Assembly (NCBI GenBank): GCA_018671895.1
Contig: JABHGV010000073.1
Location: 1-62,878, forward strand
Origin: Rhodospirillaceae bacterium
Lineage (GTDB): Bacteria; Pseudomonadota; Alphaproteobacteria; Rhodospirillales; JABHCV01
DNA length: 62,878 nucleotides
Direction of reading: 5' to 3'
Of the stretch, positions 1-62,878 are shown piece after piece (the first letter of the stretch is position 1; every line of letters begins with the position of its first letter). The notes beneath the pieces are model-generated. The model saw only the letters and a program-made list of their open reading frames with translations. It ran no database searches and had not been told where the DNA came from. The translations under genes and the position numbers were made by a program.

Positions 1-148
1 TGTCCTCCGCTCCAAGAATCCGTGAGGAACCTTGAGCTGGACGTCGGAAGCAGCTCATTGGCTATATTTGTGCTGGAATAAGCTAAAAATCAAGAATTGA
101 GGTATTTCAACCCTTTCTGATGGGTACTCATTGGGTACTCAAACCAAT

Positions 149-178
149 AATGGCTTAGCAAATAAATGCTAAGCCATT
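149..178 (-). terminator. perfect 12-bp hairpin behind tRNA-Met, probable terminator
   Basis: AATGGCTTAGCA and TGCTAAGCCATT are exact inverted repeats around a six-base A/T loop. The hairpin begins nine bases beyond the encoded CCA end of the tRNA on the minus strand. The sequence after it is T-rich but has no clean T-run, so transcript release is inferred from position and stem perfection. The rest of 1-148 holds no gene I can support. A possible ORF reading off the left edge from an ATG near 60 is too short to judge. Confidence 0.5.
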
Positions 179-186
179 GAAATCAT

Positions 187-263
187 TGGTAGCGGAGGAG
201 GGACTCGAACCCCCGACACGCGGATTATGATTCCGCTGCTCTAACCAGCTGAGCTACTCCGCC
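187..263 (-). tRNA. tRNA-Met(CAT), elongator type
   Basis: On the minus strand the sequence folds as a full cloverleaf: acceptor GGCGGAG pairs with CTCCGCT (last pair G-T), the D-arm contains AGCTCAGCTGGTTAGAGC, the anticodon stem GCGGA/TCCGC closes the loop ATCATAA, and the T-arm has GGTTCGAGTCC. Loop position gives anticodon CAT. The CCA end is encoded (187-189). The body resembles alphaproteobacterial elongator tRNA-Met rather than initiator tRNA, because the first acceptor pair is a normal G-C. A tRNA-Ile with lysidine-modified CAT is the alternative, and I judge it less likely. Confidence 0.93.
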
Positions 264-319
264 ATAAGGTCAGGTGGAGAGCGGTATACGGCCATCGCCG
301 GGGGGTGTCAAGCAGGGGC

Positions 320-784
320 TTATAAGGTGCCCCCAACCGGTACCGGTTTCGGTGCGTTAGCCAGTTGCGGCTTGCCGAAAATACTGCGCCTGATGCCTTC
401 CCAGAAGCCGGTTTCCCGTTCAGCCCCCTGCCCGCCTGAAGCATTGGCGGCGTGGGCCGCAGGCGCTGGCGCTGGTGCCTCGACCTTGGCAAGGCGAACC
501 ACCGGTTCGGCATCCTTGACCCAATGGTCGATTTCTTCGGTCGGCGGTTTCAGGTCGGGCACGTGCGCGCGGTCAGGTGCGTCATAGCGGCTGGGCGCCG
601 GGCCATAGTAATTGACCATGCGCCGTTCGTCGGAATGCTTGGGCTCTTTATAGCACAGCACCGCGCCGATCGACTGATAGCAGTAGACCGGGTCATAGTC
701 ATAGACCATGCGTTCGTATTCGGATTCATAGCCACAGGCGGCGAGCACCAGGACCGCGGCAAGTAGGGCTGTTTTCGTCAACAT
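320..784 (-). CDS. small outer-envelope lipoprotein, function unknown
   Basis: This 154-residue protein starts with a short basic n-region and a hydrophobic core ending in the lipobox LAAC, with the acylated Cys at residue 17. It is therefore exported and lipid-anchored. The mature part has a Tyr/Cys-rich stretch (residues 18-60), then a Pro/Ala-rich linker and a C-terminal GFWEGIRRSIFGKP segment. I do not recognise a named family. It follows the acuI-like gene in the same direction after 127 bp. A 23-bp GC-rich sequence inside the Ala-rich coding stretch (445-467) recurs exactly just upstream of the start codon (809-831), suggesting that a small repeat was copied into the gene. Confidence 0.8.
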   Translation of the reverse strand: MLTKTALLAAVLVLAACGYESEYERMVYDYDPVYCYQSIGAVLCYKEPKHSDERRMVNYYGPAPSRYDAPDRAHVPDLKPPTEEIDHWVKDAEPVVRLAKVEAPAPAPAAHAANASGGQGAERETGFWEGIRRSIFGKPQLANAPKPVPVGGTL

Positions 785-911
785 CGCTGTTTCTCCGTTT
801 TCAAGAGCTGGCGGCGTGGGCCGCAGGCGCTAAACTCAGGAGAAACTCTGCAAATGTAGTGCCAAAACCGGGAATCCAGAGGACTCCCGTTATGAATCAG
901 ACACTTGGCAA

Positions 912-1916
912 CTATTTGTTAACGTCAACAACGGTCCGCCCGCGCACCTGACCCTGGAGAATCTTGCCGCCCAGGTCGATCACATCGGCAAGTCCGACCG
1001 TGCTGGTGCCCGATTTCAGCTTGTCCATGGGCAGTTCTTTGACCAACCGGTCCCAGGCGATAAGGCGGCGTTCTTTGACCACCATGTTGGAATCGATGCC
1101 GATCAGGTTAATGCCGCGCAGCAGGAACGGGATCACCGTCGCCGTGAACTTGATGCCACCGGCATTACCGACCGCCGCACAACTGCCGCCATAGGCCAGC
1201 GACGTCAGAATATTGCCCAACTGCGCGCCGCCAACATTGTCGATGATCGCCGACCAGCGAACCGAGCCCAGCGGGCCTTTCGGGGCTTCGCCCAGTTCAT
1301 CGCGCGAGACGATGGAGGTCGCGCCCAGATCGGTCAGGTAATCAGCCGTTTCCGCGCGCCCGGTTCCGGCCGCTACCCGATAGCCGAGATTCGACAAAAT
1401 CGACACCGCGACCGAGCCAACGCCGCCCGCAGCCCCGGTGACCAGAACTTCACCTTCGGAATCAGGGCTCAAACCCTGTTCTTCCAGCGCCATGATCGCC
1501 AGCATGGCGGTCAACCCGGCGGTGCCGATGGCCATGGCGTCTTGGGTGCTGAGAGCATCAGGCAAGGGAACCAGCCATTCGGATTTCAGCCGTGCCATGG
1601 TCGCAAAACCGCCCCAGTGAATCTCGCCAACACGCCAGCCGGTCGAGATCACCTTGTCGCCGACGGCATAATCGGGTGAAGAACTCTCGACGACAGTGCC
1701 GGCCATATCGATGCCCGGAATGTGCGGATAATCCCGCACCAGACGGCCAAGGCCGCCCAGCACCAGTCCGTCCTTGTAATTAAGGGTCGAATATTCGACC
1801 GCGATGGTGACGTCGCCTTCGGGCAACTGATCGGTGCTTAGCGTCTGCATCGAGGCGCTGACGGCATCGTCAGCCTGTTCCAGAAATACGGCGTTGAATG
1901 ATGTGTCTGTGCTCAT
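912..1916 (-). CDS. acuI: NADPH-dependent acrylyl-CoA reductase AcuI/YhdH family
   Basis: This is a 334-residue medium-chain dehydrogenase/reductase of the quinone-oxidoreductase-like YhdH/AcuI group. It has the N-terminal GroES-like fold with STLNYKDGL (residues 43-51) and the HIPGIDMAGTV segment, and the Rossmann motif LVTGAAGGVGSVAV at about 158-171. The zinc-ligand Cys cluster of alcohol dehydrogenases is absent, as expected. Family members reduce acryloyl-CoA to propionyl-CoA, for example during DMSP or 3-hydroxypropionate metabolism. The length is normal. An AGAGAG Shine-Dalgarno precedes the ATG. The gene follows pyrC by 27 bp in the same direction, so the two are probably cotranscribed without an obvious metabolic link. 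The exact substrate is inferred from the family only. Confidence 0.88.
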   Translation of the reverse strand: MSTDTSFNAVFLEQADDAVSASMQTLSTDQLPEGDVTIAVEYSTLNYKDGLVLGGLGRLVRDYPHIPGIDMAGTVVESSSPDYAVGDKVISTGWRVGEIHWGGFATMARLKSEWLVPLPDALSTQDAMAIGTAGLTAMLAIMALEEQGLSPDSEGEVLVTGAAGGVGSVAVSILSNLGYRVAAGTGRAETADYLTDLGATSIVSRDELGEAPKGPLGSVRWSAIIDNVGGAQLGNILTSLAYGGSCAAVGNAGGIKFTATVIPFLLRGINLIGIDSNMVVKERRLIAWDRLVKELPMDKLKSGTSTVGLADVIDLGGKILQGQVRGRTVVDVNK

Positions 1917-1943
1917 GGGATTTACTCTCTGTTATAGGAAAAT

Positions 1944-2993
1944 TCAGGTCAGGGTCCAGGCTGTCTTCTCGCCAGCCATGAAGGGAATAACGCGACCGTC
2001 AGCAACATCAATGTGGGTCGGAATGTCGCTTGGGACGCGGTTCAGGGTAACGGTTGCCTCGTTTTCAGCAAGCCCGTAAAAGCGCGGGCCGTTTTCAGAT
2101 GCGAATGCCTGTAATTGATCAAGCGCGCCTTGTTCATCAAAAACCTGGGTATACAGTTCCAGCGCCGTCGGTGCAGAAAACACCCCGGCGCAGCCACAGG
2201 CCGCCTCTTTATCGCGGGCGTCGTGCGGGGCGCTGTCGGTGCCGAGAAAGAAACAGGCCTCGCCCGATGTCGCCGCTTCAAGGAGCGCCAGCCTATGGGC
2301 CTCGCGCTTGGCTACCGGCAGGCAATACAGGTGCGGGCGGATGCCGCCCCGGAACATGTCGGTGCGATTGATCATCAGGTGATGAACGGTGATGGTCGCG
2401 CCCAGTCGTGGGCCGCCAGCGCGCACGAAGGCGGCGGCGTCGGACGTGGTGATGTGTTCGAACACCACCTTCAGGGCCGGGAAACGGTCAAGCATCGGGG
2501 ACAGCACCCGGTCGATGAACACCGCCTCGCGGTCAAACACATCAATGTCGGCGTCCGTGACCTCGCCATGCACCAACAGCGGCATGCCCATGTCCTGCAT
2601 GGCATCCAACACGGCGGTGATGTTGCCAATATCGGTGACGCCGTGGTCGGAATTGGTGGTCGCGCCTGCCGGGTACAGCTTGGCTGCGGTAAAAACGCCA
2701 TCGGTGAAGCCCTGACGCAGGTCGGCCACATCGGTGTTGTCGGTCAGATAACATGTCATCAGCGGCGTGAACCCTGCCCCCTCGCCCACATCCCCCGCTG
2801 CCGCAATCACCCGCGAACGGTAGTCAGCCCCTGCCGCCGCAGTGGTTACCGGGTCTGCCAGATTGGGCATGATGATGGCACGCGCAAACTGACGCGCGGT
2901 CAGCGGTGCCGTCGCCGACAGCATGGCGCCGTCGCGCAGATGCACATGCCAGTCGTCAGGCTTTTTAATGGTGATGGTATCGAACGTTGCCAT
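1944..2993 (-). CDS. pyrC: dihydroorotase, type II (PyrC)
   Basis: PyrC cyclises N-carbamoyl-aspartate to dihydroorotate in de novo pyrimidine synthesis. The protein aligns along its length with the E. coli enzyme: metal ligands in DDWHVHLRDG (His16, His18), substrate Arg20, the carboxylated Lys in FTAAKLYPAGATTN (about residue 105), the His of LVHGEVTD, and the catalytic Asp of LGTDSAPH. I chose the ATG of MATFDTI (349 aa, close to the E. coli length). A TTG six codons upstream (3011) is also possible, because the GAGGG lies only two bases from this ATG. The CGCAG motif near the end is also typical of the type II class. Confidence 0.95.
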   Translation of the reverse strand: MATFDTITIKKPDDWHVHLRDGAMLSATAPLTARQFARAIIMPNLADPVTTAAAGADYRSRVIAAAGDVGEGAGFTPLMTCYLTDNTDVADLRQGFTDGVFTAAKLYPAGATTNSDHGVTDIGNITAVLDAMQDMGMPLLVHGEVTDADIDVFDREAVFIDRVLSPMLDRFPALKVVFEHITTSDAAAFVRAGGPRLGATITVHHLMINRTDMFRGGIRPHLYCLPVAKREAHRLALLEAATSGEACFFLGTDSAPHDARDKEAACGCAGVFSAPTALELYTQVFDEQGALDQLQAFASENGPRFYGLAENEATVTLNRVPSDIPTHIDVADGRVIPFMAGEKTAWTLT

Positions 2994-3053
2994 GCCCTCT
3001 GGTTTACGCAATCCGGGGCAAAGAGTCTATTGGCGAAGAGGCTAAAAGCCCGA

Positions 3054-3239
3054 TCAGCCGTGGGGCACGAAACCCCTGTCTTCGACAGTCGACTGAACGG
3101 CGCTGCGGGCCGCTTCGTCATGACGCTGGCGGGCAGCGCTAATCTGTTTTTTCTTCATGATGAAGATAAAGCCGTACAGCACGACCGCAAAAATCACGAG
3201 TCCTGCCAGACCTAAAATCGCTAAGGTGATAATGCTCAT
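3054..3239 (-). CDS. small single-pass membrane protein, function unknown
   Basis: This 61-residue ORF has an N-terminal membrane segment (residues about 3-28, LAILGLAGLVIFAVVLYGFIF), then the basic MKKK and a polar tail rich in Arg, Gln and Asp. The charge pattern predicts a short periplasmic N-terminus and a cytoplasmic tail. The codon use and the sharp membrane/polar division suggest a real gene. No family is recognised and the Shine-Dalgarno is weak. It lies upstream of pyrC on the same strand with about 60 bp between them. Confidence 0.6.
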   Translation of the reverse strand: MSIITLAILGLAGLVIFAVVLYGFIFIMKKKQISAARQRHDEAARSAVQSTVEDRGFVPHG

Positions 3240-3402
3240 TTGTAACTTGCCCCAAACCCGTTTTTTGTCCCGTCATTTGGTGCGGGACATCATGAAATTG
3301 CCTTCACAATGTGCTCAGTATTTCCCAAGAAACTGAAGGTTACCTGACAGGATTAGAGCGTTTCAAAGATTCTTTTTGAATCATTATACTTGACGGAAAT
3401 TT
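3240..3402. other. intergenic region with two inverted repeats
   Basis: This non-coding gap lies between the AsnB-type gene and the small membrane protein. TGTCCCG at about 3266 pairs with CGGGACA at about 3283. A second dyad, GATTC-TTTTT-GAATC, lies at about 3369-3383. Neither has a T-run on the minus strand (the first is followed there by an A-run), so I do not call a terminator. It may carry the promoter of the 61-residue gene. Confidence 0.4.
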
Positions 3403-5163
3403 CTATAATGAGTCGAGCACGTTAGCGTCTGACGGTCGCCCAAGGATATTTGCATTATGCCACAAGCCATAAAACAGCAGCGTCCAGGCGGCCTTGCCCA
3501 GATGTTTGTCAGAGCTGCTGTGAAGCGATTTAAACAGGCTTTCAACCGCGCCAGGCCGGCAGATTTCGGCGATTCCCGGCTGCATCGCCAGTTTTTCGGC
3601 CAATCGCACCGAATCTCGTGAAATCCATTCGCCGACCGGCACCGTAAAGCCGCGTTTGCGCGCAAATGGTTTGGCTTCGGGCAGCGCCGTTTCGAGCCAA
3701 CGCCTGAGCAGCCACTTGCCCCGGCGGCGATGAATTTTCAGATGGTCCGGCAGGCCGACGGCGAAATCGGCCATCGCCTCATCGAGAAACGGCACCCGGC
3801 CTTCGACACCGTGGGCCATCAGGCAACGGTCCAGTTTGCCGAGCAAATCGGCGGGCAACCAGTCGGCGCAATCCGTCGCCTGGGCAATTTGCAGTCGGCT
3901 GCGACCGGGCAATCTGGCGGCGGTCTCGGCGCTGGCGATTCCATCTCTCCACCCTGCTGGGCTATTGCGCAGGATATCCAGGCCGTCGAAGATGCCGCGT
4001 CTGCGCATCGGGCGCATGAAAGGCCATGGACGACAGGCATGACGATAGCGCCCGTATCCGGCAAACAGTTCGTCGCCACCCTCGCCCGACAGCACAACTT
4101 TCAGGCCCTCTTTGCGGGCGCGCGCCGCAAGCTTGTAGGTCGGCAACACGGCGTAATCGGCGGTCGCATCGTCAACAGCGGCGGCAACCTTGGGCAAAAG
4201 GGTCCAGAAGTCGTCTTCGGTGAAATCGACCTCTATATGGTCGGCCCCTGAGGCCGTGGCCACGAGGCGCGCATGCTGGCGCTCGTCATGGGCCGATGTG
4301 CCGGAAAAACCCGCCGTCAGGGCCTTCACCGGGCGATCATTGAGGCGCGTCATCATCGCCAGCAACACAGAGGAATCGATGCCGCCGGAAAAGAACATGC
4401 CATAGGGAACGTCGGAACGTTGATGCACACCGACGCTATCGTTCAAGGTATCGTCCAGTTGTTTCAGTGCGGCTGGTGCCTCTGTCTTCACCGGGCCTGC
4501 GGCGGGCAAGGCGTTGCGGCGGGTTCTCGACGTGATCCGGCCCGCCTCGACAACCAGCGTCTCGCCGGGCAGCACTCTTTTGATGCCGGAAAACAGCGTT
4601 TCATCGCCACACGAAAATTGTAACTGCAACAGCTCCGTCAGCGCTGCCGGGTTCACCGTCGCCTCGATAATCCCGGCCTTGATGATGGCCGAGGGCTCGG
4701 ACGCAAATGCAAAGCCGTCGGGTGTCTCGGCGTAATACAACGGCTTGATACCGAACGGATCGCGGCTGAGCACCAGCCTCTCCGCTGTGACATCATGGAT
4801 GGCAATGGCGTACATGCCGCGCAGGTGGTCGGTGTAATCGATGCCGTGCTTCCGGTACAGATGCAACGGCGGTTCGCAATCGGACCGGGTGGCGAAATCG
4901 ACTTCGTCCATTTTCGCCCTGAGCTCGATGTAATTATAGACCTCGCCATTGGCAACCAGCGCCAGGTCCTTGTCGATGAACGGCTGGTCGCCGGTTTCAA
5001 GGTCGATGATGGCAAGCCGCGTCTGCACCATGCCGAGGTTGCCAGACACATGCTGTCCATGGCCGTCCGGGCCCCGGTGGTCGAGCGCACGGCCAAGGGC
5101 ATCAAGCACGGCTGTATCGGGGGTCGAGCCGTCGATCGTCATGATGCCGGCAATGCCGCACAT
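3403..5163 (-). CDS. AsnB-type glutamine-dependent amidotransferase in glycan operon
   Basis: This is a 586-residue protein of the asparagine synthase (glutamine-hydrolysing) family. The class II glutaminase starts with the catalytic Cys2 (MCGIAGIM) and includes HRGPDG and the RDPFGIKPLYY segment. The C-terminal ATP-pyrophosphatase domain has the PP-loop SGGIDSS (259-265) and the LSGEGGDELFAGYGRY motif. It is the last gene of a glycosyltransferase operon, and its ATG overlaps the stop of the preceding GT4 by one base (TAATG). This context suggests that it amidates a sugar acid or other cell-surface substrate rather than making free asparagine. Both remain possible, since all catalytic residues are present. 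Confidence 0.9.
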   Translation of the reverse strand: MCGIAGIMTIDGSTPDTAVLDALGRALDHRGPDGHGQHVSGNLGMVQTRLAIIDLETGDQPFIDKDLALVANGEVYNYIELRAKMDEVDFATRSDCEPPLHLYRKHGIDYTDHLRGMYAIAIHDVTAERLVLSRDPFGIKPLYYAETPDGFAFASEPSAIIKAGIIEATVNPAALTELLQLQFSCGDETLFSGIKRVLPGETLVVEAGRITSRTRRNALPAAGPVKTEAPAALKQLDDTLNDSVGVHQRSDVPYGMFFSGGIDSSVLLAMMTRLNDRPVKALTAGFSGTSAHDERQHARLVATASGADHIEVDFTEDDFWTLLPKVAAAVDDATADYAVLPTYKLAARARKEGLKVVLSGEGGDELFAGYGRYRHACRPWPFMRPMRRRGIFDGLDILRNSPAGWRDGIASAETAARLPGRSRLQIAQATDCADWLPADLLGKLDRCLMAHGVEGRVPFLDEAMADFAVGLPDHLKIHRRRGKWLLRRWLETALPEAKPFARKRGFTVPVGEWISRDSVRLAEKLAMQPGIAEICRPGAVESLFKSLHSSSDKHLGKAAWTLLFYGLWHNANILGRPSDANVLDSL

Positions 5164-6194
5164 TAGCGTTCAGCCTCGACGAGCCCTTTGAAGAAGTTCA
5201 TGTATTTTTCGACGACGCGGGCCTCGGTGAAATCCTTTTCATAGGAAACACGCCCGTTGCTGGCGATTTTCCCACGCAGGTCATCATCGGCAATCACCCG
5301 CTTGATGGCGGCATTCAGGGCCTTGGAATCATCAATGGGGAACAGCACGCCGTTTTCTGAATCCTGTATCAGCATCGACGGGCCCTGGGATGCCGCGGCA
5401 ATGACGGGTGCCGAATGGGCCCAGGCCTCGACCACCACATTGCCCAGCGGTTCGTGCCGGGACGGGCAGATGAAAACATCGCACGTCGCCAGCAACGCCG
5501 CCGTGTCGTCGCGCCAGCCGAGGAATCGAACCCTGGGCTTGACGCCCAAACGTTCGGCTTTGGCTTTCAATTCATCGCGAAGCGGGCCTTCGCCGGCCAG
5601 CAACAGATAGGCTTCGGGCATGCGCTCGATGGCCTCGAACAGCACATCAAACGCCTTGTTTTCATGCAGGCGGCCCATCGCCAGCAACACCGTCGCACCA
5701 TTGGGAATATACAAATCAGACCGCGACAGCGGCGGGGCCGCATCGTCGGAAACGAAATTCGACAGGTAATGGGCCTTGTCCCGGGGCCAGCCCTCGCCGG
5801 TCAGGTATTGAACGATGTCGGGCGTGTTGCCAATCAGATGGTCGCATTGCTGATAGTATTTAAGGTCGTAATACCCGCCCAGCCGCGCCACATGGATGAA
5901 ATCACCGCTTGGGCATTTATCCGTCGCCCTGTTCATCCAGGTCAGCACGATGTCGGGCTTGTACTGACCGATTTCACGTTTCAGGTCGAACTTGGTGGTG
6001 AAGTCGAGACCGCCGCCAAAGCGCATCTGAACCGGCTCGATACCGCCGTCGCGCAATTCGGTGACACGCTTGGAATCAGAACGGATAACGATGCGCTGGT
6101 CCAGCCCGGCTTTTTCAAGCGCGATGGCAAGACGGGTAAAAAACGCTTCGGCGCCGCCGTGTTCGGCCCCGGCCATAGCTTGCAGAACTTTCAT
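5163..6194 (-). CDS. GT4-family glycosyltransferase
   Basis: This cytoplasmic/peripheral glycosyltransferase of the GT-B fold has an N-terminal acceptor domain starting MKVLQAMAGAEHGGAEAFF and a C-terminal nucleotide-sugar domain. In the C-terminal domain LLAMGRLHENKAFDVLFEAI is followed by the E-x7-E type motif PSRHEPLGNVVVEAW. I use the ATG at 6194, giving 343 residues, because it overlaps the upstream GT4 stop (TAATG) and begins with the normal first beta-strand. A longer frame upstream only reads through the neighbour. Sugar specificity cannot be read. It is translationally coupled to genes on both sides, so the three products probably act on one glycan. Confidence 0.9.
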   Translation of the reverse strand: MKVLQAMAGAEHGGAEAFFTRLAIALEKAGLDQRIVIRSDSKRVTELRDGGIEPVQMRFGGGLDFTTKFDLKREIGQYKPDIVLTWMNRATDKCPSGDFIHVARLGGYYDLKYYQQCDHLIGNTPDIVQYLTGEGWPRDKAHYLSNFVSDDAAPPLSRSDLYIPNGATVLLAMGRLHENKAFDVLFEAIERMPEAYLLLAGEGPLRDELKAKAERLGVKPRVRFLGWRDDTAALLATCDVFICPSRHEPLGNVVVEAWAHSAPVIAAASQGPSMLIQDSENGVLFPIDDSKALNAAIKRVIADDDLRGKIASNGRVSYEKDFTEARVVEKYMNFFKGLVEAER

Positions 6195-7231
6195 TAATCC
6201 CTCACCAGCTTTTCGAATTCCGCCGCCGCTTCGGCCCAGCCCCAACGGCGCTGATGCTTGAGCGCATCCTTGTGATGAATATTCCACAAGCCGTCATCAC
6301 CAAGCAACCGCACAGCGGCACTGGCGAAATTTTCGTCGCCATCGGCAACGAAGCCGGTGACGCCGTCGATGATGCGCTCAGGCACAGAACCCAGACGTTC
6401 GACCACCGTCGGAACCCCCATCGCCTGTGCCTCGCCGACGGCCAGACAGAAGGTCTCGTTGATGTCGCCACGGTACAACATCACCCGGGCAGAACGGAAC
6501 TCGTCAATCAGTTGCGCCTTGGGCACCGGCCCGCGCAAGACCACGCCCTGGTCCGCCATTGCGGTCGCCTTATCCAGCACCGTCTGCATCTCGCGCGCCT
6601 TGTCGTCGCCGACACTGCCATAGGTCGCGGCACCGGAAAATACATGCAGTTCGGCGTCAGAAACATTCGGGCGGATGCGCTGGACCCAGACATCAAGCAG
6701 CCAATCGAGCGAGCGCAGCGGGTTCGAGGTAAAGACGGCGCGCGGTCCCGGCGTCTCGTCGGTCACGTCTGCGGTGCGGAAATCATCGGGAATGCCATAG
6801 GGAATGACCCGACGCGGCCCGCCCGGTGCCCAAGCCGGATAAGTGGTGGCGTGATAATCACCGATGAAAACGATGGTCGGCTTGAAGCGCCACAGTTTTG
6901 ATAAGTACCGCCACTTCATCAGATATCGGGCCGGGTTATGAATCCAGAAGGCGCGGGCCTTGGCCTCGGGCATCCGGCCAATCAGCTTGTCGCCGCGATT
7001 GGCGATGTACAGGTCGCAGGTGTCGGGCAAACCGTCTTTGATCGGTGCCCAGTCGACACCCTTGTGGACGATGGCTTCGGCGCAGTTGTTGCGCACCATG
7101 ACCGTGTGGCCGCGCCCGGCCAGTTCCTGGGCCAGATTGACGACAGACGATTCGACCCCGCCCAGTGGCGAGGTTTCGGGCGTCCTGCCATCGAATTCGA
7201 TGCCGTCGTCGGCGATGACAATCACGCTCAT
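6194..7231 (-). CDS. GT4-like glycosyltransferase, now preceded by a MITE
   Basis: This 345-residue GT-B protein has the N-terminal segment SPLGGVESSVVNLAQELAGRGH and the C-terminal donor domain with DINETFCLAVGEAQAMGVP, the E-x7-E type motif of family GT4. It lies between a GT2 and another GT4 gene. Its start codon is immediately next to the end of a 270-bp MITE. The bases before the ATG (CCCCTAG) belong to the element, so the original Shine-Dalgarno in the end of the GT2 gene is displaced. Translation may depend on the weak GAGTGAG inside the element or be reduced. The reading frame itself is intact. Confidence 0.88.
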   Translation of the reverse strand: MSVIVIADDGIEFDGRTPETSPLGGVESSVVNLAQELAGRGHTVMVRNNCAEAIVHKGVDWAPIKDGLPDTCDLYIANRGDKLIGRMPEAKARAFWIHNPARYLMKWRYLSKLWRFKPTIVFIGDYHATTYPAWAPGGPRRVIPYGIPDDFRTADVTDETPGPRAVFTSNPLRSLDWLLDVWVQRIRPNVSDAELHVFSGAATYGSVGDDKAREMQTVLDKATAMADQGVVLRGPVPKAQLIDEFRSARVMLYRGDINETFCLAVGEAQAMGVPTVVERLGSVPERIIDGVTGFVADGDENFASAAVRLLGDDGLWNIHHKDALKHQRRWGWAEAAAEFEKLVRD

Positions 7232-7232
7232 C

Positions 7233-7502
7233 TAGGGGTTAAACTCACTCATCTTGTGGCTTTCGCGGGAGCCATTTTTTTGCCGGACCAGACGCAAGTT
7301 CCGTCGTGATGCCATCATCACAAGGGGCTTGCAACGCCGTCCGGCGAAAAAAGAGCCCCGTCCCGAAAGGGATTTGGCAGAAATGCCGCGAGCTTGCGTC
7401 ATTATGCCCTCGAATATGTTGACATGTCCTTCGGTCATATTCCTAATCTCGCGACATTTCTGCTCAAACCAAAGCTCACAAAATGAGTGAGTTTAGCCCC
7501 TA
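7233..7502. mobile_element. MITE with 31-bp terminal inverted repeats, TA target
   Basis: The ends read TAGGGGTTAAACTCACTCAT (left) and, on the opposite strand, TAGGGGCTAAACTCACTCAT (right). Similarity continues through TTGTG and GCTTT for about 31 bp with few differences. The outer TA on each side fits a TA target duplication, as in IS630/Tc1-mariner elements. The interior (about 7274-7355) holds a long nested hairpin: TTTTTTTGCCGGAC pairs with GTCCGGCGAAAAAA, and inside it GCAAG/CTTGC and GTGATG/CATCAC. There is no transposase. A short ORF inside is not credible. It sits exactly between two glycosyltransferase genes. Confidence 0.85.
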
Positions 7503-8264
7503 ATCCTCCATCTTCGCCTTCAGGTGCGACAACAGCGGATACAATCCGGCGAACAGCGCAATCAGCAGGCCATAGCCGCCTTCCCGATAGCCCTTGCGAC
7601 CGACGTAGCATTTGATGAAGCGCGAAAACAGCCGGCGAATGTTGCTCAAGGTCGAGCCCCAGGTTTCGCCCGCCTCGCGCAGATCTTTGGCCTTCGCCGT
7701 CGAATAGCTGTCGAGCCTGCGCACCATATCGGCGATATCGCGGTCGACGTAATGGTCGAGCCGGTTTTTCAGCATCGGCCCCTTGCCCCTGGTGCCTGAC
7801 CACACCAACGACGGATGCACCCTTTGGTCGCCCCAGACCTTGACGCCGCGACGGAACAGCCCCGGATAGGCGGCCTTGCCATATGACGCGCCCCAGCCCC
7901 AGCGCACCAGTTTGCCGCCGATGTAATTGTCGACCAGAATTTCGTGCCAGTCGAAGGTCGTGGTCTTGATGGTGTCGACGATTTCAACGCCTAAGGCATC
8001 GGGCACCCGTTCGTCGGCATCGACCTCGAACACCCATTCACCCCGGCATTCGGCAATGGCGGTATTGCGGCGCGCGCCTTCCTTGGCAAACGAGCCTTCA
8101 AAAATCTGAGTCGTGAACTTTTCGGCAATCGCCTTCGAGCCATCCGTGCACTTGTCCAGCATGACGACGATTTCATCAGCAAAGCCCAAACACGAAAGGC
8201 AATCGGCGAGTTGACGCTCCTCGTTATGAACGGTGACGAGTGCCGACAGCTTGATGTCGTTCAT
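7500..8264 (-). CDS. GT2 glycosyltransferase, WaaE/KdtX-like
   Basis: This 254-residue family 2 glycosyltransferase has the N-terminal nucleotide-binding strand LSALVTVHNEE, the lid LDKCTDGSKAIAEKF and the metal-binding D-A-D of VFEVDADERVP (82-84). Its C-terminal hydrophobic helix, GLLIALFAGLYPLL, may attach it to the membrane. The pattern matches LPS-core beta-glycosyltransferases of the WaaE/KdtX group. The ATG at 8264 overlaps the stop of the GT9 gene (ATGA). The stop codon TAG is shared with the adjoining MITE: its T and A are the element's target duplication and its G is the first base of the element. The protein end has therefore been kept after insertion. Confidence 0.88.
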   Translation of the reverse strand: MNDIKLSALVTVHNEERQLADCLSCLGFADEIVVMLDKCTDGSKAIAEKFTTQIFEGSFAKEGARRNTAIAECRGEWVFEVDADERVPDALGVEIVDTIKTTTFDWHEILVDNYIGGKLVRWGWGASYGKAAYPGLFRRGVKVWGDQRVHPSLVWSGTRGKGPMLKNRLDHYVDRDIADMVRRLDSYSTAKAKDLREAGETWGSTLSNIRRLFSRFIKCYVGRKGYREGGYGLLIALFAGLYPLLSHLKAKMED

Positions 8265-9232
8265 GGTGCGAGCCTTTGAAAAAGATCGCGCGCACCCTGT
8301 TCGGCTGCATCGATGGAAAGACTGTCCATCAGGGTGTCGGAGTTTATGTGGTCGAAGTTTTCCGGGAAAATTTCCTCGTACGGAATGCTGGTGGAAACCA
8401 CAGCGCAATGATCGCCCTCGCCACCCTTTCCACTCCATGGCGCATAGTGAACCTTGGGGCTGGGGCCGAACAGGCCGAGCGTCGGAATACCGGCGGCTGC
8501 CGCCAGATGCATCAGGCCGGAATCGTTGCCGACGTAGAACTGACACCGCCCGAGACACGCCGCAGCCTGCAACAAATCAAGACGACCAATCAGGTCGATG
8601 CGCTGATCGGTGGGAATGTCTTCAATCAAACCCATCACCGAGGGCCGTTCATCGTCGCGACCGAACAGCGCAATGCGACCGCCGGGCAGAATGCCATCCG
8701 CACCGGTGAGACGTTTCGTCAGTTCAGAAAAATGTTCAGCGCGCCATGTCTTCGCCCGCCAGTTCGCCGTCGGCCCGATGGCCAGCACCGGCGGGCCATC
8801 GGGAATCAGTTCGGCGGCCAGTGTTTTGGTGGCGTCCGACAGCCACAATTTCGGTGCGGGCGGATTGTCTGCCAATCCCAGAACCTCGGCCAACTGCCGG
8901 ATTCGGTGCACACCGGGCTTGCCGCGGCCCAGGCGATAATTCTTTCGCGTCATCAGCACATAGGACATGGGCGAGCGCCTGAGATCAACCACAGCACCCC
9001 AAAACGTGCCAATGGACAACGCCCACAGGCGCAGCCAGTGCAGGGAAAATGGCATTTTATCGAGCACGACAATGCGCTGGAGCCCCGGTATAGCATCGAA
9101 CAGGGAGGCGGCGGCCGGACCACAGGCCACCGTGATCTTCGCGCCCGGATGCTGTTTGATCAGGTGATCAAGCACACCCATGGACAAAATGGCATCGCCG
9201 ACTCGGGTCGAGGTAATGAACAAAATTCTCAT
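8261..9232 (-). CDS. GT9 glycosyltransferase (ADP-heptose:LPS heptosyltransferase family)
   Basis: This 323-residue GT-B enzyme has the family's N-terminal RILFITSTRVGDAILSMGVL and the C-terminal donor-binding stretch FYVGNDSGLMHLAAAAGIPT followed by LGLFGPSP, which is diagnostic for family GT9. Members add heptose to the lipid A-Kdo core at the inner membrane. It is the first gene of the five-gene glycan operon and overlaps the GT2 gene by four bases. Which core position it modifies is not visible. A related family that acts on O-antigen or other polysaccharide is possible. Confidence 0.9.
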   Translation of the reverse strand: MRILFITSTRVGDAILSMGVLDHLIKQHPGAKITVACGPAAASLFDAIPGLQRIVVLDKMPFSLHWLRLWALSIGTFWGAVVDLRRSPMSYVLMTRKNYRLGRGKPGVHRIRQLAEVLGLADNPPAPKLWLSDATKTLAAELIPDGPPVLAIGPTANWRAKTWRAEHFSELTKRLTGADGILPGGRIALFGRDDERPSVMGLIEDIPTDQRIDLIGRLDLLQAAACLGRCQFYVGNDSGLMHLAAAAGIPTLGLFGPSPKVHYAPWSGKGGEGDHCAVVSTSIPYEEIFPENFDHINSDTLMDSLSIDAAEQGARDLFQRLAP

Positions 9233-9429
9233 GGCCGTTGTTATACCGTCCGGGAGTCCCCAATTCTAGAGTGCGATCGTATCAGGTTAAATCATTTTAG
9301 ATTCAACCTGATACGTGAATCGCCCTCTAATTCATATAGTTAAGGGGCTTGTTTACGTTTTGGATCGCTTCGATCCAAAACGACAAGACCCACTGGCCTT
9401 GAGAGATTAGCAATGGATATAATCACCTG
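9233..9429. promoter_or_regulatory. divergent intergenic region with two long palindromes
   Basis: This region separates the glycan operon (minus) from the YgfZ gene (plus), so it must hold both promoters. CGTATCAGGTTAAAT (9278-9292) pairs with ATTCAACCTGATACG (9301-9315) with one mismatch, and GCGAT/ATCGC extend the outer stem. CGTTTTGGATCG (9356-9367) pairs exactly with CGATCCAAAACG (9371-9382) around CTT, with an extra CTTGT/ACAAG pairing outside it. Both could be regulator operators, dispersed palindromes or RNA hairpins. No clear sigma-70 boxes were recognised. Confidence 0.6.
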
Positions 9430-10341
9430 ATGAGCACACCACAATACACCCGCCTTGAAGGCCGCGGCCTGTTATCGATTTCCGGAGAAGACCGGATCGA
9501 CTTCCTGCAAGGCCTGATTTCCAACGACGTCACGAACGTTTCGCCGGACCAAAGCCTGTATGGAGCCATGCTGACGGCGCAGGGAAAGTTCCTGCACGAC
9601 TTCTTTATCTTTGCTGTGGCTGAAGACATTTTCCTCGATTGCGAGGCCGCGAGGCTGGATGACCTGAAGAAACGCCTGACCATGTACAAGCTGCGCGCCA
9701 AGGTCGAGATTTCTGATCGCAGCGATGACTTCAACGTCTATGGCGTCTTCGGCAAGGGCGTCACGGGCGCACTGGGCCTGAACGATCAACCGGGCGCAAC
9801 GGGACCGTTTGGAGGCGGCATCGCCTGTATGGACCCGCGACTGACAGACATCGGCGCGCGTGCCCTGTTGACGGATGCGTCGGCGCTGGATGACGCCGGA
9901 TGCGATGCAACGGTGATGGAGAGCTATGAACAACTGCGCTTAAAGCTGGGCCTTGCCGATGGCAGCCGCGACATGATTGTCGACAAGGCGATCTTGCTGG
10001 AAAACGGCTTCGAGGAACTGAACGGCGTCAGTTGGGACAAGGGCTGTTACACCGGACAGGAACTGACGGCGCGCACCCATTACCGGGGGCTGATTAAAAA
10101 ACGCCTGATGCCGGTTCACATCACCGGGCCAATGCCCACCCCGGGCACGGCGATTACGCTGGGCGATGCGGCGGCCGGGGAAATGCGATCCGGGTCCGGC
10201 GACGTCGGGGTGGCGCTGATCCGGCTGGAACAATTTCGCACCGCAATTGCAGACGGAAAGCCTTTGCAGGCGGGCGAAGCCTCGCTGATGCCCACGCAAC
10301 CCGACTGGGCCAGCTTCCCGGAACCGGCAAGCGAAGACTAG
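9430..10341 (+). CDS. ygfZ: YgfZ/GcvT-domain folate-binding protein (Fe-S cluster maturation)
   Basis: This 303-residue tetrahydrofolate-binding protein of the YgfZ (IBA57-like) family supports assembly or repair of some [4Fe-4S] enzymes in the cytoplasm. The family signature KGCYTGQE is at 204-211, with the functional Cys206. The N-terminal GcvT-like fold begins with RGLLSISGEDRIDFLQGLISND. Length is close to the usual 300-330. It is followed four bases later by a methyltransferase gene, so the two form an operon. The ATG at 9430 has a poor Shine-Dalgarno, but no better start agrees with the family. Confidence 0.92.
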   Translation: MSTPQYTRLEGRGLLSISGEDRIDFLQGLISNDVTNVSPDQSLYGAMLTAQGKFLHDFFIFAVAEDIFLDCEAARLDDLKKRLTMYKLRAKVEISDRSDDFNVYGVFGKGVTGALGLNDQPGATGPFGGGIACMDPRLTDIGARALLTDASALDDAGCDATVMESYEQLRLKLGLADGSRDMIVDKAILLENGFEELNGVSWDKGCYTGQELTARTHYRGLIKKRLMPVHITGPMPTPGTAITLGDAAAGEMRSGSGDVGVALIRLEQFRTAIADGKPLQAGEASLMPTQPDWASFPEPASED

Positions 10342-10345
10342 TTCA

Positions 10346-10981
10346 ATGCCGCCAGAGTTCCTGAACGACATATCGCACGCATTCAACAGACGCATCGGCA
10401 AGTACCACGACACGGCGCAAGGCGTTCTGTGGAAAAATGCCGACGGCCAGTTGCTGCGGTTCGAATTGCTGGCCGGTATTCTGGATGATGCGCCCACGCC
10501 TGGCACCGCGTCTGGTGCCGTCAGCGTCAACGATCTGGGCTGCGGCTATGGGGCGCTGCTGGATTTCCTCGGCACGCTTCCCGGCATGCCCGATTTCGAT
10601 TATGCCGGATATGACATTGCCGAAAACATGATCGCCACGGCCCGGGCCCGCGACACCAAAGGGTTGGGTAAATTCTCCGTTGCTCAGGTCCCGAACAGGA
10701 TCGCCGATTATTCTTTCGTATCAGGCACTTACAATTTGAAGATTGGCGTCGAAGACGATCTGTGGCGGGATTTCGTGCGTAACAGCCTCGCCGAGTTGTG
10801 GTCCAGAACCGACGTCGCCATGGCGTTCAACATGCTCGATGCCCGCGCGCCAAAACACCTGGACGGCCTGTATTACGGCGATGCTGACGACCTCATGGAC
10901 TTCGCGCGCAGCCTCAGCCCCAACGTCACGTTGATTGATGACTATCCGCTGGACGAATGGACCATCTATCTCCGACGCTAA
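10346..10981 (+). CDS. class I SAM-dependent methyltransferase
   Basis: This 211-residue protein has the SAM-binding motif I VNDLGCGYGALLDFL (about 60-74) and the acidic strand-2 end FDYAGYDIAENMI. Later strands agree with a small Rossmann methyltransferase. No target-specific domain is present, so the substrate (small molecule or protein) is unknown. It follows the ygfZ stop by four bases and is probably cotranslated. Downstream lie two copies of the dispersed hairpin module in opposite orientation. Confidence 0.8.
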   Translation: MPPEFLNDISHAFNRRIGKYHDTAQGVLWKNADGQLLRFELLAGILDDAPTPGTASGAVSVNDLGCGYGALLDFLGTLPGMPDFDYAGYDIAENMIATARARDTKGLGKFSVAQVPNRIADYSFVSGTYNLKIGVEDDLWRDFVRNSLAELWSRTDVAMAFNMLDARAPKHLDGLYYGDADDLMDFARSLSPNVTLIDDYPLDEWTIYLRR

Positions 10982-11020
10982 AGCGCCGGAAGAATATGGT
11001 CCATTCCTATTGCCCCTCAG

Positions 11021-11085
11021 TCGCCGGGCGGGGCTACTCGCCCCTTGGCTTTTGGGGATTCTGGAAGTCAAAACAAGTTTGGCAA
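11021..11085 (+). repeat. dispersed 3'-end hairpin module, copy 1
   Basis: The copy is 40 bases after the methyltransferase stop and in its sense direction: GGCGGGGCTACTCGCCCC hairpin, then GGGATTCTGGAAGTC and AAAACAAGTTTGGCAAC. The extension after GTC is nearly identical to that of the copy at 32006-32080, which defines a longer subtype. Confidence 0.75.
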
Positions 11086-11120
11086 CAGGAGCCATCTCCG
11101 GTTCTTGTCGGAATTTGAAC

Positions 11121-11180
11121 ATGGCTTCCAGAATCCTCGCCGCGCAGCGCGCTATATATGCGCCGCCCGAAGGGTGCGCT
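11121..11180 (-). repeat. dispersed 3'-end hairpin module, copy 2 (after ppdK)
   Basis: On the minus strand it begins directly at the ppdK stop codon. There are two GC-rich hairpins in tandem: one contains CCCTTCGGG, and the second is GCGCGCTGCGCGGC. These are followed by GAGGATTCTGGAAGCC. TATATA separates the hairpins. Orientation is sense to ppdK. Together with copy 1 it forms an inverted pair between convergent genes. Confidence 0.8.
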
Positions 11181-13834
11181 TACGCAAGAGCCGCCTGCGC
11201 CGCCGCCAGGCGCGCGATGGGCACCCGATAGGGCGAACACGAGACATAATCGAGGCCGCTGTCGTGGAAGAATTTGACCGACGCCGGATCGCCGCCGTGT
11301 TCACCGCAGATACCAAGCTTGATATCGGGACGAGACGTGCGCCCGCGTTCAATGGCGATGCGCACCAGTTCGCCGACGCCTTCGGTATCAATGCTGACGA
11401 ACGGGTCTTTTTCAAGCACCCCTTGTTCGCGGTAAATCTGGATAAACGCCCCGGCATCGTCGCGCGACAGACCCAGAGCCGTTTGCGTCAAATCGTTGGT
11501 GCCGAAGCTGAAAAACTCTGCGTGTTTGGCAATATCGGCGGCGCGCAGTGCGGCGCGTGGCAATTCGATCATCGTGCCGACGCTGTAATCCAGTGTGACG
11601 TCGTGTTCTTTTTCAACCTGCTTGGCGGTCCTGTCGATGACGTTTTTCAGCACCGTGAATTCCGCCTCAAGCGCCACCAGCGGCACCATGACCTCAGGCA
11701 TCACCGTGCGCCCGGCCTTAACCGCGTCCGCCGTCGCTTCGAATATGGCGCGGGCCTGCATCTCGTAAATATCGGGGTACGTCAGCCCCAGCCGACAGCC
11801 GCGATGCCCCAGCATCGGGTTGAATTCGTGTAACTGGGCTGCGCGCGCCTTGACCACGTCGACCGTGACCCCGGCGGCTTTTGCCACATCGGCCATGTCG
11901 GATTCTGATGACGGCAGGAATTCGTGCAGCGGCGGATCGAGCAGCCGAATGGTCACCGGCAAGCCGTCCATAATTTCAAACAGATCGGTGAAATCTTTGC
12001 GCTGATAGGGCAACAGCGCGTCGAGCGCCTTGGCGCGGGATTCGGGGGTGTCGGCAATAATCATCTGGCGCACATGAATGATGCGTTCAGAATCAAAGAA
12101 CATATGTTCGGTGCGACACAGCCCGATGCCCTCGGCCCCGAATTCCCGCGCCGTCGCGGCGTCGGTCGGGGTTTCGGCATTGGCGCGAACGCCGATGGTG
12201 CGGGTGTCATCGACCCATCCCATCAGGGTATCAAAATCATCGGACAGGTCAGGCTGAATGGTCGCCACTGCGCCCTTCATGACCTCGCCGCTGGTGCCGT
12301 CGATGGTGATCAGGTCGCCTTCGCCCAAGACCTCGCCCATCACCGTCATTGTCTTATCTGTGTAATCCACCTTCAGGGTGCCCGCGCCCGATACGCACGG
12401 CGTTCCCATGCCGCGCGCGACGACGGCGGCGTGGCTGGTCATACCGCCCCGCGTCGTCAAAATGCCCTTCGCCACATGCATGCCGCCGATGTCTTCCGGC
12501 GATGTTTCGATGCGCACCAGAATGACTTTCTCGCCGCGCCCGGTCCATTCCTCGGCATCGTCGGAATTGAACACCATACGGCCGGATGCAGCGCCGGGCG
12601 ATGCCGGCAGTCCCTTGCCCAAAAGTTCGCGTTCGGCGGCTGGGTCCAGCGTCGGGTGCAGAATTTGGTCCAGTTGTCCGGGGTCGATGCGCATGATCGC
12701 CTCGCTGATATCGATCAGGTCTTCGGCGACCATATCGACGGCGATCTTGATGGCGGCCTTGGTGGTGCGCTTGCCGGTGCGGGTTTGCAGCATCCACAGA
12801 CGCCCCTGCTGGACCGTGAATTCCATGTCCTGCATGTCTTTGTAATGTTTTTCCAGCCGTGCGCGCACAGCCAGCAGCTCGGCGAAAGCGTCGGGCATTG
12901 TTTCTTCCATGGACGGCAGTTTCGATCCGCCCATTTCACGTTCGCGGATGGTCAGGGATTGTGGCGTGCGGATCCCGGCGACCACATCCTCGCCCTGGGC
13001 GTTGATCAGGTATTCGCCATAATACGCATTCTCGCCGCTGGCCGGGTCGCGGGTGAAGGCGACGCCGGTGGCGCAATCGTCGCCCATGTTGCCGAACACC
13101 ATGGCCTGAACGTTGACCGCCGTGCCCCAGTCTTCGGGGATGTCGTGCAGTTTACGATAGGTGCGCGCGCGTCGGTTCATCCACGATTTGAAGACCGCGT
13201 CGATGGCCCCCCACAACTGTTCTTCCGGGTCCTGTGGGAAGGGCCGCCCAAGTTCGCCTTCGACCATTTCCATGTAGTCTTCAATAACGTCGCGCCAGTT
13301 TTCAGCCGTTAACTCGGTGTCCAGCTCGACCCCCAGCTTGTCCTTGGCATCGGCCAGAATGTCTTCGAAATTATGATGTTCGACACCCAGCACGACATCG
13401 CCATACATCTGGATGAAGCGGCGATAGCTGTCATACGCAAAGCGTTCATCGCCGGACGCGCTGGCCAGACCGGCAACGGTGTCATCGTTGAGACCCAAGT
13501 TCAGAACCGTGTCCATCATGCCGGGCATGGATGCGCGCGAACCGGAACGCACCGACACCAGCAGTACGTTGTCAGGATCACCAAAATTCAGCCCGAGGTT
13601 TTTCTCGACTGCCTTCAGGGCGGCGGCAACATCGTCGCGGAAACCATCGGGATAGGTATCATCGTGGCTGGTGAAATAATTGCAGGCGTCGGTGGTTAGC
13701 GTGAAGCCGGGTGGCACCGGCAGGCCCAGCGCGCTCATTTCGGCAAGGTTCGCGCCCTTGCCGCCAAGCAGGTCCTTCATGGCGGCGTTACCGTCTGCCT
13801 TGCCTTCACCGAATGCGTAAACCCATTGGGTCAT
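11180..13834 (-). CDS. ppdK: pyruvate, phosphate dikinase
   Basis: PPDK interconverts pyruvate, ATP and phosphate with PEP, AMP and PPi in the cytoplasm. All three domains are present in the 884 residues: the N-terminal ATP-grasp domain (LLGGKGANLAEM near 23-34, SVRSGSRASMPGMMDT), the swivelling domain with the catalytic His468 in TRGGMTSHAAVVARG, and the C-terminal PEP/pyruvate TIM barrel with GTNDLTQTALG and GICGEHGGDP. The length matches bacterial PPDKs. It starts six bases after glyS, so it is the last gene of a glyQ-glyS-ppdK operon, a linkage known in several alphaproteobacteria. The stop codon abuts the repeat module. Confidence 0.97.
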   Translation of the reverse strand: MTQWVYAFGEGKADGNAAMKDLLGGKGANLAEMSALGLPVPPGFTLTTDACNYFTSHDDTYPDGFRDDVAAALKAVEKNLGLNFGDPDNVLLVSVRSGSRASMPGMMDTVLNLGLNDDTVAGLASASGDERFAYDSYRRFIQMYGDVVLGVEHHNFEDILADAKDKLGVELDTELTAENWRDVIEDYMEMVEGELGRPFPQDPEEQLWGAIDAVFKSWMNRRARTYRKLHDIPEDWGTAVNVQAMVFGNMGDDCATGVAFTRDPASGENAYYGEYLINAQGEDVVAGIRTPQSLTIREREMGGSKLPSMEETMPDAFAELLAVRARLEKHYKDMQDMEFTVQQGRLWMLQTRTGKRTTKAAIKIAVDMVAEDLIDISEAIMRIDPGQLDQILHPTLDPAAERELLGKGLPASPGAASGRMVFNSDDAEEWTGRGEKVILVRIETSPEDIGGMHVAKGILTTRGGMTSHAAVVARGMGTPCVSGAGTLKVDYTDKTMTVMGEVLGEGDLITIDGTSGEVMKGAVATIQPDLSDDFDTLMGWVDDTRTIGVRANAETPTDAATAREFGAEGIGLCRTEHMFFDSERIIHVRQMIIADTPESRAKALDALLPYQRKDFTDLFEIMDGLPVTIRLLDPPLHEFLPSSESDMADVAKAAGVTVDVVKARAAQLHEFNPMLGHRGCRLGLTYPDIYEMQARAIFEATADAVKAGRTVMPEVMVPLVALEAEFTVLKNVIDRTAKQVEKEHDVTLDYSVGTMIELPRAALRAADIAKHAEFFSFGTNDLTQTALGLSRDDAGAFIQIYREQGVLEKDPFVSIDTEGVGELVRIAIERGRTSRPDIKLGICGEHGGDPASVKFFHDSGLDYVSCSPYRVPIARLAAAQAALA

Positions 13835-13840
13835 CGGGCT

Positions 13841-15931
13841 CTATCCTTCAATCTTCGAGAAGTCGGCGACCGATCCCATCACGGTACGAATACCGGACAG
13901 CAGCTTCAACCTGTTCTCGCGTAACCCCCCATCTTCGCAATTGACCGTCACCTCGTCAAAGAAGGCGTCGACCGGGCCGCGCAGTGCCGCCAACGCCGTC
14001 ATCGCGGCGGAGAAATCTTCGTCTTTCAGAGCCGCGGCACAGGCAGAACCCGCATCATTCAGGGCTGCATGCAATGCATGTTCTTCGGCCTGTTCACCTT
14101 CGCTGGCGTCACCGTCATAAGATCGTGCGTCTTTCTTTTCTTCGATCTTTAAAATATTGGCAGCCCGCTTGTGCGCGGCAAGCAGATTTGCGCCATCGTC
14201 AGACTGAACGAAATCGCCCAGTGCCTCGAGGCGCATCAGGGCGCGCACCAAGTCGTCCTCGCCCAGCGCGAACACAGCGTCGATCAGGTCGTGACGGACG
14301 CCCTTCTCTTTCAGGTGCACCTTCAGACGGTCGGCGAAAAAGCCGAGCAGGTCGGCTGACGCATCCCCTGCCCCGGCTTTGTCGAATACATCGAGCAGCG
14401 ACAAACGCAGATTGTTTTCGGTGATCAATCTAATCACGCCGAGTGCCGCACGACGGAGCGCAAACGGGTCTTTCGAGCCGGTCGGCTTTTCATCAATCGC
14501 CCAGAACCCGGCCAAAGTATCAATTTTGTCGGCCAATGCGACGGCAACGCTGACGGGAAGCTCGGGACAACTGTCGTTGGGGCCAGCCGGTGCGTAATGC
14601 TCGGCAATGGCGTCCGCCACCGCATCCGTCTCGCCATCAGCGCGGGCGTAATAGCCGCCCATCAGGCCTTGCAGGGCGGCAAACTCGCCGACCATGCCCG
14701 ACACCAGATCGGCTTTGCATAATTTGGCGGCGCGTTTGGCCTCGGCTTCATCACAGCCGTCGATGGATTTAGCCAGAATCGCGGCCAGGCTTTCCATGCG
14801 CTGGGTTTTCTCAGAAACCGTGCCAAGCTTGGCATGGAAGACGATGTCTTTTAAATCACCCAAGCGGTCTTGCAGTTTGATCTTGCTATCTACATCCCAG
14901 AAGAACCGAGCGTCGGATAGCCGCGCGCGCAGGACGCGTTCATTGCCGGCGATGATAGCGGCCCCGTCGTCGGACGTTTCCATGTGGGTGACCATGATGA
15001 AATGCGGGGCCAGATTGCCATCCTTGTCCAGCACCGAGAAATATTTCTGATGGCCGCGCATGGCGGCGATCAGGACTTCCGGCGGCACGTCCATGAATTC
15101 AGCGTCGATGGAACCCATCAGCACCACCGGCCATTCGACCAGTCCGGCGACTTCATCAAGCAAGCCGATGTCGGGGCGCACGGTGAGTTTTTTGGCGGCG
15201 GCCATGTCGTCTGCGTTGCGCTGGATCAGGGTCTTGCGCTCGCCTGCATCCAGCATCACATGGGCTTTTTCAAGCTTCGCCCGGTAATCGTCGAAGTCTT
15301 TAACGGTGAAAGATTGGGGTGAAAGGAAACGGTGGCCGGATGTTTGATCGCCAATTGGAACGGAGCCAAGAGGAACTGTTTTTTTATCATGCAATAAATC
15401 GAGAGAACCAAACCCGTTGTCAGCAAAATAACCGCTGAAAGATTCACCGTTAAAAACAAAAAGAATGGAATGTAGTGGACGCACCCACCTCTTAAGCGAA
15501 CTTCCCCAACGCATGGATTTTGGCCATGGCACTTCTCTAATTACATGGTCCATCAGTGCAAGAAGAATGTCACGTGCTGGAATTCCCTTCTTCTCAACGA
15601 CGAAGAAGTAGGTCGGCTTGCCCTTGACCTCGCGGACTTCACACGCATCAACCGAGTCCAGCCCGTTGGATTTCAGGAACCTATTAATCGCCTGTTCCGG
15701 TGCGCCCACCGCCGGGCCTTTTTTCTCATCGGATACATCGGGCTGAACATCGGGCAGTCCATCGACAACCAACGTCAGGCGGCGCGGCGTCGCGTAAGAA
15801 TGCGCCGCATCGAATTCCAGCCCGGCTTTTTTCAAGCCGTCAGAAACGAGGCGCATCAAATCATCCGCCGCGCGCTTTTGCATGCGCGCCGGGATTTCCT
15901 CGGATAACAATTCGAGCAGCAATTCAGGCAT
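13841..15931 (-). CDS. glyS: glycyl-tRNA synthetase beta subunit
   Basis: This is the beta chain (696 residues) of the alpha2-beta2 glycyl-tRNA synthetase, which carries tRNA recognition. It begins [18 protein letters not shown], the standard family start, and contains WPKSMRWG and [12 protein letters not shown]. The ATG at 15931 overlaps the glyQ stop by one base (TGATG), so the two subunits are translationally coupled. The stretch coding residues about 110-210 (15300-15600) is distinctly AT-richer than its neighbours although the protein remains conserved. A local gene-conversion tract is possible. Confidence 0.96.
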
Positions 15932-16791
15932 CAGCTGGCCCCACCGACGTAAGCTTTGGCGCAGCCCTTGGCCATGGCGCGGACGCGCCCGATATAGGCG
16001 GCACGCTCTGTAACGGATATGACGCCCCGCGCATCGAGCAGGTTGAACAGGTGGGACGCCTTGATGCATTGCTCGTAGGCCGGAAGCGCCAGCGGTTCTG
16101 CCAATTCCAGAAGCGTATTACATTGGCTCTCGGCGTCGGTGAACTGCTGGAACAGGATATCGGTATCGGCGTGCTCGAAATTGAACGCCGACTGTTCTTT
16201 CTCGTTGCGCAAATAAATATCGCCGTAAGTCATCTCGCCGTTCCAGTCGAGATCAAAGACATTTTCGACCCCTTGAATGTACATGGCCAGACGTTCCAGC
16301 CCGTAGGTCAGTTCGACCGCGACCAGGTCACACTCGACGCCGCCGACTTGTTGGAAGTATGTGAACTGGCTGACCTCCATACCGTCGCCCCAGACTTCCC
16401 AGCCGAGACCCCAGGCGCCCAGCGTCGGGCTTTCCCAATCGTCTTCGACGAAGCGGATGTCGTGTTTGGCGGCATCGATGCCGATGGCGGCAAGGCTTTG
16501 TAAGTACAGTTCTTGAGAGTCGTCGGGCGACGGCTTGATGATGGCCTGGAACTGGTAATAGTGCTGCAAGCGGTTGGGGTTCTCGCCATACCGCCCATCG
16601 GACGGGCGGCGGCACGGCTGCACATAGGCGGCCTTCCACGGATCAGGCCCAAGCGCGCGCAGCGTCGTGGCGGGATGGAATGTGCCGGCCCCCATTTCCA
16701 TGTCATAGGGCTGTAGCAACACGCAACCATGAGAGGCCCAGAAACCTTGCAGGGCCAGAATCATGTCCTGGAAGTTGGGTTTTTTCGTCAT
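15931..16791 (-). CDS. glyQ: glycyl-tRNA synthetase alpha subunit
   Basis: This is the catalytic alpha chain, which activates glycine with ATP. The class II aminoacylation core is recognised by [37 protein letters not shown] and [20 protein letters not shown], all hallmark GlyQ segments. I start at the ATG of MTKKPNFQD (about 286 residues). An upstream ATG fifteen codons earlier adds a non-homologous tail. The gene heads the glyQ-glyS-ppdK operon. Confidence 0.95.
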
Positions 16792-16901
16792 CGTGTTCAG
16801 GGCTATGGAGTCATGGTCTGGAATGTTGCGGTGCAACGAAACTAAAGCCCGCCCGAAACCGGGTCAAGGCATGTGATTGAGGCGAATTTTTCAGCGATTT
16901 A

Positions 16902-17174
16902 TCAGCCCGGATAAGGGCAGTCGTCGCGACCGCAGGCCCGGGTCGCATCGGATGCGATATAGGTGTCGCAAACGTCGCACTTGACCATTTCCTGGGCTCC
17001 GGCCTTGGCCTGTTCCCCCGCCGCTTTCGGTTTCGCGGCCCCGCCATTGCGACGCAGTTCTTCGCGTTTCGCCGCCTTCAGTTCCTGGGAATTGCGATAC
17101 CACTTGAACCCCTGCCAGACGACAAAGATGGCGACGGCGGTGAACAGCAGTTTTTGTATGGAGAATCCGAACAT
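16902..17174 (-). CDS. small membrane protein with C-terminal zinc-ribbon-like Cys cluster
   Basis: This 90-residue protein has one membrane helix at residues 7-25 (IQKLLFTAVAIFVVWQGFKW), a highly basic/Ala-rich middle, and a C-terminal MVKCDVCDTYI followed by ACGRDDCPYPG. The four Cys (CxxC and CxxxxC) could bind one zinc and would lie in the cytoplasm. It starts eight bases after the methyltransferase stop, so it is the third gene of the DUF2007-trmN6 operon. No experimental role is known to me. Confidence 0.75.
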   Translation of the reverse strand: MFGFSIQKLLFTAVAIFVVWQGFKWYRNSQELKAAKREELRRNGGAAKPKAAGEQAKAGAQEMVKCDVCDTYIASDATRACGRDDCPYPG

Positions 17175-17182
17175 CAGCTTTT

Positions 17183-17935
17183 TTAAAGTGCAGTCTGCAA
17201 CAAGTCCAGCGCTGCACCGTCGAGGACCTTCTTAGTCGCCGCCGTATAGCCGCCGTTTTCATGCAACACCAGACCGGGGTGCATGGTCAGCGGGGTGGCC
17301 GTGCCTTTCTTGCCGTGGACGATGACGCGCTTCGCAGCCTCGCCGGTGCGGGGCCACAGCGGGCAGACGACAATGCCGCCGAGACGGTCATATATATATG
17401 AGAGAATTTCATCAAGCCGGTCGGCGCGGTGGATCATCGTCACGGTGCCATTGTCCCGGACCAGCCGGATACAGGCATCCAGCCAGTCGCTCAGTCTTGC
17501 AGCACCCTCGACATTGGCCATCGCCTTGGCGGCATCCGGCGACGGGTGGCCGTGGTCGGCGGGTTGATACGGCGGATTAGCGATGACATGGTCGAAGCCG
17601 CCATTGTTGATAACGGGGGGTGGATTGAGCAGATCGCCCGCCATGAAGATCGCGTGATCGCCCAAATCATTCAGCTGAGCGCTTTCGTTGGCCAGCTTGG
17701 CAAGATCGACCTGAAGTTCCAGCCCGAGGATATATGTGTCGGGGACTCGTGTCGCCAGACAGAGACTGGCCGCGCCTGAGCCTGACCCCAGTTCAAGAAT
17801 TTTATCGCCCGCCTTTGCCGGAACGCTGGCCGCCAGCAGGACCGGATCGATGGCGGCGCGATAGCCGTCGGTGGGCTGCAACAGGCGGACAGCCCCGCCC
17901 AAGAGCGTGTCTTCTGTCGTGTTGCCCGTACTCAT
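17183..17935 (-). CDS. TrmN6-like adenine-N6 methyltransferase
   Basis: This 250-residue SAM-dependent methyltransferase has motif I ILELGSGSGAASLCLA and the catalytic motif NPPY in HVIANPPYQPADHG, which marks enzymes that methylate exocyclic amino groups. The overall arrangement resembles TrmN6/YfiC, which modifies A37 of tRNA-Val. The substrate is inferred from family similarity, and protein glutamine methylation is the main alternative for NPPY enzymes. Its ATG overlaps the stop of the DUF2007 gene by four bases. Confidence 0.85.
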   Translation of the reverse strand: MSTGNTTEDTLLGGAVRLLQPTDGYRAAIDPVLLAASVPAKAGDKILELGSGSGAASLCLATRVPDTYILGLELQVDLAKLANESAQLNDLGDHAIFMAGDLLNPPPVINNGGFDHVIANPPYQPADHGHPSPDAAKAMANVEGAARLSDWLDACIRLVRDNGTVTMIHRADRLDEILSYIYDRLGGIVVCPLWPRTGEAAKRVIVHGKKGTATPLTMHPGLVLHENGGYTAATKKVLDGAALDLLQTAL

Positions 17936-18147
17936 GCCCGGCCCCGCATTTCGCCTTCGTGCAGGATGACCCGGGCTTTCGCCTCGTCGTCCTTGGGCAC
18001 CATAACGCGCCGGGGAATGGCGGCGATGCTGCCTTCGAGAATGCTGGTGTGAGTATCGAGCACGACGGCCTTAACGCCATCGCCCGCCAGCGCATGCATC
18101 AGCCACGACAGCAATACCGGATCGTTGGTGCGCGTCAGTTCGACCAT
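17932..18147 (-). CDS. DUF2007 small protein
   Basis: This 71-residue protein matches the DUF2007 (putative signal transducing) family, with the typical start MVELTRTNDPVLLSWLMHALAGDG, the LDTHTSILEGS turn and the terminal RRVMVPKDDEAKARVIL. Family members adopt a GlnB-like alpha/beta fold, but the biochemical role is not established. It is the first gene of a three-gene operon. Three copies of TTTATC in exact 10-bp phase directly precede its start codon. Confidence 0.85.
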   Translation of the reverse strand: MVELTRTNDPVLLSWLMHALAGDGVKAVVLDTHTSILEGSIAAIPRRVMVPKDDEAKARVILHEGEMRGRA

Positions 18148-18242
18148 TTATCTGTGTTTATCCCTGTTTATCTATCTGGCATTCCGCATTATGCTAATAT
18201 TCAAGAGACCAAGAGGCACAGTTTACACAAGAGGGGCAACCA
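18147..18242. promoter_or_regulatory. divergent promoter region with three phased TTTATC repeats
   Basis: TTTATC occurs at 18147, 18157 and 18167, each spaced by exactly one helical turn, next to the DUF2007 start. Further right, TATGCTAATATT at about 18190 is a plausible -10 region for the polyprenyl synthase gene. The phasing suggests cooperative protein binding to one DNA face, but no regulator is identified. Confidence 0.4.
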
Positions 18243-19259
18243 TTGGGAATCGTCGTCGATATCGACAAGCAAAGATCAGACAAGCCGTCGCTGGATGACC
18301 TGACGGCCATCGTTGATGCCGACATGGCGGCTGTGAACGCGCTGATCATCAAACGCATGGAAAGCCCGGTGGCGCTGATCCCGCAACTGGCTGGCCACGT
18401 GGTCGCCGCCGGCGGCAAACGCCTGCGCCCGATGCTGACCCTGGCCGCCGCCAAATTGTGCGGTTACGAAGGCGAACGCCACGTGACGCTGGCGACCTGT
18501 ATCGAATTCATTCACACGGCCACCCTGCTGCACGATGACGTGGTTGATGAAAGTGCGCTGAGGCGCGGTGTCGATTCCGCCAATGCGGTGTGGGGAAATC
18601 AGGCCAGCGTGCTGGTTGGCGATTTCCTGTTCAGCCGGTCGTTCGAATTAATGGTCGAAGACGGCTCGGTCGAAGTGATGGGGATTTTATCGTCGGCCTC
18701 GGCCAGATTGGCCGAAGGCGAGGTCATGCAACTGCTGACCGCCAACGACACCGACACCGGCGAGACGGAATATCTGGAAGTGATCGCGGCGAAGACGGCG
18801 CAACTGTTCGCCGCCGCCTGTCGCTTGGGTGCCGTCGTTGCCGAGCGCCCGAAGGTCGAGGCCGAGGCGCTGGACGCGTTTGGTATGAATTTGGGCATTA
18901 CCTTCCAGCTGATCGACGACGTGCTGGATTATTCGGCCAAACAGGCGGAACTGGGCAAGGAAGTCGGCGATGATTTCCGCGACGGCAAGATTACCCTGCC
19001 GGTGATTTTGGCGTACCGTCGCGGCGACGACGACGAACGCGCGTTCTGGAACCGGACGCTGGGCGAGTTGGAGCAAAAAGACGGCGATCTGGAACATGCC
19101 TTTGGCTTGTTGCAAAAACACGGGGCGATGGACGACACGGTTGACCGGGCGCGCCATTACGGCGCCATCGCCCGGGATTCTCTTGGCATATTCCCCAACG
19201 GCGTGGTCAAGGACGCGCTGGTCGACCTGATCGATTTCTGCATCGACCGGCCTTATTGA
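18243..19259 (+). CDS. ispB: octaprenyl (polyprenyl) diphosphate synthase
   Basis: This trans-isoprenyl diphosphate synthase of 338 residues makes the side chain of ubiquinone from farnesyl diphosphate and IPP. The first Asp-rich motif LLHDDVVDESALRRG (DDVVD at 98-102) and the second, LIDDVLDYSA, are present, as are GGKRLRP and a hydrophobic chain-length pocket. The start is TTG, supported by the GAGGGG eight bases upstream, and gives the expected N-terminus. Chain length (C40-C50) cannot be read from sequence. Confidence 0.93.
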   Translation: MGIVVDIDKQRSDKPSLDDLTAIVDADMAAVNALIIKRMESPVALIPQLAGHVVAAGGKRLRPMLTLAAAKLCGYEGERHVTLATCIEFIHTATLLHDDVVDESALRRGVDSANAVWGNQASVLVGDFLFSRSFELMVEDGSVEVMGILSSASARLAEGEVMQLLTANDTDTGETEYLEVIAAKTAQLFAAACRLGAVVAERPKVEAEALDAFGMNLGITFQLIDDVLDYSAKQAELGKEVGDDFRDGKITLPVILAYRRGDDDERAFWNRTLGELEQKDGDLEHAFGLLQKHGAMDDTVDRARHYGAIARDSLGIFPNGVVKDALVDLIDFCIDRPY

Positions 19260-19359
19260 ATGATTGGCCCAAGCGGCGCTTGCCCTCGCCGGGAATTCGC
19301 CCTATAACCCGCCCCATCAGGCACGCGGCTTGCCCACGGGCATCCGCGCAGTCATCGGT

Positions 19360-19437
<78 letters not shown>

Positions 19438-19589
19438 TTTTTCCATCGAATTTAAGAGATTTGCGTGTCGCGGCCTGGGGCTGGCGGGTTCATTCCTGGC
19501 CAAAATCGGATATTAGAAAATGCTCATGTTGACGGCGGGGCACGAAGGGTAGATGCTTGGTATTGAATCCGCGTTAAGAGGCGTTACCA

Positions 19590-20735
19590 ATGGCTGCTAC
19601 ACCAGAAAACATCATTGGTTTGGAAGGCGTTGAAACGAGTAAAGTTTCCTCGGGTCGGAATATTTCACCCATATCCGTTCTTCTTGCTGTTGCCATCGCG
19701 TCGATCGTCTTTCTTTCTGACACATTAATGCCTCTTGGTGTTGCTGGTGGCGTGCCTTATGTCGCTCTGGTCCTTGTTGGCTGGTGGATGCCAAAGAGGA
19801 AGATGATTTTTCTTCTGGCGGCGATTGGGTCGGCGCTGACCATTTTTGGTTATTTCCTTTCGCCAGAAGGCGGGGTTTACTGGGTCACTATTACCAATCG
19901 CCTGTACGCTATTTTCGCCATTTTGATTACGGCGATCATCCTCTGGATTGCCCGACGGGACAGGGCGCTTATTCTGGAACATGAAAGAGAACTCGAAACA
20001 GCGATGCAAAAGGCAGAAGACGCCAGCCGCGCCAAATCAGATCTTGTCGCCAATATGAGCCACGAGTTACGAACGCCACTGAATGCCATCATCGGGTTTT
20101 CCGGCACGATGACGTCAGGCGTGTTCGGACCATTAGGCAATGAAAAATATATCGAATACGCAGGTGATATCCATCACGCCGGTCAACATCTGTTGGACCT
20201 CATCAATGACATTCTTGATATTTCCGCTTTTGAATCCGGCGCAATTAAGCTGGATGAAGCCAACACCAATTTTCATAATCTCGTCGAGACTTCTCTCAGC
20301 ATGCTCGCACCGTGGGCACGACGTGGGCAAGTAACGATCACCTCACACATTAATCCGGAATCTCCGATGATTTATGTGGACAGTCGCAGGATAAAGCAGG
20401 TCATACTCAACCTGCTAAGCAACGCGATAAAATTTACACCGGAAGGCGGAGAGGTCTCCATAAGTTCGCGGTTGAACGATGACGGCACGTTTTCCATTAC
20501 TGTTGCCGATACAGGTATCGGCATGGATGATGAGGGCGCTATTATCGCCATGGAAAAGTTCGGACAAGTAGACAGTGGCTATGACCGCAAACACGAAGGC
20601 GCAGGTTTGGGACTACCGCTAACCAAGGGATTGATGGAAATGCATGGCGGGACTCTTGAAATTGAGAGTCTGAAAGGTCATGGCACCAAGGCGATAGTGA
20701 CACTCCCGAAAAGTCGCGTCGTCAACACCCTCTGA
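19590..20735 (+). CDS. membrane sensor histidine kinase
   Basis: This 381-residue kinase has about four N-terminal membrane helices (residues 27-122) with no large periplasmic loop, then a short coiled coil. The HisKA domain contains the phospho-acceptor His158 in [17 protein letters not shown], and the HATPase domain has the N-box [19 protein letters not shown] and GAGLGLPL. The sensed signal is unknown. It lies downstream of tRNA-Pro and its codons are clearly more AT-rich than those of the surrounding genes, which suggests later acquisition. A separate receiver protein gene follows 150 bp later and could be its partner. Confidence 0.88.
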
Positions 20736-20884
20736 TTTCAGCCATAATCAGACGGCATCGTTGCGTTCAATTGAATGCGATGCGCAACAAGCGGGCAATC
20801 AGTCCGTATTTTCCTGAATCTTAATGTTCGGCCTATAATACCCTTGGGCAATGAACGAGAATAAATACGATCAGGGAGAATTGC

Positions 20885-21262
20885 GTGAACACAAAACGCG
20901 TGATCATTGTTGATGACGATCAGTTCTATGTGAACCTGGTCTCGAAAATATTTATCCAACGGGGCTGGCAGACTGTGATCTGCTCCAGTATGGAGACTGC
21001 CTTGCAGTCCTATAACCCGAAACATGTGAGTTTAATTGTCACTGATATTTTCATGCCGGGGATGGGAGGAATAGAGGGCATCAAGTTTCTTCGTCAGACA
21101 TTTCCTGATTCGTCGATCATAGCCATGTCGGGCGGCTGGGACGGCATGTCACCCAAGGCCACCGTTGACGCCGCCATAAAGATCGGCGCGGATGCAGGCC
21201 TGAAAAAACCAATCACCCCCGAAGAACTCGATCATGTCCTCGGCACCTTGAATATACCCTGA
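20885..21262 (+). CDS. single-domain response regulator (CheY-like)
   Basis: This 125-residue receiver domain has the acidic pair VDDDQ (residues 9-13), the phospho-acceptor Asp54 in IVTDIFMPGMGG and the Lys of LKKPITPEEL. There is no output domain. The start is GTG, preceded by GGGAGA. It probably takes phosphate from the adjacent kinase and passes it on by protein interaction. Base composition resembles that kinase rather than the neighbours. A dyad (TCTGATT/AATCAGA, 20731-20752) overlaps the kinase stop between the two genes. Confidence 0.88.
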   Translation: MNTKRVIIVDDDQFYVNLVSKIFIQRGWQTVICSSMETALQSYNPKHVSLIVTDIFMPGMGGIEGIKFLRQTFPDSSIIAMSGGWDGMSPKATVDAAIKIGADAGLKKPITPEELDHVLGTLNIP

Positions 21263-21300
21263 AGTCCTCTGTTATTGTTGAACATCAGTTGCCCCGGTGA

Positions 21301-23877
21301 TCAGGCGACCGCCGTATCTTCGTTGCTGGCCGGCAGGGAAATGACAAAACGCGCGCCGTCATCGGTATTTGCAGCCGCGATATTGCCGCCCATATCATTG
21401 ATAATGCCATAGCTGATGGATAGCCCCAGCCCGGTACCCTGGCCGACATCCTTGGTCGTGAAAAACGGCTCGAAGACATGCTTGATGTCATCTTCGCTGA
21501 TGCCACCGCCCGTATCCTCGACGGCGATGACCACATTGTCGGACGTCTCGCCAATGGTCACGGCGATACGTTTGTCGTCGTCGGGCCGCTCCTTCAAAAC
21601 ATCGCGGGCATTGCCGAACAGGTTCAGCAATACCTGTTCCACCTGCACCTGATGGCCCAACACCGGCGGGCATGTACCAGGAGATTCCACCGTGACTTCG
21701 ATTCCCGCCAGACGCAACTGCTCGCCGATCAAGCCCAGCGTACTGTCGACCATATGCCGTGGGTCCAGCAGTTCCGGCGTCATCCCCGGTTTGCGACCGA
21801 AAATACGCATATGATCGATAATTTGCGTCGACCGTTCGATCTGGGCGTCGATTTTGCCGAGCTTGTTCCTCAGGTATTCCGGGTTGGCGTCATTTTTCTT
21901 CATTTTGCGCAGAACGTTGTTCAGCACCATGCGCATGATATTCAGCGGCTGGTTCAATTCGTGGGCGACGCCGGTCGCCATTTCACCCAGCGTTGCCATC
22001 TTCGATGATTGAATCAGTTGCGCCTGCATCTCGTGACGTTCGGTGATGTCACGCGCGATGCTTCTGACCGTCGCGATCTCGCCGGTTTCATCGTAATAAA
22101 TGTTAACAGTCCACAGCATGTAGAAAACCTGACCATTGGCATTCTGCTGACGGTTTTCATAGGTCTGGCAGGTTTCCTTGTTGGTCACCCATCTGTTGAA
22201 CGCAATGGCCGTCGATTCACGGTCATCGGGATGGATAAAATCGAAGGCCAGGCGGCCGACGCATTCTTCAGGAGGAACGCCGTAAATGTCATTCGCCTTG
22301 TGATTGACGAAAAGGAAATGTCCGGTGCTGTCGACAACGGTAACCAGATCGTCCGTTCCCTCGACGATTTCACGATATTGTTCCTCGCTTTTTTGCACGG
22401 CCCATTCGGCTTCCTTGGCCGGTGTAATGTCCTGAACCACACCCAGCATGTTCAGCGGCTTGCCATCGTCGTCGCGCACCACATCGCCTTTTTCCAGAAG
22501 ATACCGGGTGGTGCCATCGGGCCAGACGGCCCGGTGTTCGATGTTGTATTCGATGCCTTTTTCAACGCACGCGGTGACCGCATTGGTCACGCGCTCGCGG
22601 TCATCTGGATGAATGGCCGCGACGAAATTGTCATAGGTCATTTCCAACGCCCCGGTTTCATGGCCGAACAACGGGGCAATCTGGTCGGACCAGTACAGAT
22701 CGCCGGTCTGGATATTCCAGTCCCAGGTGCCGATGTTGGCGAAATCCTGACTTTTGGTGAAACGCTCGTCGCTTTTCCTGAGAGCCAGTTCGGTGGCTTT
22801 ACGTTCGGCAATGTCACGAAACACGACAACGGCACCCGCCGTCTCGCCGTCTTCGAAAACCGGCGTCGAGGTGTATTCGACCGGAAGCCCCGAGCCATCC
22901 TTGCGCCAGAATATTTCGTCATCAACGGTCTTGATCTTGCCTTCCATAAAGGCGGCAAAGATGGGACTTTCCGTTCGCGGATAATGGCTTCCATCGGGCC
23001 GGGTGTGGTGGCACAGAACGTGGTGTGACTGGCCAATCAGTTCACCCTCTTTCAAACCCAGCAGCCTTTCCGCCTTTGGGTTGATGAAGGTGCACAGCCC
23101 GTCCAGGTCGACACCGAATATCCCTTCACCGGCGGCATTGAGCACCATTTCTCTGGAACGGATAGCCTTTGCCAATTCATCGTTAAAAGAGCTGGCAATG
23201 CCACGGACAACGGCAACAACAACAACAAAGCCAAAGATAACCGCAATGGACATTCCGGCGATGGACACCACAAAAGACCATTCCGAGACCCGTAGCGATT
23301 CCGCCTGACGTTTCTCAATCAACGCCTGCTCGACAGATATAAAATCCTCGACAATGCTTCTGATGGTATCCATCAATTGTTTTCCAGCCTCTTGCTTGAA
23401 GCTGTCGATGACATCCTCCTCAGATTCCTCGCCCCTGTTGACACTGCGACGCAATTTGATTGCTGGCACCGCTATGGTGTCCTGCCATTCCTCGGCATAC
23501 CGCTTGATCGCTTGCAGAGTCGCGACCTGTGACGGCTCGCCCGATACAAGATTCTCCAATATGGCCGTTTCCAGAAGAAAGCCTTCCCTGCCGGAGTTGT
23601 ATGGCTCCAGGAAGTGCTCGTTGCCAGTAATCTGAAACCCGCGCTTGCCTGTTTCCATATCAATCAACTGCTTGATGACATACTGGGCATGACCGATGAC
23701 TTTGTGGGAATGAATGACCCGGGCTTCCGTTTCACGAACACTCTGGATCGTGACATGCATGACGTAGGCGTATGCAGCCATCGACAGAATGATGACGCCA
23801 AAACCCGCCAACACTTTGACCTGATAAGACAATCTGGCAATCTTGTCTTGCGCCGTTTTGGTAATATTTTGGATCAT
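21301..23877 (-). CDS. multi-PAS sensor histidine kinase with CHASE3 domain
   Basis: This is an 858-residue membrane kinase. A membrane helix (about 22-44) leads to a periplasmic CHASE3-type helical domain (MKRGFQITGNEHFLEPY-like ETGKRGFQITGNEHF), then a second helix (about 205-230). Three PAS/PAC modules follow, including GEGIFGVDLDGLCTFINP and the FGHETGALEMT and IVEGTDDLVTVVDSTGHF segments. HisKA has GVAHELNQPLNIMRM, and the HATPase ends with GTGLGLSISYGI. It lacks a receiver domain, so a separate regulator is needed. It starts 17 bp after the neighbouring receiver-kinase gene and is probably cotranscribed with it. The ligand is unknown. Confidence 0.9.
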   Translation of the reverse strand: MIQNITKTAQDKIARLSYQVKVLAGFGVIILSMAAYAYVMHVTIQSVRETEARVIHSHKVIGHAQYVIKQLIDMETGKRGFQITGNEHFLEPYNSGREGFLLETAILENLVSGEPSQVATLQAIKRYAEEWQDTIAVPAIKLRRSVNRGEESEEDVIDSFKQEAGKQLMDTIRSIVEDFISVEQALIEKRQAESLRVSEWSFVVSIAGMSIAVIFGFVVVVAVVRGIASSFNDELAKAIRSREMVLNAAGEGIFGVDLDGLCTFINPKAERLLGLKEGELIGQSHHVLCHHTRPDGSHYPRTESPIFAAFMEGKIKTVDDEIFWRKDGSGLPVEYTSTPVFEDGETAGAVVVFRDIAERKATELALRKSDERFTKSQDFANIGTWDWNIQTGDLYWSDQIAPLFGHETGALEMTYDNFVAAIHPDDRERVTNAVTACVEKGIEYNIEHRAVWPDGTTRYLLEKGDVVRDDDGKPLNMLGVVQDITPAKEAEWAVQKSEEQYREIVEGTDDLVTVVDSTGHFLFVNHKANDIYGVPPEECVGRLAFDFIHPDDRESTAIAFNRWVTNKETCQTYENRQQNANGQVFYMLWTVNIYYDETGEIATVRSIARDITERHEMQAQLIQSSKMATLGEMATGVAHELNQPLNIMRMVLNNVLRKMKKNDANPEYLRNKLGKIDAQIERSTQIIDHMRIFGRKPGMTPELLDPRHMVDSTLGLIGEQLRLAGIEVTVESPGTCPPVLGHQVQVEQVLLNLFGNARDVLKERPDDDKRIAVTIGETSDNVVIAVEDTGGGISEDDIKHVFEPFFTTKDVGQGTGLGLSISYGIINDMGGNIAAANTDDGARFVISLPASNEDTAVA

Positions 23878-23894
23878 TTACGAATGATCCTCTG

Positions 23895-25130
23895 TCAGCC
23901 TTTGCGAACGGGAATATCAAGGGTCACCGTTGTGCCGACACCCGGGGTGCTGTCGATTTGCATTTCACCACCGTGTGCCTCGACGATACCCTTGGCCAAC
24001 GGCAGACCCAGCCCCATGCCTTCGAATTTACGACCAATGGAACCATCGATCTGACGCATCGGCTCCAGCGCGATGGCTGTCTGTTTCGGCGTCATGCCGG
24101 GGCCGTTATCAGATACCAGTATGTGTAAATGGCCGTCTTCCAATTCCATAAACATCGACACCTTGCCACCCTCGCCACTGTGGCGGGCAGCGTTTTCGAT
24201 CAGATGCCCGGTGGCTTTCTGCAACTGGTTGAAATCGGCTTCGATCTCGAACGAACGATCCGCCATGCTGCAATGCAGGGAACTGCCCCATAGCTCTGAC
24301 AGATGGCTATGTTCGGATTCCACCGCATCGACAAAATTTTGCGCCGAGAACTGGGAGTAGTTCTGGGTCAATTCACCCGCCGTTATTGATGACAGGGTGA
24401 GAATGGAATCGACGGTTCGGGTCAGCCGCATCCCGGCCAAATTTATGTTTTCGGCACATTTCCGTCTTTTCTCCGGATCATCGTCTTCTTTCATGTCCAT
24501 CAACAATTGCGAGAAGCCAATGACGGCGTTGAGCGGTGTATTCAATTCGTGGCTCATCATCTGCAGGAATTCATCCTTCAGGCGATTTACGATGGTCAGT
24601 TCCTGGTTCTGTTCGGCCAGGTTGTCAGCCAGATGTTGAACCTCGGCGGTTCTGTCGGTGACTTCCTGTTCCAGGTGGTCCTTGTACAAACGTTCATTGG
24701 CGCGCAGCTGGATAATTTCCCCGGCGCGGCGCACTGAATGCAGCAAGTGGTCCGGCGAAATCGGCTTGGTCAGGAAATCTTCGGCCCCCAGTTGCAGGGC
24801 CTCGATGGCTTCCTTCATGCCAGCGTGGCCGGTGACCACGATAACGAACAGATCGCGCTTGCCTTCATAATTTTTGTTCAGGCGGCGCGCCATTTCCAGA
24901 CCGTCCATGCCGGGCATCCGGATGTCGGTGACGACGACGCCAATGTCTGTGTCATTTTTAATCAGATCCATCGCCTGGACGGCACCAAAGGCAGACACGC
25001 ATTGCAGACCCTCATCTTCAAGCTGTTCAACGACTTCTTCGACAATGTCGGGTTCGTCATCGACGATCAGCACCTTGGATGCCATTGGGATGGTGGCTGT
25101 CGGCATATTCAAGTCGGTTGTCTGTACCAT
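23895..25130 (-). CDS. receiver-histidine kinase (response regulator with kinase output)
   Basis: This soluble protein of 411 residues has an N-terminal receiver (SKVLIVDDEPDIVEE, phospho-acceptor Asp69 in VVTDIRMPGMDG, Lys in FLTKPIS), a coiled-coil linker with QEVTDRTAEVQHLADNLAEQ, and HisKA His194 in MMSHELNTPLNAVIGFS. The HATPase domain has SDNGPGM and GMGLGLPLAKG. I choose the ATG at 25130, which has GAGGTG upstream; a start five codons earlier is possible. The arrangement suggests that its kinase is tuned by an upstream phosphate donor, possibly the PAS kinase encoded next. It diverges from the OmpR-type regulator gene at 25262. Confidence 0.88.
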   Translation of the reverse strand: MVQTTDLNMPTATIPMASKVLIVDDEPDIVEEVVEQLEDEGLQCVSAFGAVQAMDLIKNDTDIGVVVTDIRMPGMDGLEMARRLNKNYEGKRDLFVIVVTGHAGMKEAIEALQLGAEDFLTKPISPDHLLHSVRRAGEIIQLRANERLYKDHLEQEVTDRTAEVQHLADNLAEQNQELTIVNRLKDEFLQMMSHELNTPLNAVIGFSQLLMDMKEDDDPEKRRKCAENINLAGMRLTRTVDSILTLSSITAGELTQNYSQFSAQNFVDAVESEHSHLSELWGSSLHCSMADRSFEIEADFNQLQKATGHLIENAARHSGEGGKVSMFMELEDGHLHILVSDNGPGMTPKQTAIALEPMRQIDGSIGRKFEGMGLGLPLAKGIVEAHGGEMQIDSTPGVGTTVTLDIPVRKG

Positions 25131-25261
25131 TTTTCTGCACCTCAAAGTTTTTCCAGCGAATTCACCATGACATGACGATGTTGTGTCCTTATGGCCTGAA
25201 TGTTGCTAAGTTGTTGCCATTACACACATTGGGATCGGGGCTATTGGTTTCAAGAATTGAT

Positions 25262-25957
25262 ATGAACAAAAAACTGCATCTGCTGGTCGTCGAGGACGAC
25301 GAGCAAATGCAATCGTTACTGTCGGTGTACCTTGAGCAAGAAGGCTATGACATCACCGGTGTAACTACCGGCAAAGATATGTTTTCAGCCCTGAACAAGC
25401 GCCCGGCCAACCTTATTTTGCTTGATCTGACACTGCCCGACGAAGACGGACTGACCCTGGCCCGGCAGTTACGCGCACGCAGCGATATTCCGATCATCAT
25501 CATGACGGCGCGCCAAAGCATGGAAGACCGGCTGGCCGGTCTGGACATCGGTGCCGATGACTTCCTAACCAAGCCGTTTGATCCGCGCGAACTGGTGCTC
25601 AGGGTCCGCAATGTACTGAAACGCAGTTCCGATGATTCTGATAACGAAACCCGAACCATTGACTTCGACGACTGGCGGCTGGATTTGTCGGCGCGCACCC
25701 TGACCGCCCCGGATGACAGCGATGTCGCCCTGACAGGGGGTGAATTCAACCTGCTGGTCGCCCTCGCCAAGGCCCCGAACCGGGTGTTGTCGCGCGATCA
25801 TCTGCTAGACGCCGTCGTCCGAGACAACGAACCACCGTCCGACCGCATGATCGATGTCTTCGTCAGCCGGCTGCGCAAGAAGATCGAGAAGAACCCCCGC
25901 AAACCGGTCTACATCGTCACCGTGCCGGGACATGGCTATAAGTTCGCAGGACAGTAA
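25262..25957 (+). CDS. OmpR/PhoB-family response regulator
   Basis: This 231-residue transcription factor has a receiver domain (LLVVEDDEQM, phospho-acceptor Asp55 in LILLDLTLPDEDG, Lys in FLTKPFDPREL) and a winged-helix output domain (LTGGEFNLLVAL, SDRMIDVFVSRLRKKIE, GHGYKF). The start at 25262 gives a standard N-terminus. It is divergent from two sensor kinases, with about 130 bp between, so these may form one signalling locus. Target genes are unknown. Confidence 0.93.
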   Translation: MNKKLHLLVVEDDEQMQSLLSVYLEQEGYDITGVTTGKDMFSALNKRPANLILLDLTLPDEDGLTLARQLRARSDIPIIIMTARQSMEDRLAGLDIGADDFLTKPFDPRELVLRVRNVLKRSSDDSDNETRTIDFDDWRLDLSARTLTAPDDSDVALTGGEFNLLVALAKAPNRVLSRDHLLDAVVRDNEPPSDRMIDVFVSRLRKKIEKNPRKPVYIVTVPGHGYKFAGQ

Positions 25958-26058
25958 GCATCCATGGCGCTGGCCCTTTCGATTTCGATGTTTTATCGAT
26001 GCCCGGGCGCGGTAGTATGGGCGAGTCGCCGAGCTGATCCAGGGAAAGAGACGGGATA

Positions 26059-27033
26059 TTGAGCCAGAAAAACCGCAACGCCCTTGTCACCCTTGCCATT
26101 GGCGACGATTACGTCGCCGATTTCATGAAACACGCCGAACCGACGTGGGCAAAGTACTGTACCCGCCACGGATACGATGCGATTCTGCTGACCGATCTGA
26201 TCGACAAGGATTGTGATTTTTCGAAGAAATCCATCCACTGGCAAAAGCTGCTGGTCGGCATTCTGCCGCAGTTACAGGATTATGACCGTGTGGTCTGGAT
26301 CGACGGCGACATTCTGATCAACCACCGCATGGCACCGTCCATTGTTGATGAAGTCAGCGGCGACAAGATCGGTGTCATCGATGCCTCGCCGGAATTCCAC
26401 TATGGCGACGATGTTTACAACCTGCACGCCCGTTTCCTGATTCTGAATTACCTGATGAAAATACGAATGGGCGGGGCCAAGCCCGGTGGCGTCGACAAGG
26501 TGACCATCACCGATGGTAATCTGGCAGCCTATTACAAATTTCTTGGGTTCGAAAAAGAAGTTACGCGCTTCATCAACACCGGCGTCTTCGTCTTTTCCCC
26601 AAAGCAGCACGGCGCCTTTCTGGCCGGCATCTATCAGAAATACGATCAGGACTACATGGATTTCGAGAACACGCCGTTGTCTTATGAGTTTCAGGCCAAC
26701 GACGCGGTCCAATACATCGACGGGCGCTTTAACCACGTTTGGCGGTCGGTTGCCGTCAAACATTATCCGTTTTTGTTCAACCGCGATCGCGTCGACAATT
26801 ACGATGAAATGCTGCGGCTGTGCGCCAACGTCACCTTCCGCAATTCATATTTTATGCACTTTGCCGGTGGCGCCGGAAACCCGGTGATCAAGGACGCCTT
26901 TTCAATGATCGATTCTGAAGCCGCCTCGGCCGCCCAACTGGCTTTTCCCGATGAATGGGAAAGCCTTGAAGACCTGGTGGAATTCGAGCGTCTCGACGGG
27001 CTTGATAAAACCGGACGGGGAATCATGTTCTAG
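26059..27033 (+). CDS. glycosyltransferase-like protein with DGD motif
   Basis: This 324-residue protein looks like a GT-A nucleotide-sugar transferase related to GT8/GT34. LVTLAIGDDYVADFMKHAEP opens the fold, and DRVVWIDGDILINH carries the metal-binding D-x-D type motif, followed by FINTGVFVFS. The start is TTG with GGGA upstream, which gives a sensible N-terminus. It precedes a TPR-containing glycosyltransferase gene by 16 bp, so the two are probably co-expressed and may act on the same glycan. The donor sugar is unknown. Confidence 0.78.
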   Translation: MSQKNRNALVTLAIGDDYVADFMKHAEPTWAKYCTRHGYDAILLTDLIDKDCDFSKKSIHWQKLLVGILPQLQDYDRVVWIDGDILINHRMAPSIVDEVSGDKIGVIDASPEFHYGDDVYNLHARFLILNYLMKIRMGGAKPGGVDKVTITDGNLAAYYKFLGFEKEVTRFINTGVFVFSPKQHGAFLAGIYQKYDQDYMDFENTPLSYEFQANDAVQYIDGRFNHVWRSVAVKHYPFLFNRDRVDNYDEMLRLCANVTFRNSYFMHFAGGAGNPVIKDAFSMIDSEAASAAQLAFPDEWESLEDLVEFERLDGLDKTGRGIMF

Positions 27034-27049
27034 CAATGGGCCGGAGCGC

Positions 27050-28606
27050 ATGACATCGACTGCCGATTCAGAAAAAAACAGGATCTATCAGACGCTGCTG
27101 GAAGAGCACGCGCGAGACCCACAATCATACGACGCCAATGTGCGACTGGGGCTTTTCCTGTCCGGCCGCAAGAAATTGCAGATGGATGCCCTGCCCTATC
27201 TGGCCCATGCGCTGGCCCACACGTTCAACCATGGCCACAAGGACAACAACACGGCGGCGGTGCTTGATTGCTTCGCAAATCTAAGATTGTTGAGGGGCGA
27301 ATTCGAAGAGGCTGCGGGTGTTTATCAAACGGCCTGCAAGGCGTGCCCCGAAGTCAGCGATTTCAGCTATCGGCTGGGCGATGCGCTGTTTCGTCTGGGT
27401 CGCCTCGACGAAGCGTCTGCCACGTATCAGCAGGTTATCGCCGCACAGACGGAAAAAGCGCGTGCCAACCCGCGAAACGAAGACGGCAAGGTGGTCCGGT
27501 TTCTGGGCCCGAGCAAGGTCATCATGCGCTATTTCGGCGAGATGGCCGGAAGGCTGGATTATTTTATCAAGACCCGCCGCCTGAACCCGGTCGATGACGA
27601 AGAAACAATCCTGCTGGCGCCGACCGACGAAGTCGTCAATCCCTGTCTGGTCGATTATTTTTCCGAACACCTCCGCATCGTCTCGAACGCCGATGAAATT
27701 GATGACCTGCTGGCGCGCTATCCCAACGCCTGGTTTGATACCAATTACCTGACCATCCCCGACGGGCGCACCCTGCATCGCAACATTGCCTTGTCGGCGG
27801 TTCAGGCCGAATGGGAACGCCGTGGCCTGGATGCGGTGCTGAAGCTGAAACCCGACCATATCGCCCGTGGGCGTAAGCGGCTGGCTGAGGCGGGCGTGGC
27901 TGAAGACGCATGGTTCGCCTGCCTGCATGTGCGCGAGACCGGGTATTTCGATGAAGAAACGTCGTGGAGCCGTAATCGGTATCGCAACGGACGCATCGAG
28001 GACTACATCCCGGCCATCGAGGCGATCACGGCGGCTGGCGGCTGGGTCATCCGCATCGGCGATGCTTCGATGACGCCATTGCCACCGATGGAGCGCGTCA
28101 TCGACTATGCAAACAGCGACGATTTGAAGAGCGACTGGATGGATATCTTTCTGATCGGCGGGGGCCGTTTCCTGTTCGGATCGGCATCTGGCCCGCAAGG
28201 CGTCGCCCCGGCCTTTGGCGTGCCGGTGTTGGGCACCAATTATTTCCCCATGGGCACGGTGCCGCCATCACGCCATGACATGGCCATTCACAAGCTGCTG
28301 AGATCAAAGCAGAACGGGCGCATCATCGACATCGCCAGCACCGTCCATGCGCCGCGCCTGCTGACCATGGAGCCTTTGTATTTCGAGAACGAAGGACTGG
28401 AGGTCGTTGATAACACGGCCGATGAAATCAGAGAGGCCGTCATTGAAATGCTGGCCCGGCTGGATGGACACATCACCGACACGCCTGAAGATTCCGAGCG
28501 GCAACGCGATTACCTGAAGCGTCTCGATCCCTGCGAGGTCGACCTGACAGTCCGGATCTCGCGTTTCTTCCTCGATAGCCACCCGGAATTGTTTGAGGAT
28601 TCTTAA
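27050..28606 (+). CDS. TPR-containing glycosyltransferase, TIGR04372-type
   Basis: This 518-residue protein has N-terminal TPR-like helices (about 10-150, with ANLRLLRGEFEEAAGVYQTA and DALFRLGRLDEASATYQQV). Its C-terminal domain matches the TIGR04372 putative glycosyltransferase family: WFACLHVRETGYFDEE, IEDYIPAIEAITAAGGWVIR and SDDLKSDWMDIFLIGGGRF. I start at the ATG at 27050, after the preceding stop. The gene follows a GT-A type gene closely. The biochemical product is not known. A module of the repeat family follows its stop. Confidence 0.82.
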   Translation: MTSTADSEKNRIYQTLLEEHARDPQSYDANVRLGLFLSGRKKLQMDALPYLAHALAHTFNHGHKDNNTAAVLDCFANLRLLRGEFEEAAGVYQTACKACPEVSDFSYRLGDALFRLGRLDEASATYQQVIAAQTEKARANPRNEDGKVVRFLGPSKVIMRYFGEMAGRLDYFIKTRRLNPVDDEETILLAPTDEVVNPCLVDYFSEHLRIVSNADEIDDLLARYPNAWFDTNYLTIPDGRTLHRNIALSAVQAEWERRGLDAVLKLKPDHIARGRKRLAEAGVAEDAWFACLHVRETGYFDEETSWSRNRYRNGRIEDYIPAIEAITAAGGWVIRIGDASMTPLPPMERVIDYANSDDLKSDWMDIFLIGGGRFLFGSASGPQGVAPAFGVPVLGTNYFPMGTVPPSRHDMAIHKLLRSKQNGRIIDIASTVHAPRLLTMEPLYFENEGLEVVDNTADEIREAVIEMLARLDGHITDTPEDSERQRDYLKRLDPCEVDLTVRISRFFLDSHPELFEDS

Positions 28607-28633
28607 AGGGAGCTCGAAACCGGCACATAATTA

Positions 28634-28674
28634 GGTCGCGCCCATACAGGCCGGCGCGGTTTCTGGAAGTCAGG
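28634..28674 (+). repeat. dispersed 3'-end hairpin module, copy 3
   Basis: The copy starts 28 bases after the TIGR04372-type gene and in its direction. GGTCGCGCCCATACAGGCCG is followed by GCGCGGTTTCTGGAAGTCAGG. The hairpin is less regular than in other copies, but TCTGGAAGTCAGG is preserved. Confidence 0.7.
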
Positions 28675-28687
28675 TCCTGATTTATAT

Positions 28688-28891
28688 TTAGCCTGAGCGT
28701 GCCGAACCGCGCCGGGCAGCACCGAAACTCTTGGTGTTGGCACTGGTCCCCGGTCCCTTGATCGATTGCGAACCGGGATCAAAATGCCCCGGCTTGGCTT
28801 GTTGGGCAGGATTGTCGGCGTTGGCCTTTCGCTTTTTGGCTTTCTGCAAGGCTTTCGCCTTGGCACGTTCGCGGGCCTTGGCTTTGGTCAT
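28688..28891 (-). CDS. small basic Lys/Ala-rich conserved protein
   Basis: From the ATG at 28891 the 67-residue product begins MTKAKARERAKAKALQKAKK and continues into a Pro/Gly-rich tail, PGHFDPGSQSIKGPG, ending FGAARRGSARSG. Small proteins of this type recur in alphaproteobacteria but have no assigned role. The charge suggests nucleic-acid binding. A longer upstream frame (to 29011) contains Cys and lacks this character, so I prefer the inner ATG. It is divergent from the nucleosidase gene. Confidence 0.65.
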   Translation of the reverse strand: MTKAKARERAKAKALQKAKKRKANADNPAQQAKPGHFDPGSQSIKGPGTSANTKSFGAARRGSARSG

Positions 28892-29031
28892 GGTCTCGAT
28901 GCCTTTCGTACAAGAACACTCAGCGACTCGTCGGTCGGCGTTTAATCTAGCACAAAGTATCTCGTCTGTTCTCTTGTCCCTCAACGACCAGTGTGATTTG
29001 TTGGACGCCAAAGAACAACAAGGAATAGATC

Positions 29032-29748
29032 ATGCTGGCTGTCATGGGCGCCATGGACGAAGAAGTCACGCATTTGCGCGACGATATGACGATTACGGAT
29101 GAAACCGTTCACGCCGGAGTTCAGGTCACCCACGGGACATTCAAAGGGGCTGACATCGCGCTGGCCCAATGCGGCATCGGCAAGGTTAACGCCACCATAT
29201 GCACACAGATGCTGATTGACCTGTACAAGCCGGAGTCCATGCTGTTCAGCGGCGTCGCAGGTGGATTAATGCCGAACATGCAGGTCGGCGACATTATTAT
29301 CGCCAGTCACCTTATACAATATGACATGGACCTGACGGCATTCGGACGCCGCCATGGGGAATTGCCGGGCCGTGACCGAATGATCGAATGCGATCCTGAC
29401 ATGGTGCAGGAATCGGCCGCCGCCTATGACGCCATGTTCCCCGACCCCGGTGTCGGGCCGAACTTGATGCTGGGCACCATCGCATCGGGCGACCGGTTTA
29501 TTCAGGACCCCGAAACCCTGCGCTGGCTGCAACGGGAATTTTCGGCCCTGGCGACCGAAATGGAAGGTGCCGCGTTCGGGTATACCTGTCATTTGAATGA
29601 AGTGCCGTGTGTGGTCGTTCGCGGATTGTCCGATACCGCCGATCACAATGCATCGGATGATTTCAGTGCCAATCTTCAGATCGTCAGCCGCACCATGTAC
29701 CCGTTTCTGGAGCGCCTGATACCGGCCCTGGCGAAACGGTATTCTTAG
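29032..29748 (+). CDS. mtnN: 5'-methylthioadenosine/S-adenosylhomocysteine nucleosidase
   Basis: This 238-residue cytosolic nucleosidase cleaves adenine from MTA and SAH, so it clears by-products of polyamine synthesis and methylation and makes S-ribosylhomocysteine, a precursor of AI-2 where LuxS is present. The MTAN fold is shown by LAVMGAMDEEV with the catalytic Glu near residue 10, GIGKVNATI, FSGVAGGL, IASGDRFI, EMEGAAFGYTC and the catalytic Asp in RGLSDTADH. The length is normal. Confidence 0.92.
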   Translation: MLAVMGAMDEEVTHLRDDMTITDETVHAGVQVTHGTFKGADIALAQCGIGKVNATICTQMLIDLYKPESMLFSGVAGGLMPNMQVGDIIIASHLIQYDMDLTAFGRRHGELPGRDRMIECDPDMVQESAAAYDAMFPDPGVGPNLMLGTIASGDRFIQDPETLRWLQREFSALATEMEGAAFGYTCHLNEVPCVVVRGLSDTADHNASDDFSANLQIVSRTMYPFLERLIPALAKRYS

Positions 29749-29760
29749 GCAAAATTTAAA

Positions 29761-29870
29761 TCTGGCTTCCAGAATCCGCGCCATCCGAAGGATGCGCTAA
29801 CAAAGTGGCCGCGCCCCGCAGGGCACTATATATGTCTGGCTTCCAGAATCCGCGCCACGTAGTGCGCCTA
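29761..29870 (-). repeat. dispersed 3'-end hairpin modules, copies 4 and 5 in tandem
   Basis: Read on the minus strand from the stop of the receiver gene: GCGCACTACGTGGCGC hairpin, GGATTCTGGAAGCCAGAC, then a second GC-rich hairpin (GTGCCCTGCGGGGC), then GCGCATCCTTCGGATGGCGC and again GGATTCTGGAAGCCAGA. The stem pairs differ (AC/GT, CC/GG, ATCC/GGAT) while pairing is preserved. The stop codon of the receiver gene is at the edge of the module. Confidence 0.85.
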
Positions 29871-30254
29871 TGAAGTGACTCTATCCCAGATTTCCTTGAC
29901 CTGATCGGCCAACGTCACCGGATCAAATGGCTTGGGGATGACATCGGCGGCACCCAGTTCGCGGAATCGCTCCAATTCGGTCTCCATCACCTTGGCGGGC
30001 ATGAAGATGACCGGCGTATCCTTCATTTCAGCCGTCTCGCGCATCGCCTGAAGGGTCGTCGGGCCATCCATGCCGGGCATCATGACGTCCATCAGAATCA
30101 GGTCCGGGTTAAACCCTGGCCCTTTTTCCATGGCTTCTTCACCAGACGAGCAGGTTTCCACTGTGTAACCGCCAAAGGTCTCGAGCGCCATACGGGCGAC
30201 TTCCTGAATGTCTGGTTCGTCCTCGACATGCAGAATCTTGTTCAGGTCGCTCAT
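29868..30254 (-). CDS. single-domain response regulator (CheY-like)
   Basis: This 128-residue receiver has VEDEPD (10-15), the phospho-acceptor Asp56 in LILMDVMMPGMDG and Lys108 in VIPKPFDPVTL. There is no output domain. The expected Thr/Ser region reads IFMPAKVMETE. It could act in a phosphorelay or directly on a partner protein. No kinase is immediately adjacent. Its stop codon TAG lies inside the repeat module. Confidence 0.88.
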   Translation of the reverse strand: MSDLNKILHVEDEPDIQEVARMALETFGGYTVETCSSGEEAMEKGPGFNPDLILMDVMMPGMDGPTTLQAMRETAEMKDTPVIFMPAKVMETELERFRELGAADVIPKPFDPVTLADQVKEIWDRVTS

Positions 30255-30608
30255 GATGGTCTCCTCGAACGGCGTTAAATATCATTACGTTGAATTGATT
30301 AGTAATAGACGATGGCTGGAGTTTCAACGCTGCTGCGAGTCACTGAATTCGGTAAATTTACTGCACTGACAGTATCGATTGAGGATAAACGAGTACTCGG
30401 GCATGCAAATGATGTGTGTCTTTTTTGTCACTTCGGTGTGACATAATGTGTTTAAAGGGCATCATTCGATTGACGAACACCCGCACCAATCATAGAAATG
30501 TGGGCAGTAACTAAGAGCGAGGGGGGTGCGTTATTTATGTACACCCAACCAACAACCCCCTCTCATAACCAAGTACAACACCCTATTTTAAGAGAGAGGG
30601 AATACAAA
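30255..30608. promoter_or_regulatory. divergent regulatory region upstream of porin, with TGTCAC dyad
   Basis: This 350-bp gap serves the receiver gene (minus) and the porin (plus). TGTCAC-N6-GTGACA at 30426-30443 is a perfect dyad of the size of a CRP/FNR-family operator. Downstream, TTGACG at 30470 and TAGAAA at 30493 (17-bp spacing) could be the porin promoter. A strong Shine-Dalgarno AGAGAGGG precedes the porin ATG. No other gene is seen here. Confidence 0.5.
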
Positions 30609-31721
30609 ATGAGTAAGTTTAAGATGATGCTTCTGGGCACCGTCGCCGGCATTACCGCCGTCGCTTCTGCCCCGGCTTCCGCTGGTGAAGTCGAAAAGAC
30701 CGTTTCCGTGGCTGGCCAGGTTGCCCGTCAGGTAATGATCGTTGATGATGGCGTTAACACCACCATCTATGGCGCTGACAATGACAACTCGTCCTCGCGT
30801 TTGAAATTCACCGGCCAGGCCAAGTCAGAAACTCTGACCGTCAAGGCTTATGCTGAATTCAACGTTGTCGACGGCGAAACCACCACACAGAACACGGGTA
30901 ATGGCAGCACTTTCGCCATGCGTCAGTCCTACGTTTCTGTCGCTAACGACATGGGCACCCTGTCCGTTGGTCGTACCACCGCTGCTGGTTACACCGGTGG
31001 TGGTAAGTCCTTCTCCGGCGTCGGCACCCATGGTTGGTCTGATGGCGGCATGACCGACATTAACTTCATCGCAGTGGGCACGACGGCTGGCATGGAAACT
31101 CCTGCTTACACCGCATCGGGCGTTACGATTGGCACTGAGAACGACAGCTATGTTCTGGGCCGTGTCAACACCGTGAAATATGCTTCGCCGAGCTTCAACG
31201 GCTTCGCATTCCAGATTGGTATGGAATCTTCCGGTACTGATAGCATGGGTTCCAGCGCATCCGGTCAGATCTCCTACAGTGCTGACTATGATGGAACCAA
31301 GGTTGCTGCTGCTGTTTCCGGCAACAACTCTGCTGCTGGCAGCACCACCATCGACTCCGAAATCCAGGCTAGCCTGGCTGTCGAACTGGCCAACGGCCTG
31401 AACGGTGGCGCCGGTTGGGGTAAGAACGACCGCGTAGGCACCTCCACCGTTAACGATCCGGAAGGCTGGAACGCACACATCGGTTACGACGCCGCTATGG
31501 TCGACGCCGGTGAAACCAGCTTCAAGATCAGCTACGAAGAAAACGAAGACAGAAGCGTCAATGGCGACAAGTATGAAGCCCTTGCGCTGCATGTTGAACA
31601 GGATCTGTCCGCATACGGCGCGAGCATCTTTGGTTCCATCGAGAACCACGAGTACTCGACCGTTGCCCTGAAGTACCAGGACATCACTGCTGGTTGGGTC
31701 GGACTGAAAGTCAGCTTCTAA
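30609..31721 (+). CDS. outer-membrane porin
   Basis: The 370-residue precursor has a signal peptide (MSKFKMMLLGTVAGITAVAS, probable cleavage after SAGA-like APASAG) and a beta-rich body with many aromatic and alternating polar/hydrophobic stretches. VSVAGQVARQVMIVDDG and VANDMGTLSVGRTTAAGYT are typical of trimeric general porins. It ends AGWVGLKVSF, with the C-terminal Phe required for BAM recognition. I use the inner ATG because the upstream extension is not signal-like. Codons are biased as in a highly expressed gene. Confidence 0.9.
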   Translation: MSKFKMMLLGTVAGITAVASAPASAGEVEKTVSVAGQVARQVMIVDDGVNTTIYGADNDNSSSRLKFTGQAKSETLTVKAYAEFNVVDGETTTQNTGNGSTFAMRQSYVSVANDMGTLSVGRTTAAGYTGGGKSFSGVGTHGWSDGGMTDINFIAVGTTAGMETPAYTASGVTIGTENDSYVLGRVNTVKYASPSFNGFAFQIGMESSGTDSMGSSASGQISYSADYDGTKVAAAVSGNNSAAGSTTIDSEIQASLAVELANGLNGGAGWGKNDRVGTSTVNDPEGWNAHIGYDAAMVDAGETSFKISYEENEDRSVNGDKYEALALHVEQDLSAYGASIFGSIENHEYSTVALKYQDITAGWVGLKVSF

Positions 31722-31762
31722 TATAGAAGTTGATTTGAAGACTGCTTAAAGGAAGGCATGAA

Positions 31763-31924
31763 GTGTATTTCAAGGGTTTAGCGGTATTGCTGTTGGTAAC
31801 ATCGGTCTTACTGTCGGGTTGTCAAAGACCCAGGCCCCTGAAACCGGAACCCCCGGAGCCCGGATTGCTTTCCGGTAAAAGCGGAGAGATTACGATCTTC
31901 AGATCGAAAACGAGACGTAGATAG
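31763..31924 (+). CDS. 53-residue lipoprotein with GTG start
   Basis: This is a short ORF. GTG at 31763 follows AAAGGAAGG by a few bases. The product starts MYFKGLAVLLLVTSVLLSGC, with the lipobox LSGC and acylated Cys at residue 20, then a Pro-rich linker (PRPLKPEPPEPG) and a short basic tail ending in TAG. It lies 41 bp after the porin and just before a strong terminator, so it is probably expressed with the porin. The function is unknown. A role in porin assembly or anchoring is only a suggestion. Confidence 0.72.
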   Translation: MYFKGLAVLLLVTSVLLSGCQRPRPLKPEPPEPGLLSGKSGEITIFRSKTRRR

Positions 31925-31952
31925 AAATCGAAGCGCTGATACCAAAAAGATT

Positions 31953-31990
31953 AACCCCCGGTAGCGGAAACGTTACCGGGGGTTTTCTTT
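31953..31990 (+). terminator. rho-independent terminator of porin operon
   Basis: AACCCCCGGTA and TACCGGGGGTT form an 11-bp stem with an A-rich loop, followed by TTTTCTTTT. It is the clearest intrinsic terminator in the window. Confidence 0.9.
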
Positions 31991-32005
31991 TGCCCATTCC
32001 CCACA

Positions 32006-32080
32006 AGGCCGGGCGCTCCGCTCTGCTCGCTTGGCTTTTTTGGTTCTCTGGAAGTCAAAACAAGTTTGGCAACACGAGTT
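32006..32080 (+). repeat. dispersed 3'-end hairpin module, copy 6
   Basis: The copy comes after the porin terminator and in its direction. A GC-rich segment (GGCCGGGCGCTCCGC) is followed by CTTGGCTTTTTTGG, TTCTCTGGAAGTC and AAAACAAGTTTGGCAAC. The part after CTTGGCTTTT is almost identical to copy 1. Confidence 0.7.
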
Positions 32081-32128
32081 CCGCCCCTGTAAGCTGCCAT
32101 CTCCGCAGAAAATGGAATGTAAACAGCA

Positions 32129-33292
32129 ATGAGAACGGCGGTTATCGGGATTGTGATCGGCAGCGTCGTCGGTGTCATGCTTGGCACCACGGTGATTGCA
32201 CCCCGGCTGACGCCTGAGGCCAGCAAGGCCGCTATCAAGCAAGCAAAAGACGGTGCTGAAGCCGAGAAGGTCGATGTTGAGAAAGAGCACCAGGAAATCA
32301 TCATGCCACCGGCCGGGCCGACACGCGCCGTCATTCGCTGGCGAATGGCCAGCGCCTATGCCTCGTCGATGCCGCTGCTGGGGTCCATGGCCAAGCGTAT
32401 TGGCAAGAATATCTGGGAAGTTTCGGACGGCGGCATTGAGATCAAGATGTTCGAACCTGGCCAGATGGTGCCAACCGAAGACATGTTCGAGGCCGTCGCA
32501 TCGGGTGCCATCGAAGCCGCTTTTTCTTCGCCTGCCCTGTGGGATGGCAAGGCCCCTGCTGTGGCCCTGTTCGCCAGCGTTCCCTTTGGCCCGTCACCGG
32601 ACGAATACATGGCCTGGTACTACTTTGGTGGCGGCAGCACCCTGATGCTTGATATCTATCGCAAACAGGGCATCCACAGCATCGCCTGCGGGATGACCGC
32701 CCCCGCCGCTGCGGGCTGGTTTCGTCGTGCCTTTACGACGCCAGACGACTTGAACGGCATTAAGATGCGCACCCGTGGGCTGACCGCCGATGTCATGGGC
32801 AAGCTTGGCGTCACTGCCATTGATTTGAAGGAAGCCGATATATTTATGGCCTTTGAAGACGGTCGTATTGATGCCGCGGAATTCTCGCTGCCGGTGATTG
32901 ATGCGCAACTTGGATTTCATGATATGGCCGGACATTATTACTTCCCCGGATGGCATCGTCCGGCGACATTTTTCGAGTTGATGATCAACAAGGACAAGTG
33001 GGATGCCTTGCCGCGCAGCAAAAAATCGCAAATCGAGACCGTCTGCGGCGACAACGTGCGCTTCGGGCTGGCCGAAAGCGAGGCCGCCCAGTACGAGGCA
33101 TTGAAGGAATTGACGTCCAAGGGCGTCAAAATCAAGCGCTGGCCCGCGCAGATCATGACGGCGATGCAGGATGCCTGGCGCACGGTAGCGGCTGAAAAGG
33201 CCACGGCTGATGCCGACTTCCGCATCGTCTGGCGGTCTTTAAGTGATTTCAGAAAGAACTACGAAGTGTGGAAAGAGCTCTCTAGGCCTTAG
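32129..33292 (+). CDS. DctP-family TRAP substrate-binding protein, membrane-anchored
   Basis: This 387-residue protein has an uncleaved-looking N-terminal helix (VIGIVIGSVVGVMLGTTVIA) and a charged linker of about 40 residues (KQAKDGAEAEKVDVEKE). A DctP-like domain follows: RWRMASAYASSMPLLGSMAK, AVASGAIEAAF, GIKMRTRGLTADVMGKLG with the conserved Arg that binds a carboxylate, and the EFELM-like FFELMINKDKWDAL. No DctQ/DctM genes accompany it. The only TRAP permease nearby belongs to the TAXI class on the other strand, so its partner is unknown. Its stop overlaps the stop of the convergent UspA-type gene. Confidence 0.85.
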   Translation: MRTAVIGIVIGSVVGVMLGTTVIAPRLTPEASKAAIKQAKDGAEAEKVDVEKEHQEIIMPPAGPTRAVIRWRMASAYASSMPLLGSMAKRIGKNIWEVSDGGIEIKMFEPGQMVPTEDMFEAVASGAIEAAFSSPALWDGKAPAVALFASVPFGPSPDEYMAWYYFGGGSTLMLDIYRKQGIHSIACGMTAPAAAGWFRRAFTTPDDLNGIKMRTRGLTADVMGKLGVTAIDLKEADIFMAFEDGRIDAAEFSLPVIDAQLGFHDMAGHYYFPGWHRPATFFELMINKDKWDALPRSKKSQIETVCGDNVRFGLAESEAAQYEALKELTSKGVKIKRWPAQIMTAMQDAWRTVAAEKATADADFRIVWRSLSDFRKNYEVWKELSRP

Positions 33293-33717
33293 TCCCTAAC
33301 CACCATCACCGTGCATTTTGCATGACGCACGACACGCGCCGCGTTGGGGCCGAGCAGGAAGTCTTTCAGGTCATCGCGACCCGCCGCAACGACGATCAGG
33401 TCGGCACCGACTTTCTTAGACATGTCGAGAATGACTTCGTAAACCGTGCCCTCGCCGACGATACTGCGCGCCTTGACGTCATCGGGTACATTTTCGGTAA
33501 CGAAAGTCTTTAGCGCCTCCATGACCTTGTCGGCGACGCCTTTCTCGTATCCCTTGGGGAAAAACTGGCCGACGATGCTCATTCCGAAATCGGGAACAAC
33601 GGTCAGCACATGCAGTTGGTCGTCTTTTCCTTCACACAGTTGAAGCGCCGTTGGCAGTGCCTTTTTCCAGGATGCTTCATCATTCAGATCGACGGCCAGA
33701 AGAATATTTTTGTACAT
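33289..33717 (-). CDS. universal stress protein UspA-family, TRAP-associated
   Basis: This 142-residue UspA-domain protein has the N-terminal strand KNILLAVDLNDEASWKKALP and the ATP-binding GxxGx9G(S/T/N) pattern near the end (DLIVVAAGRDDLKDFLLGPNAARVV). It starts 10 bp after the TAXI-TRAP permease. In Halomonas, TeaD is a UspA-type protein encoded beside a TRAP transporter and influences its activity. By analogy this protein may tune the adjacent permease. The missing Ser/Thr after the second Gly is replaced by Asn. Confidence 0.9.
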   Translation of the reverse strand: MYKNILLAVDLNDEASWKKALPTALQLCEGKDDQLHVLTVVPDFGMSIVGQFFPKGYEKGVADKVMEALKTFVTENVPDDVKARSIVGEGTVYEVILDMSKKVGADLIVVAAGRDDLKDFLLGPNAARVVRHAKCTVMVVRD

Positions 33718-33727
33718 GGTGGTCTCC

Positions 33728-36307
33728 CTAAGCCATTTTTGCGGCAGAGCGGCGTCTGCGTTGCATCATAATGATGCCGCCTAGAAGCACTACTGCGGGA
33801 ATAAACCACAATTGCTTCGGCGGCCTTTCAGTCTTGCTGTAGACGCTGAGGATTTCCCAATCGAAGTCCAGTTTTTGTTTTTCCGCGACACTGCCAAAAA
33901 CGATGTTATCAATAATCATCCGACCGTCATCGTTGCGCAGTTCCAGCCCGGCAGATGCAAGGCGCTCCTCACCGGTAGCAACGCTCCCCATGGGTAGCAT
34001 GATGATCTTCTGGACCTCCTTGCCCTCCAGGCTTTCACCCTTGACCTCGATGCGGATCTGGCTGCCGTCCGTCATATTTCCGGCAATTTCATAAATATTG
34101 GTCGCCGACACCGCCTGCAACGGCGGATAGACCATATCCATCCAGTAGCCGGGTCGGAACAGGGTAAAGGCAACCAGCAGCAAGGCAGCCGTCTCCCACA
34201 GTTTGGATCTGACAATAAAGAACCCTTGAGTCCCTGCCGCAAAGACCAACATGGCGATCACCGCGCTGGAAATGGTCAAGGTCAGATCGATCCAGTCTTC
34301 GACGCCGATCATCAGCAACTGGGTGTTGAAGATGAACAGGAACGGCAGGATCGCCGTACGAATATCATAGGCAAAGCCCTGAATACCCGTGCGGATGGGA
34401 TCGCCACCTGATATGGCGGCAGCGGCAAAGGCCGCCAGACCCACCGGTGGCGTGTCATCGGCCAGAATACCGAAGTAAAACACGAACATGTGGGCCGCGA
34501 TCAGCGGGATAATCAGTCCGTTTTCCGCGCCCAGCGTCACGATCACCGGTGCCATCAGGCTTGAAACGACGATGTAATTGGCCGTCGTCGGCAAACCCAT
34601 GCCCAGGATCAGGCTGATTACGGCAGTAAACAGCAGCATCAGGATCAAGCTGCCAGCTGAAATGAATTCGACGAATTCGGTCATCACCTGACCGATACCG
34701 GTCAGCGTTACCGTGCCGACGATCACGCCCGCCGTCGCCGTCGCCACACCGATGCCGATCATGTTGCGGCCACCCGATATCATGCCATCGACAAGATCAG
34801 ATAACCCTTCGCGGATTTTCTCTGCTTCCTTGCCGCCCTGGCCCCGGAACAGGGCGATCAGGGGTTTCTGTGTAATCACCACGAAGCCCATGAACACCGT
34901 CGCCCAGAATGCGGACGTTCCCGGCGACAGGCGTTCGACCGTCAACAACCAGATCAAAACAACCACCGGCAGGATATAGTGCAGGCCGACCTTGACCGTC
35001 GGGCCGATCTCAGGCAATTCGTTAATTTCGTGCGAGGTTTCAAGGTCCGGGAAAAGCGACGCGTACCACAACAGCACGACATAGGCCCCGAACAGCAGCA
35101 CGGCGACGACCCAGCCGGTCGCATCCCCGGCCATCGACTTGATCAATTCCATCAACGGCGGCAGCGCATAAACCAGGAACCCGGACAGAATGGCGATGCT
35201 GAGAAAGCCGATCATCTTGCCCTTGGCGCCCATCTTGTGAATCCGGGGCAAGCCCTTCATTCCAGCCTTCTGGGCTTCCAGATGCACGATATAGACCAGC
35301 GCGATATAGGAAATTACCGCAGGCAAGAATGCATGCTTGATGACATCAACCAGCGGAATGCCGACGTATTCGACCATCAGGAAAGCCGCAGCCCCCATGA
35401 TCGGCGGCGTCAGCTGGCCATTGGTGCTTGATGCGACCTCGACCGCACCCGCCTTTTCGGCGGAAAAGCCGACCCGCTTCATCAACGGGATGGTAAAGGT
35501 ACCCGTGGTCACCACGTTGGCGATGGAAGAACCCGATATCATGCCGGTCATGGCCGATGAAACGACGGCGGCCTTGGCCGGGCCACCACTCATATGGCCC
35601 ATCAGGGCAAAGGCGACGCGGATCAGATAATTCCCGGCGCCGGCCTTTTCCAGCAACGCGCCAAACAGCACAAACAAATAGACCATGGTCGCCGACACGC
35701 CGATAGCGACGCCAAACACGCCTTCGGTCGACAGCCAGTAATGCGATGCCCCCTTGTTCAGGGATGCGCCCTTGTGAGCAATAACGTCGGGCATATGAGG
35801 CCCGGCGAAGGTGTACACAAGAAATACCATGGCGACGATCATCAATGGCGGGCCGAGCGCCCGGCGGGTCGCTTCCAGCAGCAGCACGACGCCGATGACA
35901 CTGGTATAGACATCCATTGATGTTGGTGCACCCGGCCTTTGAGCCAGTTCGTCTTTCAAAACGACCAGATACAGAATACTGAGGACGGCAACCGCGGCAA
36001 GCACCCAGTCGATGGTGGGAATATAAGATCTGGGAGAGCGCTTGAACGCCGGATAAGCGAGAAACGCCAGGAAAATAGAGAACATCAGATGGAAACGTTT
36101 GACCACGTCTTCGTTCATCCACGGAGTGAATTCCAGCACCAGCGGCGAAGACACATAAACTTGATAGACGGACCAGATCAGCGGAACGACCCACAGAATC
36201 TGCTTCGGCAGACCACTGGGCGAACGGGCACCGGTGTCGGTCTCGGCGACCATATCTTGAAGTTTCTGTTCGTCGATATCTTGAGCCGCAGCCTGTTCGT
36301 CGCTCAT
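33728..36307 (-). CDS. fused TRAP permease (DctQ-DctM), TAXI type
   Basis: This 859-residue inner-membrane protein combines the 4-helix and 12-helix TRAP subunits. The N-terminal part has helices near residues 30-130, followed by the DctM-type domain with FGALLEKAGAGNYLIRVAFA, GGPAKAAVVSSAMTGMISGSS and PPIMGAAAFLMVEY. FVFYFGILADDTPPVGLAAFA is a hallmark of the TAXI class. A C-terminal extension of roughly 150 residues (about 690-859) has a soluble part and a final helix followed by RRRRSAAKMA. It works with the TAXI binding protein encoded upstream and uses the Na+ or H+ gradient. The substrate is unknown. Confidence 0.93.
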   Translation of the reverse strand: MSDEQAAAQDIDEQKLQDMVAETDTGARSPSGLPKQILWVVPLIWSVYQVYVSSPLVLEFTPWMNEDVVKRFHLMFSIFLAFLAYPAFKRSPRSYIPTIDWVLAAVAVLSILYLVVLKDELAQRPGAPTSMDVYTSVIGVVLLLEATRRALGPPLMIVAMVFLVYTFAGPHMPDVIAHKGASLNKGASHYWLSTEGVFGVAIGVSATMVYLFVLFGALLEKAGAGNYLIRVAFALMGHMSGGPAKAAVVSSAMTGMISGSSIANVVTTGTFTIPLMKRVGFSAEKAGAVEVASSTNGQLTPPIMGAAAFLMVEYVGIPLVDVIKHAFLPAVISYIALVYIVHLEAQKAGMKGLPRIHKMGAKGKMIGFLSIAILSGFLVYALPPLMELIKSMAGDATGWVVAVLLFGAYVVLLWYASLFPDLETSHEINELPEIGPTVKVGLHYILPVVVLIWLLTVERLSPGTSAFWATVFMGFVVITQKPLIALFRGQGGKEAEKIREGLSDLVDGMISGGRNMIGIGVATATAGVIVGTVTLTGIGQVMTEFVEFISAGSLILMLLFTAVISLILGMGLPTTANYIVVSSLMAPVIVTLGAENGLIIPLIAAHMFVFYFGILADDTPPVGLAAFAAAAISGGDPIRTGIQGFAYDIRTAILPFLFIFNTQLLMIGVEDWIDLTLTISSAVIAMLVFAAGTQGFFIVRSKLWETAALLLVAFTLFRPGYWMDMVYPPLQAVSATNIYEIAGNMTDGSQIRIEVKGESLEGKEVQKIIMLPMGSVATGEERLASAGLELRNDDGRMIIDNIVFGSVAEKQKLDFDWEILSVYSKTERPPKQLWFIPAVVLLGGIIMMQRRRRSAAKMA

Positions 36308-36372
36308 CGTGCTTCCCCCCCAAACAGAAAACTGAGTATGAACTTATCGGATAATAAAATTATTAAAAAAAT

Positions 36373-36400
36373 AGGGGACGAACCCGAAGGCTCGTCCCCT
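36373..36400 (-). terminator. terminator-like hairpin between TAXI binding protein and permease
   Basis: On the minus strand AGGGGACGA pairs with TCGTCCCCT (9 bp, with further inner CCTTCGGG-type pairs) and is followed by a run of seven T's. It lies just after the binding-protein stop and before the permease start. Partial termination here would make the binding protein more abundant than the permease, which is common for binding-protein transporters. Confidence 0.8.
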
Positions 36401-36417
36401 GTATTTGTAGAAGGGAC

Positions 36418-37401
36418 CTACATCAATCCCGCTTCTTTGTAGAACTTCTTGGCACCGTCATGGACCGGAGCGGAGAGACCGTCCTTGACCATTTCTTCCG
36501 GGTTCAAATTAGCGAACGCCGGGTGCAGTTTGCGGAAGCTATCGAAGTTCTGGAACACAGACTTCACGACCACATAAACGACATCGTTCGGAGCAGCCGT
36601 CGAAGAAACGAAGGTCGCGCCGACACCGAAGGTCTTGGTGTCACTGTCGTTACCGCGATACATGCCACCCGGAATAGTCGCCGTGCGGTAGTAATCATTG
36701 TCTTTGACCAGTTTGTCGACGGCCTTGCCATCGACGGTCACCAGCACTGTGTCACAGGTGGTGGTTGCTTCCTTGATCGAACCAGACGGATGACCAACGG
36801 TGAAGACCATGGCATCAATCTTGTTGTCGCAAAGGGCCTTCGACTGTTCGGAAGATTTCAGTTCCGACGCCAGTTTGAAGTCGCTCATTGTCCAGCCAAG
36901 GGCTGACATCAGGACTTCCATGGTGCCGCGTTGACCGGAACCGGGGTTGCCGACGTTAACGCGCTTGCCCTTCAGGTCCATGAAGTTCTTGATGCCCGAA
37001 TCCTTGCGGGCAACAACCGTGAACGGCTCCGGATGGACGGAGAAGACGGCGCGCAGGTTCTTGTTGGCGCCTGCGTCCTTGAACTTCGATGTGCCATTGT
37101 AAGCGTGGAACTGCCAATCGGACTGGGCAACACCCATATCCAGCTCGCCAGCACGAATGGTGTTCAGGTTATAAACCGAACCGCCGGTGCTTTCGACAGA
37201 GCAGCGAACGCCGTGGTCTTTGCGACCCTTGTTGACGAGACGACAAATAGCGCCGCCGGTCGGATAATAAACGCCGGTAATACCGCCGGTACCGATGGTA
37301 ATGAACTTCTGATCAGCAGCCTCGGCACTTTCGGTCGTGGTAAGGGCAAATGCCCCAACAGCGACGGCAAGCGCCATAGTCGAAATGGTAAGTTTCCTCA
37401 T
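36418..37401 (-). CDS. TAXI-family TRAP substrate-binding protein
   Basis: This 327-residue periplasmic precursor has a signal peptide [20 protein letters not shown] with the probable cleavage after SAEA. The mature part starts with [20 protein letters not shown], the TAXI family signature ([11 protein letters not shown]). Later segments are [42 protein letters not shown] and GTPNDVVY-like [15 protein letters not shown]. It delivers its ligand, often a dicarboxylate or amino acid, to the fused permease encoded next. Codon bias suggests high expression. Confidence 0.94.
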
Positions 37402-37576
37402 AGTCTTTTTACTCCCTGGTTTAACGAAATAGTTTTGACTCGAAACCGGCTGGTTTCTCTTGTTTTTGCCGCTCGAGCCCCTCCCAAAAATACGTAATCA
37501 TAAGCTTATTCAGGAAAAACCCCTGAACGCAACAAATGATTCACGCATGCCAACTTTCATTACAAATGCTTCATCA

Positions 37577-38923
37577 TTATTCAGCGATACCGGACATCAC
37601 TTCATCAAAGGCCGCACCCAGTTTATCGACGATTTCGCCGAGCCCGTCGGCATCGATAATAAAGGGCGGTGCAAGCAAAATATGGTCGCCCCGATCACCA
37701 TCCATGGTGCCGTTATCGGGGTAACAAATCAGCCCCCTGGCGAAAGCCGCTTTTTTCAGTTTTCCGGCGATCCCGAGGTCTGCCGAAAACGGCTCTCTGG
37801 TCGCCCGGTCGGCAACGATTTCCAGCCCCCGGAAAAGCCCCCGGCCGCGAATATCGCCGATGTTATGATGATTGCCGAAACGCTCATTGAGTGCGTTGCT
37901 CAGGGCCTCGCCCTGGGTAACGACATTTTCCAGCAGTCCGCGCGAGACAATGGCCCGCTGCACCGCCAACGCCGCCGCGCACGCAATAGCATGACCCATA
38001 TAAGTGTGGCCGTGTTCAAACGCACCGGGGCCGTCACGGAAGGCATCAAAAATGTTCTGGCTGACAAGAGTCGCCCCGATCGGCTGATAACCACCGCCGA
38101 GGCCCTTGGCGACACAGATCAGATCGGGCGCGATGCCTTCTTGCTCGCAGGCATGCATGGTGCCGGTGCGGCCCATGCCGCTCATCACTTCGTCGAGGAT
38201 CAGCAACACGCCGTATTTGTCGCAAATCTCGCGGATCCGCTTGAAGTAACCCTTCACGGCAGGAACAGCACCCAGTGTCGCGCCGACTACCGTTTCGGCG
38301 ATAAAGGCCGACACCGTCTCGGGCCCCAGTTCGAGGATCTTGTCTTCCAGTTCGCCTGCGACCCTGAGGCCGTAGTCCTCTTCGCTTTCGCCATCAGCCA
38401 TGCCGCGATAGGCGTAACACGGCGAAATATGGTGGGCCTCACCCAAAATCGGCAAATAGGGCCGACGCCTGCGGGCATGACCGCCGACGGTCAGCGCACC
38501 CAGCGTATTGCCGTGGTAACTCTGAAGGCGTGAAATCACATGATGGCGCTTTTCTTCACCAGTGATGACGAAATACTGGCGTGCCATTTTCAGCGCCGAC
38601 TCGACGGCTTCCGAACCGCCGGAAACAAAATACACCCAGCCGATGCCGTCCGGAGCTCCGTCGATCAGGGTTTCGGCCAGTTCTTCGGTCGGTTCCGAGG
38701 TTAAAAAGCCGGTATGGGCGAAGGCCATCTTTCCTGCTTGCTCTTGAATTGCCGCAACCACTTGCGCATCGCCATGGCCCAGGCACGATACCGCCGCCCC
38801 GCCCGACGCATCGATATAGCGATTGCCCTCGGCATCGATCAGATACAGCCCCTCGCCGTCGACGGCCATCGGCATCGCGGCCCGGATGCTGCGCTGGAAA
38901 ACATTGCTCCCGGTCTGGCTCAT
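37577..38923 (-). CDS. class III aminotransferase, PLP-dependent
   Basis: This 448-residue fold-type I enzyme of the omega-aminotransferase group has YIDASGGAAVSCLGHGD, YFVSGGSEAVESALKMARQY, the HHVISRLQSYHGNTLGAL segment, LILDEVMSGMGRTG (with the PLP-pairing Asp) and the Schiff-base Lys in CVAKGLGGGYQPIGA. The ATG at 38923 overlaps the RpiR gene stop (ATGA). Such enzymes use pyruvate or 2-oxoglutarate and a terminal amine. Its link to a TAXI-TRAP transporter suggests that it acts on the imported compound, probably an amino acid or amine. The gap to the binding-protein gene is about 175 bp, so it may have a separate transcript. Confidence 0.92.
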   Translation of the reverse strand: MSQTGSNVFQRSIRAAMPMAVDGEGLYLIDAEGNRYIDASGGAAVSCLGHGDAQVVAAIQEQAGKMAFAHTGFLTSEPTEELAETLIDGAPDGIGWVYFVSGGSEAVESALKMARQYFVITGEEKRHHVISRLQSYHGNTLGALTVGGHARRRRPYLPILGEAHHISPCYAYRGMADGESEEDYGLRVAGELEDKILELGPETVSAFIAETVVGATLGAVPAVKGYFKRIREICDKYGVLLILDEVMSGMGRTGTMHACEQEGIAPDLICVAKGLGGGYQPIGATLVSQNIFDAFRDGPGAFEHGHTYMGHAIACAAALAVQRAIVSRGLLENVVTQGEALSNALNERFGNHHNIGDIRGRGLFRGLEIVADRATREPFSADLGIAGKLKKAAFARGLICYPDNGTMDGDRGDHILLAPPFIIDADGLGEIVDKLGAAFDEVMSGIAE

Positions 38924-39825
38924 GACTTGCGCTTCCTGGGCTTGTTCTTTTTCTTCGGGTTCTGACGCCAATAGGCCTGAAAGCCTTCCAGTTGTTGCTC
39001 GCTTTCCTCGATTGATTTCAGCGCCTGCTGGCCGCCTTCGACCATCATCAGGGCGATCAATTCCTCGGTCGCCGTCACCGCGGCGGCGACAGAATGATAA
39101 AACGACGGGCTCTCGTTCTTGACGATCAGTACATGTTCGGCGTTTTTGGCCAGCGGCGAGACCGGACTGTCGGTCATGGCGATCGCCGTGCCGCCGTGTT
39201 CACAGGCAAATTCAACGGCGCGTACGGTTTCGAACGTATAAGGCGCAAAGCTGATGGCGAAAATCACATCATCCTTGCCGAAATGACGCAGATCATCGGA
39301 AAAAGCCCCGCCACGGCTGTCGAGCAGCACCGCGTTATCGCGGAACATTGAATATGTGTAGTGGAAGAAATAGGCGACCGGGAAAACGCCCCGCATGCCA
39401 ACCACATAGACCCGCCGGGCATTCGATATCGCCTGTGCCGAGGCCTCGAACTTCTCGAAACTGTTGATGGAAAATGTATCGCGCAAATTGGCGAGGTTTG
39501 CCGACAACACCTCTTGGGTCAGCGTCTCCTCGCCCTCGGTGCCGCGTTCCTGAAGCGAGCGAGCGCGCGCCAGATAGCCCTTGGGAAGGACGCGCAGACG
39601 TTCCTGAAAGGGTGTGCGGAATTTTTTATAGCTGTCGCAACCGAATGCCTTGGCCAGCCGCACCATGGTCGAGGGATGGATACCGGCGCTCGCCGCCAAC
39701 GCCCGCATGGACATCAATGCGACGTCGTCAGGGCGGTCGAGCACGTGACGTGCCGCTACCTGCAGCTGGGGGCTGAGGTCGGGGAATGCGTCCGCGATGC
39801 GCTTTGTAAAAGTCGCGAATTCCAT
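38920..39825 (-). CDS. MurR/RpiR-family transcriptional regulator
   Basis: This 301-residue regulator has an N-terminal helix-turn-helix (MSMRALAASAGIHPSTMVRLAKAFG) and a C-terminal SIS domain (RRVYVVGMRGVFPVAYFFHY and VIFAISFAPYTFETVRAVEF). SIS domains bind phosphosugars or related ligands. It is the first gene of the aminotransferase/TAXI cluster and overlaps the next gene by four bases. It probably controls the cluster. The C-terminus is strongly basic (KKKNKPRKRKS), which is unusual for the family. Confidence 0.92.
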   Translation of the reverse strand: MEFATFTKRIADAFPDLSPQLQVAARHVLDRPDDVALMSMRALAASAGIHPSTMVRLAKAFGCDSYKKFRTPFQERLRVLPKGYLARARSLQERGTEGEETLTQEVLSANLANLRDTFSINSFEKFEASAQAISNARRVYVVGMRGVFPVAYFFHYTYSMFRDNAVLLDSRGGAFSDDLRHFGKDDVIFAISFAPYTFETVRAVEFACEHGGTAIAMTDSPVSPLAKNAEHVLIVKNESPSFYHSVAAAVTATEELIALMMVEGGQQALKSIEESEQQLEGFQAYWRQNPKKKNKPRKRKS

Positions 39826-40035
39826 CTTCGTTTTGTCTTTCTAACTCCCTGTTACAGGAATTCTAGAACCAGCAGAAAGGAAAATGCAACAAAATGAAAC
39901 GCGCGATACAATTTTGAAACGAATGATTCCTTTTGCATTCCATGGTGAGCAGGTGGCGTTTTTGGCTTCAATTCCCACACCGAGACGTTAGTATGCGCAC
40001 TGAAATCAACCCAGATAACGGACTGAAAAACACCC
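39826..40035. promoter_or_regulatory. divergent promoter region with candidate RpiR operators
   Basis: CCTGT-T-ACAGG at 39848-39858 is a short perfect dyad near the regulator start. Two TGAAAC copies occur in AAAATGAAAC (39891-39900) and TTTTGAAAC (39911-39919), and AAATGCAA/TTGCATT further flank them as a partial inversion. These are plausible autoregulatory sites. The same region must drive apt on the plus strand. Confidence 0.45.
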
Positions 40036-40554
40036 ATGGACATCAAGGACCACATTCGCTCGATCCCCGATTTTCCCAAGCCGGGCATCCTGTTTTACGA
40101 CATCTCGACAATGCTCGCGCATCCAGACGCCTGGGCCGTGGCCATGAGCCGGATGGCAAAATCCGTCAGCGTCCATCAGCCCGATATTCTGGCCGGCATT
40201 GAATCCCGTGGTTTTCTGGTTGCCGCCCCGCTGGCCCTGAAATTGGGCCTTGGCTTCACCATGGTCCGCAAGAAGGGCAAGCTGCCCGGCGAGACCATCG
40301 CCCATGAATATGATCTGGAATACGGCAGTGACATTCTTGAAATCCAGCATGACGCCATCGAGAAAGGCCAACGCGTGGTCGTGCTTGACGACTTGCTGGC
40401 CACCGGCGGCACCATGGCTGCATCCATCGAACTGCTGAACAAGGTCGGCGGCAATGTTGTCGGCGCCTCGTGTATCGTTGAGTTGTCATTCTTGAATGGC
40501 CGCGACAAGCTGAACGGCATCCCCTTCGATGCCCTGGCTTCTTATGATGATTAG
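40036..40554 (+). CDS. apt: adenine phosphoribosyltransferase
   Basis: This 172-residue cytosolic enzyme makes AMP from adenine and PRPP in purine salvage. It has the family start [15 protein letters not shown], the flexible loop [20 protein letters not shown] and the PRPP-binding motif [20 protein letters not shown]. The length is normal. The gene overlaps no neighbour and is followed after three bases by the HPt gene, with which it may be cotranscribed. Confidence 0.96.
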
Positions 40555-40557
40555 ACG

Positions 40558-40893
40558 ATGAGCCTGAACGACCTCGACGAGGACGTACTGGCTCAATTCA
40601 CGGCCGATGTTGGTGGGGCAGCAGACGAACTGGTCCGCCTGTTCGCTGATGAGACCCGCCAGCGAATCACCCGCATGATGCAGGCAGATGACAACACCAA
40701 AGATGCTCATTCCCTGAAAAGCACTGCTGCCACCTATGGCATGTCGGGGCTGGCCCGGGCCGCAGACGCACTAGAGACTGCTTGTACCGACGGCGACGAT
40801 AAACGGGCAAGTGAACACCTGATCGAAATCGAGACTGGTGTGGAAGAAGCTCTTAAAGGGCTATTGAATACACTGGCTCGCTCCGCCAATTAA
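40558..40893 (+). CDS. HPt phosphotransfer protein, LuxU-like
   Basis: This 111-residue all-helical protein has the HPt phosphorylation site His51 in DAHSLKSTAATYG, with the typical Lys three residues later and the small residues that follow. It begins DEDVLAQFTADVGGAADELVRLF, which resembles the start of Vibrio LuxU. It would relay phosphate from a hybrid kinase to a receiver. The convergent neighbour is a LuxO-like sigma-54 activator, the natural receiver candidate. No hybrid kinase lies in the immediate vicinity. Confidence 0.85.
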   Translation: MSLNDLDEDVLAQFTADVGGAADELVRLFADETRQRITRMMQADDNTKDAHSLKSTAATYGMSGLARAADALETACTDGDDKRASEHLIEIETGVEEALKGLLNTLARSAN

Positions 40894-40895
40894 AA

Positions 40896-40930
40896 CTTGG
40901 CTTCCAGAATCCTCGCCGCGCAGCGCGCTC
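40896..40930 (-). repeat. dispersed 3'-end hairpin module, copy 7
   Basis: On the minus strand it starts a few bases after the LuxO-like gene: GAGCGCGCTGCGCGGC hairpin, then GAGGATTCTGGAAGCC. It fills the short gap between the convergent HPt and LuxO-like genes and is in the sense direction of the latter. Confidence 0.8.
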
Positions 40931-40933
40931 ATA

Positions 40934-42316
40934 TTAAGACGCGACCTGTTCCCAAATCGCCTTTTTTCGATACAACGTCGAGGGGCTGACGCCCAGTGCG
41001 TGGGCCGCTTTCGGCACCTTGTTGCCAGACAGGCGAATGGCGTGCTCGATAATTTCCCGCTCGACTTCGGCCAGTGGACGAATGGCATTTATACCGGATG
41101 GCTGTGGAACGGGGGCATCGGGAACCTCGTCAAGGGGGGCCGGCAGCATTTCCATGGTGACGGCACCGCCATCGTTCAGCACGACGACGCTGCGGATGAC
41201 GTTTTGTAACTGGCGCACGTTGCCGGGCCATGAATAATCCATGAAGGCTGACCGGATATCGTCGGCAAAGCCTTCGAATATTTTGCCCTCCTCGGCCGCA
41301 TAGTCAGTTAGCAACTTTTCGGCAATGGCCATCACATCGCCCCCCCGTTCAGCCAGACGCGGCATCGCCAACGGAATGACGTGCAGACGATAAAACAGGT
41401 CTTCGCGGAAGCGCCCGTCCGCAACCTGTTGCAGAGGGTCGCGGTTGGTGGCGCAGATAAAGCGAATGTCGGCCTGTTCTGTTTTCTCTCCGCCGACCCT
41501 CTGGAAGCTTCCCGACTGCACGAAACGCAGCAACTTGGTCTGCAATTCCATATCCATTTCGCAAACTTCATCGAGGAACAGCGTGCCACCACTGGCCCTG
41601 AACGCCGCCCCGTCATGATCGGACACCGCCCCGGTAAAGGCCCCTTTCACATGACCGAAAATCTCGCTTTCCATCAGGTCCTTCGGGATCGCCCCGCAAT
41701 TGATGGCAACGAACGGCCCACCGGCCCGGTTCGAACGCTTGTGGATGGCTTCGGCGCAGACTTCCTTGCCGGTGCCGCTTTCGCCCGCAATGAACACTGT
41801 TGCCTTGCTTTCAGCCGCACTGTCGATGATCTGATAGATCGCCTGCATGGGCAGCGACGAGCCGACAAATCCGAAATATTCCTGTCGGTCAATGTCGCGA
41901 TAGGTCTCGACGATGCGGTTAAGGTGGCCGCGTTCCAGCGCATTGTTCAGGGTGACGCGCAGACGCTCGGCGGTGAACGGCTTGATAATAAAATCAAACG
42001 CCCCCAGGCGCATCGCCTCGACCGCCGTGTTTACCGACCCGTGGGCGGTAATGACGATGACCTCTGACGGCAGTTTGTTGATGTGAATATATTTCAGAAC
42101 ATCAATCCCGCTGACATCGGGCAACATCAGATCGAGCAGCACCGCATCGGGCACCTGATCGGCAAGCACCGCCATGGCCTTGGCACCGGTATCGGCGACA
42201 AGCAATTCAATGGGCTCGCCTTTCAGGTATTCCTGATAGGTGCGAACCAGCGAGGCCGTATCCTCGACAAGCAACACACGACGGCGGTTGGCGGTGTGGT
42301 TCATGACCCTTTTCAT
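40934..42316 (-). CDS. LuxO-like sigma-54-dependent response regulator
   Basis: This 460-residue activator has a receiver with Asp62 in AVLLDLMLPDVSG, an AAA+ domain with Walker A GESGTGKE (178-185), GAFTGA (225-230) for sigma-54 contact, Walker B GTLFLDEV and the R-finger region, and a C-terminal Fis-type HTH (NKVPKAAHALGVSPSTLYRKK). The segment FGFVGSSLPMQAIYQIIDSA and the following GESGTGKEVCAEAIH closely resemble Vibrio LuxO, as does QLQNVIRSVVVLN. Together with the neighbouring HPt protein this suggests a LuxU-LuxO type relay. The target promoters are not apparent here. Confidence 0.9.
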   Translation of the reverse strand: MKRVMNHTANRRRVLLVEDTASLVRTYQEYLKGEPIELLVADTGAKAMAVLADQVPDAVLLDLMLPDVSGIDVLKYIHINKLPSEVIVITAHGSVNTAVEAMRLGAFDFIIKPFTAERLRVTLNNALERGHLNRIVETYRDIDRQEYFGFVGSSLPMQAIYQIIDSAAESKATVFIAGESGTGKEVCAEAIHKRSNRAGGPFVAINCGAIPKDLMESEIFGHVKGAFTGAVSDHDGAAFRASGGTLFLDEVCEMDMELQTKLLRFVQSGSFQRVGGEKTEQADIRFICATNRDPLQQVADGRFREDLFYRLHVIPLAMPRLAERGGDVMAIAEKLLTDYAAEEGKIFEGFADDIRSAFMDYSWPGNVRQLQNVIRSVVVLNDGGAVTMEMLPAPLDEVPDAPVPQPSGINAIRPLAEVEREIIEHAIRLSGNKVPKAAHALGVSPSTLYRKKAIWEQVAS

Positions 42317-42354
42317 GTGGGGACCATCAACGGGCCTGACAATAATTTGTTTGT

Positions 42355-43419
42355 TCAGGCAATGTGCGTGTGGACGTGCCGGGCGACCTTTTTCATCACC
42401 GTCGGCAGGGCGTGATCGGACAATTCATCGGGCTTGCTCCAAATTCCGTCGGTCGATTGCTGCGTGCGTCCGGTAAACACCGTCAGTTTCAGATGAAAAT
42501 GGGTAAAAGTATGGCTGACGTGAGATGGCAGCGCCGTCCAGTCGGCCTTGATGGGCGCGTGGGCGGTCGCCTCTTCGATGCTCCAGCACTTTTCGCGCCA
42601 GTCTGTGGACGGCATTTCCATCATTCCGCCGAGCAATCCCTTGTCGGCCCGGCGGCGCAGCAGAATGCCGCCATTTTCGTCGACCGCCCAGAAAACCACG
42701 CCCATACGGGTCGGTTTAGGCTTTTTCGGTGCCTTGGCGGGCAGGGTCTCGGCATCCCCCGCGGCCTGGGCCATGCAATCGGCAGCCCACGGACAGGCAT
42801 GGCAGTTCGGCGACTTCGGCGTACAAATGCCCGAGCCCAGATCCATCAGCGCCTGAATGAAATCACCGGGGCGATCATCGGGCACCAGAGTGGACATGTG
42901 CGTCGTTACCGTTGCGCCCAGGCCCGGCGGTGGCTCGGCCAGCCGGTAAAGACGCGCAATGACACGCCGGATATTGCCATCAACGGGGGTGCTGGGACGC
43001 TGAAAGGCGATGGCGGCGATGGCACCGGCGGTATAGGCACCGATGCCGGGCAATTTCAGCAATTCATCTTCTGCGTCGGGAAATTCCCCGCCATAGTCAG
43101 CGACGACGGCGCGTGCACATTTCAACAGGTTACGCGCCCGGGCGTAATAGCCAAGCCCCTGCCACTGGTGCAGAACCCGGTCCTGATCGGCTGCCGCCAA
43201 ATCGACCACCCTGGGCCAGGCTTCCAGAAACCTTGTATAATAAGGAATGACGGTGGCGACGGTGGTCTGCTGCAACATGATTTCCGACAGCCAGACTTTA
43301 TAGGGGTCGGCGGGACCGCCTTGCACCCGCCTCACCTGACGCCATGGCAGGTCGCGGGCGTTGACGTCGTACCATGCCAGCAAGGACGTTTGCAGGAGCT
43401 GTTGTTGATCGGCGCTCAT
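42355..43419 (-). CDS. mutY: A/G-specific adenine DNA glycosylase MutY
   Basis: MutY removes A opposite 8-oxoG. The 354 residues contain the catalytic Glu46 in LSEIMLQQTTVATVIPYY, the helix-hairpin-helix KLPGIGAYTAGAI, catalytic Asp147 in PVDGNIRRV and the [4Fe-4S] ligands Cys199, 206, 209 and 215 in C-x6-C-x2-C-x5-C. The C-terminal NUDIX-like domain (from about 235) recognises 8-oxoG. It is divergent from the DciA-like gene. Confidence 0.96.
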   Translation of the reverse strand: MSADQQQLLQTSLLAWYDVNARDLPWRQVRRVQGGPADPYKVWLSEIMLQQTTVATVIPYYTRFLEAWPRVVDLAAADQDRVLHQWQGLGYYARARNLLKCARAVVADYGGEFPDAEDELLKLPGIGAYTAGAIAAIAFQRPSTPVDGNIRRVIARLYRLAEPPPGLGATVTTHMSTLVPDDRPGDFIQALMDLGSGICTPKSPNCHACPWAADCMAQAAGDAETLPAKAPKKPKPTRMGVVFWAVDENGGILLRRRADKGLLGGMMEMPSTDWREKCWSIEEATAHAPIKADWTALPSHVSHTFTHFHLKLTVFTGRTQQSTDGIWSKPDELSDHALPTVMKKVARHVHTHIA

Positions 43420-43436
43420 GGCCTTATCCTATAGAC

Positions 43437-43940
43437 ATGCCAGCACCAAGAAACATCAAAAGAGGCGGCGCGCCAAAAACGCTTGGCCATCAGGCCGGCA
43501 AGATCACCAAGCCGATCTTTGGCGGGCGCGGTCTGGCCGACGGGTCCATCGTCAGCCACTGGGGCGAAATTGTCGGCGATCTGCTGGCCCGCCATTCGAC
43601 CCCTGAACGAATTATCTTCAGGACCGGGCGCAAGGATGCCGGGGTCTTGCACCTGCGCATCGACTCCGGCGGACTGGCGATGGAGATTCAGCATATGTCG
43701 CCAGTGCTGATCGAGCGCATTAACAGCTATTTCGGCTTTCGCGCCGTTGCTGACCTGAAAATCACCCAAGGCCCCCTGCCCGACCAGCCAGAACAGCCAT
43801 CCGACGCCGTGCGGCCCTTGAGCGAGGACGAAAACCTTATTCTGCAGAATGACTTGCAGGATATTGACGACCCCGAGATTCAGGATGCCCTGGCGGCACT
43901 GGGACGCGCCGTCAGAGGCCGGAAAACAGAGAAAACCTGA
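43437..43940 (+). CDS. DciA-like DUF721 protein
   Basis: This 167-residue protein contains a DUF721 domain (residues about 20-105, with SIVSHWGEIVGDLLARHSTPERI and LHLRIDSGGLAMEIQHMSPVLIERINSYFG). The family includes DciA, which interacts with DnaB helicase in bacteria that lack DnaC/DnaI. The C-terminal part is acidic and not conserved. I start at the ATG at 43437, since upstream residues come from the opposite-strand mutY. The helicase role is inferred from the family. Confidence 0.82.
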   Translation: MPAPRNIKRGGAPKTLGHQAGKITKPIFGGRGLADGSIVSHWGEIVGDLLARHSTPERIIFRTGRKDAGVLHLRIDSGGLAMEIQHMSPVLIERINSYFGFRAVADLKITQGPLPDQPEQPSDAVRPLSEDENLILQNDLQDIDDPEIQDALAALGRAVRGRKTEKT

Positions 43941-44042
43941 AAACTATCCCCAGGAACCGTTCATTAGGGCCAAAATGGGAGTCGACTCTGCATCTCACGC
44001 GATTCTATAATTTGTCCACATATTGTGTTTTAGGAGGGTGTT

Positions 44043-44657
44043 TTGCCCCGTTTCATACTAGGTATAGCTGCTTCAATCCTGCTTTTGGCGGGTCTTTCAG
44101 GCTCAGACGCCCAAGCCGCCAACGCGCCGCTCGAAGAGGCCCTTGCGGAAATGTCCATCGGCAGTGCGGATGCACCGGTCACCTTGCATGAATATGCCTC
44201 GTTGACCTGTTCGCATTGCGCCGACTTTCACACCAAGACCATGCCGCAAATCAAGAAGGCCTATATCGACACCGGCAAGGTGCGACTGGTCTTTCATGAC
44301 TTCCCGCTCGGCAATCTGGCGATGGCGGGTGCCATGGTGGCGCGCTGTTCGGGCAAGAATAATTTCTTTCCGATGATCGGCGCCATGTTCACCTCGCAGG
44401 AATCATGGGCCCACAGCGACACCCCGTTCGAGGCGCTGGTCGGCATTGCGCGCCTTAGCGGTATGAGCGAGAACGACGTCGATGCCTGTCTCGATAACAC
44501 GGCGCTGCTGGCCGAGCTACAAAAACGCGCCAAGCACGCCAACGAAGTGCTGGGCGTGCAATCGACGCCGACCTTCTTCGTCGAGGGAAAGAAAATCCCC
44601 GGCAATATGCCGTTCGACGATTTCAAGGACGTCCTTGATAAAGCTCTGGCGAAATAA
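44043..44657 (+). CDS. DsbA-family periplasmic thiol oxidoreductase
   Basis: The 204-residue precursor begins at TTG (AGGAGGG precedes it) with a signal peptide that ends near DAQA. The mature domain has the thioredoxin-fold active site Cys56-x-x-Cys59 in ASLTCSHCADF, an inserted helical domain, and the cis-Pro segment VQSTPTFFVEGKKI. It forms or rearranges disulfides in the periplasm. Proteins of this DsbA/Com1-like group often precede smc in alphaproteobacteria, as here. Whether it is an oxidase or isomerase is not evident. Confidence 0.92.
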   Translation: MPRFILGIAASILLLAGLSGSDAQAANAPLEEALAEMSIGSADAPVTLHEYASLTCSHCADFHTKTMPQIKKAYIDTGKVRLVFHDFPLGNLAMAGAMVARCSGKNNFFPMIGAMFTSQESWAHSDTPFEALVGIARLSGMSENDVDACLDNTALLAELQKRAKHANEVLGVQSTPTFFVEGKKIPGNMPFDDFKDVLDKALAK

Positions 44658-44678
44658 CGGAAATCGGATGACCGCGCG

Positions 44679-47600
44679 TTGTTAAAATTTAACAAAATCA
44701 GGCTAACGGGCTTCAAGTCCTTCGTTGACGCGACCGAACTGACCATCGAGTCAGGGCTTACCGGCGTTGTTGGCCCGAACGGCTGCGGCAAGTCCAATCT
44801 GGTCGAAGCGCTGCGCTGGGCGATGGGCGAAACATCGGCCAAGCAGATGCGCGGCAGCGGCATGGATGACGTTATCTTTGGCGGCACCGCCGAACGCCCG
44901 GCCCGCAACATTGCCGAGGTCGTCCTGCAACTGGACAACCGAGAGCGCTCCGCACCTGCTCAGTTCAACGAATTCGAAGACCTGGACGTGTCGCGCCGCA
45001 TCGAGCGTGAAAAAGGCTCGACCTATCGGGTCAACGGCAAGGAAGTCCGGGCCAAGGACGTGCAACTGCTGTTCGCGGACTCATCGACCGGTGCCCGGTC
45101 CACCGCCATGGTCAGCCAAGGCCGCATCGGTGCCGTTATCAACGCCAAGCCGATCCAGCGCCGTTCGCTGCTGGAAGAAGCCGCCGGTATCACCGGCCTG
45201 CACAGCCGCCGTCACGAGGCTGAGCTTCGCCTGCGCGGCGCAGAAACCAATCTGGAGCGTCTGGAAGATATTCTGGGCACCCTGGATGTTCAGATGAAGG
45301 GACTGAAAAAACAGGCCCGACAAGCGACCCGTTACCGCAATATATCGGATCATATCCGCAAGGCCGAAGCGACCCTGTATCATCTGCGCTGGCAAATCGC
45401 CACGGCGGAAGCAGAGGCCAACAGCGAGCGACTGGCGGAAGCCACGACAAAGGTCGAAGAGTTGTCGCGCATCGCCGCTGGCGCATCGACCAATCAGGCC
45501 GATGCCGCATCGAACCTGCCTGCCCTGCGCGAGGCCGAGGCCACGGCGGCGGCCGAACTGCATCGCCTGACCGTGGCGCGCGACGGGCTGGACGAAGAAG
45601 AACAGCGCATCAACGAGGCGCGCACCGACACCGAAACCCGGCTTGTTCAGATTGCCGCCGACCTGGAACGCGAACGCACCCTTTCAGATGACGCGGCCCG
45701 CGCCAACAGCCGCCTGAACGACGAACGCCTGGAGGTCGAGGCCGCCAGTGAAGGCGAAGAGGAAACCGGAGCACAGGCGCGCGAACAACTGGACCGGGCC
45801 AACGCCACCGTTACCGAGCTTGACGAAAAGACTGCCGACCTGACCCACAAGGCCGCCAATGACGAGGCCAGAGAGGCCAGCCTGACCCGGTCTGTCAGCG
45901 ATTTGGAACAACGCCTGGGACGGCTGAGTGAACGGCTTGAAGACGCCACCGCATCGCAGGAACAGTTGCGCGCCGAAGAACAGGACAACGCCGCATTGGC
46001 CGAGGCCGACACCGCCCTTAATCAGGCCCGCAGCGAGCTGGAAAGCGCCCGTGAACGCCTTGAGGCGGCTGAGGCCGCACGCACAGACGCCGCCAATGCT
46101 GCCAGCGAAGCGGTTTCCGCCCAACACGAAACGGACGCCGCCCTGACCCGGCTGCTGACCGAAGAAAAAACCCTGGCCGAGGTGCTGAAATCAGATACCG
46201 ACAGTGACCTGCCGCCGCTGATTGACGAGCTGACCGTGACCCCGGGTTACGAAACACCGCTGGGCGCGGCACTGGGCGAGAACCTGTCGGCCCCGACCGA
46301 TGAGTCAGCCCCGATCCGCTGGCGCACGTTGCTGCCGTTCAGCAATCCGAGCGCCCTGCCCGCTGGCTGTCAGGCGCTGTCAAACTTTGTGTCTGGGCCG
46401 GCCGCCCTGAACCGGCGTTTGAGCCAGATTGGCGTCGTTTCTGATGAAGCCGAAGGCCAGCGCCTGTCCGAACAATTGAGCCAAGGGCAATGTCTGGTCA
46501 GCCGCGATGGCGGATTCTGGCGCTGGGACGGCTTTACGGTATCAAGCGGTGCCGAAACGGCGGCTGCCGCGCGACTTGAACAACTGAACAGACTGGCTGA
46601 AATTCGTGACCGTCTGGGCGCGACTCGTACCAAGGCCGAGGCCGCCGAAGCGACTGCCGGGCGGTCCCGAACTGCTGCCAGCGAGACTGAGACGGCGGCT
46701 GCCGAGGCGCGTGCCAATGCGCAAGGAGCGGAAACCGCGCTGGGGCGCTGTCGCGACAGCCAGACGGCGATTCGTGAAAAAGCCGCACACCAAAACTCGA
46801 AACTGGCGGCCTTGGGCGACACCATCGGCGGGCTTCAGACCGAGCTGACAGAAACCCAGGCTGGGCTTGAAGAAGCCAAACAGTCCCTCGCCAGCCTGCC
46901 CGATATTCAGGCGACCCGTCAGGATCTGTATGCTTTGCGCGGCAAGCTGACCGAACGCCGGGCCATCCAGATCGAACGCCAGAGCGCATTCGATCAGTTG
47001 CAGCGCGCCGCCGAAGCACGACACCGCAGGCTTGCCGACATCGAACGCGAAACGGCAAACTGGAATGAACGCGCCCAGGGTGCGGTCCAGCAGATCACCC
47101 AACTGGAAGAGCGCCAGCGGGCAGAGACAACTGAGCGCGAACGACTGGTCGCCCTGCCCGCCGATATCGAGGCAAAGCGCGTGATCCTGATGGAAAGCAT
47201 CGACACCTCGACGGCGACACGCAAACAACTGGCCGACAATCTGGCCAAGGCGGAAAACCGCCTGGCCGAAGCCGACAAGGCGCTGCGCGAAGCCGAAGCC
47301 GGGTTGGCACTGGCGCGGGAAACCCGGGTGCGCGCCGAAGGCCTTGTCGAACAGTCCGAACAGGCGTCTGAAGGCATTATCGAGCGGGTTCTGGATAAAC
47401 TGGATACGACGCCGGACCAGTTGTTTGAAATCGCCGGTTTGTCCGAAGACAAGGAACTGCCGGAACTGGAAGCCACCGAGCGCCGGGTCGAACGCCTGAT
47501 TCGTGAACGCGACACTATGGGGCCGGTTAACCTGCGGGCCGAGGCGGAAACCAAGGAACTGACCGAACAGGTCGGGACCCTTGAGACCGAACGCGACGAT

Positions 47601-48143
47601 CTGATCGAGGCCATCGCCAAACTGCGCAAGGGCATTTCTGAATTGAACCGCGAAGGCCGCAAGCGCCTGCTGGAAAGCTTCCACGAAGTCGACAAGCACT
47701 TCCAGGAACTGTTCGTACGCCTGTTCGGCGGCGGCACCGCCCACCTGTCGCTAACCGACAGCGAGGACCCGCTGGATGCCGGTCTGGAAATCATGGCCAG
47801 CCCGCCGGGCAAGCGCATGCAGGTTCTGTCGCTGTTATCGGGCGGCGAGCAGGCATTGACCGCGCTGGCCCTGCTGTTCGGCGTGTTCCTGACCAATCCG
47901 GCCCCAATTTGCGTGCTCGACGAAGTCGACGCACCGCTGGATGACGCCAACGTCGACCGTTTCTGCTCCATGCTCGACGAGATGTCGGCGGCTGGTCGCA
48001 CCCGCTTCCTGGTCATCACCCATCACCGCCTGACCATGGCCCGCATGCACCGCTTGTTCGGCGTCACCATGTCCGAACGTGGGGTCTCACAACTGGTCTC
48101 GGTCGACCTGCAACAGGCCGAACATATCCGGGCAACGGCTTAG
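44679..48143 (+). CDS. smc: chromosome segregation protein SMC
   Basis: This 1154-residue condensin ATPase has an N-terminal head with Walker A GPNGCGKS (32-39), long coiled-coil arms rich in Glu/Ala/Arg, a compact hinge at about 505-560, and a C-terminal head with the LSLLSGGEQALTALALL signature and Walker B PICVLDEVDAPLDDANVDRF. It works as a dimer with ScpAB to organise the nucleoid. It starts with TTG, which gives the standard LKFNKIRLTGFKSFVD opening, 21 bp after the dsbA-like gene. Confidence 0.96.
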   Translation: MLKFNKIRLTGFKSFVDATELTIESGLTGVVGPNGCGKSNLVEALRWAMGETSAKQMRGSGMDDVIFGGTAERPARNIAEVVLQLDNRERSAPAQFNEFEDLDVSRRIEREKGSTYRVNGKEVRAKDVQLLFADSSTGARSTAMVSQGRIGAVINAKPIQRRSLLEEAAGITGLHSRRHEAELRLRGAETNLERLEDILGTLDVQMKGLKKQARQATRYRNISDHIRKAEATLYHLRWQIATAEAEANSERLAEATTKVEELSRIAAGASTNQADAASNLPALREAEATAAAELHRLTVARDGLDEEEQRINEARTDTETRLVQIAADLERERTLSDDAARANSRLNDERLEVEAASEGEEETGAQAREQLDRANATVTELDEKTADLTHKAANDEAREASLTRSVSDLEQRLGRLSERLEDATASQEQLRAEEQDNAALAEADTALNQARSELESARERLEAAEAARTDAANAASEAVSAQHETDAALTRLLTEEKTLAEVLKSDTDSDLPPLIDELTVTPGYETPLGAALGENLSAPTDESAPIRWRTLLPFSNPSALPAGCQALSNFVSGPAALNRRLSQIGVVSDEAEGQRLSEQLSQGQCLVSRDGGFWRWDGFTVSSGAETAAAARLEQLNRLAEIRDRLGATRTKAEAAEATAGRSRTAASETETAAAEARANAQGAETALGRCRDSQTAIREKAAHQNSKLAALGDTIGGLQTELTETQAGLEEAKQSLASLPDIQATRQDLYALRGKLTERRAIQIERQSAFDQLQRAAEARHRRLADIERETANWNERAQGAVQQITQLEERQRAETTERERLVALPADIEAKRVILMESIDTSTATRKQLADNLAKAENRLAEADKALREAEAGLALARETRVRAEGLVEQSEQASEGIIERVLDKLDTTPDQLFEIAGLSEDKELPELEATERRVERLIRERDTMGPVNLRAEAETKELTEQVGTLETERDDLIEAIAKLRKGISELNREGRKRLLESFHEVDKHFQELFVRLFGGGTAHLSLTDSEDPLDAGLEIMASPPGKRMQVLSLLSGGEQALTALALLFGVFLTNPAPICVLDEVDAPLDDANVDRFCSMLDEMSAAGRTRFLVITHHRLTMARMHRLFGVTMSERGVSQLVSVDLQQAEHIRATA

Positions 48144-48147
48144 TCAT

Positions 48148-48184
48148 AGGCGCACTGCGTGGCGCGGCTTCTGGAAGTCAGGTT
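48148..48184 (+). repeat. dispersed 3'-end hairpin module, copy 8
   Basis: The copy begins five bases after the smc stop and in its direction: GGCGCACTGCGTGGCGC hairpin (TGC loop, one bulged G), then GGCTTCTGGAAGTCAGG. It is among the most regular copies. A different hairpin, CCGC-GAAA-GCGG, lies downstream at about 48232-48243. Confidence 0.85.
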
Positions 48185-48373
48185 CTACTTTTTTACAGGA
48201 GTTTTGTTGTTTTCCATCGTCTATCGTCATTGCCGCGAAAGCGGGATTCTAGATGATTATTTAGTATTTCTTTTCAACTACTTATAGGTGCATCTTTGGC
48301 CCTTGACAGGCCCTTGGCGGGCTTGTAGCGTCCGCACCGACTTGTAGGGTTATACCCTGAGATTGCTGATTGT
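48185..48373 (+). promoter_or_regulatory. upstream region of the Fo operon
   Basis: The region holds a small GAAA-loop hairpin (GTCATTGCCGCGAAAGCGGG, 48226-48245) of a type widespread in proteobacteria. TTGACA at 48303-48308 is followed after 17 bp by TAGCGT, which is a possible but weak promoter for the ATP synthase genes. No ORF is seen. Confidence 0.4.
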
Positions 48374-48745
48374 ATGAGCGACGATAAAACTTCGCCGGAA
48401 CTTCAACAGCTGGACGCCCGTATCGCAAAGGCCCGCAAGGGCAGCGATCAGGGCAACGGTCCGGAAATGTCGGGATTCGGCGCGGCCATGCGCTACGCAA
48501 CAGAACTTGTCTCGGGGCTTATTGTCGGTGTCGCTATCGGGTATTTTCTTGATAAGTGGCTGGATACAGGACCCTGGTTCTTGGTAGTGTTCTTTTTCCT
48601 TGGCGCAGGTGCCGGAATAATGAACGTTTACAGGACGGCAAGCGGAATTGGTATGGCACCGGGATACAAGGACCCGGCACCGACGATTAAATCGAGTGTG
48701 GTAACAGACGCAGACAATAAAACGGACGACAAGAAACGTGGCTAA
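48374..48745 (+). CDS. atpI: AtpI/AtpZ-like F1Fo accessory protein
   Basis: This 123-residue protein has two membrane helices in the middle ([19 protein letters not shown] and [19 protein letters not shown]) and polar ends, as in AtpI of alphaproteobacteria. AtpI helps assemble the c-ring. It is the first gene of the Fo operon and overlaps atpB by eight bases, which suggests coupled translation. Confidence 0.88.
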
Positions 48746-49463
48746 TCCGCTAGAGCAATTTACCATCAAGACCCTGGTACCCATTCAATTGGGCGAGGTT
48801 AACGCATCGTTGACCAATGCCGGTCTGTTCATGGTTCTTACCGTTGCCGCCGTGACCCTGTTTCTGACGCTGGGCATGACCCGCCGCGCCGCCGTTCCCG
48901 GCCGTTGGCAATCGATGGCGGAACTTAGCTACGAATTTATCGCAGGCATGATCCGCGACAATGTCGGCAACGAAGGCCGACGCTATTTCCCGTTCGTCTT
49001 TTCGCTGTTCATGTTCATCCTGTTCGCCAACCTGATCGGTATGATCCCGTACAGCTTTACCTTTACCAGCCATATCGCCGTCACATTCACCATGGCGATG
49101 GTTGTGTTCCTTGGCGTTACCGTTATCGCCATTATCCGGCACGGACTGCACTTCTTCAGCTTTTTCCTGCCCACGGGCGTGCCGATGGTGATGGCCCCGA
49201 TTCTGGTGCCGATCGAAGTATTATCCTATCTGTCGCGCCCGATCAGCCTGTCCATTCGTCTGTTCGCCAACATGATGGCCGGACACACGATGATCAAGGT
49301 GTTCGCCGGCTTCGTTATTCCGCTGGGCATTCTTGGCGGCTGGGCACCACTGACGGTAATTGTCGCGCTGACAGCATTTGAATTTCTTGTCGCCTTTTTG
49401 CAGGCCTATGTGTTTACCGTGCTGACATGCCTGTATCTGAATGACGCTATCCACCTACATTAA
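48738..49463 (+). CDS. atpB: ATP synthase Fo subunit a
   Basis: This 241-residue integral membrane subunit forms the proton half-channels against the c-ring. The essential Arg lies in [13 protein letters not shown], and the helices include [23 protein letters not shown] and the C-terminal [20 protein letters not shown]. The length is normal for alphaproteobacteria. Its overlap with atpI supports the start at 48738. Confidence 0.96.
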
Positions 49464-49517
49464 ATTAACCCGTTTAACACCCAACTTGATAAGACACGCT
49501 TTTAAGGAAACGAAATC

Positions 49518-49742
49518 ATGGAACTTGATGCCGCTAAAATGATTGGTGCTGGTCTGGCCGTTATCGGACTCGGCGGAGTTGGCGCCGGTATTGGTAATAT
49601 CTTCTCGTCGCTGATTGGATCCATCGCCCGCAACCCTGCCTCTCGTGGTCAGGTCTTTGGCCTTGCCATGCTGGGCTTTGCGCTGGTCGAAGCTGTGGCG
49701 CTGTACGCGCTGCTGATCTCGTTCCTGATCCTGTTCACCTGA
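49518..49742 (+). CDS. atpE: ATP synthase Fo subunit c
   Basis: This 74-residue hairpin of two helices builds the rotor ring. The polar loop contains [10 protein letters not shown], and the ion-carrying Glu58 lies in [17 protein letters not shown]. The first helix has the small-residue pattern [10 protein letters not shown]. The residues around Glu58 show no obvious extra Na+ ligands, so proton use is assumed. A good Shine-Dalgarno (AAGGAAACG) precedes the ATG. Confidence 0.96.
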
Positions 49743-49774
49743 TCCAAAAATGGAACGCCCTTCGGGGCATCCAG

Positions 49775-50350
49775 ATGAACACGCATCGGAAACACATCCT
49801 TGGGGTTATTGGCGGCGTACTGGCCGCCCAGCTGGCATCGCCGGCGCTGGCTGCTGGTCTGCCGCAGCTGGATATAGCCACCTTCACGCCGCAGCTGGTC
49901 TGGCTGGCGATTACGTTCGTCGTCCTGTATCTGCTGATGTCGCGTATCGCCCTGCCGCGTATCGGTCAGGTGATCGAGGAACGCCAGCACCGCATCGAGG
50001 ATAATCTGGCCAAGGCCGAAACGTTGAGGGCTGATGCCGCCGAAGCCGAGGCGTCCTATGAGGCAGCCCTGGCCAAGGCCCGTGCCGATGCCCACAGTGT
50101 GATGGTCGAAGTGCACGACCAGGTTGCCAGCGAAGCGGCTGCCAAGCTTGCCGATTTAAGCGCCAAACTGGATGACAATCTGAAACAGGCCGAAGATCGC
50201 CTGGTGCAAGAAAAGGAAAAGGCGTTGGAATCCCTTGGCGAGATCGCCACCGAGGTAACCAGGGCACTGACCGAGCAATTGACCGGCGGAGATGTATCGG
50301 ACAAGGACATTTCGAAAGCCGTCGGCACCGCGCTGGAGGCCCGCCAATGA
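49775..50350 (+). CDS. ATP synthase Fo subunit b' (AtpF', AtpG)
   Basis: This 191-residue subunit is one of the two different stator b-type chains of alphaproteobacteria. The N-terminal region to about residue 27 (ASPALAAGL) looks like a signal or first helix, followed by the membrane helix FTPQLVWLAITFVVLYLLM and a long charged helix rich in Glu, Ala, Lys (EDNLAKAETLRADAAEAEA). It overlaps the next gene by four bases. Confidence 0.92.
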   Translation: MNTHRKHILGVIGGVLAAQLASPALAAGLPQLDIATFTPQLVWLAITFVVLYLLMSRIALPRIGQVIEERQHRIEDNLAKAETLRADAAEAEASYEAALAKARADAHSVMVEVHDQVASEAAAKLADLSAKLDDNLKQAEDRLVQEKEKALESLGEIATEVTRALTEQLTGGDVSDKDISKAVGTALEARQ

Positions 50351-50880
50351 GCACCGCCCTTGCAGCAGACGCCGCCGGACAGGCCGCCCCGCACGCCTTT
50401 TATGAGGACCCGACGTTCATTGTTCTCATCTGTTTCATCATTACCTTCGCGCTTGCCGGAAAGGCCGTCTACACCAAGATAGCCGAAGCACTGGACGCCC
50501 GTTCCGAGGGCATCCGCGACGAAATCGAAGAAGCAACAAAGCTTCGTGAAGATGCCCAGGACCTGCTGGCATCGTTCGAGCGCAAACAGCGCGAAGCTAT
50601 CAAAGACGCCGAGGCGATTACCGAACGCGCCAAGTCCGAAGCCGACTTCATGCGCAAGAAATCTGCTGAAGATCTGGAATTGATGATGGCGCGGCGCGAA
50701 CGTCAGGCAAAAGACCGCATTCAGCACGCCGAAATTCAGGCCCGTGATGAAATACAGAACGCCGCCATCGACGTCGCGACTGAGGCGGCGAAAACCCTGC
50801 TGGCGGCACAGGTCGGCGGCAAAAAAGGCGAGGTTTTGATCGACAACGCCATCGACGAGATTTCAGACAAACTGAATTAG
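50347..50880 (+). CDS. atpF: ATP synthase Fo subunit b
   Basis: This 177-residue stator subunit has a membrane helix near residues 21-40 (FIVLICFIITFALAGKAVY) and a cytoplasmic coiled coil (LDARSEGIRDEIEEATKLREDA and KRAKSEADFMRKK-like AKSEADFMRKKSAEDLE). It pairs with b'. The ATG overlaps the b' stop. It is the last gene of the Fo operon. The F1 genes are elsewhere, as usual in this class. Confidence 0.94.
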   Translation: MSTALAADAAGQAAPHAFYEDPTFIVLICFIITFALAGKAVYTKIAEALDARSEGIRDEIEEATKLREDAQDLLASFERKQREAIKDAEAITERAKSEADFMRKKSAEDLELMMARRERQAKDRIQHAEIQARDEIQNAAIDVATEAAKTLLAAQVGGKKGEVLIDNAIDEISDKLN

Positions 50881-50891
50881 GCCCTGCCCCC

Positions 50892-51779
50892 ATGGAGCCA
50901 GTCCTCGACATCACCGATGACGAACGGCGCTGTGGCAGTATTTCCCCGGAAAAACTCGACCATTGCCGCGACCTGCTGGATGAGCACGGATATCTGGTAC
51001 TGCCGAATGCCGTTTCCAGCGCCCCGCTTGAAAAGCTGAATGATTTTCTGAACGACGAGTGGGCGGCCTTTAATCAATCAAAAGACAAATGGATCGGTGG
51101 CGGGCGGCATATCGGCCATGTGCAGTTAATGCCCCCGGCGACACCGGAATACCTGCTGAAAGAGGCCCTGCTGAACGATATCTTCTTTCAGATCACATCC
51201 CATATTTTAGGGCCCGACGTTGTCAACGTCGTCTATTCGGGAAACACCAACCTGCCCGGCAGCACCAACCAGCATTTTCATTCCGACACAGAACCGGTTG
51301 GCATGGAAAGCCTGATCATCAACATTCCGCTGATCGATGTCGACGAAAGCAACGGTAGTCTGGAACTGATTGCTGGCTCACACAAACAACCACATTCGTT
51401 TCGCAGTATTGAAGCCATGGAAATGCAGGGTCACGGCATTCGCATCAACTCAGCAATCGGCGACGCCGTTATCCGGTATCCGACCCTGCTGCATCGGGGA
51501 GCCGCAAACCCGTCGTCGATGCCGCGCCATATGTTGAGCATGTGGCATGCGCCAAGGGGCACCAGCGTCGAGGTTATGACACCCCCCTTTCCCGTGGCCC
51601 CGGCGTGTAAGGATATGATCGGGGATGGCGTCGAAAGACAGAAGTGCCACTTCGAAGAACGTCGGCTGAATACGTTCTGTCCGAATTATTTCGCGCCGAA
51701 CGTCGCCGGACTGATCAAGGAAATGGCGTTCCTGCACACGCCGGGATTGTTCTCGCTGGTCAAGCGGATGCAGAGGTAG
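50892..51779 (+). CDS. phytanoyl-CoA dioxygenase (PhyH) family protein
   Basis: This 295-residue Fe(II)/2-oxoglutarate-dependent dioxygenase of the PhyH family has the proximal iron-binding His-x-Asp in QHFHSDTEPVG, the distal His in PTLLHRGAANPS, and the co-substrate-binding strands DESNGSLELIAGSHKQPH. Such enzymes hydroxylate small molecules or lipids. The substrate is unknown. It starts 11 bp after atpF and could be read by the same transcript, although no functional link with ATP synthase is apparent. It is convergent with ligA. Confidence 0.82.
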   Translation: MEPVLDITDDERRCGSISPEKLDHCRDLLDEHGYLVLPNAVSSAPLEKLNDFLNDEWAAFNQSKDKWIGGGRHIGHVQLMPPATPEYLLKEALLNDIFFQITSHILGPDVVNVVYSGNTNLPGSTNQHFHSDTEPVGMESLIINIPLIDVDESNGSLELIAGSHKQPHSFRSIEAMEMQGHGIRINSAIGDAVIRYPTLLHRGAANPSSMPRHMLSMWHAPRGTSVEVMTPPFPVAPACKDMIGDGVERQKCHFEERRLNTFCPNYFAPNVAGLIKEMAFLHTPGLFSLVKRMQR

Positions 51780-51792
51780 AAAACAAGGGCAC

Positions 51793-55550
<3,758 letters not shown>

Positions 55551-55566
55551 CAGGGTCTAGCCTCGC

Positions 55567-56364
55567 CTACCAAAGCTTGTACCAGGGGTCGCCCTCGACC
55601 GGCTTCACCAGTTTGCCTTCGACCAGAACATAGGCGTCTTCGTACCAGTCGCTGCCGGGGAAATTATGGCCCAGCACGGCGGCCGTTTTCTGAGCCTGTT
55701 CGGGAATCCCCAGTGCGATAAAGGCCTCGGTCAGGCGCAACAGGGCTTCCGCCACATGGGTGGTGCTCTGGAAATTATCGATCACCGCCCGAAAGCGGTT
55801 GATGGCGGCCAGATACTGTTTCTGGGTCAGATAATAACGACCAATTTCCATTTCCTTGCCCGCCAGATGGTCCAGCGTCAGGTCGCGTTTCAGCTTGGCG
55901 TCCTTGGCATATTTGCTCCTTGGAAAGCGCTTGATCAGTTCCGACAGGGTATTCATCGCCAGTTCGGTCATTTTCTGGTCGCGCGAAACTTCCGAAATCT
56001 GCTCGTAATAACACAGCGCCTTCAGGTAATAGGCGTAGGGAACATCTGAATTCGACGGGTGCAACTGGATAAAGCGGTCCAGCGAGACAACGGCGCTGTC
56101 ATAGGCATCGTCCTGATAAAAGCTGTAGGCCGCCATCAGCTGTGCCTTGGTCGCCCACGAAGAATAAGGATGCTGGCGTTCGACCTCGTCAAACATGATC
56201 GCGGCGGTATCGAATTCCCCGGCTTCAAGTTCCAGCAAGGCGTCGTTATAGAGCGTCTCGACAGGCTGCTCGACGTATTCGATCTCTGCCTCATCAAGAG
56301 TACAGGCCGCCGCCAGAAGCGCCGAGGCGGCGATAAGGGAAAGTGTGTTGGCTTTTAACGTCAT
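55567..56364 (-). CDS. bamD: outer-membrane assembly lipoprotein BamD
   Basis: BamD is the essential lipoprotein partner of BamA in beta-barrel insertion. From the ATG at 56364 the protein (265 residues) has a signal sequence with the lipobox LAAAC (Cys at about 21), and five TPR-like repeats, including TLYNDALLELEAGEFDTAAIMFDEVERQHPY-type segments such as YNDALLELEAGEFDTAA. KRFPRSKYAKDAKLKRDLT is typical. AAGAAG lies six bases before this ATG. A start ten codons upstream is possible but less like a signal. Confidence 0.94.
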   Translation of the reverse strand: MTLKANTLSLIAASALLAAACTLDEAEIEYVEQPVETLYNDALLELEAGEFDTAAIMFDEVERQHPYSSWATKAQLMAAYSFYQDDAYDSAVVSLDRFIQLHPSNSDVPYAYYLKALCYYEQISEVSRDQKMTELAMNTLSELIKRFPRSKYAKDAKLKRDLTLDHLAGKEMEIGRYYLTQKQYLAAINRFRAVIDNFQSTTHVAEALLRLTEAFIALGIPEQAQKTAAVLGHNFPGSDWYEDAYVLVEGKLVKPVEGDPWYKLW

Positions 56365-56440
56365 ACCCATCTTCTTAATCGAAAGACTCCACATGCGGGC
56401 AGACTATATCAGGGCTGGGGTTCCGGCCAAAGCCACTTTG

Positions 56441-56478
56441 TCGGCGCACTCGGTGGCGCGATCTCTGGAAATCAGACA
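56441..56478 (+). repeat. dispersed 3'-end hairpin module, copy 9 (exceptional orientation)
   Basis: Hairpin GGCGCACTCGGTGGCGC is followed by GATCTCTGGAAATCAGAC, on the plus strand. It lies between bamD and lpxC, which are both on the minus strand, so it is the only copy that does not follow a gene in its own direction. It forms an inverted pair with copy 10. Confidence 0.75.
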
Positions 56479-56532
56479 CACCTTTTGACAGGAGCTGAAT
56501 TATTAAAGAATAAAATGCCTGTAAGGATTTAG

Positions 56533-56573
56533 AGTCAGACTTCCAGAGACCTCACCCCGTAGGGTGCCATATA
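56533..56573 (-). repeat. dispersed 3'-end hairpin module, copy 10 (after lpxC)
   Basis: On the minus strand it begins about eight bases after the lpxC stop: ATATATGGCACCCTACGGGG hairpin, then GTGAGGTCTCTGGAAGTCTGAC. The stem uses GCAC-CC/GG-GTGA pairs with a TAC loop. Confidence 0.8.
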
Positions 56574-56580
56574 TGCCCGA

Positions 56581-57522
56581 TCAGGCCGTCTGGGCGATGG
56601 AATCTGCCGGACGCCAACCGGTGACTTCGTCGACATCGGCAACGTCTGCTGCCGACAGTTCCTCGTAGCACCAGGCGCTGTCGTCGGCAAACAGGGTGCG
56701 CAACAGGGTGTTGTTGGCCGCATGGCCCGTGCAGACACCCGTGAAGTGACCCAACAGCCCGCCACCGGCGAGATACAGGTCGCCAACGGCGTCCAGAACC
56801 TTGTGGCGAACGAATTCGTCGTCATAACGCAGACCGTCTTCGTTGAGAATCTTGTCACCGCTGACAACAACGGCGTTATCAAGCGAGCCGCCCTTGGCCA
56901 GACCGGCGGCCCTTAAGGCTTCGACTTCGTGCAGGAAGCCAAAGGTACGGGCGCGGGACAGTTCTTTTTTAAACGTAGTGTCGGCGGCACCGACGGAAAT
57001 CGACTGCTGCGCGACGGCGGCATTGTCAAAATTAATTTCAAAATCCATGCTCAGGCCGTTACCCGCTTCGTTCGGCAGCAGGGTCGCGGTCTTGTCACCG
57101 TCATCGACGCTGACGGCTTTCAGAACACGGATATAGCGGCGCGGCGCATCCTGTTCGACGATACCGGCGCATTCGACCAGAAAGACGAAGGGGGCGGCAC
57201 TGCCGTCCATCACCGGGACTTCCGGGCCGTTGACTTCGACAATCACGTTATCGACGCCGGAACCGGCCAAAGCCGCCATCAGGTGTTCGACGGTGGCGAT
57301 GGTAACGCCGTCGTCGTTGCCGAGCGTCGTGCACATGGTGGTTTCAACGACATTATCCCAAGTTGCCTTGATTTCAGCACCGCCACCGGCAATGTCCGTG
57401 CGCTTGAAGGTAATGCCGCTGCCCGCATCGGCCGGCAGCAGGGTCATCGTTACCTTGTCGCCGGAATGCAGGGCGACGCCGGAACAGTTGATGGAGGTCT
57501 TGAGTGTTCTTTGCTTGATCAT
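56581..57522 (-). CDS. lpxC: UDP-3-O-acyl-N-acetylglucosamine deacetylase
   Basis: LpxC is the committed zinc enzyme of lipid A synthesis. The 313 residues include [20 protein letters not shown] (with the zinc His of EHLMAAL), [20 protein letters not shown] with the second zinc His and Asp, and the catalytic His of TGHAANN. The N-terminus [18 protein letters not shown] is typical. The next gene downstream is bamD after a 216-bp gap that holds two repeat modules. Confidence 0.97.
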
Positions 57523-57775
57523 TGCCGCTTCTTTTTCTTTCTATGCGCTTAAATCTGCGCGAATCTTGCTAAATACTGCGTTTTCACCCGTTAACATCCG
57601 GTAAGCGCTAAATTCCGTGTAACTCCCCGAAAAGCGCTCAAAACCGGGACATCTCGATGTTGTTTTCTAGCAATCCCCGGTGTCGCGCACAAATCACTCT
57701 TTGTTACGAATTGTTACGTTGTCTCAAACGTTTAAGGGAAGTTTCCATCTGGATATGTCTTCCCTCGCCAATTAT

Positions 57776-57850
57776 GGTCTGACTTCCAGAGACTTTGCCC
57801 CGCAGGGCACCATACATGTCTGACTTCCAGAGACTTTGCCCCGCAGGACA
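57776..57850 (-). repeat. dispersed 3'-end hairpin modules, copies 11 and 12 in tandem
   Basis: On the minus strand the order is CCTGCGGGG, AAAGTCTCTGGAAGTCAGAC, then GGTGCCCTGCGGGGC, AAAGTCTCTGGAAGTCAGAC. The two units are nearly identical and about 40 bp apart, so this is a tandem duplication. They lie downstream of the ftsZ terminator and in its direction. Confidence 0.85.
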
Positions 57851-57892
57851 CAAAAAAAGAGGCCAACCCGCTCATTCTGGCGGATTGACCCC
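57850..57892 (-). terminator. ftsZ terminator
   Basis: On the minus strand GGTCAATCCGC pairs with GCGGGTTGGCC (with two G-T pairs) around an eight-base loop and is followed by TCTTTTTTTG. It lies about 80 bp after the ftsZ stop. A smaller dyad, CCTCTGG/CCAGAGG, lies between the two at about 57934-57955. Confidence 0.85.
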
Positions 57893-57969
57893 TTTTAAGG
57901 ATCACTCAATCACATATCGAAAGCCTTGGCGGCCTCTGGCTTGGCGTCCAGAGGTAGCGGCAAGCCCCC

Positions 57970-59712
57970 TTAGTTCGCCTGTCGGCGCAGGAATGCCGGA
58001 ATGTCCAGCAGGTCCTCTTCCGGTTGCGCGGGAACGACGCGGTCGCTTTCATCAAGACCACCCAGTTCTTCCACTTCCGCCGTCTCTTCGACCGGCTCTG
58101 GCATCGGGTCTGGCGTCGATGCCGCCAGCTTCAGCGAAGGTTCCGGTGTTTCGGCAACAGGCTCGATCTGTTCAGGCTGTTCCGACGAGACATTACCGAT
58201 ACCGGTGACCCGTTCGAACAGCGACAGCTTGCGGTCAGTGCTTTTGGCTTTCGGTTCCGATGCGGTTTCTGCACTGGCAGTACCGGAATCGGTACTGGAA
58301 CCATTCACCATGGCCGCAGCAGCATAAGGATCGACGGCTGCCGATTCCTCGTCGGCTTTGGCTTCGGCGGGTGCCGGCGGGATGAACGAGTCGGTCGCAT
58401 TGGTGCCGGGGCTTGCCGGAACCGCCTCGCCGGGATCGATATCGGTGCTCGGGGCGGCGATTTCTTCCGCCTCGGGCTCCGGCATTTCAGCCGCGATTTC
58501 TTCTGTCTCGATTTCGGTTTCGGCTTCCGCAGCAATTTCAGGTTCCGGTTCAGCTTCTGGGGACGGAATGCTTAAAAAGTCTTCTTCCCCTTCATCCTGT
58601 CCGGCGGTTGCCAGACCGGCGGCCTCGACAATGGTCGGGGCTTCGCTGGCGATTTCCTCGTCCGCCGGAGCAACAGTCGCCGATGCACGCGCCGGAGTGT
58701 CGATCGACAACAGGGTCGTCTTCGGTGCGGACATGGCGGCACGGTCCATGCCGGTGGCAACGATGGAAACCCTGATGCGGCCTTCTAGGCTGTCATCGAA
58801 GGTGGAGCCAAAGATGATGTAAGCGTCATCATCGACTTCCGAACGAATGCGATTGGCGGCTTCATCGGTTTCGAACAGGGTCATGTCCTGTCCACCGGTG
58901 ATGTTGATCAGAACACCCTTGGCACCGGCCATGGAGGTATCGTCGAGCAGAGGATTGGCAATTGCCGCTTCCGCCGCATCAAGCGCCCGGCGTTCGCCGT
59001 CGGCTTCGCCGGTTCCCATCATCGCCTTGCCCATTTCGGTCATCACCGAACGGATGTCGGCGAAATCCAGATTAATCAAGCCCGGCATCACCATCAGGTC
59101 GGTCACCCCGCGAACGCCCGAATACAGGACCTGATCGGCCATGTTGAAGGCATCGGCAAATGTGGTTTGTTCGTTGGCGATACGGAACAGGTTCTGGTTC
59201 GGAATGACGATCAGGGTATCGACGAACTGTTCCAGATCCTCGATGCCGTTTTCTGCCAGCTTCATGCGGTGGGCACCTTCGAACTGGAACGGCTTGGTGA
59301 CAACACCAACCGTCAGGATGCCGCGTTCCTTCGCCTTTTTCGCGATCACGGGTGCGGCACCAGTACCGGTGCCACCGCCCATACCGGCGGCGATGAACAG
59401 CATGTTGGATTCATCGAGTCCGGTTTCGATTTCAGCCAGAGTTTCTTCCGCCGCCTGACGACCGATTTCCGGATGCGATCCGGCGCCCAGTCCTTGCGTG
59501 ACGCTGGCACCCAACTGGATACGACGATCGGATTTGGAATTCGACAATGCCTGGGCGTCGGTATTGGCGACCAGGAACTCAACCCCCTCGAGGTTTCTGT
59601 CGATCATGTTGTTGACCGCGTTGCCACCGGCTCCGCCGACGCCAATAACGGTGATCCGGGGCTTCAGCTCCGGTGTCTTAGGGTCTTTTGGTATACTCAG
59701 GTTAATGCTCAT
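57970..59712 (-). CDS. ftsZ: cell division protein FtsZ
   Basis: This is the tubulin-like GTPase of the division ring. The GTPase core (residues 17-315) has [18 protein letters not shown], the signature GGGTGTG (112-118) and the T7-loop region [15 protein letters not shown]. It is followed by an unusually long acidic linker (about 330-565, rich in Glu, Pro, Ala) and the C-terminal peptide [12 protein letters not shown] that binds FtsA. At 580 residues it is longer than E. coli FtsZ (383), as in many alphaproteobacteria. GGAGG precedes the ATG. It ends in an intrinsic terminator. Confidence 0.97.
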
Positions 59713-59829
59713 AATAAGCCTCCGTACTTATACGTAATTGTGTGAGTGATTGCCAAGATTGTGTCGTGTCTTCGGTGAGGCGGTTGTGTTTCCACCCCTT
59801 GTTGACGCCGTCATTCTGAGAGCGCTCAT

Positions 59830-61119
59830 TTAAAAATTCTCCCTTAACCATTGGCCCAGCCTTGCGAACCGCCCACCGGGATTCTGGTTCGGGCGGTAGG
59901 CGCTTTTCGACGCCTCGGCCGGGTTGTTGAATGCGAATTGCAGCAGGCCGGTACAGGCCGAAAAGGCAGGGCCGCTGACCGCTTCGGCAAGGCCAGGCAG
60001 CGGCTTTGGTTTGCCCAGCCGGACCTGTTTGTCGAGCAGCGTCGCCGCCAGTTCACGTGCACCGGGCAGTTGACTGGCACCACCGGTCAGCACGATGCGG
60101 CGACCTGATACCTTGTCGAAATTGGCTTGTTCTAGACGCGCCCGAACCATCTCGAAGGTTTCCTCTATACGTGGGCGGATGATGCCGACCAGCACCGAGC
60201 GGGGCACCTGATTGGTCTCGCCGCTTTCTTCTTCGCCGATCAGCGGCACCTTGATTACCTCGCGATCATCGGATGGCGACGGGATGGCGCTGCCATAAAG
60301 CGTTTTCAGGCGTTCCGCGTCGACCAGCGGGGCCGACAGGCCGCGCGCGATATCGTTGGTGACGTGTGCGCCGCCAACGGGAATTGAATCGATATGGATC
60401 AGCTCGCCATCGAAGAACACGGCGATGGATGTCGTGCCGCCGCCCATGTCGAGGCAAGTGACGCCAAGGCTGGTTTCGTCTTCGACCAGGGTTGCCAGCG
60501 CCGATGCGTACGGTGTGACGACCTTGTCGGCGACATGCAGGTGGCAGCGTGAAACGGCAGTTTCCAGATTCATCAACGGCGCATCGGCAGCCGTGACCAT
60601 GTGCATGTTAACGCCCAGGTCCTTGCCCCTGAGGCCGCGCGGGTCGCGCACACCCTTGTTGCCGTCGATGCTGTAGCCGACCGGAATGGTGTGCAGCAGC
60701 TGGCGATCTTGTAATTCGCTGTCGGGCAGACCGTCAATATCGAGGACGCGCCTGAGATCGTTGTCGGTGACCTCGTGCCCAGCGATGGAAACGTTGCTGG
60801 CAATCAGGCGCGAGCGCGGTTCGCCGCAACTGACATTGACCGTGATTTCACGGATGTTCTCGCCAGCCATCTGCTCGGCCGCCTCGACGGTGGAACGGAT
60901 ACCCGCTTCGGCTCTTTCCATGTCGATGATGGTCCCGGATTTGACGCCACCCGATACATGATGGCCGATGCCGACGACTTCCATCTCTGCCTCGCCGCCC
61001 GGTTTGGCGATCAGGCAGCAGACCTTGGTCGTGCCGATATCAAGCGCCGCCACCAGACCCGGAAGGGGCTTGTTGGTGGTGGTCGACGAGACCTTGTTCG
61101 GGGTTTTCGTTGTATCCAT
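59830..61119 (-). CDS. ftsA: cell division protein FtsA
   Basis: This actin-like ATPase of 429 residues tethers FtsZ to the inner membrane. It has LVAALDIGTTKVCCLIA (phosphate 1), the FtsA-specific 1C domain with VNVSCGEPRSRLI, GVTCLDMGGGTTSIAVFFDG (phosphate 2) and VLTGGASQLPGA (adenosine). The C-terminal ARLGQWLRENF is the amphipathic membrane-targeting helix. It starts five bases after ftsQ. Confidence 0.97.
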   Translation of the reverse strand: MDTTKTPNKVSSTTTNKPLPGLVAALDIGTTKVCCLIAKPGGEAEMEVVGIGHHVSGGVKSGTIIDMERAEAGIRSTVEAAEQMAGENIREITVNVSCGEPRSRLIASNVSIAGHEVTDNDLRRVLDIDGLPDSELQDRQLLHTIPVGYSIDGNKGVRDPRGLRGKDLGVNMHMVTAADAPLMNLETAVSRCHLHVADKVVTPYASALATLVEDETSLGVTCLDMGGGTTSIAVFFDGELIHIDSIPVGGAHVTNDIARGLSAPLVDAERLKTLYGSAIPSPSDDREVIKVPLIGEEESGETNQVPRSVLVGIIRPRIEETFEMVRARLEQANFDKVSGRRIVLTGGASQLPGARELAATLLDKQVRLGKPKPLPGLAEAVSGPAFSACTGLLQFAFNNPAEASKSAYRPNQNPGGRFARLGQWLRENF

Positions 61120-61124
61120 GGCGC

Positions 61125-61982
61125 TTAGGTTTCCTGCCCCTTGCTGATGTACTGCGGCTTTGAATTGTTATCGCGTTTGACGATCAGGCGATCGGGCAGC
61201 CTGAGGTCCAGCACCCTGACATCGCGGCTGAGCACACCGTGCCGGGCGTCGTATTCGGCCAGCCGGGTCCACGCATCGGCGGCGCCCTCGGCAGGCAACC
61301 GCACATCGATGTTGCCCTTCAGGCGCACATTCCAGCGTCGAGCACCGACCCGGAATGCGGATTCAACCCGGTCCATCAGTTTCGGCTGGGTTTGCAGGAT
61401 ATCGAGCAGGTTGGCAGCGTTTTCAGGCGCATCCTCGCCGACCACCACCAACAGGTCCGAGAACCTCTCGATGCCTTCGCTGAGGATTACCTCGCCGTCG
61501 CGGTCGATAAGCTGAAAACGCCCCTTGTCCTGCCACAGGGCCAGCGGCATGCGTTCGACAACGCTGAGCAGGATGGTGTCGGGCAGCATCCTTTCGACCG
61601 ATGCGGTGCGCACCCAGTCCAGTCCTTCGATGCGTTTTTGCGCCGCCGCCAGTTCGAACGCCATGATCGGTGCGCCACGCGCCAGACGGACGGCTTTCAG
61701 CAAATCATCACGGGTTGTTTGATTGCGACCGATAACCAGAACGTCTTCAACGGTAAACCCGAGTCTGCCGGTAAAGGCGATCAGTTCCCATTTGGCTTTT
61801 TCCACCAACCGCTCGGCGATGCCTTCGCGTACCGACCACCAGCCACCGGCGGCCATTGATATGACGACGACAGTGGCGGCCAGGGCGATTGCCCGGCGTC
61901 CACGCCAGACGGGGATTATCCGGCGTCTCGGCTGTCCGCTTTTCGATTTCGATGCGGCTTTCTTTTTCACGCTAATACTCAT
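61125..61982 (-). CDS. ftsQ: cell division protein FtsQ
   Basis: This 285-residue bitopic protein has a basic cytoplasmic tail (KKKAASKSKSGQPRRR), one membrane helix (AIALAATVVVISMAAGGWW, about 32-50), a POTRA domain starting FTVEDVLVIGRNQTTRDDLLKAV, and the beta domain with RMPLALWQDKGRFQLIDRDG. It bridges early and late division proteins. The start codon ATG (61980-61982) is the last of four ATGAG sequences produced by a tandem repeat with ddl. Confidence 0.93.
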   Translation of the reverse strand: MSISVKKKAASKSKSGQPRRRIIPVWRGRRAIALAATVVVISMAAGGWWSVREGIAERLVEKAKWELIAFTGRLGFTVEDVLVIGRNQTTRDDLLKAVRLARGAPIMAFELAAAQKRIEGLDWVRTASVERMLPDTILLSVVERMPLALWQDKGRFQLIDRDGEVILSEGIERFSDLLVVVGEDAPENAANLLDILQTQPKLMDRVESAFRVGARRWNVRLKGNIDVRLPAEGAADAWTRLAEYDARHGVLSRDVRVLDLRLPDRLIVKRDNNSKPQYISKGQET

Positions 61983-62050
61983 GTTGCTTGCCTCGCTGCG
62001 CTCATGTTGTTTGCCTCGCTGCGCTCATGTTGTTTGCTCGCTGCGCTCAT
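61982..62050 (-). repeat. tandem repeat of the ddl/ftsQ ATGA junction
   Basis: Three units of 22, 23 and 23 bp, consensus ATGAGCGCAGCGAGGCAAAC, lie between the ddl stop and the ftsQ start. The ddl stop TGA overlaps the first ATG (ATGA). The first ATG opens a 23-codon ORF, and the second and third each open 8-codon ORFs. All end on a TGA that overlaps the next ATG or that of ftsQ. Confidence 0.88.
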
Positions 62051-62878
62051 GGATCGCACTCCGCTTGATTAACCATCCAGGTCACCAATTCTTCGAATTT
62101 GATGCCGACGTGTGCCGCCTGTTCCGGGACCAGCGATGTCGGCGTCATGCCCGGTTGGGTGTTGATTTCCAGCATCGTCAACTGATCGCCATCAAGGCGC
62201 AGGTCGGCGCGAGAGAGACCCCGACAGCCCAGTGTCTGGTGGGCCAGCACCGACAGACGCAAGGCTTCGTCGTAAATTTCAGAATCAATCTCGGCGGGCA
62301 GCACATGTATGGAACCGCCGTCTGTGTACTTGGCCGCGTAGTCATAGAAGCCGGCACCGGTTTTAATCTCGGTCACGGCCAATGGTTTTCCGCCCATCAC
62401 CGTGACCGTCAGTTCGCGCCCGGGTATGAATTTTTCGACCATTACCGTGTCGCCATAGGGCCAGCTGTCTTCGCTCAGCTCGTCGGCATTGGCATCGACG
62501 CCGACAATGTGGACACCGACGCTGGAGCCTTCGTTGCTCGGCTTGATCACATATGGACGTTCCATCACGTCGCCGGCCAGAACGTCGTCGCGCGATGCAA
62601 TAATATGCGGGGCGACGGGAATTCCGGCGGTCGCGAACATGCTCTTGGCCATCGGCTTGTCCATCGCCATGGCCGACGCCAGCAGGCCGGAATGGGTGTA
62701 GGGAATATTCAGGATATCGAGCAGCCCTTGCACGCAGCCGTCTTCGCCGAAACGGCCATGCAGGGCGTTGAACACTGCGTCGGGCTTCGGATACAGGCGG
62801 GTCAACAGCGCCCCCATGTCGCGTTGAACATCGATTGGGGTGACCGTGTATCCAGCCGTTTTTAAAGCGTTGGAGACA
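62047..62878 (-). CDS. ddl: D-alanine--D-alanine ligase, 5' end cut by window edge
   Basis: This ATP-grasp ligase makes D-Ala-D-Ala for peptidoglycan. The visible 276 or so residues open in frame at the window's right edge with NALKTAGYTVTPIDVQRD, followed by VFNALHGRFGEDG, PYTHSGLLASAMAMDK, KPSNEGSSVGVHIV, EKFIPGRELTVTVM and LEINTQPGMTPTSLVPEQA, all hallmark Ddl segments. The first tens of residues are missing. Its stop overlaps the first ATG of the tandem repeat that leads into ftsQ. Confidence 0.94.
   Translation of the reverse strand, partial: VSNALKTAGYTVTPIDVQRDMGALLTRLYPKPDAVFNALHGRFGEDGCVQGLLDILNIPYTHSGLLASAMAMDKPMAKSMFATAGIPVAPHIIASRDDVLAGDVMERPYVIKPSNEGSSVGVHIVGVDANADELSEDSWPYGDTVMVEKFIPGRELTVTVMGGKPLAVTEIKTGAGFYDYAAKYTDGGSIHVLPAEIDSEIYDEALRLSVLAHQTLGCRGLSRADLRLDGDQLTMLEINTQPGMTPTSLVPEQAAHVGIKFEELVTWMVNQAECDP

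Follow-up and report, generated by a model that had tools for sequence, protein, structure and literature searches.

A covarying hairpin with a GNA loop and a bulged C, the probable right end of a short interspersed DNA element in a marine Rhodospirillaceae genome

At positions 29761-29867 (plus strand), two tandem units of the form TCTGG-CTTCCAGA-ATCC-hairpin stand with a third hairpin between them, in a gap between convergent genes for a nucleoside-phosphorylase-type enzyme and a response regulator. An earlier note on this locus, made from the sequence, had proposed that changes on one arm of such hairpins are matched on the other, which raises the question of what keeps these stems paired and whether it acts on RNA or on DNA. 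The window, by which we mean the whole 62,878-nucleotide stretch that was analysed, is contig C50 of a 98-contig Rhodospirillaceae-type MAG (2.50 Mb, 98.5% complete) from an uncultured, marine lineage. The answer that we prefer, with a probability of roughly 0.6, sees in the hairpin the right terminal module of an interspersed DNA element, non-autonomous and similar to REP/BIME and MITEs, and holds that the hairpin is kept foldable for the spread of that element.

The hairpin belongs to a large family. A covariance model built from 18 copies gave about 118 matches at E<0.01 in the 2.5 Mb genome, and structural parsing yielded 119 hairpins, which follow the motif CTTCCAGA-NNCC; a handful of low-scoring ones among them are probably chance matches. 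A 16-base pattern covering the 5' side only found 36 copies in the genome, compared with 0 for the reversed control. Each hairpin consists of an outer stem (usually GCGC/GCGC), one unpaired C, two to five variable pairs, a closing C-G pair (110/119) and a G-N-A loop. Inner stems have 2, 3 or 4 pairs in 60, 16 and 38 copies, the commonest being CC/GG (22), GC/GC (20) and AC/GT (16), and there are 88 distinct full hairpins among the copies. The bare pattern GCGC..TNC..GCGC showed no enrichment in the window (29 occurrences vs 39 expected); the signal above chance comes from the repeat family, not from this pattern. The sequence CTGG-CTT-CCAG was considered as a second conserved hairpin and rejected, as its left side varies to CTGA, TCGG and TTGG.

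A hairpin was found at every coordinate that the earlier note listed, and the constancy that it described for loop and bulge largely holds, with a bulged C in 113/119 hairpins and a G-N-A loop in 97/119. Among the 113 three-base loops, position 1 is G in 100 and position 3 is A in 108, while any base may stand at position 2 (C 54, A 40, T 15, G 4). The structure was described as having a bulged G and a T-N-C loop; the structure is real, but this is the complement, and read on its natural strand it has a bulged C and a G-N-A loop. Most copies carry this loop, although the copy at 56444-56459 has CGA instead. The outer GCGC stem, by contrast, is not constant as the note had it: its triplets read CAC/GTG at 56552-56567 (with an inner CC/GG stem) and TGC/GCA at 57795-57810, both compensated, and at 29811-29826 one of its pairs is broken. 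Because the outer triplets occur as matched pairs (CGC/GCG 85, TGC/GCA 10, CAC/GTG 4), the outer stem covaries too. The outermost pair is unpaired in many copies (T-C in 30, G-A in 16).

Table 1. Units, hairpins and elements of the family within the window (a full stop under strand marks the dimer of one minus and one plus unit).
Feature	Position	Strand	Description
Core motif TCTGG-CTTCCAGA-ATCC, unit 1	29761..29777	+	Sequence; stands ahead of the hairpin in about 119 copies across the genome
Unit 1 hairpin	29778..29797	+	GCGC-C(bulge)-ATCC-(GAA)-GGAT-GCGC
Middle hairpin	29811..29826	+	GCGC-C-CC-(GCA)-GG-GCAC, without its own CTTCCAGA
Unit 2	29835..29867	+	TCTGG-CTTCCAGA-ATCC and hairpin GCGC-C-AC-(GTA)-GT-GCGC (29852-29867)
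Complete 141-bp composite element, type b	11012..11152	+	Left end GCCCCTCAGTCGCCGGGCGGGGCTACTCGCCCCTTGGC, central inverted repeat, right-end hairpin 11137-11152
Extra tandem hairpin	11160..11179	+	GCGC-C-GCCC-(GAA)-GGGT-GCGC, one G.T pair
Solitary right-end unit	40896..40928	+	Hairpin 40913-40928, GC/GC stem
Right-end unit	48150..48182	-	Hairpin 48150-48165 (AC/GT stem), between an SMC gene and a convergent ORF
Head-to-head dimer	56444..56567	.	Minus unit (hairpin 56444-56459) and plus unit (hairpin 56552-56567)
Two tandem units, 41 bp apart	57778..57851	+	Outer TGC/GCA; second unit with mutated 3' arm (GGACAC)
Degenerate right-end unit	28638..28674	-	
Orphan left half, without right hairpin	31992..32075	+	Left end with another slot hairpin (GGCGCTCCGCTCTGCTCGC) and TCTGGAAGTCAAAACAAG arm

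The central claim of the note, that changes on the two arms are matched, was borne out across the 119 copies. Watson-Crick pairs fill 324/343 inner positions, compared with 236 +/- 7 when arms are shuffled (maximum 257 in 1000), and 333/357 outer ones, compared with 300 +/- 3 (maximum 310). As the model and the parsing both favour paired copies, the pairing test was repeated on the 36 copies found by their 5' sequence alone. The 3' arms of these copies pair at 197/208 positions, with a mean best-fit arm score of 10.4, whereas swapped arms scored 7.1 +/- 0.3 and downstream sequence 2.9.

Many copies of the hairpin form the right end of a larger, co-oriented composite element that starts with GCCCCTCANNCGCCGGGCG. 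The conserved left end GCCCCTCANNCGCCGGGCGGGGCTNNTCGCCCCTTGGCTTT lies upstream of many copies (44 copies by pattern), and in 40 of the 42 left ends that could be checked a right hairpin follows in the same orientation, 38 of them at 128-159 bp (mostly 138-159), one at 172 bp and one at 267 bp. Two types of middle were found: type a carries CGCCGAACGGTCGGCGGCCCGCAGTCGCGGGCTTG in an element of about 139 bp in total, and type b carries the inverted arm TCTGGAAGTCAAAACAAG in a total of about 150-156 bp, with some near 140. Outside the composite, copies are solitary (a right half of about 70 bp), head-to-head or tandem; close neighbours are head-to-head in 18 cases, tandem in 7 and tail-to-tail in 0, with a spacer of 10-12 nt in most head-to-head pairs. 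In the locus under study, TATATATG comes after the middle hairpin, and the same layout of hairpin, spacer and next unit recurs at 57795-57835. A tandem hairpin array with CTATATA spacers lies elsewhere in the genome (contig C80, 35238-35379), which suggests that the hairpin module is able to multiply by itself. A second repeat type (CTGGATTCCCGC...GCGGGAATGACG), which resembles CGTC-tagged REPs, often adjoins copies (C51:66276, C16:30310 and C78:71200-71290; loci L025, L081 and L029); none was found in the window. The orphan left half listed in Table 1 shares its module form with elements of a sister genus, and a terminator-like stem with a T-rich tail lies just upstream of it.

Model matches (E<0.1) numbered 11, 13 and 21 in three genomes of the same family but other genera, and 0-2 in the rest, where isolated matches look like chance background. 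In the sister genera, elements have GCCCCTCANNCGCCGGGCG...CTTGGCT on the left and its inverse on the right, and in one of them (L207, plus strand) the hairpin of the earlier note sits inside the element, between CTTCCAGAGGCC and AGCCAAG. Searches of 60 relatives with the 16-mer gave a background level of matches, and those inspected look like ordinary coding sequence without a hairpin. Phage records yielded nothing useful, nor did viral contigs (two isolated matches), and plasmid records matched the element over no more than its left part (query 5-79), in Niveispirillum. The left-end motif, GAGCCAAGGGG-loop-CCCCGCCCGGCGNYTGAGGGGC, is also present by itself elsewhere in the order, where genomes from several other families hold 1-10 copies (L164, L165, L166, L167-L186); changes on the two arms of its inner stem are matched, and two of the three copies read lie just upstream of a start codon. 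Elements of sister genus g2 (L199-L217) are often followed by short repeats, TTGATCCTTAATGAGGGGC, which are possibly a further right-end module there.

Within the host genome, copies are concentrated between convergent genes. The 84 gaps that hold a copy comprise 53 convergent, 27 tandem and 4 divergent ones, compared with 27, 101 and 44 among 172 gaps without one (convergent vs rest, Fisher p 5e-14); genes were called by simple ORF picking, and 19 copies lay within a pick, most of these picks probably being spurious. The hairpin at 11160..11179 abuts the 3' end of a pyruvate phosphate dikinase gene. Beside tandem genes the copies lie in the same orientation in 13 cases and in the opposite one in 23 (p=0.13). 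A bias towards convergent genes has also been described for BOX, RUP, SPRITE and IS elements, where it was read as parasitic mobility (PMC3049150). A T-rich flank precedes the elements and an A-rich one follows them (YWANNAAA after the hairpin), and no target-site duplication was detected in 39 elements (mean 1.31, compared with 1.33 for shuffled flanks). The host probably tolerates the copies as passengers that sit after gene ends.

The same position at gene 3' ends, mostly between convergent genes, would also suit a hairpin that acts in the transcript as a 3'-UTR stabiliser, an attenuator or part of a terminator and that covaries as an mRNA fold. Had the structure been selected as RNA, G.U pairs should be favoured on its own strand. 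On the strand read here, however, hairpin mispairs are G.T in 11 cases and A.C in 12 across the 119 copies, and those in the central stem of complete elements are G.T in 45 and A.C in 62. One full element in the window does fold well as RNA and seemed strongly to prefer the plus strand (z -6.1 vs -2.6), but over 39 elements no such preference was found, and a strand preference of the whole element was rejected. Copies occur in both orientations beside tandem genes, and the hairpin is followed by the A-rich flank instead of the T-run of an intrinsic terminator. Rfam models matched only tRNAs in the window and scored far below the curators' cut-offs at element loci. For short hairpins, the folding model used gave no strand difference in DNA folding energy. 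As G-U pairs are favoured on neither strand, full elements lack a strand preference and orientation is mixed, the evidence favours maintenance at the level of DNA over that of the transcript; the mispairs are few, and moderate RNA effects are possible. We therefore consider a function in RNA unlikely. The selection on a folded structure that the earlier note proposed thus stands as far as pairing is kept, while a folded transcript is unsupported and the history of copying is only partly separated from selection.

That history could by itself mimic covariation, if a small number of founder hairpins had been multiplied and reshuffled in modular form and each hairpin was inherited whole. A few stems do dominate the family, the states of core and hairpin are poorly linked, and the copy tree, calculated with the hairpin columns left out, supports hardly any branch, leaving one or two usable pairs per position that are mostly concordant. 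When each inner-stem sequence was counted only once, however, 68/79 pairs were still Watson-Crick, compared with 47 +/- 3 for shuffled arms (0/5000 shuffles as high), and 15/24 stems were perfect, compared with 4.0 (maximum 11). The covariation is thus not lost when each stem counts once; the outcome that the note named as refuting, its loss once phylogeny and copy duplication are allowed for, was not seen, although with so little support in the tree it keeps some probability. In addition, the 88 distinct hairpins and the variation in stem length and outer triplets speak against this reading, and the founders would still need to have arisen paired. Copying history alone is accordingly an improbable explanation, and since the copy tree is almost unsupported, selection, copying history and templated repair of the arms are only partly separated. 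Quasipalindrome correction of imperfect inverted repeats is an established process, and by fixing mismatches in one arm from the other it would give paired changes without any function, in agreement with the frequency of paired changes and the rarity of intermediates, but it should erase the bulge, which persists in 113/119 copies, and it leaves the often unpaired outermost pair and the fixed ends of the GNA loop unaccounted for, and it too is improbable.

The reading that we prefer, a DNA element whose right-end hairpin is kept foldable, proposes that the stems stay paired because folded DNA is needed for spread. We infer the exact ends and the mobiliser of the element, and its mobility from the distribution of copies. 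The element would spread by way of DNA folded as a single strand or as a cruciform, and there the C-closed GNA triloop and the single bulged C could be read by a recombination or transposition enzyme, and this enzyme might belong to the host or to an unrelated element. Those source copies whose hairpins were intact would have left most descendants, so that stems drift in sequence and stay paired. Extraordinary stability has been described for DNA mini-hairpins in which a GNA loop sits on G-C pairs (PMC4686876); the C-closed GNA triloop on G-C pairs is common to both, and the present hairpin may be similarly stable by analogy with that literature, which concerns synthetic oligonucleotides. A tentative, rather doubtful further step would be to see here a tag-less class of mobile hairpin of marine Rhodospirillaceae, whose signal is an ultrastable d(C-GNA-G) triloop with a single bulged C on one defined strand and which is moved as ssDNA by an enzyme other than Y1/RAYT.

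Bacterial MITEs such as Correia/NEMIS and ERIC are non-coding elements of 100-200 bp that are able to fold. The present element falls into this foldable, non-coding size class, and its relatives in the sister genera have inverted ends; it differs in the lack of a target duplication in the 39 elements and in that the right inverted end is missing in this genome, where the hairpin forms the end. Integron integrase (TIGR02249), the criterion for attC sites, gave only sub-threshold matches, the same as in all 14 control genomes. BOX, RUP and SPRITE of Streptococcus pneumoniae are likewise short repeats, predicted to fold and enriched between convergent genes, BOX with variable internal modules (PMC3049150); by their descriptions they differ in host and module make-up.

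A close likeness is to REP/BIME, which are also high-copy, short, intergenic imperfect palindromes that form head-to-head dimers and arrays and that have sub-families with alternative complementary stem bases and bulge or loop features (PMC3733652, PMC8266576), but the present hairpin sits in a composite element of mostly 138-159 bp. A GTAG or CGTC tag lies beside the hairpin in only 5/119 copies by a loose match, the flanks being NNCC and YTAA-like. The Y1 transposase of the IS200/RAYT type (PF01797) was found neither in this genome nor in two of the three sister genomes that carry the element (none in G000, G002 and G003; one match in G001, the third sister genome). As tag and transposase were both searched for and not found, we do not claim REP membership. 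The REP transposase of E. coli needs the bulge in its ssDNA hairpin (PMC8266576), REP families have alternative complementary stems, and CGTC REPs have been described as lacking a dedicated transposase (PMC3733652); the first two of these give the phenomenon a precedent. In total, this is apparently an undescribed family of short interspersed repeats in an uncultured marine lineage, in which covariation, usually the sign of a functional RNA, comes without an RNA-strand signature and points to the folding of DNA. If a mobiliser that reads the GNA loop and the bulged base were found, ssDNA transposition would be extended beyond the IS200/RAYT enzymes.
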